Shown: positions 1 to 38,089 of the stretch, in pieces
Numbering within the stretch: position 1 is the first letter of the stretch
Layout: every line of letters starts with the position of its first letter
NCBI GenBank assembly: GCA_029857955.1
Contig: JAOUFY010000026.1
Location: forward strand, 1 to 38,089
Reading direction: 5' to 3'
From: Spirochaetia bacterium
GTDB lineage: Bacteria > Spirochaetota > Leptospiria > Turneriellales > JAOUFE01
DNA: 38,089 nt
Notes under the pieces: generated by a model
What the model saw: only the letters and a program-made list of their open reading frames with translations
Database searches by the model: none
Told to the model about the DNA's origin: nothing
Translations under genes and position numbers: made by a program

Positions 1-444
1 AACCACGTATCCGAAGAAAATGAAAAGCGGGGTTGTGCTGGGCATCAAAAGCGGATCTTTTATATGGAAAGCTTTCTCTGCCCAGAAAGATTTCTCATCA
101 TTAGTTAAAAGTATAGCTGGAATGGATGCGATCAAAACTGCCAGAGGAGGAACCAGTTCCAGCAAATATCCAGAGCTTTTAACTGTTTTCATTTTGTAAT
201 GGAACCAGATCATTAACCAGCTAAAAGTGACAGTCACCATAAACGGGTAGATTCCGTATACATAGGGCTGTGCCAGAAGTCTGCCGGAATAAAATAGCGC
301 CATATGATAATGACAGGCCGCCATAAATAATGTGAATATTGAAAAAAGGAGTCTTTCCGGCTTAGGGGAAATAACAAAGGAATAAACTTGTATCGCAGTT
401 AAAATTAAATAAAGTAAGGCGAAATAATAATATATTTCAATCAT
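1..444 (-). CDS. Membrane protein of unknown function, N-terminal part (3' end outside window)
   Basis: The minus strand is open from an ATG at 444-442 to the window edge (148 codons), starting MIEIYYYFALLYLILTAIQ. Roughly five hydrophobic stretches can be seen: about residues 4-21, 29-46, 60-80, 98-116 and 136-148. Short charged loops separate them (SPKPER, KMKTVKSSG, TNDEKSFWAEK). This fits a multi-pass inner-membrane sensor or regulator N-terminus. Comparable 5-7 TM N-termini are found on AraC-type or histidine-kinase regulators in several bacteria, but the C-terminal output domain is not visible, so no function can be assigned. The gene diverges from the H-NOX operon, with 169 bp between the two starts. 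No clear Shine-Dalgarno precedes the ATG. Confidence 0.6.
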   Translation of the reverse strand, partial: MIEIYYYFALLYLILTAIQVYSFVISPKPERLLFSIFTLFMAACHYHMALFYSGRLLAQPYVYGIYPFMVTVTFSWLMIWFHYKMKTVKSSGYLLELVPPLAVLIASIPAILLTNDEKSFWAEKAFHIKDPLLMPSTTPLFIFFGYVV

Positions 445-613
445 ATTAACGATTTATCTTATATAGAGATCGACATAAATCATAATTATAGACAAATAGA
501 TAATCATTTTTTATGTGAATTTTAACTTTTTTTTTCTCGGCTGATCCGCAAGGAAGACAATCCGTAATTTATGTGCTATACACTATCCTGAAAATAGGAT
601 TAGGAAGGTTTTA
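445..613. promoter_or_regulatory. Divergent intergenic region upstream of the H-NOX operon
   Basis: This 169-bp AT-rich spacer lies between a leftward membrane-protein gene and the rightward H-NOX gene, so it should carry promoters for both. It contains a poly-T run (527-535), a 17-base motif TGATCCGCAAGGAAGAC (542-558) that recurs after the operon, and an AGGAAGG ribosome-binding site (602-608) five bases before the H-NOX ATG. I could not pick out a convincing sigma-70 box pair. Confidence 0.4.
542..558 (+). repeat. 17-base direct repeat, copy A, upstream of the NO operon
   Basis: TGATCCGCAAGGAAGAC recurs at 3924-3940 as TGATCCGCAGGGAAGAC, with one mismatch. In both places a run of T with a TCTC or CTTCTC tail precedes it. 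The two copies bracket the H-NOX/cyclase/GGDEF operon exactly. Confidence 0.6.
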
Positions 614-1165
614 ATGAAAGGTATAATTTTTACGTATTTGGAAGAATTTGTCATTAAAAATGCCGGTATAGAAGCGTGGGACACACTTCTTGAGACAACG
701 CATTTAAAAACGGAAGATGGTGTATTTGTCAGCCCCGGAAACTATCCGGATGAGGATCTGTTTGCTCTTGTTGCTGCAGGCAGTAAAAATCTTAATTTAC
801 CTATGAACGATGTCATCTATGCATTTGGTGAATTTGTCGCTTCCAAATACCACCAGGACTATACCGATTTTTTTAAGCCTGGTATGTCAGCAAAAACACT
901 TTTAAATTCAGTAGACAAGATCATTCACGTTGAGGTAAAAAAATTGTATCCGGATGTTCATCTGCCGCAATTTCAGTATGAAGATCCGGCTCCTGATAAA
1001 CTGGTGATGAAATATTTTTCCACCAGAAAACTGTGCGTGCTTGCCAAAGGTCTTATCAATGGAGTTGGTAACTTGTACAATGAAAAAATAGAAATCAGTG
1101 AGCCGTTATGCATGCATAATGGAGCCGATCACTGTCGTCTTGAGCTTACATTTGTTAAAAAGTAG
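614..1165 (+). CDS. H-NOX heme nitric-oxide-binding sensor protein
   Basis: A stand-alone 183-residue H-NOX domain, the usual length for the family. It binds ferrous heme b and senses NO in the cytoplasm, normally passing the signal to a partner encoded beside it. The proximal heme ligand is His105 (KIIHVEVKKLYP). The propionate-binding Y-x-S-x-R motif is Tyr134-Phe-Ser136-Thr-Arg138. The position five residues after that Arg, which is the distal Tyr in O2-binding members, is Leu143, so an NO-selective, O2-excluding pocket is predicted. Cys141, Cys166 and Cys174 line up with three of the four zinc/redox ligands described in Shewanella and Vibrio H-NOX, and the His ligand position appears replaced. 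A good AGGAAGG site precedes the ATG. Downstream come an adenylate cyclase (66 bp away) and a diguanylate cyclase, the likely partners. Confidence 0.93.
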   Translation: MKGIIFTYLEEFVIKNAGIEAWDTLLETTHLKTEDGVFVSPGNYPDEDLFALVAAGSKNLNLPMNDVIYAFGEFVASKYHQDYTDFFKPGMSAKTLLNSVDKIIHVEVKKLYPDVHLPQFQYEDPAPDKLVMKYFSTRKLCVLAKGLINGVGNLYNEKIEISEPLCMHNGADHCRLELTFVKK

Positions 1166-1231
1166 ATAATGCATTTTCAAAAAAAATGCCAATGATCTGC
1201 CCAAATAATAAAAGTGTTTTCTGATTAACGT

Positions 1232-2755
1232 ATGAGTGACATATATACAGAAAAAAAACGGCAAACTGTTTTTTTGTCTTTGGTATTATCGGGATTTGCT
1301 GTAATCTACTTCTTTTCGGGAATATTTAATCTTGCCGTAGCCCCGCGCCCTGTTCTGGGGATTATCGAAATCGTGATGGGAGTTTTATACCTCATTTCAT
1401 ACAAATGGACGAAGCGTTCAGGGTCTATATCATTTGCATCATGGTTTCTGGTTTTAAGTATGTCCCTGTTTTTTGTACTTTTCTTTTATCAGTATAAAGG
1501 AAACTACTACTCCATTTCACTGGCTTTTATTGTACCTGCTATGATATTTGTACTTTTCCCTAAAAAAGCAGGGCTTTTGCTGTATTCCCTATATTCAGTA
1601 GCTGTTTTTTTTGTTTTGAGTTTGCATGCCTACAATGAAGGATATTTGCAGCTATCATCGTATGTATTAAATCTTGTTATTGCCTTTGTCGCTACCGGAG
1701 GTGTTTTCTATTATTCTGAAACTATAAAATCAGACGCTCTTGGATCACTGATAAAAATTTCTGACGCTTTATCTTCCCAGAAGGAAAAACTGGAAAAAAA
1801 CTACAACCGCAGCAAAGCCAAGGAGGCGATTTTAACCAATCTGATTGAAGAAAAAAGCCGCGCAATTTTTCAGGAGAAAAATCTGCTGGAGAGAAATTAC
1901 AAACGGACCAAGGCGAAAGAAGATTCGCTCACCAGACTTATAGAAGACAAATCCCGAGAAATATTCCACGAAAAAGAAAAAAGCGAAAGCCTTTTGCTGA
2001 ATATTCTTCCGCATTCTATAGTGGAAGAGCTGAAAAAAAGTGAAGAGGTCAAGCCGCTCAATTACTCTTCTGCCACCATTTTATTCTCAGATTTTGTCGG
2101 GTTCACCAAAATTGCGGAAACCACCCCACCAGAAAAACTGGTAAAAAATCTCGATTATTGTTTTTCAAGATTTGAGTTAATTTCAGAAAAGTTGAATATT
2201 GAAAAAATAAAAACCATCGGAGACGCATATATGTGCGCCGGAGGTCTGCCAGTAGCCAATCGGACGCACTCTGTGGATGCGTGTCTCACTGCGCTAAAAA
2301 TGATGGATTTTGTTCGAAGATGGAATCTGGCAAGAGAAAATAAAGGTTTGAAGCGATGGGATATTCGAATTGGAATCAACACAGGCCCATGTATTGCGGG
2401 AATTATTGGTAAAAAGAAGTTTGCCTATGATGTATGGGGAGACGCGGTAAACATTGCATCAAGAATGGAATCCAGCGGACTTGCCGGAGAGATTAATTTA
2501 TCGGAATCTACAAAAAACATTGTCGATCAATTTTTTGTAACCGAACCGCGAGGATTTGTTATGTGTAAAAACAAGGGTGAAATGGCAATGTTTTTACTAA
2601 AATCCATCAGGCCGGAGCTTTCCGAAAATGGCAAAGGAACGAGGCCTAATCAAACCTTTGTAAAGATGTATATGAAGATGAAAAATTCCGCAGAAAATAA
2701 CACTCTGCTTGAATCCGGTTTCAATGAAACCTCCGAAAACCTAATCATGAAATGA
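1232..2755 (+). CDS. Membrane-anchored class III adenylate cyclase
   Basis: 507 residues. About six transmembrane helices (residues ~12-165) come first, then a charged coiled coil containing two near-identical ~34-residue repeats (NYNRSKAKEA... and NYKRTKAKED...). A linker LLLNILPHSIVEELK follows, then a class III catalytic domain (~280-455). The metal-binding aspartates lie in FSDFVGFT and KTIGDAYM. The purine-specifying pair is Lys (EKIKTIGD) and Asp (FAYDVWGD), the combination of adenylate rather than guanylate cyclases. The Asn/Arg transition-state pair lies in NIASRMES. It should make cAMP as a homodimer at the inner membrane. It lacks an H-NOX-associated domain, so any regulation by the upstream H-NOX protein must use the membrane part or the coiled coil. 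The last 4 bases overlap the next gene (ATGA), so the two are translationally coupled. Confidence 0.93.
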   Translation: MSDIYTEKKRQTVFLSLVLSGFAVIYFFSGIFNLAVAPRPVLGIIEIVMGVLYLISYKWTKRSGSISFASWFLVLSMSLFFVLFFYQYKGNYYSISLAFIVPAMIFVLFPKKAGLLLYSLYSVAVFFVLSLHAYNEGYLQLSSYVLNLVIAFVATGGVFYYSETIKSDALGSLIKISDALSSQKEKLEKNYNRSKAKEAILTNLIEEKSRAIFQEKNLLERNYKRTKAKEDSLTRLIEDKSREIFHEKEKSESLLLNILPHSIVEELKKSEEVKPLNYSSATILFSDFVGFTKIAETTPPEKLVKNLDYCFSRFELISEKLNIEKIKTIGDAYMCAGGLPVANRTHSVDACLTALKMMDFVRRWNLARENKGLKRWDIRIGINTGPCIAGIIGKKKFAYDVWGDAVNIASRMESSGLAGEINLSESTKNIVDQFFVTEPRGFVMCKNKGEMAMFLLKSIRPELSENGKGTRPNQTFVKMYMKMKNSAENNTLLESGFNETSENLIMK

Positions 2756-3900
2756 GTCCGACCAAAATCATTCGGGGCAAAATTTATGAAAAAGCAATCA
2801 AACCCGGGCGATTTGGCTTTATATTTGAATCTGAAGCGCTTAGAAACCAAAAACTGGAAGATTACCGTTCTTTTTGTTCGGCCATGTTTTTCCTTTCCGG
2901 ATTTTTTGGCGCTGCTCTTTGGGTGTGGGATTACGTCACAGATCCGCTGGGTTCGATGAACACAATCGGGCTCAGGGCAGGATATCTGTTTTTGATTTTA
3001 ATGGTAGTCGCGTTCAAGTATGTGAGTCGGTGGAGGTTGCTGGCTTTTTTATCCCTCTTGGCAATTTTGCTGGCTGAAGTTTTGTTCATTGTGATTCTTA
3101 ATCGGCTTAATACCGGCATGATTTATGGCATCGGCGGCTTCATGATATTTGCCTTCGTCCCCATGTTGCTGTTGCAGGCTTTCCCCTTGTTTTTTAACAT
3201 GATCCAGGCTATCCTGGTTGCTGGTGCTCCGCATATGCTAGCCATGCTGGGTTACGCCCCTGGCTTTCAACATGACCACTATGCCGTGTTGATCTGGCCG
3301 ACGGTGTCTTTGATGATGTTGATTTATTTTGCTGATGCTTATAATTACAGACTGAGATATGAAATTGAGTTGGCGCTAAAGCATGCATCCCTTACCGATT
3401 CCATGACCGGTTTAAATAACAGACGCTATTTTGAACCGTTGCTGAAACAGGAAATTGCCCGGTTTTCACGTTTGAAACATCCCGTATCGCTGATGATGCT
3501 GGATATCGACCATTTCAAAAAAATCAACGATAGCTATGGACATATGACGGGCGATTTGGTTATTTGCCAGCTTGCCGATATTTGCCGAAAAGCAATCCGC
3601 GAAATTGACGTGGTCGCGAGATTGGGCGGAGAGGAATTTGCGATCATGCTTCCGGAGACTTCGGCTGTGGATGCTGCCAGGGTGGCGGAGCGCATACGTA
3701 CCACTGTGGAAAAAACCACGGTCAAAAGTTTGGCTGGCGCGGAATTCTCCTTTACCGTGAGCATTGGTGTAGCCGAATCATTTCCAGGTGATCTGTCCAG
3801 CGACAAGCTTGTAACCGTTGCGGATGAAGCGTTGTATCAAGCGAAAGAGTCAGGACGCAACCGGGTAGAGATTAAAACTTTAGAGTACAAACTGGAATAG
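2752..3900 (+). CDS. Membrane-anchored GGDEF diguanylate cyclase
   Basis: 382 residues. An N-terminal block of about six transmembrane helices (~40-200) is followed by a complete GGDEF domain (~218-380). It has the N-terminal SLTDSMTGLNNRRYF signature, the metal-binding DIDHFKKIND segment and the active-site GGEEF. The product-inhibition I-site RxxD (REID) lies five residues before GGEEF, so it is predicted to be an active, feedback-inhibited synthase of c-di-GMP. Its start codon overlaps the stop of the adenylate cyclase gene, making it the third gene of the NO-sensing operon. Its base composition is visibly more GC-rich than the two genes before it, which may mean a separate origin. H-NOX proteins are known partners of diguanylate cyclases in other bacteria; the same link is inferred here. 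Confidence 0.93.
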   Translation: MSPTKIIRGKIYEKAIKPGRFGFIFESEALRNQKLEDYRSFCSAMFFLSGFFGAALWVWDYVTDPLGSMNTIGLRAGYLFLILMVVAFKYVSRWRLLAFLSLLAILLAEVLFIVILNRLNTGMIYGIGGFMIFAFVPMLLLQAFPLFFNMIQAILVAGAPHMLAMLGYAPGFQHDHYAVLIWPTVSLMMLIYFADAYNYRLRYEIELALKHASLTDSMTGLNNRRYFEPLLKQEIARFSRLKHPVSLMMLDIDHFKKINDSYGHMTGDLVICQLADICRKAIREIDVVARLGGEEFAIMLPETSAVDAARVAERIRTTVEKTTVKSLAGAEFSFTVSIGVAESFPGDLSSDKLVTVADEALYQAKESGRNRVEIKTLEYKLE

Positions 3901-3923
3901 ACTACGCTTTTTTTCTTCTCCAT

Positions 3924-3940
3924 TGATCCGCAGGGAAGAC
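3924..3940 (+). repeat. 17-base direct repeat, copy B, downstream of the NO operon
   Basis: TGATCCGCAGGGAAGAC matches 16 of 17 bases of the copy at 542-558 and has a similar T-rich leader (3908-3920). It begins 24 bases after the GGDEF stop codon. Confidence 0.6.
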
Positions 3941-4053
3941 TGACAGGACGTTTTATGATAGGATGAGCATGATATTTACCACAAAAAAAGTTGGATGAAA
4001 GGAAAACTTGTTATAATAAAGACATTTGTTGTACTGAATCTGAAAAACACGTC

Positions 4054-4223
4054 GGGGTAGGGGGCTGTCTAAAAGGTCTCGCCTCAAAGGCGCAAAGGGC
4101 GCAAAGTAAAGAAATAAAGGTATTTTTCTTATCATTTCCTTTAATTCCTTTGCATTCTTTGCGTCTTCGCGTTTAAATTTTGACTTATTAGACAACCCCA
4201 TAGGGGCATACCTGCCCCTTTTT
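4054..4223 (+). repeat. Palindromic gene-end module, copy 1
   Basis: The left arm reads GGGGTAGGGGGCTGTCTAAAA (first 20 bases from 4054). The right arm TTAGACAACCCC (4188-4199) is its complement with small differences, and the hairpin GGGGCATACCTGCCCC (4203-4218) with a T run follows at once. The inner arms form a second imperfect inverted repeat made of the GGCGCAAAG / CTTTGCGTC motif, a sequence seen between genes in many unrelated bacteria. The module fills the space between the convergent GGDEF and POTRA-barrel genes and ends at the stop codon of the latter, so it probably works as a terminator. Confidence 0.75.
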
Positions 4224-5475
4224 ACTCAAAGAAATTACCTTTGCGATATTCATAGCCCATCTTTACATAGAACTGTCCGCCTGTGTTTTGCCACAGTTCA
4301 TGCCCGTAACCGACCTGCAGCGCCAGGTTTAACGGAGCGCTGAACTCGACGCTGATGGCGCCGCCTGTCGAAAGATTCCAGGTATCGCGATGAATCGCGA
4401 CAATTTGATCGCCCGCCATGGCCAGATCGACATAGGCCAGTAAATTAAAATGAATGTTGGTGATGGACGACGGAACGGTCACAATATCGCGTATCCAGTT
4501 TTCGGCATTTAGTACAACGCTGTTTCGCCCAAAGTAATGGTTTGTAATCTGGCCGTGTATCTGATATTCATTGTCAATGCGGTATAAAAGATAATCGGGG
4601 ATATTGCCGTTTACGGTCGACCGATAGCGACCGCGCAAAATGATTTCTTCCCATTTGGCCGGCTTTACATAAACATTGACGCCCGCCGAAGTCATTGTGT
4701 ACGGAAATTTTACAATGCCCTGATAAACTGCCGCATTTAAATCAAAGCCGGCGTAAATAACGTCCTTGTAGTGCGAAAAATCAAGCAGGGTTTCAAGACC
4801 GGTTGACAAGTCGCTCGTATTTACCGTTTTTGTATCGCTCTTGATATTGTATCGAAACATGGCCGGAACCTTTATTTTCCAGTTACGTAAAACGCTCATC
4901 GACAACGCCGCGCGCCCCGAAGCCGCTTCGTAATCGTATTCCTTTAGCGTATAAAAAGGGATTTTATACGAGTGGTGGGTAACGGTTGTTGCCAGATCCA
5001 AAGGTGATCCAAGCCAGTACGGAAATCGAAAATAGAGCGACTGAGATTTTAGGCCTACCATAAATCCAAAGTCGGGAGATTTTTCTGAAATGGAGCTGAA
5101 CCGGGTAAAAGCACCCTCTTCCAGACCAATAATATCCAGCATCATAACATTTTCGCCCATGGAAATAATGATGTTGCAGGTTGCATCGTCGCGGGTTTCA
5201 TAATTCATTTCAATAAACATAAAAAGGCCGCTTCCTTCCATTTTAGCCTTTGATACCTTGATGGAAAACTCCAGTTCGCGCAGAGACAACTTCATGCCTT
5301 CCTTAATAGAAAGCATTTCCCGAATTTTTTTCTCAGGAACTCGCACATTACCGATAAACGTTATTTTTGCGATGGAATATTTTTTTTCAGGTTCGCTTGC
5401 ATCAACTGCGGCGACCGCGCCCATGAGCATTAGAGCCAATATTGCGATACAATTTTTAACATTTTTTATTTTCAT
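4222..5475 (-). CDS. Single-POTRA outer-membrane beta-barrel protein (BamA/TamA-like)
   Basis: About 417 residues from the ATG at 5475. I chose this start because the upstream in-frame ATG (5487) lies inside the GGAGG ribosome-binding site that serves it. The order is: a signal peptide (MKIKNVKNCIAILALMLMGA, cleavage near VDA-SEP); one POTRA-like domain (ITFIGNVRVPEKKIREML, then SGLFMFIEMNYE); then a region of alternating aromatic and polar residues typical of a ~16-strand barrel; and a C-terminal aromatic (NFFE). This is the Omp85/TamA layout, but with one POTRA instead of three to five, and shorter than BamA. It is the last gene of a minus-strand operon with a periplasmic TPR protein and an ABC transporter. 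A role in moving a lipid or protein to the outer membrane is inferred. Confidence 0.72.
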   Translation of the reverse strand: MKIKNVKNCIAILALMLMGAVAAVDASEPEKKYSIAKITFIGNVRVPEKKIREMLSIKEGMKLSLRELEFSIKVSKAKMEGSGLFMFIEMNYETRDDATCNIIISMGENVMMLDIIGLEEGAFTRFSSISEKSPDFGFMVGLKSQSLYFRFPYWLGSPLDLATTVTHHSYKIPFYTLKEYDYEAASGRAALSMSVLRNWKIKVPAMFRYNIKSDTKTVNTSDLSTGLETLLDFSHYKDVIYAGFDLNAAVYQGIVKFPYTMTSAGVNVYVKPAKWEEIILRGRYRSTVNGNIPDYLLYRIDNEYQIHGQITNHYFGRNSVVLNAENWIRDIVTVPSSITNIHFNLLAYVDLAMAGDQIVAIHRDTWNLSTGGAISVEFSAPLNLALQVGYGHELWQNTGGQFYVKMGYEYRKGNFFE

Positions 5476-5514
5476 TTTATCCTCCATTTTGTTCTTTGTT
5501 ATCTAAAGTTTGGT

Positions 5515-5536
5515 CCGCCGCACACGGTTGCGGCGG
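5515..5536 (-). other. GC-rich hairpin between the permease and barrel genes
   Basis: CCGCCGC (5515-5521) pairs perfectly with GCGGCGG (5530-5536) around an 8-base loop. It lies in the leader of the barrel gene and downstream of the permease gene on the same strand. No U-run follows on the coding (minus) strand, so it is more likely an mRNA-stabilising or attenuating structure than a full intrinsic terminator. Confidence 0.5.
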
Positions 5537-5591
5537 AGGGGGTTGAAAAAATATTTTCCATAAGTTTAATCTCATTACTGTTTATCCCGCC

Positions 5592-6845
5592 TTAGACATA
5601 CCGCAGGGCATCTATTATCCTGATCTTAGCGCCCTTTCGTGCCGGCAAAATTGACGCTAAAAATGCTGTGACAAGATTTACCAACAGGGCATTTATAAGC
5701 ACAACGCTGCTCTGGGTAAACATGATCGGCGTGGGTTTGGTTTGTCCCGGGCCGGGCGGCAAACTCAGGTGCATGGCGTTGATCCAAGGCATTAAAATCA
5801 GGGAAATGAAGATTCCAGCTAACGCCCCAAAGAGACCGATAATAAACCCCTCAGCCAGAAACTCCCTGATAATTTCGCCGCGGCTTGAACCCATGGCGCG
5901 CATTGCCCCGATCTCGCGAAATCGCTCGTGAATGGACATATGCATTGTATTGTGAATGTTAAAGATAATCACCAGAAAAACAATTATGCTCACCACAATA
6001 ATCATACCGCGAAACATGCCGATGACCTGCTTTATAAAAACGGCCAGTGTTTTCCAGTCACGAATTTCAAGATTTAGATTGTTTTCGTTAATAAATTTTT
6101 GCATGGTCTGGATGGTTTGCGCCAACTTCTCCGGCTTATTCAGAAAAATCAAAATTCGGTGCGATGTCTTTTCGAGCATGAGATCCCACGCTGAACTTAT
6201 GGGCATATAAATGATTACCTTCTCCTGCTCGGGCATCAGAGCTTCGTAAATACCGCGTACGTTTACCGCAATGGCTTCCTGCGATCCGTTCGCTCCGCTG
6301 ACAAAAGCAATCAGATGATCTCCAATGTCGATGCCGAGTTTTTTGGCCATGGCCTTGCCAATCATAATTCCGCCGGATTCCTTATCTGAAAGAAGATTTC
6401 CCTTTACAAGCGTGGGCGCCATCAATCCTTCGGCAGAGGGTATGCCCGCAATGCCCATAAATACCGTTGATTTTTTTTGCGTGCCAATAATACCATTTAA
6501 ATGAATTCGCGTATTTACAAAATCTACGGAATCAAGTTCCATGGCTTTTGCAGTAATTTTTTGAACCACCTCCCTGCTCATTACAAATTCTGCCGAATTT
6601 TCTTCCGCGGAAAAATATCCTTTGGCGGCTATTTGAAAATGTCCGTATTGCTTTTGTATGGCATCGGCTTGTAATCCCATCTCCATCGTATTTACATAAC
6701 TTTGCAGAAGAACCAGCGTGATGGTTCCGACGGCAATACTTGACATGGTAATGGCAGCCCTTCGGCGATTGCGCCATACATTTTTCACGGCAAATTTTAA
6801 AAACTGCCATAAATCGTATGCCTGTGTGATTAATTTAGTTTTCAT
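5592..6845 (-). CDS. FtsX/MacB-type ABC transporter permease
   Basis: About 417 residues. The start at 6845 is chosen because AAGGAG sits just upstream (AAGGAGAATAAAATG); a longer frame to 6908 adds 21 residues without family support. The topology is that of the LolC/E-MacB-FtsX family: TM1 near the N-terminus (AAITMSSIAVGTITLVLL), a large periplasmic MacB-core-like domain of roughly 230 residues, then three TM helices with the conserved cytoplasmic loop RFREIGAMRAMGSSRGEI, and a C-terminal LPARKGAKI segment. Such permeases do not move substrate through the membrane. They use ATP-driven mechanical motion to extract lipoproteins or lipids or to work a periplasmic partner. The ATPase gene precedes it by 74 bp and the barrel gene follows it. 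Confidence 0.87.
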   Translation of the reverse strand: MKTKLITQAYDLWQFLKFAVKNVWRNRRRAAITMSSIAVGTITLVLLQSYVNTMEMGLQADAIQKQYGHFQIAAKGYFSAEENSAEFVMSREVVQKITAKAMELDSVDFVNTRIHLNGIIGTQKKSTVFMGIAGIPSAEGLMAPTLVKGNLLSDKESGGIMIGKAMAKKLGIDIGDHLIAFVSGANGSQEAIAVNVRGIYEALMPEQEKVIIYMPISSAWDLMLEKTSHRILIFLNKPEKLAQTIQTMQKFINENNLNLEIRDWKTLAVFIKQVIGMFRGMIIVVSIIVFLVIIFNIHNTMHMSIHERFREIGAMRAMGSSRGEIIREFLAEGFIIGLFGALAGIFISLILMPWINAMHLSLPPGPGQTKPTPIMFTQSSVVLINALLVNLVTAFLASILPARKGAKIRIIDALRYV

Positions 6846-6919
6846 TTTATTCTCCTTTTTAACCTGAATTCCTGATATTGAAATTGAACGGCGGCCTGGA
6901 TTTTCCAAAAAGTTTTTCT

Positions 6920-7642
6920 TTATCTGTGTTCATCCGTGTTTATCCGTGGCTCTTCTTTTACTGAAGTTCTATCGCTTATTATTTTTCCGTCTTTTAACAA
7001 TATCTGGCGATGGCTCAGGGATAAAACTTCCGGGTCGTGGCTGGCCAGAACAAAGGTCACATTTTTTTCAACGTTCATTTTTTCCATGAGTTCCAAAATA
7101 GAAGCGCCGTTGGCAGAATCCAGATTTGCCGTAGGCTCATCAGCCAGAACAATTTCAGGATTTTTTGCAAACGCGCGCGCGATGCTCACCCTTTGTTGCT
7201 GACCGCCGGAAATTTCGTTGGGATATCTTTTCAAGAAATCTTGTAATCCCACCCTTTCGAGAGACTCCTCTACAAGCAGGCGGCGCTCATACACATCTCG
7301 CACCGTAGAAAGCAGCGGACGCTCTACATTTTCAAAAACCGTAAGCGTTGGAATCAGATGGAAGTTTTGAAAAATATAACCCAGATATTCCCTGCGAATT
7401 TTGGTCAATATTTTTTCTTTGCTGCCCTCTGTTTCCAGAGAATCAATGATGACGCTTCCCGAGCTGGGTTCGTCAATCAAACCAATAAGATTCAACAGTG
7501 TACTTTTACCGCTGCCCGATGAACCCGCCACAACAAGAAACTCTCCCTTTTTTACCTGAAGCGAAACGTCGTTTAAGGCCACCGCGGGAATTTTCCCTGG
7601 ATAGTAAATCTTGCTGACATTTTGCAAATCAATCATATTCAT
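6920..7642 (-). CDS. LolD/MacB-type ABC transporter ATPase
   Basis: 240 residues. It has Walker A (GSSGSGKST, ~41-49), a Q-loop (YIFQNFHLIPTLTVFENVERP), the signature SGGQQQR, Walker B (VLADEPTANLDS) and the H-loop His (ASHDPE). It powers the FtsX-type permease encoded next. It starts inside the stop codon of the TPR gene (ATGA overlap) with AAGGAG about 8 bases upstream. The last ~11 residues (EEPRINTDEHR) are not part of the ABC fold. They are translated from an intergenic decamer repeat, so the ancestral stop was probably lost and replaced by one in the repeat. Confidence 0.93.
   Translation of the reverse strand: MNMIDLQNVSKIYYPGKIPAVALNDVSLQVKKGEFLVVAGSSGSGKSTLLNLIGLIDEPSSGSVIIDSLETEGSKEKILTKIRREYLGYIFQNFHLIPTLTVFENVERPLLSTVRDVYERRLLVEESLERVGLQDFLKRYPNEISGGQQQRVSIARAFAKNPEIVLADEPTANLDSANGASILELMEKMNVEKNVTFVLASHDPEVLSLSHRQILLKDGKIISDRTSVKEEPRINTDEHR
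6921..6951. repeat. Decamer repeat of the widespread TATCCGTGTT family
   Basis: TATCTGTGTT, CATCCGTGTT and TATCCGTGGC are three consecutive ten-base units. On the minus strand they give the CACGGATAAACACGGATGAACACAGATA sequence type known between genes of many unrelated bacteria, often mistranslated as INTDEHR peptides. Here it forms the 3' end of the ABC ATPase gene. Confidence 0.7.
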
Positions 7643-8430
7643 TTTGCGGCTCCTTTCTTTAATTCATTCAGCACATCCTGATACAACTTTTTTGCCTGCA
7701 CATGCAAAAGCGCCGTATCAATGAGTTTTATATTTTTTTGCACTTCGCTCCATTGTTTGGCTTCAACATCGAGCATGGCCTGCGCCAGGTACATTTCCAT
7801 AAGACCCATTTTGTAATATCCATGTTCTTTTAAATCCTGAGGTAATTTTGCGTAGCCTTCCAGATACACCCGAATATCTTCATGGTGAACGGCATCGGGG
7901 CGGCCGGTAGCTGCATTTAAGTTCATATTGATACGCGCCCTACCAAGCCTTGCTTCGAGATTTTGAGGGTACAGATCAATAATCATGGAATAGAGATTGC
8001 GCGCCCGAAAAACATATTCAACCAAAGTCCCCATGTTGATTCTTGGATTATTGCCCTGACTGGCATAGGCATTGGCCATATAAAACTGAATGTTGGGGTC
8101 AGAAAACTTTTTCTTCCACAACTTTTGATAGGTCTCAAAAGCCCGCTCGACATAGTCCAATCCTGTTTTATCTTTGGGCGGCATTTGCGCGCCGGTAACG
8201 TAGCAGTAATGAGCATATTCCAGCAAAATGGTAAAGTCTGACTCATTTTCGCTTTTTGTCTTTTCGGCCTGCTCCATTGAGGTAAATCTGGTTTTGTAAA
8301 TATCTTTAAAGTAAAGATGCTGATCTGCCTGGACTTGGCCAAAGGCCGGGCACGAAAACGCCAAACTCAGAATAATCAACGATTTTACTTTAAATCGCAT
8401 CTGGTTTTTAAACAAAATTTTTCTTTTCAT
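7639..8430 (-). CDS. Secreted TPR-type periplasmic protein of the ABC operon
   Basis: 263 residues with a signal peptide (hydrophobic core LIILSLAFSCPAFG, cleavage near GQVQA). The Cys in FSCPAFG might suggest a lipobox, but the context is not canonical. The mature part is all-helical, with TPR-like repeats: LLEYAHYCYVTGA, YVERAFETYQKLWKK, IQFYMANAYASQG, ARNLYSMIIDLYPQNLEARLGRAR and MGLMEMYLAQAMLDVEAKQW. TPR proteins act as scaffolds, so it could bridge the inner-membrane permease and the outer-membrane barrel encoded downstream. It is the first gene of the operon and overlaps the ATPase gene by 4 bases. The start is uncertain: no good ribosome-binding site precedes 8430, and a second ATG lies 10 codons in. 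Confidence 0.7.
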   Translation of the reverse strand: MKRKILFKNQMRFKVKSLIILSLAFSCPAFGQVQADQHLYFKDIYKTRFTSMEQAEKTKSENESDFTILLEYAHYCYVTGAQMPPKDKTGLDYVERAFETYQKLWKKKFSDPNIQFYMANAYASQGNNPRINMGTLVEYVFRARNLYSMIIDLYPQNLEARLGRARINMNLNAATGRPDAVHHEDIRVYLEGYAKLPQDLKEHGYYKMGLMEMYLAQAMLDVEAKQWSEVQKNIKLIDTALLHVQAKKLYQDVLNELKKGAAK

Positions 8431-8666
8431 GCCCTGATTATAGGCATTTTTTTTTGAAATGTAAATAGGACAATCATCCTTTTAAATTCAAAATTCATGG
8501 TACTTTTGTACTTTTGTGGCGGGTATATCGATAAATAGATTAACTTAATTTGATGGTTCAAAATTAAAAAATATTTTTTAATACTGATTTGTATAGGGGG
8601 CAGATCCTATAATCAAATAAAAAATCTTGACACAACCAATGCTCTTTAACATTTGAATGAATTATA
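8431..8666. promoter_or_regulatory. Divergent promoter region between the ABC operon and the PilZ gene
   Basis: 236 bp with no coding potential, very AT-rich. A perfect TTGACA lies at 8627-8632, but the hexamer 17 bases on (CATTTG) is a poor -10 box, and the good TATAAT (8663-8668) overlaps the PilZ start codon. The dyad TATAGGGGGCAGATCCTATA sits around 8592-8611. No ribosome-binding site is seen before the PilZ ATG. Confidence 0.35.
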
Positions 8667-9035
8667 ATGGTAATTAAAACAGAAGAGCGTCATAAAACAA
8701 TTATACCAAAAGACGAAAAAAGAAAATTTCGACGGGAAATTTTTAATTATAAAGTTGAGTTATTGTCTCATAATTCCAAAAATAAAATAAAATGTGCTTC
8801 TTTTGATCTTTCTGAGGGCGGCATACGTGTCGTTACAAATGTAGAATTAAAAGATCAAGCCTATACGGTATATATCGACAATTATAAATTTAATGCTCAT
8901 TTGGTTTTTGAAGAAGCCAGAAAGTCAACAATGATGGATCAGTATGCTTATTATCATGGTCTTCGTTTTGAAAAGCCTATAACTCCAGACGTTAAAAATA
9001 AATTATTAGTAGCTGCTAAAAAATTCCGTTTTTGA
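8667..9035 (+). CDS. PilZ-domain c-di-GMP-binding protein
   Basis: 122 residues, essentially a lone PilZ domain. Both c-di-GMP contact motifs are present: RxxxR as Arg19-Lys-Phe-Arg-Arg23, and DxSxxG as Asp47-Leu-Ser49-Glu-Gly-Gly52. The beta-barrel continues to HGLRFEKP, followed by a C-terminal helix (TPDVKNKLLVAAKKF). It should be a cytoplasmic receiver of c-di-GMP, for which two synthases are encoded in this window. It stands alone on the plus strand, and its last 30 bases overlap the 3' end of the convergent tsaD gene. The target process cannot be told from the sequence. Confidence 0.88.
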   Translation: MVIKTEERHKTIIPKDEKRKFRREIFNYKVELLSHNSKNKIKCASFDLSEGGIRVVTNVELKDQAYTVYIDNYKFNAHLVFEEARKSTMMDQYAYYHGLRFEKPITPDVKNKLLVAAKKFRF

Positions 9036-10082
9036 CGAGATTACGTTCTCATGCGGATAAATTACGTTTTCTTTGAAGTAATAATAGCCAAGCGCACCAA
9101 TCATCGCCCCATTATCTGTGCATAACGAAGGCGAAGGACAATAGAGTTTAACCCCCATTTCATCGCATATTGATGAAATTCTTTTTCGTAAAGTTTGATT
9201 AGACATCACGCCGCCTCCTGTTACCAGGTTTTTAAATTTTGTCAGTGACAACGCATGTTTTACATTTCTTTCGATAATGTCGAATACCCTTTCCTGGAAA
9301 CACCAGCAAAGATGATCGGTGTCATGATCTGGATTTGAGCGTATGAAGTAGTAAAGAGCTGTTTTAATTCCGCTGAATGAAAAATTACATTGATTACGGT
9401 TTTGATCTTTTAATATTTTCGGAAGAGGATTTTCAGTTTCTATATTACCTCTTTTTAATTCAGGGTTAGATTCATAAAAACTTTTAGCTCGTTTTTCAAT
9501 CTCAGGACCGCCAGGGTAATCAAGTCCCAGTAACGCGGCAGCTTTGTCATAGGCTTCGCCGCAGGCATCATCAAGAGTGTCGCCAATTAATTCCAGTTTT
9601 CCAAGCCCGCTTACTTTGTAAATGCTGGAGTTACCTCCAGAAAGTAATAAACCGATAAACGGATATTCCAGGGTTTTATTTTTAAAAAGTTCATTGTCTA
9701 ACACGTTTGCATAAAAATGAGCTTCGAGATGATGAATGGGGATAACAGGAACTTTAAGTACAGTTTTAATTCCAAGAGCGAGGTAGTAACCGATGAGTAG
9801 AGAACCGGTAAGTCCTGGTCTAACTGTTACAGCAATATAAGAGGCTCTGTTAAACTCGCTACGGTATTGATTTAAAATTTCTTGAAGAAGTGCCGGGAAT
9901 TTTTCAAGGTGCATTCGGCTTGCCATTTCTGGCACTACGCCTCCATAGATTTTATGTAAATCAATCTGACTGAAAACAGGATTTGCGATAATTTCATTAC
10001 CGTTTTTTATTATAGCGATACCTGTTTCATCGCAACTGCTTTCAATTCCAATTCCAAAAATATCGTTAGAATTATCAGGCAT
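9006..10082 (-). CDS. tsaD: tRNA N6-adenosine threonylcarbamoyltransferase TsaD
   Basis: 358 residues. With TsaB and TsaE it transfers threonylcarbamoyl from TC-AMP to A37 of ANN-decoding tRNAs (t6A). Family marks: N-terminal IESSCDETGIAI; metal ligands in HHLEAH (His118 and His122); LTGSLLIGYYLALG; LSGGNSSIYKV; TGGGVMSNQTLR; and the metal-binding TDNGAM near the C-terminus. Two motif positions differ from the usual bacterial form: VRPGL instead of x-GPGL (Arg88) and SGGN instead of SGGH (Asn151, as in archaeal Kae1). Its start overlaps the stop of the upstream FAD/Fe-S dehydrogenase gene by one base. Its partners tsaB and tsaE lie about 18 kb away. Confidence 0.95.
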   Translation of the reverse strand: MPDNSNDIFGIGIESSCDETGIAIIKNGNEIIANPVFSQIDLHKIYGGVVPEMASRMHLEKFPALLQEILNQYRSEFNRASYIAVTVRPGLTGSLLIGYYLALGIKTVLKVPVIPIHHLEAHFYANVLDNELFKNKTLEYPFIGLLLSGGNSSIYKVSGLGKLELIGDTLDDACGEAYDKAAALLGLDYPGGPEIEKRAKSFYESNPELKRGNIETENPLPKILKDQNRNQCNFSFSGIKTALYYFIRSNPDHDTDHLCWCFQERVFDIIERNVKHALSLTKFKNLVTGGGVMSNQTLRKRISSICDEMGVKLYCPSPSLCTDNGAMIGALGYYYFKENVIYPHENVISSKTEFFSSY

Positions 10083-13000
10083 TAAAGAAGTACTTTTTCA
10101 ATTCCTTTATCTTTAACGGATTTAATAAACGTATTTTTCCAGTTTTCACCAAGCAATTGATTGGCAAGTTCCGTAGCGACATATTCAGGCTCAATACCCG
10201 TATCCGGTGTATATCTTGAGAGACCTTGAATACACGACGGGCAGGTAGTTAATAGTTTTATATGGTTGTTTTTATTTTTTCCGGAACTGCCGGTTAGTTC
10301 TTCTATATTGTCCTGAAGTGATTCAAGCTTACTGAATCTTGCCTGTGTCGAAATATCAGGTCTTGCTACAGAAAAAAGTCCAGATTCAGCACAGCAACGA
10401 TCCGATAAAACAACCGGCTTACCCATGAGCTCTGAGATAACCTTTGTGGGAGAATTTGTCTTTATCGGGGTATGGCAGGGATCATGGTAAATGTATTCGG
10501 AACTGCTTTTCTTTAATTTAACTCCCTTTTCAAGAAGAAATTCATGAATATCAATCAATCTTGATCCGGGAAAAATTTTTTCAAATTCATAGGACTGAAG
10601 CTGATCGATACACGTACCACACATTACTAAAACAGTTTTTATATCCAGGTAATTCAATGTGTTGGCAACTCTATGAAATAAAACACGATTACTTGTTGTG
10701 ATCGATTTGCTGAGATCTGTATCTCCAGAGGCAGCCTGGGGAGCCCCGCAACATGTATATTGCGGCGGCAGTACGGTTTGAATACCCAGATCGTAAAGAA
10801 GCGCTAAACCAGCAAAACCAGAGTCTGTATAAAGCCTTTCAATTCCGCAACCCGGAAAAAAGAAAACAGCTTCTGCTTCAGAATCTTTGATTTCAGGTTT
10901 TCTTAAAATTGAAACATATTTACTGTCTTCAATATCAAGAATACTTCTTATATTACCTGGCGGTAAAACCGGAAGCGGTTTTTTAATCGAGTTTATGATA
11001 TGGCTTGCCGTAGTCATGTTCCCCGTTGTTGATTCAGGAATTGACTTGTTTAGAGGCTTCGTTAATTTATACATTTGAAAAATAAACCGCTGCATGCGAA
11101 AAACCGGTTTAAATAAAAATGTTCGTAAAAATCCAATCCATGTAGGCGAAATTATATTTAAGTACGACAGGGCCAGCGAGGCAGCAATATTTGTCTTGCG
11201 CTGGTCGTGATTTTTTAAAATATTTTTCATGAGTATGGTAACATCTCCATAATCAATGTTAACCGGACATGGTTTAAAGCATCTATGGCAAATTGTACAA
11301 TGATCAGCAATGTCGTTAAACTCATCAAAATGTTGAAGAGATATGCCGCGACGAGTTTGTTCTTCATACAAAAATGCCTCAATCAACATGCCCACGCCTA
11401 ATATTTTAGCTCTTGGAGAATAAAGTAAATTTGCCCTGGGAACATGTGTCGTACATACCGGTTTACATTTGCCGCATCTGAGGCAGTGCTTGATCTCATT
11501 GTTTAACGTTGTCAGATCGCTTTCATCCATGATGATGGCTTCCTGTGAAACAAGTTGAAGCGAAGGGGTGTATGAAAGTGTAGTGTCAGCGCCTTTAAGC
11601 AGTTTGCCGCGATTAAAATGACCATTTGGATCAACTTTTTGTTTATAATCAGCAAAATTCTTTTTATCCACTTCTTTTAAAAATGGAAACTTGGTTAAAC
11701 CAATACCATGCTCTCCCGAAATCACCCCGTCAAGAGAAGTCGCAAGCTTCATAACTCTTGCAACAATGTGATGGGCATTTTGCATCATGTCATAATTGTA
11801 TGAATTAACCGGGATATTTGTATGAACGTTTCCATCTCCTGCGTGCATATGAAGAGCGACAAATATTCTTCCGGAACGAATTTCCTTATGGATTTCGTCA
11901 AACTTTGCCCGTACAACTTCTAATTCGCTTCCGCTGAAAATTTCCTTAAGAGATTTTTCAACTTCCTGTCTGTATGAAATACGAATATCATGTCTGAGGA
12001 TTATATCTTTTAAACGATCTCCTTTTTTAATTTTCTTTTTTTCTTCGGCATTTAATATTTTTGTACTGCCGGAAGCGGATTTTTCAAGATTTGTTAATAT
12101 AAAGCTCCATCGTTTTTTAATTTCGGATAAATTTTTCAGGGCAATTTTTTTCTTGAGAGCCAGCATGGTGTTTCTTTCTGAAGAGGCCTCATAATTTCTC
12201 ATTTTTTCCGTCTCAGGCATAGGACCTTCAAGATAGGCCATTACGTTATTGAGAATATCCAGTTTATTTTTAATGGAATATTCAATGTTAATGGTTTCAA
12301 TACCTTCATTGTAATCTGATAATCTTCGTATTGGAATAACAACGTCTTCGTTTACTTTAAATGCATTGGTATGAGCTGCAATTGCCGCAGTCCGGCTTCG
12401 ATCTGCCCAAAAATTTCTTCGGGCTTCCGGCGTAATTGCTACAAAACATTCTGCATTTTTTGCCTTAGCTATCGATAATATATCGGTTGCTGATTTTTTA
12501 AGCGATTTTTCATTGTCGCTGGTAATGTCTCCCAATAGAACCATTTTGGGCATATCAGATCTGCTGGATTTAATGTTGTATTTGATGGCTTTAATATAAC
12601 GTTCGTCAAGGTGTTCGAGGCCGGCAAGTTTTACATGTTCGGTTGTTTTAATATAATCAATTATGTCAACAATGGTCGGAACTGTTTTTTTCATGTCGTG
12701 ACCAAAAAATTCAAGACAAAACGTATATGTAAAGGCCGGCATTTTATGTAAAATAAATTCAGCAGAAGTGATGATTCCATCGCAGCCTTCTTTTTGAATA
12801 CCCGGTAATCCGCCGAGAAATTTATCTGTTACGTCTTTTCCAAGGCCTTCTTTTCTGAATTTTCTACCGGGGATGTTTAAAATCACTGGTTCATTTGAAG
12901 GGGTTTTTCCATCGTCATTTAAACGTGTTACTGAAAAAACAGCTGTTTCAATGTCATGAATTTTTCCAAGGTTATGATTTAACCTTTTTATTTCAATCCA

Positions 13001-13927
13001 TTCTCCATCTGGATTTACCATTTTCCATGAGTAAAGGTTGTCGATCGTGGTTCCCCATAAAACAGCTTTTTTACCGCCGGCATTCATGGCGATGTTACCT
13101 CCAATGGTTGAAGCTGTTTGAGAAGTCGGATCTACGGCAAACACAAGGCCATTTTCTTCTGCAAGGGTACTTACACGTTTAGTTACCACGCCGGCTTGAG
13201 CGCTGACAATTTTACATTCAACATCGTTTGATAAAATTTCAGTTCTAACCTCGCCAAGAGTTTCCAGTTTTTCGGTATTGATTACTGCTGTATCGGAATG
13301 TAAAGGAATCAAGCTTCCTGTATATCCTGTCGCTCCTCCAAAAGGAATCATGGTTAGACCCAGTTCAATACATTTTTTAACAATGGGTCGAATTTCGGTT
13401 TCTGTGTCTGGAGTGATGACAACAAATGGTAATTCAACGCGCCAGTCGCTGGCGTCGGTGGCATGAGAGACTCTGGCCAGGCCATCAAAATGAATGTTAT
13501 CTCTGGCTGTAACTTTACTGAGTTTTGCGACAGTTTTTTGTCTGAGTTTTTTTTGTTCAGGAAACCATGATTCAAATGTATCGATAGCATTGGACGTCGC
13601 GTCAGCAAGTAATTTTGCCGCATGATTTGTTTCTATTCTGGAATAAATTTGATCAAGCCTGTGTCGCAGGGCATGTGTCAATGCTTTCCATCTTTTTGCA
13701 TTTTTAAGCAGATCGTCCTGTAAAAATGGATTTCGAACGACCACCCAGATGTCGCCAAGAATTTCAAAGAGCATTCGCGCAGATGTTCCTGTGATTCTTT
13801 TTTTTCTAAGGTTGTTTAATGTATTCCAGTTGTCTTCACCAAGAAGTTTAATAACAATTTCTTTATCTGTAAAGGAAGTATAATTATAGGGTATTTCTCT
13901 TAAACGAATTTTTTCTTTTTCAATCAT
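10082..13927 (-). CDS. Giant FAD-linked dehydrogenase / Fe-S oxidoreductase fusion (DUF3683 family)
   Basis: 1281 residues, matching the long DUF3683-type class rather than the ~1000-residue YdiJ/D-2-hydroxyglutarate dehydrogenases. Order: DUF3683-like N-terminus ([34 protein letters not shown]); PCMH-type FAD domain ([29 protein letters not shown]); FAD-oxidase C-terminal domain ([26 protein letters not shown]); two 4Fe-4S motifs ([23 protein letters not shown]); and two CCG cysteine-rich modules (FFPGCG...CCGAP and YHDPCH...CCAESG). This is GlcD plus GlcF in one chain: it oxidises a 2-hydroxy acid and passes electrons through the clusters, probably to the quinone pool. The substrate is unknown. 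It is upstream of tsaD in the same transcript. Confidence 0.9.
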
Positions 13928-14087
13928 GTCATGCCTGCTATGTTTACACTCCTTTAATATTTACATATCTGGTCAAGTCTTCGAGTGTGATCTTTTTGAA
14001 AGTATTTTATCTTGCATCATAAAATCCTTTTCAGCGCATAGGTATTTTAACTTATTGTATCGTTGGTATCGTAATCAACAGGTTAGT

Positions 14088-14891
14088 ATGTTACAAAATC
14101 GAAAAAAAACGTCATTAAAAAGAAAAATGGTCTTTTATTTTCTACTGGTAGCTTTTGCCAACGTTTTTGTCGGTCTTGAGCTTCTATTGGAAATTAAAAG
14201 CGATAAGTACAGAAGTCAGGTAATTGAAAAAATGACCCATATTAAAGACGGTCAGGAATCTGAAGCAAGTATATTTTTGCTTCTCGATCAACTTACCAGA
14301 AAATTTTTTATAATGGTGGGAATCCTCATTCTTGTCAGCGCTGTTATTTTATTTTTATTTGTAATTCAAATTGCATCGCCAATACAGTATATGATCAACG
14401 AAGCTAAAAAAATTGCCGGCGGAGATCTCAGCGTCAATTTAAATATGAAGTCAAAAGATGAGGTGTCTGATCTGGGTAATTTAATCAATGACTTAACGGC
14501 AAATCTTCAAGAGATCATTGTTCAGCTTCAAAATATGCACGCAAATTTCGAGGAAGCCGCTACCTGTCTTGAATGCAAGTTAAATCTGCTTCCGGAATTA
14601 CAAAAATACTTTCAATCAGAACAAAAACAATTAAAAGATAATGTTGAAAGTATTGCGATGATTAAGCAATCATTTACGGTTTATCAAATGCGTAAATTTA
14701 TTCTTGATGATTTTTCGCCGCATGAAAAAAAACTAATGGATGCCATTTTGGCAGATAATGTGATTACAAAAGATCAATATGATGAAGTTTTAAAAATACA
14801 AATGCAAAGAGGCGGTTTTGTCGGCGCCATACTTAAAGAGCTCGATTATATCGACAGCGCTGTATTGTTAAAACACCTCTACGGAAGATAG
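14088..14891 (+). CDS. HAMP-domain membrane protein with C-terminal MshEN-like domain
   Basis: 267 residues from the ATG at 14088. An in-frame extension back to 13926 would overlap the divergent dehydrogenase start and has no family look, so I reject it. TM1 (FYFLLVAFANVFVGLELLLEI) and TM2 (FIMVGILILVSAVILFLFVI) enclose a short ~40-residue extracytoplasmic loop. A HAMP domain follows (SPIQYMINEAKKIAGGDLSV, DEVSDLGNLINDL), then a helix with the pair CLEC. The last ~55 residues (HEKKLMDAILADNVITKDQY to LLKHLYGR) resemble the N-terminal domain of type II/IV secretion ATPases (T2SSE_N/MshEN), which in some proteins binds c-di-GMP. There is no kinase, cyclase or chemoreceptor output domain. TauE-like and nucleosidase genes follow at 10 and 23 bp, so a loose operon is likely. 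Confidence 0.7.
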   Translation: MLQNRKKTSLKRKMVFYFLLVAFANVFVGLELLLEIKSDKYRSQVIEKMTHIKDGQESEASIFLLLDQLTRKFFIMVGILILVSAVILFLFVIQIASPIQYMINEAKKIAGGDLSVNLNMKSKDEVSDLGNLINDLTANLQEIIVQLQNMHANFEEAATCLECKLNLLPELQKYFQSEQKQLKDNVESIAMIKQSFTVYQMRKFILDDFSPHEKKLMDAILADNVITKDQYDEVLKIQMQRGGFVGAILKELDYIDSAVLLKHLYGR

Positions 14892-14901
14892 TTCAAATCA
14901 T

Positions 14902-15669
14902 ATGGAATTCTGGTCATTGTTCCCCGTTGGTATCATCATTGCAACATTTGCTTCACTGATGGGAATTGCCGGCGGAGTTGTCTGGGTTCCCTATTTAATT
15001 CTGGTCATGGATATGAATCCGCATGAGGCAATTATTTTATCTTTTGGAATTCAAATTATAGGTATGGGCTCCGGAGTTTCCAATTACATCCGCAGTAAAA
15101 AAGTGTACTGGAATCTTGCCGCATCAATGGGGCCATTTGTAATTTTGGGTATACTGATCGGATCCTATCTAAGCCAGCGGGTTGCCGGCGTACAGGCAAT
15201 GAAGATCGTTATGGGTTCGGTTTCCATGATCATTGCCGTTTATTTTGCGTCACAAACAGAAGCCTACGATGAAACTTTAAATACCAATCCAAAAATTAAA
15301 GCGCCGATTTGGCTCAGGGGATCAGGCGTTTTTATGGGGGTTGTCTCCGGATTTTTATCCATAGGAATTGGAGATTTTCTTATTCCGGCAATTCGTTCAA
15401 AATTAAAAATATCAATGGTAAACGCTGTCGCGACTGCATTGATAATAAACTTTTCTGTTGCGGTCATTGCCTCAATGACCCATACGATACTTAGCGGCGG
15501 ATTTTTAAAAAGCCTGTTGACTCCTTTTTTGTTTGGCGCCGGAGGCGTGTTTATCGGCGGGCAGCTTGGATATTTGCTTTCAAAACGCGTAAATGAACAA
15601 CGACTAAAAGAAATGTTTATTTTTATTTTAATGATCATAGGTCTGCATATGATTTATCATGCCCTTTAA
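14902..15669 (+). CDS. TSUP family membrane transporter (TauE/SafE-like)
   Basis: 255 residues with about eight transmembrane helices in two similar halves. The family-typical motif is GIAGGVVWVPYLI after the first helix, and the second half has GVVSGFLSIGIGDFLIPAI and GAGGVFIGGQLGYLLSKRV. The TSUP family moves sulfite, sulfoacetate, thiosulfate or other organosulfur anions across the inner membrane. The substrate here cannot be set, because no sulfur-metabolism gene is nearby. It lies 10 bp after the HAMP gene and 23 bp before the nucleosidase-like gene. The start codon has only a weak ribosome-binding site. Confidence 0.85.
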   Translation: MEFWSLFPVGIIIATFASLMGIAGGVVWVPYLILVMDMNPHEAIILSFGIQIIGMGSGVSNYIRSKKVYWNLAASMGPFVILGILIGSYLSQRVAGVQAMKIVMGSVSMIIAVYFASQTEAYDETLNTNPKIKAPIWLRGSGVFMGVVSGFLSIGIGDFLIPAIRSKLKISMVNAVATALIINFSVAVIASMTHTILSGGFLKSLLTPFLFGAGGVFIGGQLGYLLSKRVNEQRLKEMFIFILMIIGLHMIYHAL

Positions 15670-15692
15670 AATCACATAAGTCACAAGTCTAG

Positions 15693-16334
15693 ATGAAAAC
15701 AATTTGGATCATTGCCGCCGATAAAAAAGAAATTCCAGGCATTGATTTAATTTTAAACAAGAATTCGGCAAAATATAATTTAAAATTTTACACCTGCGGA
15801 ATCGGTCTTTTTGAATCTTTTTATGTTTTTACAACATTATTAAATCAAACAAGTCAAGTACATCAGCCCGATGGAATTTTACTCGCCGGTACTTCCGGTT
15901 CGCCAAATGCTGAAGATATTTTTAAATTAAATCTTACAAATCGTTTTCTAAATCCGCAGTTTAACGTTGAAGAATTACCCGAATTTTTACCCGTAGAATG
16001 GATAACAAAAGATATAGATGATTTTACTGGCGATATCGGGAATCACCCATATAACCGGTTAAACCTGACGATTGATTTTTTAAATACGCCGGTTTATTCT
16101 ACTTTTGGAATTTCAAAAACTGTTCATCATTTAACCCCTGCCATGTCTGGCGCCTGGGAAAACATGGAAGCTCTTTCATTGTCTTACATTTGCATGAAAA
16201 GACAAATTCCATTTATAGCGCTTTTGTGCTGCACAAATCAAATTTGCCCCGATGGCAGAAAACAGTGGAAGCAAAACTATATAAAGGCCGGCGAAATTTT
16301 ATTTAAGGCATTAAATAATCTTTTTAAAATTTAA
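15693..16334 (+). CDS. Nucleoside phosphorylase-like protein, possibly futalosine hydrolase (MqnB-like)
   Basis: 213 residues. The fold is suggested by the N-terminal strand MKTIWIIAADKKEI, the GILLAGTSGSPN loop, and the C-terminal substrate-binding segment AWENMEALSLSYICMKRQIP followed by CTNQICPDGRKQWKQNY. This corresponds to the V-E-N-M-E-G...SN.....R..W layout of MTA/SAH nucleosidases and futalosine hydrolase. The TNQ...RKQW spacing is closest to MqnB of the futalosine menaquinone route, but the sequence is divergent, and no other mqn gene is in the window. The stop codon is followed two bases later by a G5/C5 hairpin (16337-16352). Confidence 0.5.
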   Translation: MKTIWIIAADKKEIPGIDLILNKNSAKYNLKFYTCGIGLFESFYVFTTLLNQTSQVHQPDGILLAGTSGSPNAEDIFKLNLTNRFLNPQFNVEELPEFLPVEWITKDIDDFTGDIGNHPYNRLNLTIDFLNTPVYSTFGISKTVHHLTPAMSGAWENMEALSLSYICMKRQIPFIALLCCTNQICPDGRKQWKQNYIKAGEILFKALNNLFKI

Positions 16335-16336
16335 AC

Positions 16337-16446
16337 GGGGGAAGTCTCCCCCGCGCTTTATAATCGTCAAAAACTTTTAGAGTGATAAATCTATAATAAA
16401 ATTTAACGAATTGATGAAAATCGATGACGATTATTCCGCTACCCCC
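16337..16446 (-). repeat. Palindromic gene-end module, copy 4 (opposite orientation, divergent arms)
   Basis: The hairpin GGGGGAAGTCTCCCCC (16337-16352) starts two bases after the stop codon of the nucleosidase-like gene. Next comes an inverted repeat with perfect arms TAATCGTCA (16361-16369) and TGACGATTA (16425-16433), and the unit ends in TACCCCC. This is the same order as the other modules read on their minus strand: hairpin, long stem, TACCCC. The arm sequence is different, so it may be a distant relative or a coincidence. It fills part of the 258-bp gap between convergent genes; the rest (16447-16592) shows nothing recognisable. Confidence 0.5.
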
Positions 16447-16592
16447 TAGATAGATTTTTTTACCGCGGATATTTTCGCCAGCAGTTTACATTTCGCACAC
16501 TCGCAGGCTTAAATATACGCGCAAACCAATTCGATACGGCGACAACTGAATTTAACGGTTACGGCCGTGTCTTAAAAACGGAGACGTAATGT

Positions 16593-17285
16593 TTATTTAA
16601 TTTTTTTATATCTGAAAAATACTTCGTCTTTTCGGCGTTCAACCGTAAGCAGACGAAATTTTTTAAGAGGTAATGTTTCAGGCGTGGTGATGATTCGATC
16701 TGTTTTTTCGCCTGCCCATAAATAGGGCTCCATGGTGAAAAAAATTTCATCAATTAAATCATATTGCAAGAAGAGACCGTTTAGCGTTGGTCCGCCTTCA
16801 AGGAGTATTTTACGATACCCTTTTTCGACCAGGGCATCATAAATGTCTTTTACGTTATTGTAATGGTATATTTTCCATTTTTGAATTCGATCGGTCTGTT
16901 GTTTCTGGTTTTTGTCCAATGTACCTGTATCGACCAATTGATCAATTTGCGGGGCGTTTAAGCCAAATATCCAGAATTCACCGGCAGGGTGAGGAGCTGA
17001 AAATATTCTCGATGAAGATGAGATTTGTCTTTTCAAGTCTTTCAGTATGACGACAGGAACAGGCTGTTTTGCATTTGGTTTGCTTCTTGCAAATAAATTC
17101 GGGTTGTCGTTTTCTATTGATTTTCGCGAGGCAATGATGCAGTCTGCCCACAGGCGCAGACGATCCATACGGCGCTTGTCTTCTTTACTGCCTAGCGCCC
17201 ATTTACCGTCAGATTGAACGGTATGACCGTCCATAGTCTGCGCCATATTGATTCTCAGGATTGTTTTTTTAGATTTTTTTTTCAT
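16593..17285 (-). CDS. RibD C-terminal domain reductase (riboflavin-type, stand-alone)
   Basis: 230 residues of the RibD_C/dihydrofolate-reductase-like fold, without the deaminase domain of full RibD. Diagnostic parts: N-terminal NMAQTMDGHTVQSDGKWALG; GSKEDKRRMDRLRLWADCII, where family members carry S.ED...h..R...DAIlvG; an NPNLFAR segment equivalent to the NPxLxxR of RibD; and ILLEGGPTLNGLFL, the E-G-G NADPH-binding loop. The usual reaction reduces the ribosylamino-pyrimidine of riboflavin synthesis with NADPH. Stand-alone copies may serve other pterin or deazaflavin routes, so the substrate is uncertain. It is the last gene of a minus-strand run after a methyltransferase gene (11-bp gap). 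Confidence 0.82.
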   Translation of the reverse strand: MKKKSKKTILRINMAQTMDGHTVQSDGKWALGSKEDKRRMDRLRLWADCIIASRKSIENDNPNLFARSKPNAKQPVPVVILKDLKRQISSSSRIFSAPHPAGEFWIFGLNAPQIDQLVDTGTLDKNQKQQTDRIQKWKIYHYNNVKDIYDALVEKGYRKILLEGGPTLNGLFLQYDLIDEIFFTMEPYLWAGEKTDRIITTPETLPLKKFRLLTVERRKDEVFFRYKKIK

Positions 17286-17296
17286 ATAAAATTAAC

Positions 17297-17929
17297 TTAA
17301 TAAACCTGACTTACGGGGTTTTTAAGCCGGCAGGTATATGCAAAATAAGGGCCATTGATTTTATAGTCTTTTAAAATTTCATAACCGGTTCGTTCAAGAT
17401 AGTCTTTGGTCTGCTCAACGGTCAACCGGTACCGCTCCGGATAAATTACGTCAATTTTTTCATGTTTTTTATTTTTGTCCCATTCGACAAGATGAATCAT
17501 GGTTGTTCCTGAAATTTTGGTTTGCAGGGTGGTCAGTATATCGACGGGATTGTCGGTTGTCGACAGGCTAAACGAAAGAATGATGTGATCAGCGATGGGG
17601 ATCCAGTTTGGAAAATGAAGCCTTGATTGATCGCTCATAAAAAAAGGTGTGATTTTTTTAAATTTGTTTTCGGCGATTCTTTTCCATAATAAATCGAGTA
17701 CATCAACCTGATAGTCACAGGCATAGATATGAACGTCATCTGTTTCTTTAAATTTTTCAGAATAAAATACGGAGACATATCCAAGTCCGCAGCCAAAATC
17801 AAGAATGTTCATTTCAGGTTTTGATTGGGAAATCATGTTGTTGTAAAGTTCAGGCGAAACCACCCCTTTACGTTGTTCAGAGATCAGGAAATCCTGATAT
17901 TCCTCCACTTCATGAACGCGGGTTGCCAT
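17297..17929 (-). CDS. SAM-dependent class I methyltransferase
   Basis: 210 residues. Motif I is ILDFGCGLGYVSVF (~38-51). The acidic strand-2 end HIYACDYQVDVL and the motif IV-like region IADHIILSFSLS give a Rossmann methyltransferase. The NPVDILTTLQTKISGTTMIHLVEWD segment and a C-terminal ERTGYEILKDYKINGPYFAYTC match small-molecule methyltransferases of the Methyltransf_25 type. The substrate is not identifiable. The gene starts within the gatC stop (ATGA overlap) and is followed 11 bp later by the RibD-type reductase, so the three are probably co-transcribed. Confidence 0.78.
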   Translation of the reverse strand: MATRVHEVEEYQDFLISEQRKGVVSPELYNNMISQSKPEMNILDFGCGLGYVSVFYSEKFKETDDVHIYACDYQVDVLDLLWKRIAENKFKKITPFFMSDQSRLHFPNWIPIADHIILSFSLSTTDNPVDILTTLQTKISGTTMIHLVEWDKNKKHEKIDVIYPERYRLTVEQTKDYLERTGYEILKDYKINGPYFAYTCRLKNPVSQVY

Positions 17930-18231
17930 CAGGGTGCGTCGATGACTCTAGGTACAACAAAATAACCGGCATTAAATTCGGGCGCCAGGCTTTTTACTTC
18001 GTCTGTGGTAAATGAATCATGGGGAATGTCTTTTCTCGTTACGTTTTGCAGTTCGAGAACATGGCTCATTGGCGAAACATTGTCGGTATTGACTTCATTG
18101 ATTTGTTGTACATAGCCGAGAATCTGGTTAAAGTCATCAGTGAGTTTTTCAAGCTCTCCTCCTTCGAGGTTTAGTTTGGAAAGGTGGGCAATTCGCGCCA
18201 CTTCGTCTGGTGTTACATTATTTACGGCCAT
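17929..18231 (-). CDS. gatC: Aspartyl/glutamyl-tRNA(Asn/Gln) amidotransferase subunit C
   Basis: About 100 residues from the ATG at 18231 (MAVNNVTPDEVARIAHLSKL). A TTG start at 18264 would add 11 residues not found in the family. The helical hairpin TDDFNQILGYVQQINEVNTD and the extended tail VSPMSHVLELQNVTRKDIP ending in PRVID are classic GatC. GatC stabilises GatA on GatB in the enzyme that converts mischarged Glu-tRNA(Gln) and Asp-tRNA(Asn) into the correct amides. gatA and gatB are not beside it, so the subunit genes are split in this genome. Confidence 0.93.
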   Translation of the reverse strand: MAVNNVTPDEVARIAHLSKLNLEGGELEKLTDDFNQILGYVQQINEVNTDNVSPMSHVLELQNVTRKDIPHDSFTTDEVKSLAPEFNAGYFVVPRVIDAP

Positions 18232-18318
18232 ATGAAATTTTTCGTGATGGATACGTTGTGTCAATTAAATATATTTATACAAACACTTAAATGGGGCAAA
18301 TTGTATTTAATTATCTTA

Positions 18319-21210
18319 TTACAATGGTTTTAGCCATTTCTTTAAATATTTTCCCGTCATGGAATCTTTAATTTTACAGATGGCTTCCGGCGTGCCAAGA
18401 CCAATGATCTGCCCGCCAAGTTCGCCGCCTTCGGGACCGATGTCGATGATGTGGTCTGCTGTTTTTATCACGTCCATGTTGTGTTCGATCACAACAACGG
18501 TGTTTCCTTCGCTTACAAAATGATGCAATACATGCAAGAGCTGTCGAATGTCTTCAAAGTGAAGCCCTGTCGTAGGTTCGTCGAGAATGTAAAGCGTCTT
18601 ACCCGTTGAACGGCGGCTAAGTTCAGTCGCCAGTTTAATTCTCTGCGCTTCGCCTCCCGAAAGGGTTGTCGCGGGCTGGCCGAGTTTCATGTAACTGAGC
18701 CCCACGTCTTTAAGGGCTTTTAGTTTTGTTTTTACCGCCGGTATGGCGTCGAAAAATTCCAGGGCAGTTTCAATGCTCATTTCAAGTACGTCGTAAATGT
18801 TTTTGTTCTTGTATTTAACTTCGAGCGTCTCGCGATTATATCGTTTTCCTGAGCAAACTTTACAGGTAACGTAGACATCTGATAAAAAGTGCATTTCGAT
18901 TTTTTTTACTCCGTCGCCTTCGCACGATTCACAACGCCCGCCGGCAACGTTAAACGAAAATCTGCCTGGTTTATATCCGCGCATTTTACTTGCCGGTAAT
19001 TCAGAAAATAAATCTCTAATCGGCGTAAAAGCTCCGGTGTATGTTGCCGGGTTTGATCTGGGCGTTCTGCCGATAGCGCTTTGGTCGATGTCGATGATTT
19101 TATCGATGTGTTCGATGCCCGTAATTTTTTTATGTTTACCCGGAAGTATCTGCGGGTTCATCATTTTCTGGTAAATGCCTTTATATAAAATTTCATTGAC
19201 AAGCGTACTTTTGCCGCTTCCGGAAAGACCTGTTACGCAGATGAATTTTCCAAGAGGAAATTCGACATCAATATTTTTTAAATTGTTCTCGCTTGCGCCA
19301 TGAACTTGAATGATGTTTCCATTGCCTTCGCGGCGGCTTTTAGGAATATCAATTTTTTTTCTACCGCTTAAATATTGACCGGTGATTGAATTTTCTGAGA
19401 TTAATATATCTTTATAAGAACCGGTAAAAACTACATTGCCGCCGTGTTCGCCTGCCCCTGGACCAATATCTACGACAAAATCCGAATGTTCGATGGTTTC
19501 TTCATCGTGTTCAACAACGATCACTGTGTTTCCGATGTCGCGAAGGTTTTTTAACGTGTGAATTAATTTGTCGTTATCGCTCTGGTGAAGACCAATGGAC
19601 GGTTCATCGAGTACGTAAAGAACTCCTACAAGAGCGGAGCCAATCTGGGTGGCCAGACGAATTCGCTGCGCTTCTCCGCCAGAAAGCGTGCCGGCAATTC
19701 TGTCCATGGTAAGATAGCCCACGCCGACAGTAAAAAGAAAGTTCAGCCGGCTTTTAATTTCTTTCATGGCCTGTTCGGCGATGATTTGTTCGGTCTGGGT
19801 AAGTTTGATTTTATCGAAAAAATTCACCGCTTCTTTAATGCTAAAACGGGTGATTTCATAAATACTTTTATGGTTGATCGTTACCGCCAGCGGTTCAGGT
19901 TTAAGCCTTGCGCCTTTGCAGGTTGAACAGGCCATGTTGACCATAAATTGTTCCATTTTGCTGCGCTGGTTTTCCGAGATGTTTGATTTATACCTCCTGT
20001 GTAAATTGGGTATAATGCCTTCGTAGTATTTTGTGTATTCAAAGGCATTGTCAGAAGAACCCCATTTGAAATTTAAAATGATGTTTTTATCTCCGTATAA
20101 AATAACCTTACGAAATTTTTCGGAAAGTTTATTCCATGGAGTATCCAGTGAAAAACCAAGTTTTTCAGAAAGTCTTTCCATGGTCATTTTATACCAATGA
20201 CCGTCGCCAGACCAGCCTAGTCCCTGTGTTATGCCTTCGCGTATGGATTTAGAGCCGTCTTTAATTAAAAGATCAGGATGAAATTCAGGAATAAATCCGA
20301 GGCCGGAACAATCAGGGCATGCGCCGTCGGGGGAGTTAAATGAAAATAACCGGTGATTAATTTCAGGAAACGAAATATCGCAAGATGGACATGCCAGTTT
20401 TGACGAAAACAACTCTTCTTTTTCGCCGAGTTTTTTACCGGCTGCGTCGATTTCTTCAATAAGAACAATGCTTTGTGAGCTGCCTTTTTGAAGGGCAAGT
20501 TCCATGGAGTCTGAAATTCTTGACTGGGTCTGCGACGAGGAGTCAGAATCTTCTTTTCGCTTTAAAACAAGACGATCTATGACAATTTCGATATTGTGCT
20601 TATTATTTTTAACCAGGTTTATTTCGTCTTCAAGCTGCATAATTTCGCCGTCAACACGAACGCGAACAAAACCGTCTTTAAGTAGTTTTTGAAAAATATC
20701 TTTAAACTCCCCCTTGCGGCTTTTTACAATCGGCGCCAGAATTTGAAGTTTAAAGGTTTCAGCTTTTTCATGACCTCGGCGGGGAATCGACAAGACATGA
20801 TCAACGATGGTGTCAACCGATCGCGCTTCAAGTTCGCGCTGACATTGCGGACAATGTGGAATTCCAATTCTGGCGTAGATCAGACGCAGATAATCGTAAA
20901 TTTCAGTCACGGTACCTACAGTCGATCGCGGATTTCTATGCGTGGTTTTTTGCTCAATTGAAATTGCCGGAGAAAGACCCTCAATGGAATCAACGTCGGG
21001 TTTTTCAAGCTGACCCAGAAACTGACGGGCGTACGAAGAAAGACTTTCAATATAGCGCCTCTGGCCTTCAGCATAAATGGTGTCAAAGGCAAGCGAACTC
21101 TTGCCGCTTCCCGAAAGACCTGTAAAAACAATTAATTTATCGCGGGGAATATCCAGTGAAATATTTTTCAAGTTGTGCTCTCTTGCGCCTTTGATTCGTA
21201 TAAATGACAT
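18319..21210 (-). CDS. uvrA: Excinuclease ABC subunit A
   Basis: 963 residues, a full-length UvrA that finds bulky DNA lesions and loads UvrB. Both ABC modules are complete: Walker [10 protein letters not shown] (~31-39) and GLSGSGKST (~661-669); signatures [16 protein letters not shown] (~510) and [16 protein letters not shown] (~855); and Walker B strands ending [10 protein letters not shown] and [10 protein letters not shown]. Zinc sites: the UvrB-facing module CPSCDISFP...CPDCSG (~275-300) and the C-terminal finger CESCEGDG...CKVCSG (~755-780). Start [17 protein letters not shown] agrees with the family. It stands alone on the minus strand. No SOS box was recognised upstream. Confidence 0.97.
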
Positions 21211-21467
21211 TGGGTTACTGCAAAACGCTGAAAAGGGGCGTCAATAAGATTGTCGGGTTTTATTAAATTATAATTTTAAAAGGCTCCGGTAAATCAGGGC
21301 AAAAGCGAAATGATCGAACTTCGCCTGGCGGGCTATTTCTTTGAATATTTGAGCCTGCGCGTGTACGATTTGAAAATCAAAAAGGGGTACATTTAATTTC
21401 AATCGACTTGACAGGCGGAGTGATTTTTTTTAGCATATTATAAAAATCTGGTTGTAAATTTAAATAT
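21211..21467. promoter_or_regulatory. Divergent intergenic region between uvrA and the STAS-like cassette
   Basis: 257 bp without a convincing gene. For the rightward cassette, TTGACA (21408-21413) is followed 17 bases later by TAGCAT (21431-21436), a fair sigma-70 promoter about 30 bases ahead of the first ATG. A leftward promoter for uvrA was not identified. The stretch 21290-21400 is less AT-rich and may be a remnant of something else, but I recognise nothing in it. Confidence 0.4.
21408..21436 (+). promoter_or_regulatory. Sigma-70-like promoter of the STAS-like cassette
   Basis: It has a perfect -35 TTGACA, a 17-base spacer and -10 TAGCAT. Transcription would begin around 21443, giving a leader of roughly 25 bases to the ATG at 21468. 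It would drive the four small genes and perhaps the GGDEF-EAL gene. Confidence 0.5.
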
Positions 21468-21869
21468 ATGAAATCACGCATGAAGGATCAAAATATAACC
21501 ACAAAAAATGCGAAACTGTCTTTGGAAGATGAAATTTTGCATTTAACTATAGACTATAAAAATGGTATCACCATTGATGATGCTAAAGAAATTGTAAGCG
21601 CTGCTATTAAATTGTCAAAGGGCGAAAAGTTTCTTTGCATTATGAAATCGCTTAATTACAGCCTGCCGTCTCGTGAAGTAAGGGCATACCCCGTTCACGA
21701 TGAAGTCGCAAAATACATTCAGGCAATTGCCTTTATTGCTATAAACCCTGTCGCAAATATCGCGGCCAGGTTTTTTATAAAAATAAGTAAACCGCCTTTT
21801 CCGTTTAAGCTGTTTACCGATGAAGAAGAGGCCATCAAATGGTTAAAGAATTTTCAAATAAAAAAATAG
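21468..21869 (+). CDS. STAS/SpoIIAA-like small protein (DUF7793-like), type A copy 1
   Basis: 133 residues with the layout of the small STAS-like family often called DUF7793: N-terminal strands (KNAKLSLEDEILHLTIDYKN), a helix (DDAKEIVSAAIKLSKG), a core strand (EKFLCIMKSLN), SREVRAYPVHDEVAKYIQAI, then NIAARFFIKISKPPFPFKLF and a closing helix EEEAIKWLKNF. No enzyme motif is visible. STAS-like folds usually act as protein-binding or phosphorylation-switched modules. The third gene of the cassette is its paralogue. The last 31 bases overlap the start of the next gene. A second ATG at 21480 is an equally possible start. Confidence 0.68.
   Translation: MKSRMKDQNITTKNAKLSLEDEILHLTIDYKNGITIDDAKEIVSAAIKLSKGEKFLCIMKSLNYSLPSREVRAYPVHDEVAKYIQAIAFIAINPVANIAARFFIKISKPPFPFKLFTDEEEAIKWLKNFQIKK
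21828..21858 (+). repeat. Dual-coding conserved overlap, copy 1
   Basis: The stretch AGGCCATCAAATGGTTAAAG plus AATTTTCAAA is identical at the A/B and C/D gene junctions (the second near 22633-22662). It encodes EAIKWLKNFQ in the upstream gene and MVKEFSN in the downstream gene, and it supplies the ribosome-binding site of the latter. Confidence 0.75.
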
Positions 21870-22255
21870 ATAATGAAGTAAAGACAAGAAACGCCAGAAT
21901 CTGGCTGGACAATGAAGGCATTGTACATGCTGTTTATACTCCCGGCACTGAAGAAAGTCTTGAAGACGCCGAAAATAATCTTAATGCTGTTGGTAAAGTT
22001 TACCAAAACAAAAAGCGTCCGATTTTCATAACGGGCCCTCATAAATCCATGAGCCGAGACGCAAGAATTTATTATGTCAAACATTCGCCCAAATACGCCG
22101 TTGCTGTTGCCGTGATCATTAAATCGTCGTTCACTAAAGTATTATCTACATTTTTAATATCCCTGAACAAGACGATCAACAAAGGGGAATTTCCTGTCAG
22201 GTTTTTTGCAGAAGAAAAAAAAGCGCTCGATTGGCTGAGGGATTTTACTGAATAA
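21839..22255 (+). CDS. STAS-like small protein (DUF7793-like), type B copy 1
   Basis: 138 residues, distantly similar to the preceding protein and closely similar to the fourth gene of the cassette. Visible segments: N-terminal MVKEFSNKKIDNEVKTRNAR, the helix LEDAENNLNAVGKVYQNKKR, PIFITGPHKSMSRDARIYYV, KHSPKYAVAVAVIIKSSFTK, and the C-terminal FFAEEKKALDWLRDF. Its ATG lies inside the 3' end of the type A gene (31-base overlap), served by an AAGAGG site that is itself coding sequence, so translation should be coupled. The protein is probably a binding partner of type A, since the two always come as a pair here. Function unknown. Confidence 0.7.
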   Translation: MVKEFSNKKIDNEVKTRNARIWLDNEGIVHAVYTPGTEESLEDAENNLNAVGKVYQNKKRPIFITGPHKSMSRDARIYYVKHSPKYAVAVAVIIKSSFTKVLSTFLISLNKTINKGEFPVRFFAEEKKALDWLRDFTE

Positions 22256-22272
22256 ACTGATTAGATAATTGT

Positions 22273-22674
22273 ATGACAACTCACTTAAATGAAATATTAA
22301 AAACAAGAGTTGCAAACCTGTCCATGGATGATGCGGGTATTGTAAGGTTAACCATTGATCATAAAAATGGACTCATGCCCGATGACCTTAAGGAAATTCT
22401 TTCTGGCATTTCAAAGCTTGCCAAAGGCAAAAAAGCCCTGATTATCGGGCATTCCATCAATTTTAAACTGCCTTCCCGTGAAGTTAGAATTTTCGCTGCA
22501 GAAAAGGTCAATTCAGAAGTTATCAAGGCTGCCGCTACGATCAGTTCAAATTCCATGGCGGTAATGGCTGCAAATTTTTTCTTAAAAATAAATCAACCGC
22601 CTTTTCCTTTTAAGGCTTTTTCCAATGAAAAGGAGGCCATCAAATGGTTAAAGAATTTTCAAACGAAAATATAA
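22273..22674 (+). CDS. STAS-like small protein (DUF7793-like), type A copy 2
   Basis: 133 residues, a paralogue of the first cassette gene. They share LTIDxKNG, the DDxKEI helix, LPSREVR, FFxKIxxPPFPFK and a near-identical C-terminus (EAIKWLKNFQ). It starts 17 bp after the preceding stop. Divergence is moderate across the middle (for example EKVNSEVIKAAATISSNSM against HDEVAKYIQAIAFIAINPV), so the duplication is not recent, yet the 3' end that overlaps the next gene is unchanged at the DNA level. Again no catalytic residues are seen. Confidence 0.68.
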   Translation: MTTHLNEILKTRVANLSMDDAGIVRLTIDHKNGLMPDDLKEILSGISKLAKGKKALIIGHSINFKLPSREVRIFAAEKVNSEVIKAAATISSNSMAVMAANFFLKINQPPFPFKAFSNEKEAIKWLKNFQTKI

Positions 22675-23063
22675 AAAAGGTAATTCAAACCAGAAATACC
22701 AAAATCGGGCTTTCAGATGAAGGTATTGTCATGGTTACTTATCCGCAGGGTATTGACGAGACTCTTGAAGATGCTGAAGAAAATTTAAACGCCCTTGATA
22801 AAATTTGCAATGGTAAAAAGTTGCCAATATTCATCGACCCAGGTCCGCATAAGTCCTTGAGCCGTGAAGCAAGGATTTACTATGTGAAACATTCTCCTGA
22901 ATATGCGATTGCTGTTGCAGTTCTTGTGAAATCAACTTTTGCAAAAGTGTTATCAGCTTTTTTGATAACATTGAACAAAACAATAAATAAAGGAAAATTT
23001 CCAATTCAATTTTTTACATCTCAAGAGAAAGCTCTGGACTGGCTGAGAAGAATTAATGGTTGA
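22644..23063 (+). CDS. STAS-like small protein (DUF7793-like), type B copy 2
   Basis: 139 residues, the paralogue of the second cassette gene (MVKEFSN start, TLEDAEENLNALDKI, GPHKSLSREARIYYVKHSPE, LNKTINKGKFPIQFF, ALDWLRR). It overlaps the type A copy 2 gene by 31 bases, and a strong AAAAGGAGG site lies in the upstream coding sequence. It is the last small gene before the PAS-GGDEF-EAL gene, 56 bp downstream. That spacing and shared orientation suggest, but do not prove, one transcript and a role in controlling c-di-GMP turnover. Confidence 0.7.
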   Translation: MVKEFSNENIKKVIQTRNTKIGLSDEGIVMVTYPQGIDETLEDAEENLNALDKICNGKKLPIFIDPGPHKSLSREARIYYVKHSPEYAIAVAVLVKSTFAKVLSAFLITLNKTINKGKFPIQFFTSQEKALDWLRRING

Positions 23064-23119
23064 ATATTTTATAAAATGCTATACATTTTTTATAAATTAA
23101 ATCTGGATATGCTAAAATA

Positions 23120-25339
23120 ATGGAAAATGATAAATTAAAAGATGACCGTATTGAAAAGATACTTCATCTCATAATGGAGTTTGCGTCTGGAAATCTGGAG
23201 GCAAGAGAAAAATCATCTGAAAATTTTGATGATCTCGATGGTATCATCGGCGGTTTAAATATGCTGGGAGAAGAGCTTCATGCTTCAACCGTTTCTCGCA
23301 ATTTTTTAAACAGCATAATTAAAGCTATGGCCGATGGATTGCTGGTTCTCGATATTGATTTAAATATACTTGAAGTAAATCCAGCTATTGAGGTTCTTCT
23401 CGGATATGAAGCCGATGAACTTATCGGTAACTCAATAGAAAAAATATTTGGAAGCGAAAAGTATTTGTTTGAACACATGTCTGATGGAAAAATAAAAGTC
23501 GGCTACTTTGCCGGCGTTGAAACAACATGTGTGTCAAAAAAAAATGTTAAAATATCGGTGGCCGTATCCATTTCTGCCATAAGGAATGATGAAGATGTGT
23601 ATGAAGATGAAATTGGCAAATTTATTTTTATCATCCATGATATTACTGAAAGTAAACGAAGAGAAGAAGAATTACGTATTGCGGCCATAACGTTTGAAAC
23701 TCATGAGGGAATTTTAATTACTGATGCCGAAGCAAAAATCATTCGCGTAAACAAGGCATTTCAAGATATCACAGGCTATAGTTCAGAAGAAGTTCTTGGT
23801 AAAAATCCTCATATAATCAGTTCGGGAAGACACGATAAAGCTTTTTATGAAAGTATGTGGAAACAGTTAAAACAAACTGGCGCATGGGACGGCGAAATCT
23901 GGAACCGGCGAAAAAACGGGCAAATATATCCTGAATGGATGACCATTACCGCGATAAAAAATGATGAATTTCAACATATTCAATACGTTGCTATATTTAG
24001 CGACATAACCGGTCGCAAGCAGGTTGAAGAAGAAATTCACAATCTGGCATTTTATGACCCCCTGACGAATTTACCAAATCGACGTTTACTTTTAGATCGA
24101 TTGCATCTTGCGCTGGCTCAATCAGAGCGTACTAAAAATTTCGGCGCTGTGATGTTCATTGATTTAGATCAGTTTAAAAATTTAAACGATATGATGGGGC
24201 ATGAATATGGAGATTTGCTTTTAATTGAGGTTTCAAAAAGAATCAGTACCTGTTTGCGAGAGATGGATACGGTTGCCAGACTTGGCGGCGATGAATTTGT
24301 CGTCTTGATCGAAGAAGTAAATGTAAATCAGGAACAGGCTTTGCAAAAAATTGCCCTCATTGCAGAAAAAATTAGATCCACATTGGTTGAACCTTATAAT
24401 CTTGATGAATATAACTATTACAGCTCGCCAAGTATAGGCGTTGCCCTGTATCAGGGAAATGAAAACTCTCCCAGCGAATTGCTTAAGTCAGCCGACATTG
24501 CCATGTACCAGGCAAAAAATTCAGGACGGAACATGGTTCGTTTTTTTGATCCCTATATGCAAAAAGCTGTTGAAAATCACGCCACCATTGAATTAAATTT
24601 GCGAAATGCCGTTAAAAATAATCAATTAAAGCTTCACTACCAGATTCAGGTGGATATGAGCGGGCGACCTGTCGGCGCAGAAGCTTTGATACGATGGTAT
24701 GATCCGGTTAAGGGTATAATACTGCCTTTGGAGTTTATTCCCATAGCTGAAGAAAGTAATTTAATTCTGGAAATCGGCGACTGGGTGATTGAAAATGCAT
24801 GCCGTCAAATTGCAAGCTGGAGTAAAAATAAAAAGACGCGTCACCTGATACTCTCCATCAATATAAGCGCCCGTCAATTTGGATTAAATGATTTTGTTGA
24901 AAAAATAGCAGCATCGATAAAGTCACATAAAATTGATCCTTCTCGTTTAAATCTTGAGTTAACGGAACATATTTTATTAAGCAATGTAAGCAATGTCGTG
25001 GAAAAAATGAATGCATTGAGGTCAATTGGAATAGAGTTATCAATTGATGATTTCGGCACAGGGTATTCATCTTTGTCGTATCTTAAGCAATTGCCCATAA
25101 ATCAGTTAAAAATTGACCAGAGTTTTATTCGTGATATTATGACAGATGTCAATGATGCGATGATGGTAAAAACCATCATCAATCTGGGGCAAAATTTTAA
25201 TTTAAATGTAATTGCCGAAGGTGTTGAAACCGAAGATCAGCATACATTTTTACTTAACAATGGATGTATGACTTCGCAGGGTTTTTTATTTGGTAAACCT
25301 ATACCAATAGAAGAGTTTAATTTGGTTTTTGAAAAATAA
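23120..25339 (+). CDS. PAS-PAS-GGDEF-EAL bifunctional c-di-GMP signalling protein
   Basis: 739 residues, with no membrane segment. Order: a ~60-residue HAMP-like helical start (FASGNLEAREKSSENFDDLD, GLNMLGEEL), two PAS domains (~65-190 and ~195-305; the second has the typical ITDAEAKIIRVNKAFQDITG and GRKQVEEEI), GGDEF (~313-475), and EAL (~490-735). The GGDEF domain has DPLTNLPNRR, DLDQFKNLND and an intact GGDEF, with the I-site REMD five residues before it. The EAL domain keeps EALIRW, ELTEHILL, SIDDFGTGYSS, KIDQSF and AEGVETEDQ, so both synthesis and hydrolysis of c-di-GMP are predicted possible. The PAS ligand is unknown. The gene follows the STAS-like cassette and ends 24 bp before the convergent RNase R gene. 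Confidence 0.93.
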   Translation: MENDKLKDDRIEKILHLIMEFASGNLEAREKSSENFDDLDGIIGGLNMLGEELHASTVSRNFLNSIIKAMADGLLVLDIDLNILEVNPAIEVLLGYEADELIGNSIEKIFGSEKYLFEHMSDGKIKVGYFAGVETTCVSKKNVKISVAVSISAIRNDEDVYEDEIGKFIFIIHDITESKRREEELRIAAITFETHEGILITDAEAKIIRVNKAFQDITGYSSEEVLGKNPHIISSGRHDKAFYESMWKQLKQTGAWDGEIWNRRKNGQIYPEWMTITAIKNDEFQHIQYVAIFSDITGRKQVEEEIHNLAFYDPLTNLPNRRLLLDRLHLALAQSERTKNFGAVMFIDLDQFKNLNDMMGHEYGDLLLIEVSKRISTCLREMDTVARLGGDEFVVLIEEVNVNQEQALQKIALIAEKIRSTLVEPYNLDEYNYYSSPSIGVALYQGNENSPSELLKSADIAMYQAKNSGRNMVRFFDPYMQKAVENHATIELNLRNAVKNNQLKLHYQIQVDMSGRPVGAEALIRWYDPVKGIILPLEFIPIAEESNLILEIGDWVIENACRQIASWSKNKKTRHLILSINISARQFGLNDFVEKIAASIKSHKIDPSRLNLELTEHILLSNVSNVVEKMNALRSIGIELSIDDFGTGYSSLSYLKQLPINQLKIDQSFIRDIMTDVNDAMMVKTIINLGQNFNLNVIAEGVETEDQHTFLLNNGCMTSQGFLFGKPIPIEEFNLVFEK

Positions 25340-25363
25340 AAAAAACAAGCTGCTATTTTCCCG

Positions 25364-27532
25364 TCAAGACTTTTCGATAGAAACAATTTCAAAAGCCAAC
25401 TGAATTTTCTCCCAATCTGCCTTAACCAATTTTACTTTAAATTTTTGACCAAGAGCAATTTCTCTGGAAAATCTGGGCAATTTAACGCGAAAATCATCGA
25501 TTGTAAATACTTCGCCGCGTTTGTCAAAACTTGCCGCAGGAATAAAACCTTCAACGCGCGGATTTTGTGTTTGTATAAAAAGACCATTTTGATTAAATCC
25601 AGAAAAAAATGCATTGTAGGTTTCGCCTATTTTATCTTTAAAATGTCTCAGAGAGATGAGTTTTAAAACAGTTTTCTCTGCATCCATCGCAACTCGTTCC
25701 AGGCGACTGGTTTCGGTTCCGATCACTTCCAGTTGTTTTTTGTTATAGGGAAGATGCTCTCCGGATAGGCATGCGAACAATTGCCGGTGAACCACGAGAT
25801 CAGAAAAACGACGTATGGGCGAAGTAAAGTGGGTATAGTCTGAAAATCCGAGTCCCCAGTGACCAAGCGGCATATTTTTATAAGCTGCCTGAGAAAAAGA
25901 TCGCAATAAAATGTAGTTAAAGATTTCTTCTACTTCGCTGCCTTCAACAAGTTTAATAATTTTTTGAACTTGCTGAAAATGAAGGTTTTTAATTTGAGTG
26001 TTAAATCCGTACAGTTTTAAGAATGCATTTATTTTTTCAAGACCGCTTGCCGGCATTGGATCATGTACCCGGTAAATTCCAGGAATCTTTTTTTCTCTCA
26101 TAAAGTTTGCCGTACAAATGTTGGCGCTTAACATACATTCTTCAATCAACCTGTGAGAGTTCAGGCGCGCTTTTTCGTGCATGGTGAGAATCCGTCCATG
26201 AGCGTCGACAACGAGATCTGTCTCTTTGATGTTAAGTTCTATTTTACCTGTAGCCACTCGTTTTTGGTGTAATTTTTTTGCCAGTTGCCAAATATCATAT
26301 AAAGGCGATCCTTTTTTTTCCAGGTGTTTTTCGGCATCTTCGTAGGTAAATCGTTTTCCAAGATGAATGATGGATTTATACAAGTGGTATTCCAGCAGGT
26401 TTCCGTCTTGACTGTAATGCATTTCACAGGTAAAACTGAGCCGTTTTGTTTTCGGGCGAAGGCTGCAAAAATCTTCAGATAAAATTGGCGGGAGCATTGG
26501 TAAAACGTAGTTTTTCAGATAGTAAGAATTTCCTCTTTTGTAAGCTTCCATGTCCAGCAAGGTGTCTTTAGCAACGTAATGCCCAACATCAGCGATATGA
26601 ACATACAAAATTAACTTATCGCCTCTTTTTTCAAATGAAATGGCGTCGTCAAAATCTTTTGAATCGGCTCCGTCAATTGTGCATGAGTAGAGTTTTTTTA
26701 AATTTACTCTTTTGGGGTCTTTCATTCCTGCTTTTTCAAGCTTTTTCATATCTCTTTTGCGGGGAATCAATTCGCTGTCGTATTCAACAGGTATATTAAA
26801 TCTTGCAGCGATTCTCATATGATCAGATGTGCTTTGAGAGACAGGAACATTTTTTACCAGGCGAAAAACATTACATTCCCTATATAATGGATAATTTCCT
26901 TTTTTATTTCCACGACTTTTACCTGTGTCATCTTCAGGAATAGCGATTTCACGAGTTTCTCCGGTTTCTTCAACAATCATGTATGAATCAGATTCTATTG
27001 TGCCGGTATGTTTTAATATTCCTACAGGCGAGTCTGGGAGATCTATCAGATGTATTAAAACAATGCCGGATTCAATGCGGCTGCTGACCTTACCAAGATA
27101 TTGTGTTGTAAATGGTTCAACAATAGAAACCACTCTGCCTTCGTATCTGTCCCTGGAAATATCCATGATTTCAATTAAAACTTTGTCTCGGTGATTTGCG
27201 CCGTTTCTTTTTGAAGGAGGAATAATTATATCACGATCAAAGCTTCCCATGCCGAAAGCCATACCGTTTGGCGCGACCGATAATCTTACTTCGATTAAAA
27301 ATGGATGACGAGGAATAACCTGTGATCCTTTAATTTGAATAAGTTCATACATTTCCAGATCTTTTAAAAATTGATCCATGGTTTCAGATGAACCATGCTT
27401 TCCTTTTCTTCTTTGAGTATTTTTTTGCGTTTGTGCAATGCCGGTTTTTTCTTCTTTAATAAGAACCATAGGAACAGGATTGCCCCTTGCTTTTTTTAAA
27501 GTGAATAATAAATTTTGAAAAGATTTATACAT
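25364..27532 (-). CDS. rnr: Ribonuclease R family 3'-5' exoribonuclease (RNB domain)
   Basis: 722 residues. An N-terminal helix-turn-helix-like part and an OB/cold-shock region (RHPFLIEVRLSVAPNGMAFG, FDRDIIIPPSKRNGA) are followed by the RNB catalytic domain. Its metal-binding aspartates are in CTIDGADSKDFDDAISF (~287-303), and YTHFTSPIRRFSDLVVHR lies further on. A C-terminal S1 domain follows (FSGFNQNGLFIQTQNPRVEGFIP). It degrades structured RNA and takes part in RNA quality control. Its start overlaps the stop of tsaB by one base, making it the last gene of a minus-strand operon. The length is a little under E. coli RNase R (813), mainly because the basic C-terminal tail is missing. Confidence 0.93.
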   Translation of the reverse strand: MYKSFQNLLFTLKKARGNPVPMVLIKEEKTGIAQTQKNTQRRKGKHGSSETMDQFLKDLEMYELIQIKGSQVIPRHPFLIEVRLSVAPNGMAFGMGSFDRDIIIPPSKRNGANHRDKVLIEIMDISRDRYEGRVVSIVEPFTTQYLGKVSSRIESGIVLIHLIDLPDSPVGILKHTGTIESDSYMIVEETGETREIAIPEDDTGKSRGNKKGNYPLYRECNVFRLVKNVPVSQSTSDHMRIAARFNIPVEYDSELIPRKRDMKKLEKAGMKDPKRVNLKKLYSCTIDGADSKDFDDAISFEKRGDKLILYVHIADVGHYVAKDTLLDMEAYKRGNSYYLKNYVLPMLPPILSEDFCSLRPKTKRLSFTCEMHYSQDGNLLEYHLYKSIIHLGKRFTYEDAEKHLEKKGSPLYDIWQLAKKLHQKRVATGKIELNIKETDLVVDAHGRILTMHEKARLNSHRLIEECMLSANICTANFMREKKIPGIYRVHDPMPASGLEKINAFLKLYGFNTQIKNLHFQQVQKIIKLVEGSEVEEIFNYILLRSFSQAAYKNMPLGHWGLGFSDYTHFTSPIRRFSDLVVHRQLFACLSGEHLPYNKKQLEVIGTETSRLERVAMDAEKTVLKLISLRHFKDKIGETYNAFFSGFNQNGLFIQTQNPRVEGFIPAASFDKRGEVFTIDDFRVKLPRFSREIALGQKFKVKLVKADWEKIQLAFEIVSIEKS

Positions 27533-28221
27533 TATAATTTCCTGCTAGCGACGAGATCATGTCCATAAAATGGCATGCTGTTCATTAGCTCCTTTTTGTT
27601 TTTTAAAATAAAATCAGGATCCGGCATATCTATCGCGACTATATCTTGAGTCACCATGCTCTGCGGATCAAATTCCGGTGCAGTTTTTTCTTTGGAATTC
27701 TCAAGTTGCGGATATTGATTCCAAATCTTGATTTTTTTATGAGTAACGAGAGCATTCTCTGTTTTCAAGAGATTGTCTTTCAATTGTGAATAGTGATTTG
27801 TCCATTCCGCTAAACTTCGAATATTGTCTGCTTTATCATCTTGATCTGGATCGCATGAAAAATACAGAGTTCGGTTTGTTTGTACCAGTAAAGCTTCATC
27901 TATTTTACAAAATAATGAATGAAAAAAACGAGAAGTCGAAAAAGTCAAAAACAATTTATCCCATAAAATAGCCAAAGTTTTCAGGTAAGTAAAATTAATT
28001 CTAAGTCCGGTAAATGATCCTGGTCCATACCCTGCCGCAAAGCCATCAAGATTATTTAAGGGAAAGCTATCGCAAAATTCATGAATCAACAATTCAAGCC
28101 AGTTATCTTTTCTTCTATCGGTTTTTACACAAAGTAATTTATTAATATTCCATTTTTGATTAAAGTCGCATAAAGCTAAAAATGTATATTGTGTGGAAGT
28201 ATCGACGGTCAGTATTCTCAT
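27532..28221 (-). CDS. tsaB: tRNA t6A modification protein TsaB
   Basis: 229 residues. The N-terminal strand MRILTVDTSTQYTFLALCD and the hallmark AAGYGPGSFTGLRINFTYLK identify TsaB, the inactive actin-fold paralogue of TsaD that scaffolds the TsaD-TsaB-TsaE complex. The C-terminal half is poorly conserved and rich in charged residues, which is normal in the family. It follows tsaE by 5 bp and overlaps the RNase R gene start. Confidence 0.9.
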   Translation of the reverse strand: MRILTVDTSTQYTFLALCDFNQKWNINKLLCVKTDRRKDNWLELLIHEFCDSFPLNNLDGFAAGYGPGSFTGLRINFTYLKTLAILWDKLFLTFSTSRFFHSLFCKIDEALLVQTNRTLYFSCDPDQDDKADNIRSLAEWTNHYSQLKDNLLKTENALVTHKKIKIWNQYPQLENSKEKTAPEFDPQSMVTQDIVAIDMPDPDFILKNKKELMNSMPFYGHDLVASRKL

Positions 28222-28226
28222 TGGAC

Positions 28227-28685
28227 TTATAGAGTGTATGTTAACGTTCTTTGAACGACTTTATTTTCTTGATTGCTCCATACAGTATCTAACTTTAAAG
28301 AATAAATGGTAACACCTGACGTCAACAAGTTTAAATTTACTTTCTCAGGCCATTCTATGAAGGCATAAAATGGAATATCCGGAGAGATTTCAGAAAAATG
28401 TAGATCTATCAGTGAATCAGCATTTGTAAGGCGATAGCAATCCAGATGAAAAACATTTAGTGCAGAATCATCAAAATAGCGGCCAGAATAGCTGTTCATT
28501 ATGTTAAAAGTTGGCGATTGCACCCGTTCTTCAATTTCTAAAAGTATTGCGGCTTCTTTTGTTAACGTGGTTTTTCCTGCTCCTGGATGTCCCTGCAATG
28601 CAAAAATGGCGCTTGGAGGAATATTCAGCAGTAGTTCTTTAACTGCTTTTTTCAGGTCGTTTATTGACGTTATATCATAAATCAT
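28227..28685 (-). CDS. tsaE: tRNA t6A modification ATPase TsaE
   Basis: 152 residues. Walker A is GHPGAGKTT (~32-40). The family-specific motifs are VQSPTFNIMNSY, VFHLDCYRL and FIEWPEKV. TsaE is the small P-loop ATPase that resets the TsaB-TsaD complex between rounds of t6A synthesis. The gene overlaps the nitrilase-family gene upstream by 11 bases and is followed by tsaB after 5, so the set is tightly coupled. Confidence 0.95.
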   Translation of the reverse strand: MIYDITSINDLKKAVKELLLNIPPSAIFALQGHPGAGKTTLTKEAAILLEIEERVQSPTFNIMNSYSGRYFDDSALNVFHLDCYRLTNADSLIDLHFSEISPDIPFYAFIEWPEKVNLNLLTSGVTIYSLKLDTVWSNQENKVVQRTLTYTL

Positions 28686-29469
28686 AATCTACCTTTTTTA
28701 CATGTCCATCTGATGCAGAATAGCTCAATACACCCTGCCAGTTGATGTTGGTAGCACGAATTAATATTCCATCGGGCGAAGCAATGAGAGACCGTCCCTG
28801 GACTTTGCCTGAGTTTACAGGCGATATTTTATTATCGATGGTTCCGGTATGACCGGTTAAACAGCATTTAAACAATACAGCTCCGCTTAATTTTGCTCCA
28901 TTTTGAAAGATTGATAAATCACGATCTAATCTGGCCTCTTCAGTATCATCAGGCAAAAATGGAGATGCAACGGGAATGGCCATGTATTTGACTCCTTTGT
29001 AATCTGTAAAATATGACGGATTATTGACATCCGCACAAACCAGAAATCCCCAGTTTTCTTTCGTTGATGGATGTTCTATGGTTAGTTGATCTTCGCCACT
29101 TGTAAGGTATAAGGATTCATTTAAAAACAGATTTCTTTTAAAATAATAAGCCAGTAAATTTCCGTTTAACAGAATCGGCAAGGCATTGTACAGATGGTCA
29201 CCTTTTGAAAAAAGAATGGTTCCTCCTGCAATCATGGTGTCATGCATTTCTTCTTCCAGTGATAGTCGGTATAGTTTTTTCAAAGAATCTGCCGAAACAG
29301 AAAATAAATCATCCAGACTTTTAACTCCCGTGTGAAAAGTAAAATATTCAGGAAAAATCAAGGTGTTTGAAAATGACCCGATATTTAATAAAAAATTATA
29401 TTCAGCATCTTTTTTTTCAGGCAATGGCGAGGCAGATCTTTGGTATATTGAAATATATTTTTTTTGCAT
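28675..29469 (-). CDS. Nitrilase-superfamily carbon-nitrogen hydrolase
   Basis: 264 residues with the complete catalytic triad of the family in order: Glu41 (LIFPEYFTF), Lys111 (AYYFKRNLFLNE) and Cys145 (GFLVCADVNNP). The AGGTILFSKGDHLYNALPIL segment is the usual strand pair before the Lys. The family hydrolyses amides or nitriles through a cysteine thioester. The closest sub-branch cannot be told, since the flanking residues are divergent. It heads the tsaE-tsaB-RNase R operon and overlaps tsaE by 11 bases. A role in t6A synthesis is not known for this family, so the grouping is probably one of convenience. Confidence 0.78.
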   Translation of the reverse strand: MQKKYISIYQRSASPLPEKKDAEYNFLLNIGSFSNTLIFPEYFTFHTGVKSLDDLFSVSADSLKKLYRLSLEEEMHDTMIAGGTILFSKGDHLYNALPILLNGNLLAYYFKRNLFLNESLYLTSGEDQLTIEHPSTKENWGFLVCADVNNPSYFTDYKGVKYMAIPVASPFLPDDTEEARLDRDLSIFQNGAKLSGAVLFKCCLTGHTGTIDNKISPVNSGKVQGRSLIASPDGILIRATNINWQGVLSYSASDGHVKKVDYDL

Positions 29470-29830
29470 ATAAATTTATGTAAACGAGTTTCGAATTTTA
29501 AAAATCCATTGAGGTCGTCAATACATTGAATCTGAGGGAGCGGCTAATTCTTTGCAGAAAGGTGTTGTTTTGGCGCGCTACGCACGCCAAAACAACCACA
29601 CTTTGTTAAAATCCAGCCGTTTCCGAATCTGATGTTACGGCTAAATTTCGGACATCTGGTTGCAAAACTGAAGAAAACCCTGGTAAATTCTTATATGGAA
29701 AAATTTCAGGCGGGTATATTTGCTGGAAAAACAATGGACATAATATAACGTTAATTGTAGGGTGCTTAACGGACAATTTAAAAAATGCATTTTATTTAAA
29801 TTGTTCAAATAACTTTTAACGGGGTTTAAG
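29470..29830. promoter_or_regulatory. 361-bp divergent intergenic region with a direct-repeat-flanked stem-loop
   Basis: No supported gene. It should carry the promoters of the nitrilase-tsaEB operon (left) and of the C45-like gene (right). It contains the stem-loop with flanking direct repeats described separately (29528-29644). The last 120 bp are AT-rich, and GGGG lies about 7 bases before the ATG at 29831 as a weak ribosome-binding site. A 66-codon minus frame across 29641-29841 has no coding signature. Confidence 0.45.
29528..29644. repeat. Stem-loop flanked by 20-base imperfect direct repeats
   Basis: GAATCTGAGGGAGCGGCTAA (29528-29547) and GAATCTGATGTTACGGCTAA (29625-29644) match at 16 of 20 positions. 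Between them GTTGTTTTGGCG (29564-29575) pairs perfectly with CGCCAAAACAAC (29585-29596) over a 9-base loop. The stem extends imperfectly outward (CAGAAAGGT against ACCACACTTTG). The block resembles a small inserted element or a structured RNA. Confidence 0.5.
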
Positions 29831-31537
29831 ATGGATATCAAAGAAGCATTTAAAATAGACGGATTTAATGTTATAGACAGCTGTAAAATAAATGCGCATA
29901 CAGGTTATGCGGCAGAGAGTATAAGCGCTGTTAATCATTTAAACGGAAAGAAAAAGCGGGCATACTATATCGAAGGCAGTCCGGATGAAATGGGTTACCA
30001 GATGGGCTTTCTTGGCCACGCTGAAATAAAGCAAATGGTCAAAGAATTTCCCCGCGAAACCATTTCAGGATTTCTTGACCCAGCGATGTCGCCGGTTTTA
30101 AAAGATATCATCATTGATTTTCTCTTGTTTTTTATACGAGAAAGTATTTATACTTTTATCGACGATATTCCCTTTGAGTATGTGCAGGAAGCGCATGGAA
30201 TGGTAAGGGGTCTTCATAAAGCTGATCCAACCGCAGTGGGTATTCAATTTGAAGATATCTGGATATTAAATGTCGGTATTGATGTACTCATGGCAAATTT
30301 AAGCAGTCCCCCCAAATTTTTACAGGCCATTGCAGATTCTCCGGAAGTAAAAAAACAAAAATACAAGCCGAAAATCGAAGATTTTAAAATTCCTCATTTT
30401 TGTAATGCCTATTCAGCCTTTGGCTCAGCAGTAGAAAAACCAGACACTCATTTTTTCGGGAGGGACTGGATGTTTAACGGAGGTAATACCCTTGAAAATT
30501 GCGCAGCGTTAATTATAACAAAACCAACGGGCGGTAGAAAGCCATTGGTTTATGCAGGAGCGCCGGGGTTTATCGGAGCTGCACTGGCCATGAACATGGA
30601 TGGAGTTGCTATGGGGGTCGATCTTGTATCTGCCGCAAATGCCAACCCGTCACGGCCGGGATTTAATTCGATACTTCTGGTACGACATTGTATACATAGA
30701 TGTGACAGCGCTGAAACCGTATCGCAAACTGTAATAAAAGCAAAACGCGGCGCGCCGTATATTTATCCTGTCAGCGACGGAAAAAGTAACAAGGCGTGTA
30801 TCATTGAGGCCGGAATGAAAACCGCAAACCTTGATCCGTTAAGTTACGCTTCTGACGATGTAAAAGCTTATTTGCCAAATAAAGCTTTTCTTAATGCCAA
30901 CGCTGAAGCGCCGCAGGAAGGTTTGTTTGTTCGCTGGAATACTTATCAGCAGCCTGCTATATTTATGAAAAATTACAATAAAGGACTTTTTGAACATTTT
31001 GGTAAAAAATATAGTCCAGATGTCTGGGGTGCAGATGGTTTGGTTTTCAAGGAGCCTTTTGCGGATCCAAATGCGTTTGGATTTTATTTTTTCAGTCCCC
31101 TGAGACAAGATAAAGCTGATTATATTCTCACAACAAATTCCTGGGTTCATCCTCCCATGAACATTTGTTCGATGGGTGAATTTACAAATACGTTCAGTAA
31201 ATTATACTGGTCTGATCCTCAGTGGCGATACGATATGCTCAATGAAGTTATACGAGGCTTCTATGGTAAATTTAACTGGGAAACGGCCTGGAGAACCATC
31301 AACTATCAATCGCCCTCCACTGGCGAAGGCGACGGTAAAAAGTATTATGTAATTGAAGGTTCGCCATGGAAACTTCCCATTGTGAAATATACTGATAAAG
31401 ATGGAAAACCACAATCAACATGGCGTGTAGACGGTATGACAAACCTTTGCGAATTACGAACCGCTAAAAAAATGCGGTCATTGTATGGAACGTATGCGGA
31501 TGATTATGTAGAAATAACCCTGCCAAATTACGTTTAG
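29831..31537 (+). CDS. C45-like Ntn-hydrolase (acyl-CoA:6-aminopenicillanate acyltransferase superfamily)
   Basis: 568 residues. The early GSPDEMGYQMGFLGHAEI segment and the core IPHFCNAYSAFGSAV ... HFFGRDWMFNGG match the C45/phospholipase B-like Ntn fold, where a Cys becomes the N-terminal nucleophile after self-cleavage. Cys191 is the candidate, and GRDWMF corresponds to the GrN(W/M)D-type strand. PLVYAGAPGFIGAALAMNMDGVAMGVDL is the following substrate-site sheet. The protein is longer than typical C45 peptidases (~350-400) because of a long N-terminal helical part and a C-terminal region after ~330 rich in Trp and Tyr. No signal peptide is visible. The substrate is probably an N-acyl compound but is not known. 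A palindromic module follows the stop. Confidence 0.62.
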   Translation: MDIKEAFKIDGFNVIDSCKINAHTGYAAESISAVNHLNGKKKRAYYIEGSPDEMGYQMGFLGHAEIKQMVKEFPRETISGFLDPAMSPVLKDIIIDFLLFFIRESIYTFIDDIPFEYVQEAHGMVRGLHKADPTAVGIQFEDIWILNVGIDVLMANLSSPPKFLQAIADSPEVKKQKYKPKIEDFKIPHFCNAYSAFGSAVEKPDTHFFGRDWMFNGGNTLENCAALIITKPTGGRKPLVYAGAPGFIGAALAMNMDGVAMGVDLVSAANANPSRPGFNSILLVRHCIHRCDSAETVSQTVIKAKRGAPYIYPVSDGKSNKACIIEAGMKTANLDPLSYASDDVKAYLPNKAFLNANAEAPQEGLFVRWNTYQQPAIFMKNYNKGLFEHFGKKYSPDVWGADGLVFKEPFADPNAFGFYFFSPLRQDKADYILTTNSWVHPPMNICSMGEFTNTFSKLYWSDPQWRYDMLNEVIRGFYGKFNWETAWRTINYQSPSTGEGDGKKYYVIEGSPWKLPIVKYTDKDGKPQSTWRVDGMTNLCELRTAKKMRSLYGTYADDYVEITLPNYV

Positions 31538-31565
31538 ATAATTTGTGGTAAACGAAAAATTGTGA

Positions 31566-31656
31566 GGGGAAGGGGTTGTATAAAAAGTTTATCTGAGATT
31601 TGAGATAAATTCGTAACTTTTTTAGACAACCCCGAGGGGAGAGACTTCTCCCCTTT
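31566..31656 (+). repeat. Palindromic gene-end module, copy 2
   Basis: The left arm GGGGAAGGGGTTGTATAAAA begins at 31566. The right arm TTTTTTAGACAACCCC ends at 31633. A 7-bp-stem hairpin GGGGAGAGACTTCTCCCC (31636-31653) with TTT follows. An inner TTATCT/AGATAA dyad fills the middle. The module spans the gap between the convergent C45-like and patatin genes and ends just before the stop codon of the latter, so it can terminate the plus-strand transcript. Confidence 0.75.
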
Positions 31657-31661
31657 AAATT

Positions 31662-33974
31662 TTAAAGGCCAAGTTGGGTTTTCCATGTTTTTGCATTTTT
31701 TTTGGCATATGAATAACCTGCTTCGACGATCTTGTCAAAATCTTTCCATCCAAACAAACTGTAGTCGCCGACAGGAAGTTCAATATAGAGATCCACACTT
31801 TTTTGAGTTGTATGTTCCATGGCAAGCGAGTGAACCATCGTGGCGCGCATAATCAGGTTTCCCATTGCGGGAACATGCGCTTTTCTAAACCTTGGGCTTA
31901 GTTTCTTTTTTAAAGCCTCGATAATTGACGGAGCAATACCTTGTTTTCTTTCATCAAATATTGCTGAAAATATTTTATCTCTGGATTTTCTGTCCCCAGT
32001 ACCAAGGCAGACGGCAATACTGATCCCCGTGTTTTTATTTTTTAAAACTGAGCCCGGAATATTATCAAGAAGAGCGCCGTCGACGTAAATCGATCCATCA
32101 TCGTATAACGGCGGCATAATTCCCGGCAGAGACGTACTTGCCCGAATGGCTTTCCAGAGATAGCCTTCGCTAAAAACTTTTTTTTCTGCAAGAGTGAGAT
32201 CAGTTGCTACCGCAAAATATGGTATCCACATGTCTTCGATTTTTTTAGTACCCAGAAATTCTCTGATTGCATGCGTATATTTGCCGCCTCTTAATAATGA
32301 AACCAGCGGATATGTGTAATCATTTAAATTATTTTTATCCACCATGATTTTTTTGGCGATAGATTCGATTTCATTAATTTTGTATCCAAGTGCATATAGC
32401 GCTCCCATGATAGATCCTGCGCTGGTTCCGCCTATGATATCAACCGGTATACCTTCTTCTTCAAAAGCCCTTAGCAGTCCAATATGGGCAAAACCTTTTG
32501 CACCGCCGCCTCCGAGCGCCAACCCTATTGACTGCCCCATGAAGGTTCTTGACAATCTGGAGAAATCTTTGTCTTCATAGATTCTTATATGGTGGTATTG
32601 TGAAACTTTCCGGTTTGTTAACTTAAGACCGGTTTCAGACGGTTCCAAATCCGGCTGGTCATAAAGTAAAATTAATTCCTTTTCGGGAGATTTTTCGTTT
32701 GAACTTTCATTTAAATATCGGATTTCAACAGGATAAAGCGATTCGCTGCACTGGTGATCTGCAAGCAAATAAATTTTGTCGGTATGTTTTATGCATGTTT
32801 CTGTCCATACCTTGTCGTCGGGTTCAGAAATAATTAAAACCAACTCGTAGGTATCTTCTAATGTATACAGCCATGAAAATAAACTCGTGAGGCTGTAACT
32901 AATATTTGCAGATGAAATATTTTGATTATTTTCATTTTCTAAATGTTTAACAAATGATTTTTTATCTGCATAAAAAACTGATTTATTTTTTTTAAGACAA
33001 TTAACAAGTTTGTGTGCAAAATCCGTGTATGGTAAATTCTCATATAATGGTAAAATGGTGACCACTTTGATTTTTCTTTTCTTTTTTGCATATCCCATTT
33101 TATTTTTAAGACGAAGGGCAATGGTACGTGTAATGTTCATCATCCCCAAAGGATTTTTTGAAATCAGATTTTCAAAAACTTCTGTAGTAAAACGGACAAC
33201 CTCGCAACCGCGTGTAGAAAATACTGTTGCGGAACGCTTTTCTCCCGTGAGAAGCGACATTTCTCCAATTATATCTCCTCGTGAAAATTCGCCTTCATCG
33301 ACAATTTCTTGATTTTGATTTTGAACAATATATCGCAGACGACCGTTAACCACGATGTACATGGAGTCACCCATGTCGTCTTGTTTCATTAGAGTTTCTC
33401 CTCCCGGTAAAAAAATCCATTGCATTTTTGGCTCAAGAGCGGCAAGAGTTTCTGCATCAAGACTTGACATAAGATCTATGGAAGATAAAAAATTACGTAA
33501 TTTTTCAGGTGAAGGGCGAAATTGTGACGGGTTGATTGTTTTACTTCTTTTGCCCACGATACGAACAAAAGCTTCCATTTCTTTTGGGCTTTCTTTTAGA
33601 ATTTCCTGGAAGTCAATATGTGAAAGTGAAATGAGTTCGCAGTCTATACTTGCTTTCACCGTAGCGTTTCTGGGTTCTTTGGTAATTAATGCGCCTTCGC
33701 CGACACAATCTCCTGTTGAAATTTCTCCTGCTTTTTTGAGAGATTTATTTTCATCTGTAATATATACATCGAGTTTACCTTTAACTACAATGTAAAGTTT
33801 ATCTCCAATTTCACCTTGTTTCATGACGTCCTGCCCGGCTTTAAAAGAAACCGGTGAAACTTTTGACGCAATTTTTGTGAGAGTATTATCATTGATACCA
33901 TTAAACAAAACTACATTATTACTTATAAAATCTTTTGTTAATGCTAAATCGGTTTCAGTTATTTTTGATTTCAT
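31662..33974 (-). CDS. Patatin-like phospholipase with two cyclic-nucleotide-binding domains (NTE-like)
   Basis: 770 residues. Two cNMP-binding domains come first (~16-130 and ~165-285). Both have a phosphate-binding cassette with the conserved Glu and Arg (GEGALITKEPRNATVKA and GEMSLLTGEKRSATV), so cAMP or cGMP binding is likely. A ~150-residue linker of Rossmann-like strands follows. The patatin domain (~485-690) has the oxyanion loop GLALGGGGAKGFAHIG, the nucleophile GGTSAGS (Ser ~517) and the dyad Asp in DGALLDNIP. This is the layout of bacterial relatives of neuropathy target esterase, which hydrolyse lysophospholipids. It may be a direct effector of the cAMP made by the cyclase at 1232-2755. 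It is a single minus-strand gene after a convergent module. Confidence 0.92.
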   Translation of the reverse strand: MKSKITETDLALTKDFISNNVVLFNGINDNTLTKIASKVSPVSFKAGQDVMKQGEIGDKLYIVVKGKLDVYITDENKSLKKAGEISTGDCVGEGALITKEPRNATVKASIDCELISLSHIDFQEILKESPKEMEAFVRIVGKRSKTINPSQFRPSPEKLRNFLSSIDLMSSLDAETLAALEPKMQWIFLPGGETLMKQDDMGDSMYIVVNGRLRYIVQNQNQEIVDEGEFSRGDIIGEMSLLTGEKRSATVFSTRGCEVVRFTTEVFENLISKNPLGMMNITRTIALRLKNKMGYAKKKRKIKVVTILPLYENLPYTDFAHKLVNCLKKNKSVFYADKKSFVKHLENENNQNISSANISYSLTSLFSWLYTLEDTYELVLIISEPDDKVWTETCIKHTDKIYLLADHQCSESLYPVEIRYLNESSNEKSPEKELILLYDQPDLEPSETGLKLTNRKVSQYHHIRIYEDKDFSRLSRTFMGQSIGLALGGGGAKGFAHIGLLRAFEEEGIPVDIIGGTSAGSIMGALYALGYKINEIESIAKKIMVDKNNLNDYTYPLVSLLRGGKYTHAIREFLGTKKIEDMWIPYFAVATDLTLAEKKVFSEGYLWKAIRASTSLPGIMPPLYDDGSIYVDGALLDNIPGSVLKNKNTGISIAVCLGTGDRKSRDKIFSAIFDERKQGIAPSIIEALKKKLSPRFRKAHVPAMGNLIMRATMVHSLAMEHTTQKSVDLYIELPVGDYSLFGWKDFDKIVEAGYSYAKKNAKTWKTQLGL

Positions 33975-34105
33975 ATAGACAGAATATTTTCCTTATTTTT
34001 TTAATAATATCGGAATAATCTGGTAATAAAGTAAATTATTCAGGAATTGCAAGCTTATTGGGTTTAAAATATCGAACTAAAATGTTCTAAGAGCGCGCCG
34101 CTAAG

Positions 34106-34119
34106 TCGTTTTAAAACGA
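34106..34119. other. 14-base perfect palindrome downstream of the arsenate reductase gene
   Basis: TCGTTTTAAAACGA lies 10 bases after the reductase stop (minus strand), within a 154-bp spacer before the patatin gene start. It could be an operator or a weak termination structure. The rest of the spacer (33975-34128) is AT-rich and shows no clear promoter. Confidence 0.35.
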
Positions 34120-34128
34120 ATATAGATT

Positions 34129-34554
34129 TTACAAATTTGCTTTAATAAAGTTTTTTGAATACTCTTTTATTTCGTCACGAACCTGCCTGAATATGTTCAG
34201 TATTTCATTTCGTGATCCTTGCGCTTTTGAAGGGTCGACAAAATTATAATGAAATCTCATGGCCTTAGAAGAAAAATACGGGCAGCTTTCTTTTGCATGA
34301 TCGCAAACGGTGATTATAAAATCAAAGTTAATGTTTTGGTATTCATTAATATGATTTGATTTATGTCCGCTGATGTCGATTCCGGATTCGTACATTATTT
34401 CTATTGCTGTTTGATTAACGCCATGGACTTCAATTCCAGCGCTGTAAATCTCTGCCTTATTTTCAGCAAAATGCCGTAACCAACCTTCTGCCATTTGGCT
34501 CCTGCAACTGTTGCCAGTACAGAGCACAAGAATTTTTTTAGTTTGATTTTTCAA
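34129..34554 (-). CDS. arsC: Thioredoxin-type arsenate reductase (low-molecular-weight phosphatase fold)
   Basis: 141 residues. The P-loop LCTGNSCRSQMAEGW places the nucleophile at Cys12 and gives Cys17 and Arg18. The redox pair Cys84 and Cys91 lies in ITVCDHAKESCPYF, and the general acid Asp107 is in FVDPSKA. The relay of Cys12, Cys84 and Cys91 is that of thioredoxin-coupled ArsC, which reduces arsenate to arsenite. A plain tyrosine phosphatase lacks the second pair. No arsR, arsB or acr3 gene is adjacent, so it is an orphan here. It lies 42 bp after the SNF2 helicase gene on the same strand. Confidence 0.88.
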   Translation of the reverse strand: MKNQTKKILVLCTGNSCRSQMAEGWLRHFAENKAEIYSAGIEVHGVNQTAIEIMYESGIDISGHKSNHINEYQNINFDFIITVCDHAKESCPYFSSKAMRFHYNFVDPSKAQGSRNEILNIFRQVRDEIKEYSKNFIKANL

Positions 34555-34596
34555 AATTAATGTCTTTCTCCGTAAGTTATAGGTAGTAAATGCTAT

Positions 34597-37500
34597 TTAT
34601 TCTTCAAGAAGCTTTTTAATTTGATCACGAGTAATTTTTTCTGAATTTTTCATGCTATCTCCAAAAATATTTTCGAAGATTTCTTTTTTTATTGATTGAA
34701 GCTCAATGACTTTTTCTTCGATAGAGTTTTCAGAATAAAGTTTATAAACAAAAACTTTTTGTGTCTGACCGATTCTATGTACTCGATCAGAAGCCTGTCT
34801 TTCAACAGCGGGGTTCCACCAGGGGTCAAGATGAATTACTGTATCTGCGCGGTGCAATGTCAATGCAGTACCTCCTGCTTTTAAACTGATCAAGAAAAAA
34901 CTTTTTTCGCCGTTTTGAAATTCTGTTACCATCTTGTCTCGTTTTTTAAGCGGAGTTGAACCATCCAGATAGTGATAGTCATAATCAAGATCTTGTAGAA
35001 GTTTGCCGCAAATTTTTAAAATATCTGTAAATTGGCTGAAAATTAAAATTCCGGATGAGCTGGACTTTAATTCGTTTAAAATGTCTTTTAAATGTATAAA
35101 TTTTCCTGAAAGTAAAGGGTTTGTTGTTTCTGAGTTTCCCGCTTCAGGGTGACATGCAATTCTGCGAAGTTTCATTAAATGAGGCAGCATCACCATGAGA
35201 TAATTTTTCCCGGCATTGGCAAGTTCCATCAGAGCCTGTTTTCTCGCTTCTTCATAAAATACTTTTTGTTTTTCCGCCATGGCCACCGGCACCCATGTTT
35301 CAGTAAGCGGAGGCAGTTCTTTTAATACTTCACCTTTGGTTCTTCTCATAACAAAGGGTTCAATTTTTTTACGTAAAATTTTATGCGATTCCTGATGGGG
35401 ATCGGAATAATTTTTGCTGAAACTTTTTTGCGTTCCCAGATAACCCGGAAAACATATGTCAAACAAGGACCATAGATCGTTTAAACTGTTTTCCAGCGGC
35501 GTTCCCGTCAGGCAAAAATATAATTCAGTGTTGGTCTGTCTGACGGCATGTGAAGATAACGTTCTAAAATTTTTCAGATTTTGCGCTTCATCCAGTATTG
35601 CAAGATCAAAATGATGATTTTCCTTCCAGTCTGCATAATCTCTTGAAAGAGTGCCATAGGTGGTAAGTACAATACCCTGTTTTGGAAACTCAGACTTTTT
35701 ACGGTCTGTTCCATGCCAGATGGTAACATTGAGATCAGGAAAATATTTTTGGGCTTCTTTTTTCCAGATAGATACTGATGCCAGAGGGCCAACGATTAGT
35801 GTCAGAAGAGAATTTTTTTGCCTGGTTAATCGTTCAATGAAGGTTAATCCCTGAATGGTTTTTCCAAGCCCCATGTCGTCAGCAAGAACACCGCCAATAC
35901 CAATTTCGTATAAACTTTCTAAAAATAATACTCCTTCTCTTTGGTAGTCTCTGAGTTCTCCTTTAAATGAAGTTTGAAAAAATCCTGTCGCATTTTTTCG
36001 CTTTTGAGGTAATGCCTGGATTTTTTTAGAAAGGTTTTCTATCGCTGCGTCAGTTCTCATATCCATTTCAAATTCAATGGCAAGCATTTGACCTCGATTT
36101 ACTTTTTTAATTTCTCCATCTGCTGAAATATGCACTCCAAGATTCTCAAATGATTCCGCAAGTTTAGCGATTCCGATGGAATCAAGGCTAACCCATGAAC
36201 CGTCGCTTAAAAGAAAATAGTCTTCTTTTTTTCTATACGCTTTTAAGGCAAGGCGAAGTTCCCTGAGACCCATTCCTTCGATACTAAGATGACCATCAAA
36301 CCAGTTTATGTCGTTTGTTTTCTTGTTGATTTTAAAAACAGCTTTATTATTGTTTTTGTTTTTCATCAATCTCATAAGATTCTTATGGATATGAATTTTG
36401 GCGCCTGCCTCTTGAAGCGAAGGGACTTCTTTTTCAATAAAGTTTGAAATTTCGCCGGGCATTAAAATATATTCTTTTTTATGAAACGGAATCGGCGATT
36501 GATCAAAATTTCTAAAAATCTGTCTTTCTTGTTTGGTGTTTCTTTTGGCAATGTTACCATGAACATCTTTTTGATATTTAAACGGCTGGCTTGAATTTAA
36601 AGCCCTGGCCGGAAATCTGGCTATGTATTTTGTAGAGGATTCGCTTGATATAGTTTTTGCAAGAAGTTTTGTATCAAAATATTTTTCATCTACGCTATAA
36701 ATAAATTCCGCTCGACACTTAACTTTAAATTGTCCCTTCTCGTCTGGATAAATTGATAATGAAAAAACCGGACCTTTGTCAAATTCTTTTGGCGCAAGTT
36801 TTAATATATTTTTAACCTTTGCTGCCGTCATTAAATTCTTTCTTTCGATAATTTCAAGATCGCTTATTACTTTTAAACCCCCCTTTGAAAATCGATAAAT
36901 TTCATAAGTGAAATCGTCAAATCCGGTTATGTAGAAGTTTACATCTAAAGGTAAGTTTGAATTTTTCGGTTTACTGCTGTTATTTTCAAAAACTAATTTA
37001 TTTAAGTGTTCTCTTGAAAAGTAATCAATCCCTGCCGCAGCCGGGTATAAAACTTCTTTTTTTTGTACAGGATCAAAGTAATAATTTTCAATACGATAAC
37101 TATCTCCTTGAAGCTTCGGCGGATTTGTTTTTTGTATTTTTATTTCTTCATTGGCATCAGCATTTTTTATTTTTACAAGTTTTTGAAAAACAGGTAAAAC
37201 GCCCTTAAACTGCATGGGGATATTTTCTTTTGTAAAAAAATGGATATTTCCAAAGAATCGGCTATGAACAATTTCATTGAAATAAATGGGGCGATGCGAC
37301 ATATTTACAAAATTAATAAGATAATAATATTCAACATAGGAACCATCGACAAGAACCAAACGATCTGTAAAATTAATTTCAGAAATTATTTTAGTTTCAG
37401 GATTATATTTTCGCGCCGCAAAACAATGGTCATCAATAGCTTGAAAAATAAACTCTTCTGAAACTTTTTTCTTTTTTTTAACGCTTGCGTTTTCAGGAAA

Positions 37501-37848
37501 TTTAGCTATGTTGTTTTTGATATTTTTTATTGAAATATTTTGTGAAAGGTTTTTCTGATTTACATTTTTCTTTTCTTCAACTTCAGATAAAAAAAACACC
37601 AGTGCAATTATATGTTTACAGGGAAAATATGCAGGGCAATCACAAAGCGCCTGTTTTTTATCCGAATCAATTTTTACATTATAGTTATAGGAGCCGCTTA
37701 CTTTTGCAAAAAAAATACCATTTTGTTCTTTGATCAGAGAAACACGGTTTTGTGAATAATACGAAAAACCCCGCGCTGTTGTTCGAGAGTCAGCCTCATG
37801 CATTAGCCATGAGAGCGATTCAAGTATTTCAATATTTCTGTATTGCAT
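34597..37848 (-). CDS. SWIM zinc-finger SNF2-family helicase (HepA/RapA-like)
   Basis: 1083 residues. The SWIM zinc finger near the N-terminus is CDCPAYFPCKHI (~69-80). A long middle region of the bacterial SNF2-associated type follows. The SNF2 ATPase begins around 630: motif I DDMGLGKTIQG (~658), motif II LDEAQNLKN (~754) and TGTPLENSLNDLWSLFD. Helicase C motifs are LISLKAGGTALTLHRADTVI, HLDPWWNPAVERQASDRVHR (motifs V-VI) and a C-terminal helical end. Such proteins translocate on double-stranded DNA and remodel protein-DNA complexes. The exact role of the bacterial SWIM/SNF2 class is unclear, and some members belong to phage-defence islands, but no defence partner gene is seen here. Confidence 0.93.
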   Translation of the reverse strand: MQYRNIEILESLSWLMHEADSRTTARGFSYYSQNRVSLIKEQNGIFFAKVSGSYNYNVKIDSDKKQALCDCPAYFPCKHIIALVFFLSEVEEKKNVNQKNLSQNISIKNIKNNIAKFPENASVKKKKKVSEEFIFQAIDDHCFAARKYNPETKIISEINFTDRLVLVDGSYVEYYYLINFVNMSHRPIYFNEIVHSRFFGNIHFFTKENIPMQFKGVLPVFQKLVKIKNADANEEIKIQKTNPPKLQGDSYRIENYYFDPVQKKEVLYPAAAGIDYFSREHLNKLVFENNSSKPKNSNLPLDVNFYITGFDDFTYEIYRFSKGGLKVISDLEIIERKNLMTAAKVKNILKLAPKEFDKGPVFSLSIYPDEKGQFKVKCRAEFIYSVDEKYFDTKLLAKTISSESSTKYIARFPARALNSSQPFKYQKDVHGNIAKRNTKQERQIFRNFDQSPIPFHKKEYILMPGEISNFIEKEVPSLQEAGAKIHIHKNLMRLMKNKNNNKAVFKINKKTNDINWFDGHLSIEGMGLRELRLALKAYRKKEDYFLLSDGSWVSLDSIGIAKLAESFENLGVHISADGEIKKVNRGQMLAIEFEMDMRTDAAIENLSKKIQALPQKRKNATGFFQTSFKGELRDYQREGVLFLESLYEIGIGGVLADDMGLGKTIQGLTFIERLTRQKNSLLTLIVGPLASVSIWKKEAQKYFPDLNVTIWHGTDRKKSEFPKQGIVLTTYGTLSRDYADWKENHHFDLAILDEAQNLKNFRTLSSHAVRQTNTELYFCLTGTPLENSLNDLWSLFDICFPGYLGTQKSFSKNYSDPHQESHKILRKKIEPFVMRRTKGEVLKELPPLTETWVPVAMAEKQKVFYEEARKQALMELANAGKNYLMVMLPHLMKLRRIACHPEAGNSETTNPLLSGKFIHLKDILNELKSSSSGILIFSQFTDILKICGKLLQDLDYDYHYLDGSTPLKKRDKMVTEFQNGEKSFFLISLKAGGTALTLHRADTVIHLDPWWNPAVERQASDRVHRIGQTQKVFVYKLYSENSIEEKVIELQSIKKEIFENIFGDSMKNSEKITRDQIKKLLEE

Positions 37849-37915
37849 TATGCTTTTTTTACAAAACTTATTTGAGACTACCTGTAAAGATTTTTCTACG
37901 TTGAATTTTACGTAT

Positions 37916-38027
37916 GGGGTAGGGGTTGTCTAAAAAGTTTTGCCGCATAAAATCTTTGTGTTTTACGTTGTCGCGGCAAAATTGCTTCTTTTTAGACAAA
38001 CCCGAAGGGGCAGGCTTGGCCCCTTTT
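37916..38027 (+). repeat. Palindromic gene-end module, copy 3
   Basis: The left arm GGGGTAGGGGTTGTCTAAAA begins at 37916. The right arm TTTTTAGACAAACCC ends at 38003. The hairpin GGGGCAGGCTTGGCCCC (38007-38023) with TTTT follows. The inner arms TTTTGCCGC and GCGGCAAAA are perfect complements. It lies upstream of the SNF2 gene. By analogy with the other copies, a minus-strand gene is expected to end just to its right (in-frame stops at about 38039 or 38055), but too little sequence remains to tell. Confidence 0.75.
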
Positions 38028-38089
38028 AAAAAGAAGTCTAAATCAATATAAAGATTATTCCGGATATGCAATATTTTCCTGTCGGTTTT

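Follow-up and report, generated by a model that had tools for sequence, protein, structure and literature searches.

A probable H-NOX/membrane adenylate cyclase pair in a spirochaete, with an apparently unconserved diguanylate cyclase gene behind it

Introduction

When the gene of a stand-alone H-NOX protein is followed on the same strand by genes for two enzymes of different second messengers, does the sensor control one of these enzymes, both or neither? The H-NOX partners named in two reviews are kinases and diguanylate cyclase/phosphodiesterase proteins (PMC8846402, PMC8738867). A separate adenylate cyclase as H-NOX partner, or an H-NOX connected with cAMP in spirochaetes, was not found in the open literature, to which the search was confined. 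The gene order in question is present in the window, that is, the whole stretch of 38,089 nucleotides analysed here, which belongs to the 2.86-Mb draft genome of a Spirochaetia bacterium.

Organisation of the locus

All three open reading frames are complete in the window at the positions listed in Table 1, and the order given in the preliminary description (H-NOX, an adenylate-type class III cyclase and a GGDEF gene joined to it by an ATGA overlap) holds, with Pfam in agreement. The H-NOX and cyclase genes are separated by 66 bases on the same strand, while the cyclase and diguanylate cyclase genes share the four bases ATGA (2752-2755).

Table 1. Features of the three-gene locus and its flanks (positions of the window).
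Feature	Position	Strand	Evidence
Divergent gene truncated at the contig end, encoding a membrane domain	1..444	-	ORF; ortholog in sister species G001 with C-terminal AraC-type DNA-binding domain
Box TTCTCnGCTGATCCGCnnGGAAGAC upstream of H-NOX	527..558	+	Kept in G001; possible regulator site
H-NOX gene, 183 aa	614..1165	+	Pfam PF07700 (HNOB) 2.8e-40; PDB matches S. oneidensis H-NOX 2kii/4u99
Membrane class III adenylate cyclase, 507 aa	1232..2755	+	Pfam Guanylate_cyc 5.2e-50, weak MASE6; PDB relatives AC9, mycobacterial Cya
Membrane part of the cyclase (six predicted segments, MASE6-like)	1268..1708	+	Hydropathy; Pfam MASE6 E 0.001, below cut-off
Coiled-coil repeat copy 1 of the cyclase, residues 187-218, LEKNYNRSKAKEAILTNLIEEKSRAIFQEKNL	1790..1885	+	H-NOX-partner-like; motif HMM match residues 204-226; hhalign
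Coiled-coil repeat copy 2 of the cyclase, from residue 219, LERNYKRTKAKEDSLTRLIEDKSREIFHEKEKS, continuing into the cyclase transducer element	1886..1996	+	Motif HMM match residues 235-255; hhalign
Class III catalytic domain, adenylate-type K327/D400	2060..2602	+	Pfam; motif positions
MASE8-GGDEF diguanylate cyclase with I-site	2752..3900	+	Pfam GGDEF 2.6e-49, MASE8 1.1e-30
Second copy of the TTCTCnGCTGATCCGCnnGGAAGAC box, 8 bases past the last gene	3909..3940	+	Sequence match to the 527-558 copy

The H-NOX sensor and the adenylate cyclase

Alignment to the S. oneidensis H-NOX and a check of single residues showed that the proximal ligand His105 and the Y134-S136-R138 set (YFSTR, 134-138) are kept. 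H-NOX proteins of the O2-binding type have a distal Tyr, whose position can be located by a spacing rule. By this motif spacing, the position is occupied by Leu143 in the window protein, which has no distal Tyr and is, in this respect, of the NO-selective type. Together, these residues indicate a heme pocket of the NO type, and binding of heme and NO is predicted. As well, Cys141, Cys166 and Cys174 correspond to the zinc-site cysteines of the S. oneidensis protein, while the zinc ligand His161 of the latter, a position at which the zinc groups have His or Gln, is replaced by Glu163.

The product of the second gene possesses, according to motif positions, the metal-binding D287 and D331, the adenylate-type K327 and D400, and the transition-state residues N407 and R411, which indicate an adenylate-type cyclase with cAMP as its predicted product. 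Hydropathy predicts six hydrophobic N-terminal segments in this enzyme and likewise in the diguanylate cyclase, a feature on which the preliminary description is silent. In the adenylate cyclase, a long coiled coil connects this membrane part to the catalytic domain. The cyclase is not of the soluble guanylate cyclase type, as it has no HNOBA/PAS domain and carries Lys/Asp in place of Glu/Cys. In the Pfam search, HNOBA matched it weakly and only with the C-terminal helical tail (residues 221-267, E 0.011, below cut-off), and an HNOBA domain beyond this tail was rejected. The earlier statement that neither enzyme has an HNOB-associated domain is thus right for the PAS-like part, with this sub-threshold tail match in the cyclase as its qualification.

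Conservation of the gene pair

Only one other species of the genus, and of the family, was sampled (G001, a 94%-complete genome), and it carries orthologs of both genes, the H-NOX being 85% and the cyclase 75% identical. Each of the two genes lies there at a contig edge, in an orientation fitting a join, and their adjacency, which spans the contig gap, is likely. H-NOX was present in 22 of the 393 genomes of the phylum, and a same-strand class III cyclase stood beside it only in this genus and in G152, in the same order. Another genome of the same class, G081, contains an H-NOX gene, an HNOBA kinase gene and then a convergent REC-cyclase gene lying tail to tail with that of the kinase.

Because class III cyclases are abundant in these genomes (16 in the source genome, besides about 24 GGDEF genes, and 16-27 in related genomes), the frequency of chance neighbours was estimated. 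Three class III cyclases were seen at most two genes from H-NOX in the class, against about 0.24 expected (P 0.0018, post hoc), and two same-strand cyclase neighbours in the phylum, against 0.09 expected (P 0.004, post hoc). A divergent cyclase in G026 was set aside as a further case, its first metal Asp being missing by eye. Conservation of the whole order of H-NOX, cyclase and GGDEF genes, which the preliminary description had named as its own check, was not found in relatives among the 393 genomes of the phylum, and only the two-gene H-NOX/cyclase part survives.

Other forms of H-NOX were met in the same material. G365 encodes a chemotaxis receptor with a C-terminally fused H-NOX (L036, 5768-7714), and the loci L042-L047 (families f19, f36 and f29) contain divergent, weakly scoring H-NOX-like proteins. 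In G015 and G038, a ComEC-type competence gene comes next after a divergent H-NOX-like gene.

A partner motif in the coiled coil of the cyclase

A survey of H-NOX loci in Pseudomonadota and Verrucomicrobiota, the phyla of Rheinheimera and Chthoniobacter (L102-L152), revealed the motif LERRLxRExxARxxAExLLExKSxELY, which opens the next gene after H-NOX in 40 of the 51 loci of these two other phyla. The motif is common to histidine kinases and GGDEF/EAL proteins encoded next to H-NOX; the gene that bears it invariably shares the strand of H-NOX and follows it immediately, 75-123 bases past the H-NOX domain. In the window cyclase, the KS-core of this motif occurs twice in tandem, 32 residues apart, just before the catalytic domain, and two tandem copies are likewise present in the G001 ortholog. 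These repeats match mainly the second (C-terminal) half of the motif, LLExKSxELY, its N-terminal half being poorly matched, and they are located in the linker of the cyclase, in contrast to the N-terminal position of the motif in other H-NOX partners.

A profile of the motif, grown from a seed of seven sequences to 39 loci, was searched against all frames of all loci fetched, including 331 kb of the source genome's other stretches and the loci of cyclase homologues. The repeats of the G001 and window cyclases were the top non-partner matches, at 10.0 to 7.0 bits, although one unrelated frame also reached 7.1, and the single repeat matches are weak (E 0.5 to 4 over the entire search). A tblastn search of plasmids with the consensus of the motif gave no match, perhaps owing to the low-complexity filter. 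In heptad-preserving shuffles, the best single-copy score was reached in two of 5000 for the window and in none of 5000 for G001, and two copies were never obtained; the profile-profile score (hhalign) was 29.7, whereas none of 400 controls with columns shuffled within heptad positions exceeded 19.3. Moreover, the KS-core was absent from all 27 homologous cyclase linkers of related genomes. Coiled coils match one another easily, and the shuffle controls lessen the risk of a chance match but do not abolish it. The motif search found no copy in the window GGDEF protein, in the kinase-like neighbour of the G152 H-NOX, or in the G152 cyclase, and the last of these counts against the H-NOX/cyclase pairing.

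In the H-NOX tree, all 40 proteins with motif-bearing partners fall on one side of a single branch (support 100/99). The window/G001 pair joins these proteins in a wider clade (98/92), and all other spirochaetal H-NOX proteins, except the long-branched one of G152, lie outside it. The branch that unites the pair with the motif clade proper is weak (81/34), while the wider clade is firm. As the window H-NOX groups with the H-NOX clade of motif-bearing partners, the sensor tree and the partner motif agree independently of each other. It had been supposed earlier that the mode of contact would be new, which is probably wrong: given the KS-core copies in its linker and the clade of its H-NOX, the cyclase would rather present the usual partner helix, known here from the kinases and GGDEF proteins that accompany H-NOX in other genomes, on an enzyme of cAMP synthesis. 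Possibly, the motif represents a general docking helix for H-NOX.

The diguanylate cyclase gene

The product of the third gene contains GGEEF at 292-296 and, in RxxD form, REID at 283-286, so that both the catalytic motif and the I-site are intact, as had been described, and they indicate an active diguanylate cyclase with an I-site. No ortholog of this protein was found in the 94%-complete G001, where the best match is 40% identical and covers the catalytic part only. In that genome, only a few bases separate the end of the cyclase ortholog from an inverted repeat at the border of an IS66 fragment; rRNA comes next, and no GGDEF gene follows the cyclase. The composition of the diguanylate cyclase gene also differs, with a GC of 0.461 and a GC3 of 0.521, whereas 194 long ORFs of the source genome average 0.363 and 0.309; its GC lies in the top 1% of the sampled ORFs, while that of the H-NOX and cyclase genes is 0.385. 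The downstream block 4222-7642 is GC-richer as well. Whether the gene arrived in this lineage or disappeared from G001 together with the IS event, it is no conserved part of the locus. Having neither the partner motif nor, with its ortholog missing from G001, a conserved neighbourhood, it looks like a recent or later, unconserved neighbour.

Control region and flanks

The three genes are framed by two direct copies of a box of some 30 bases (a 32-base element). The upstream copy is conserved in G001, where it lies beside a divergent membrane AraC-type gene in the same position next to H-NOX, and the product of this gene, the ortholog of the divergent gene of the window, carries a C-terminal HTH_18 domain of AraC type (Pfam, 2.2e-16). 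The box may be a site of the divergent AraC-type regulator. Read by eye, AAGACA (554-559) and TATACA (577-582), spaced by 17 bases, make a putative promoter, although a consensus promoter scan did not list this candidate at 554-582. The box was rejected as a dispersed repeat, since only two copies with at most one mismatch exist in 369 kb of the source genome, and, as Rfam gave no match of note at either box, a riboswitch or other known RNA was rejected as well. The second copy also has promoter-like spacing, and the same strand holds no gene from there to a terminator-like hairpin at 4202-4219. A low-complexity repeat (GCGCAAAGGGCGCAAAG) occupies 4073-4200, in the interval that separates the third gene from the following one, and a minus-strand ORF in it is probably spurious.

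Proposed mechanism and alternative explanations

Our preferred reading, to which we give a probability of roughly 0.66 on the strength of sequence comparisons, is that the stand-alone NO-type H-NOX controls the adjacent membrane adenylate cyclase via its coiled coil, the diguanylate cyclase being at most co-transcribed. An H-NOX with a separate cAMP cyclase is supported by probable conservation in the genus, the partner motif, the H-NOX tree and the repeated finding, within the class, of cyclases close to H-NOX. NO, or oxidation of the Cys cluster, would change the H-NOX, which would then dock on the coiled coil with its two motif copies; docking would shift the helix register or the dimer geometry and thereby alter the rate of cAMP synthesis. 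Binding of the H-NOX to the diguanylate cyclase would not be expected. Inhibition by the NO-bound H-NOX is the commoner outcome in the bacteria studied. The kinase HnoK is bound by H-NOX through helices alphaA-alphaC and alphaF (PMC7108781), and coiled coils that precede class III cyclase domains are regulatory (PMC2828450).

It is rather improbable that the link is one of transcription only, in which the genes would share a regulated promoter (AraC-type, with the box at 527-558), the H-NOX would act on another protein and both enzymes would follow their own membrane sensor domains. The divergent AraC gene and the box conserved with G001 would suit such a link, as would the sensor-like membrane N-termini of both enzymes and the many class III cyclase and GGDEF genes of the genome, which make chance neighbours possible, but the motif carried by the cyclase and the place of the H-NOX in its tree speak against it. 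We judge less probable again the two-messenger operon of the preliminary description, in which NO would act through one H-NOX on both the adenylate and the diguanylate cyclase. Its ATGA overlap suggests translational coupling, a GGDEF protein is found near H-NOX in eight of 30 Pseudomonadota loci, and diguanylate cyclases under the control of H-NOX are known (PMC8846402). However, seven of those eight GGDEF neighbours carry the partner motif and that of the window does not, and the missing G001 ortholog, the IS66 remnant and rRNA after the G001 cyclase, and a GC far from that of its operon partners count against it as well. What had been proposed therefore keeps its cAMP half, on account of the motif, the tree and the pair, while its c-di-GMP half is left unsupported, ortholog, typical composition and motif all being missing.

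Least probable, in our view, though still a serious alternative as to the input, is that the window H-NOX serves the cyclase as a thiol/redox sensor and not as a sensor of NO. The three zinc-site cysteines are kept, the H-NOX of Caulobacter responds to oxidation of its Cys residues, by which it is activated, but not to NO (PMC12329717), and that of V. cholerae is activated by oxidation without heme (PMC7108781); against this stand the Glu in place of the fourth zinc ligand and the retention of all heme-pocket residues checked. Also unlikely, if less so than these three, is a broader idea, in which the helix would be an "address", RExxARxxAExLLExKSxELY, read by stand-alone H-NOX proteins and set by evolution on kinases, on c-di-GMP enzymes and here on a membrane adenylate cyclase, and the diguanylate cyclase recently added in this genus would make a budding two-messenger NO switch.

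Comparison with known systems

The H-NOX/HnoK and H-NOX/diguanylate cyclase pairs of Shewanella, Vibrio, Legionella and Dinoroseobacter (PMC8846402, PMC8738867) resemble the window in having a stand-alone H-NOX of the same wider clade, a partner gene directly downstream on the same strand and a similar coiled-coil motif. They differ in output, for which the window would use a membrane-anchored class III adenylate cyclase, and in having one N-terminal motif instead of two in tandem in the linker. With animal soluble guanylate cyclase (H-NOX, HNOBA/PAS, coiled coil and class III cyclase), the window would share an H-NOX signal passed to a class III cyclase, plausibly via the coiled coil before the catalytic domain, whereas it has two separate proteins, no HNOBA/PAS, a membrane anchor, adenylate-type residues and, presumably, a homodimer. 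The G081 cluster, of the same class, likewise ties an H-NOX by neighbourhood to a class III cyclase, but a kinase and a receiver domain come in between, and its H-NOX lies elsewhere in the tree.

Provisionally, we regard both the motif and the cAMP variant of H-NOX signalling as new. If the preferred reading is true, cAMP joins the outputs of bacterial NO sensing, and the pair parallels the NO-cyclase pathway of animals with two separate proteins. Moreover, a motif common to partners of differing catalysis offers a docking site open to experiment, and searches with it could reveal H-NOX partners whose genes lie away from that of the sensor.

Other genes of the window

Two further genes of the window encode potential messenger receivers, namely a patatin/NTE-like phospholipase with two cyclic-nucleotide-binding domains (31662-33974) and a PilZ protein (8667-9035). 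Finally, four small DUF7793/SpoIIAA-like genes with overlapping ends are arranged as A-B-A'-B' at 21468-23063 and followed by a PAS-GGDEF-EAL gene; A and A' are 53% and B and B' 65% identical, so that a gene pair has been duplicated in tandem.
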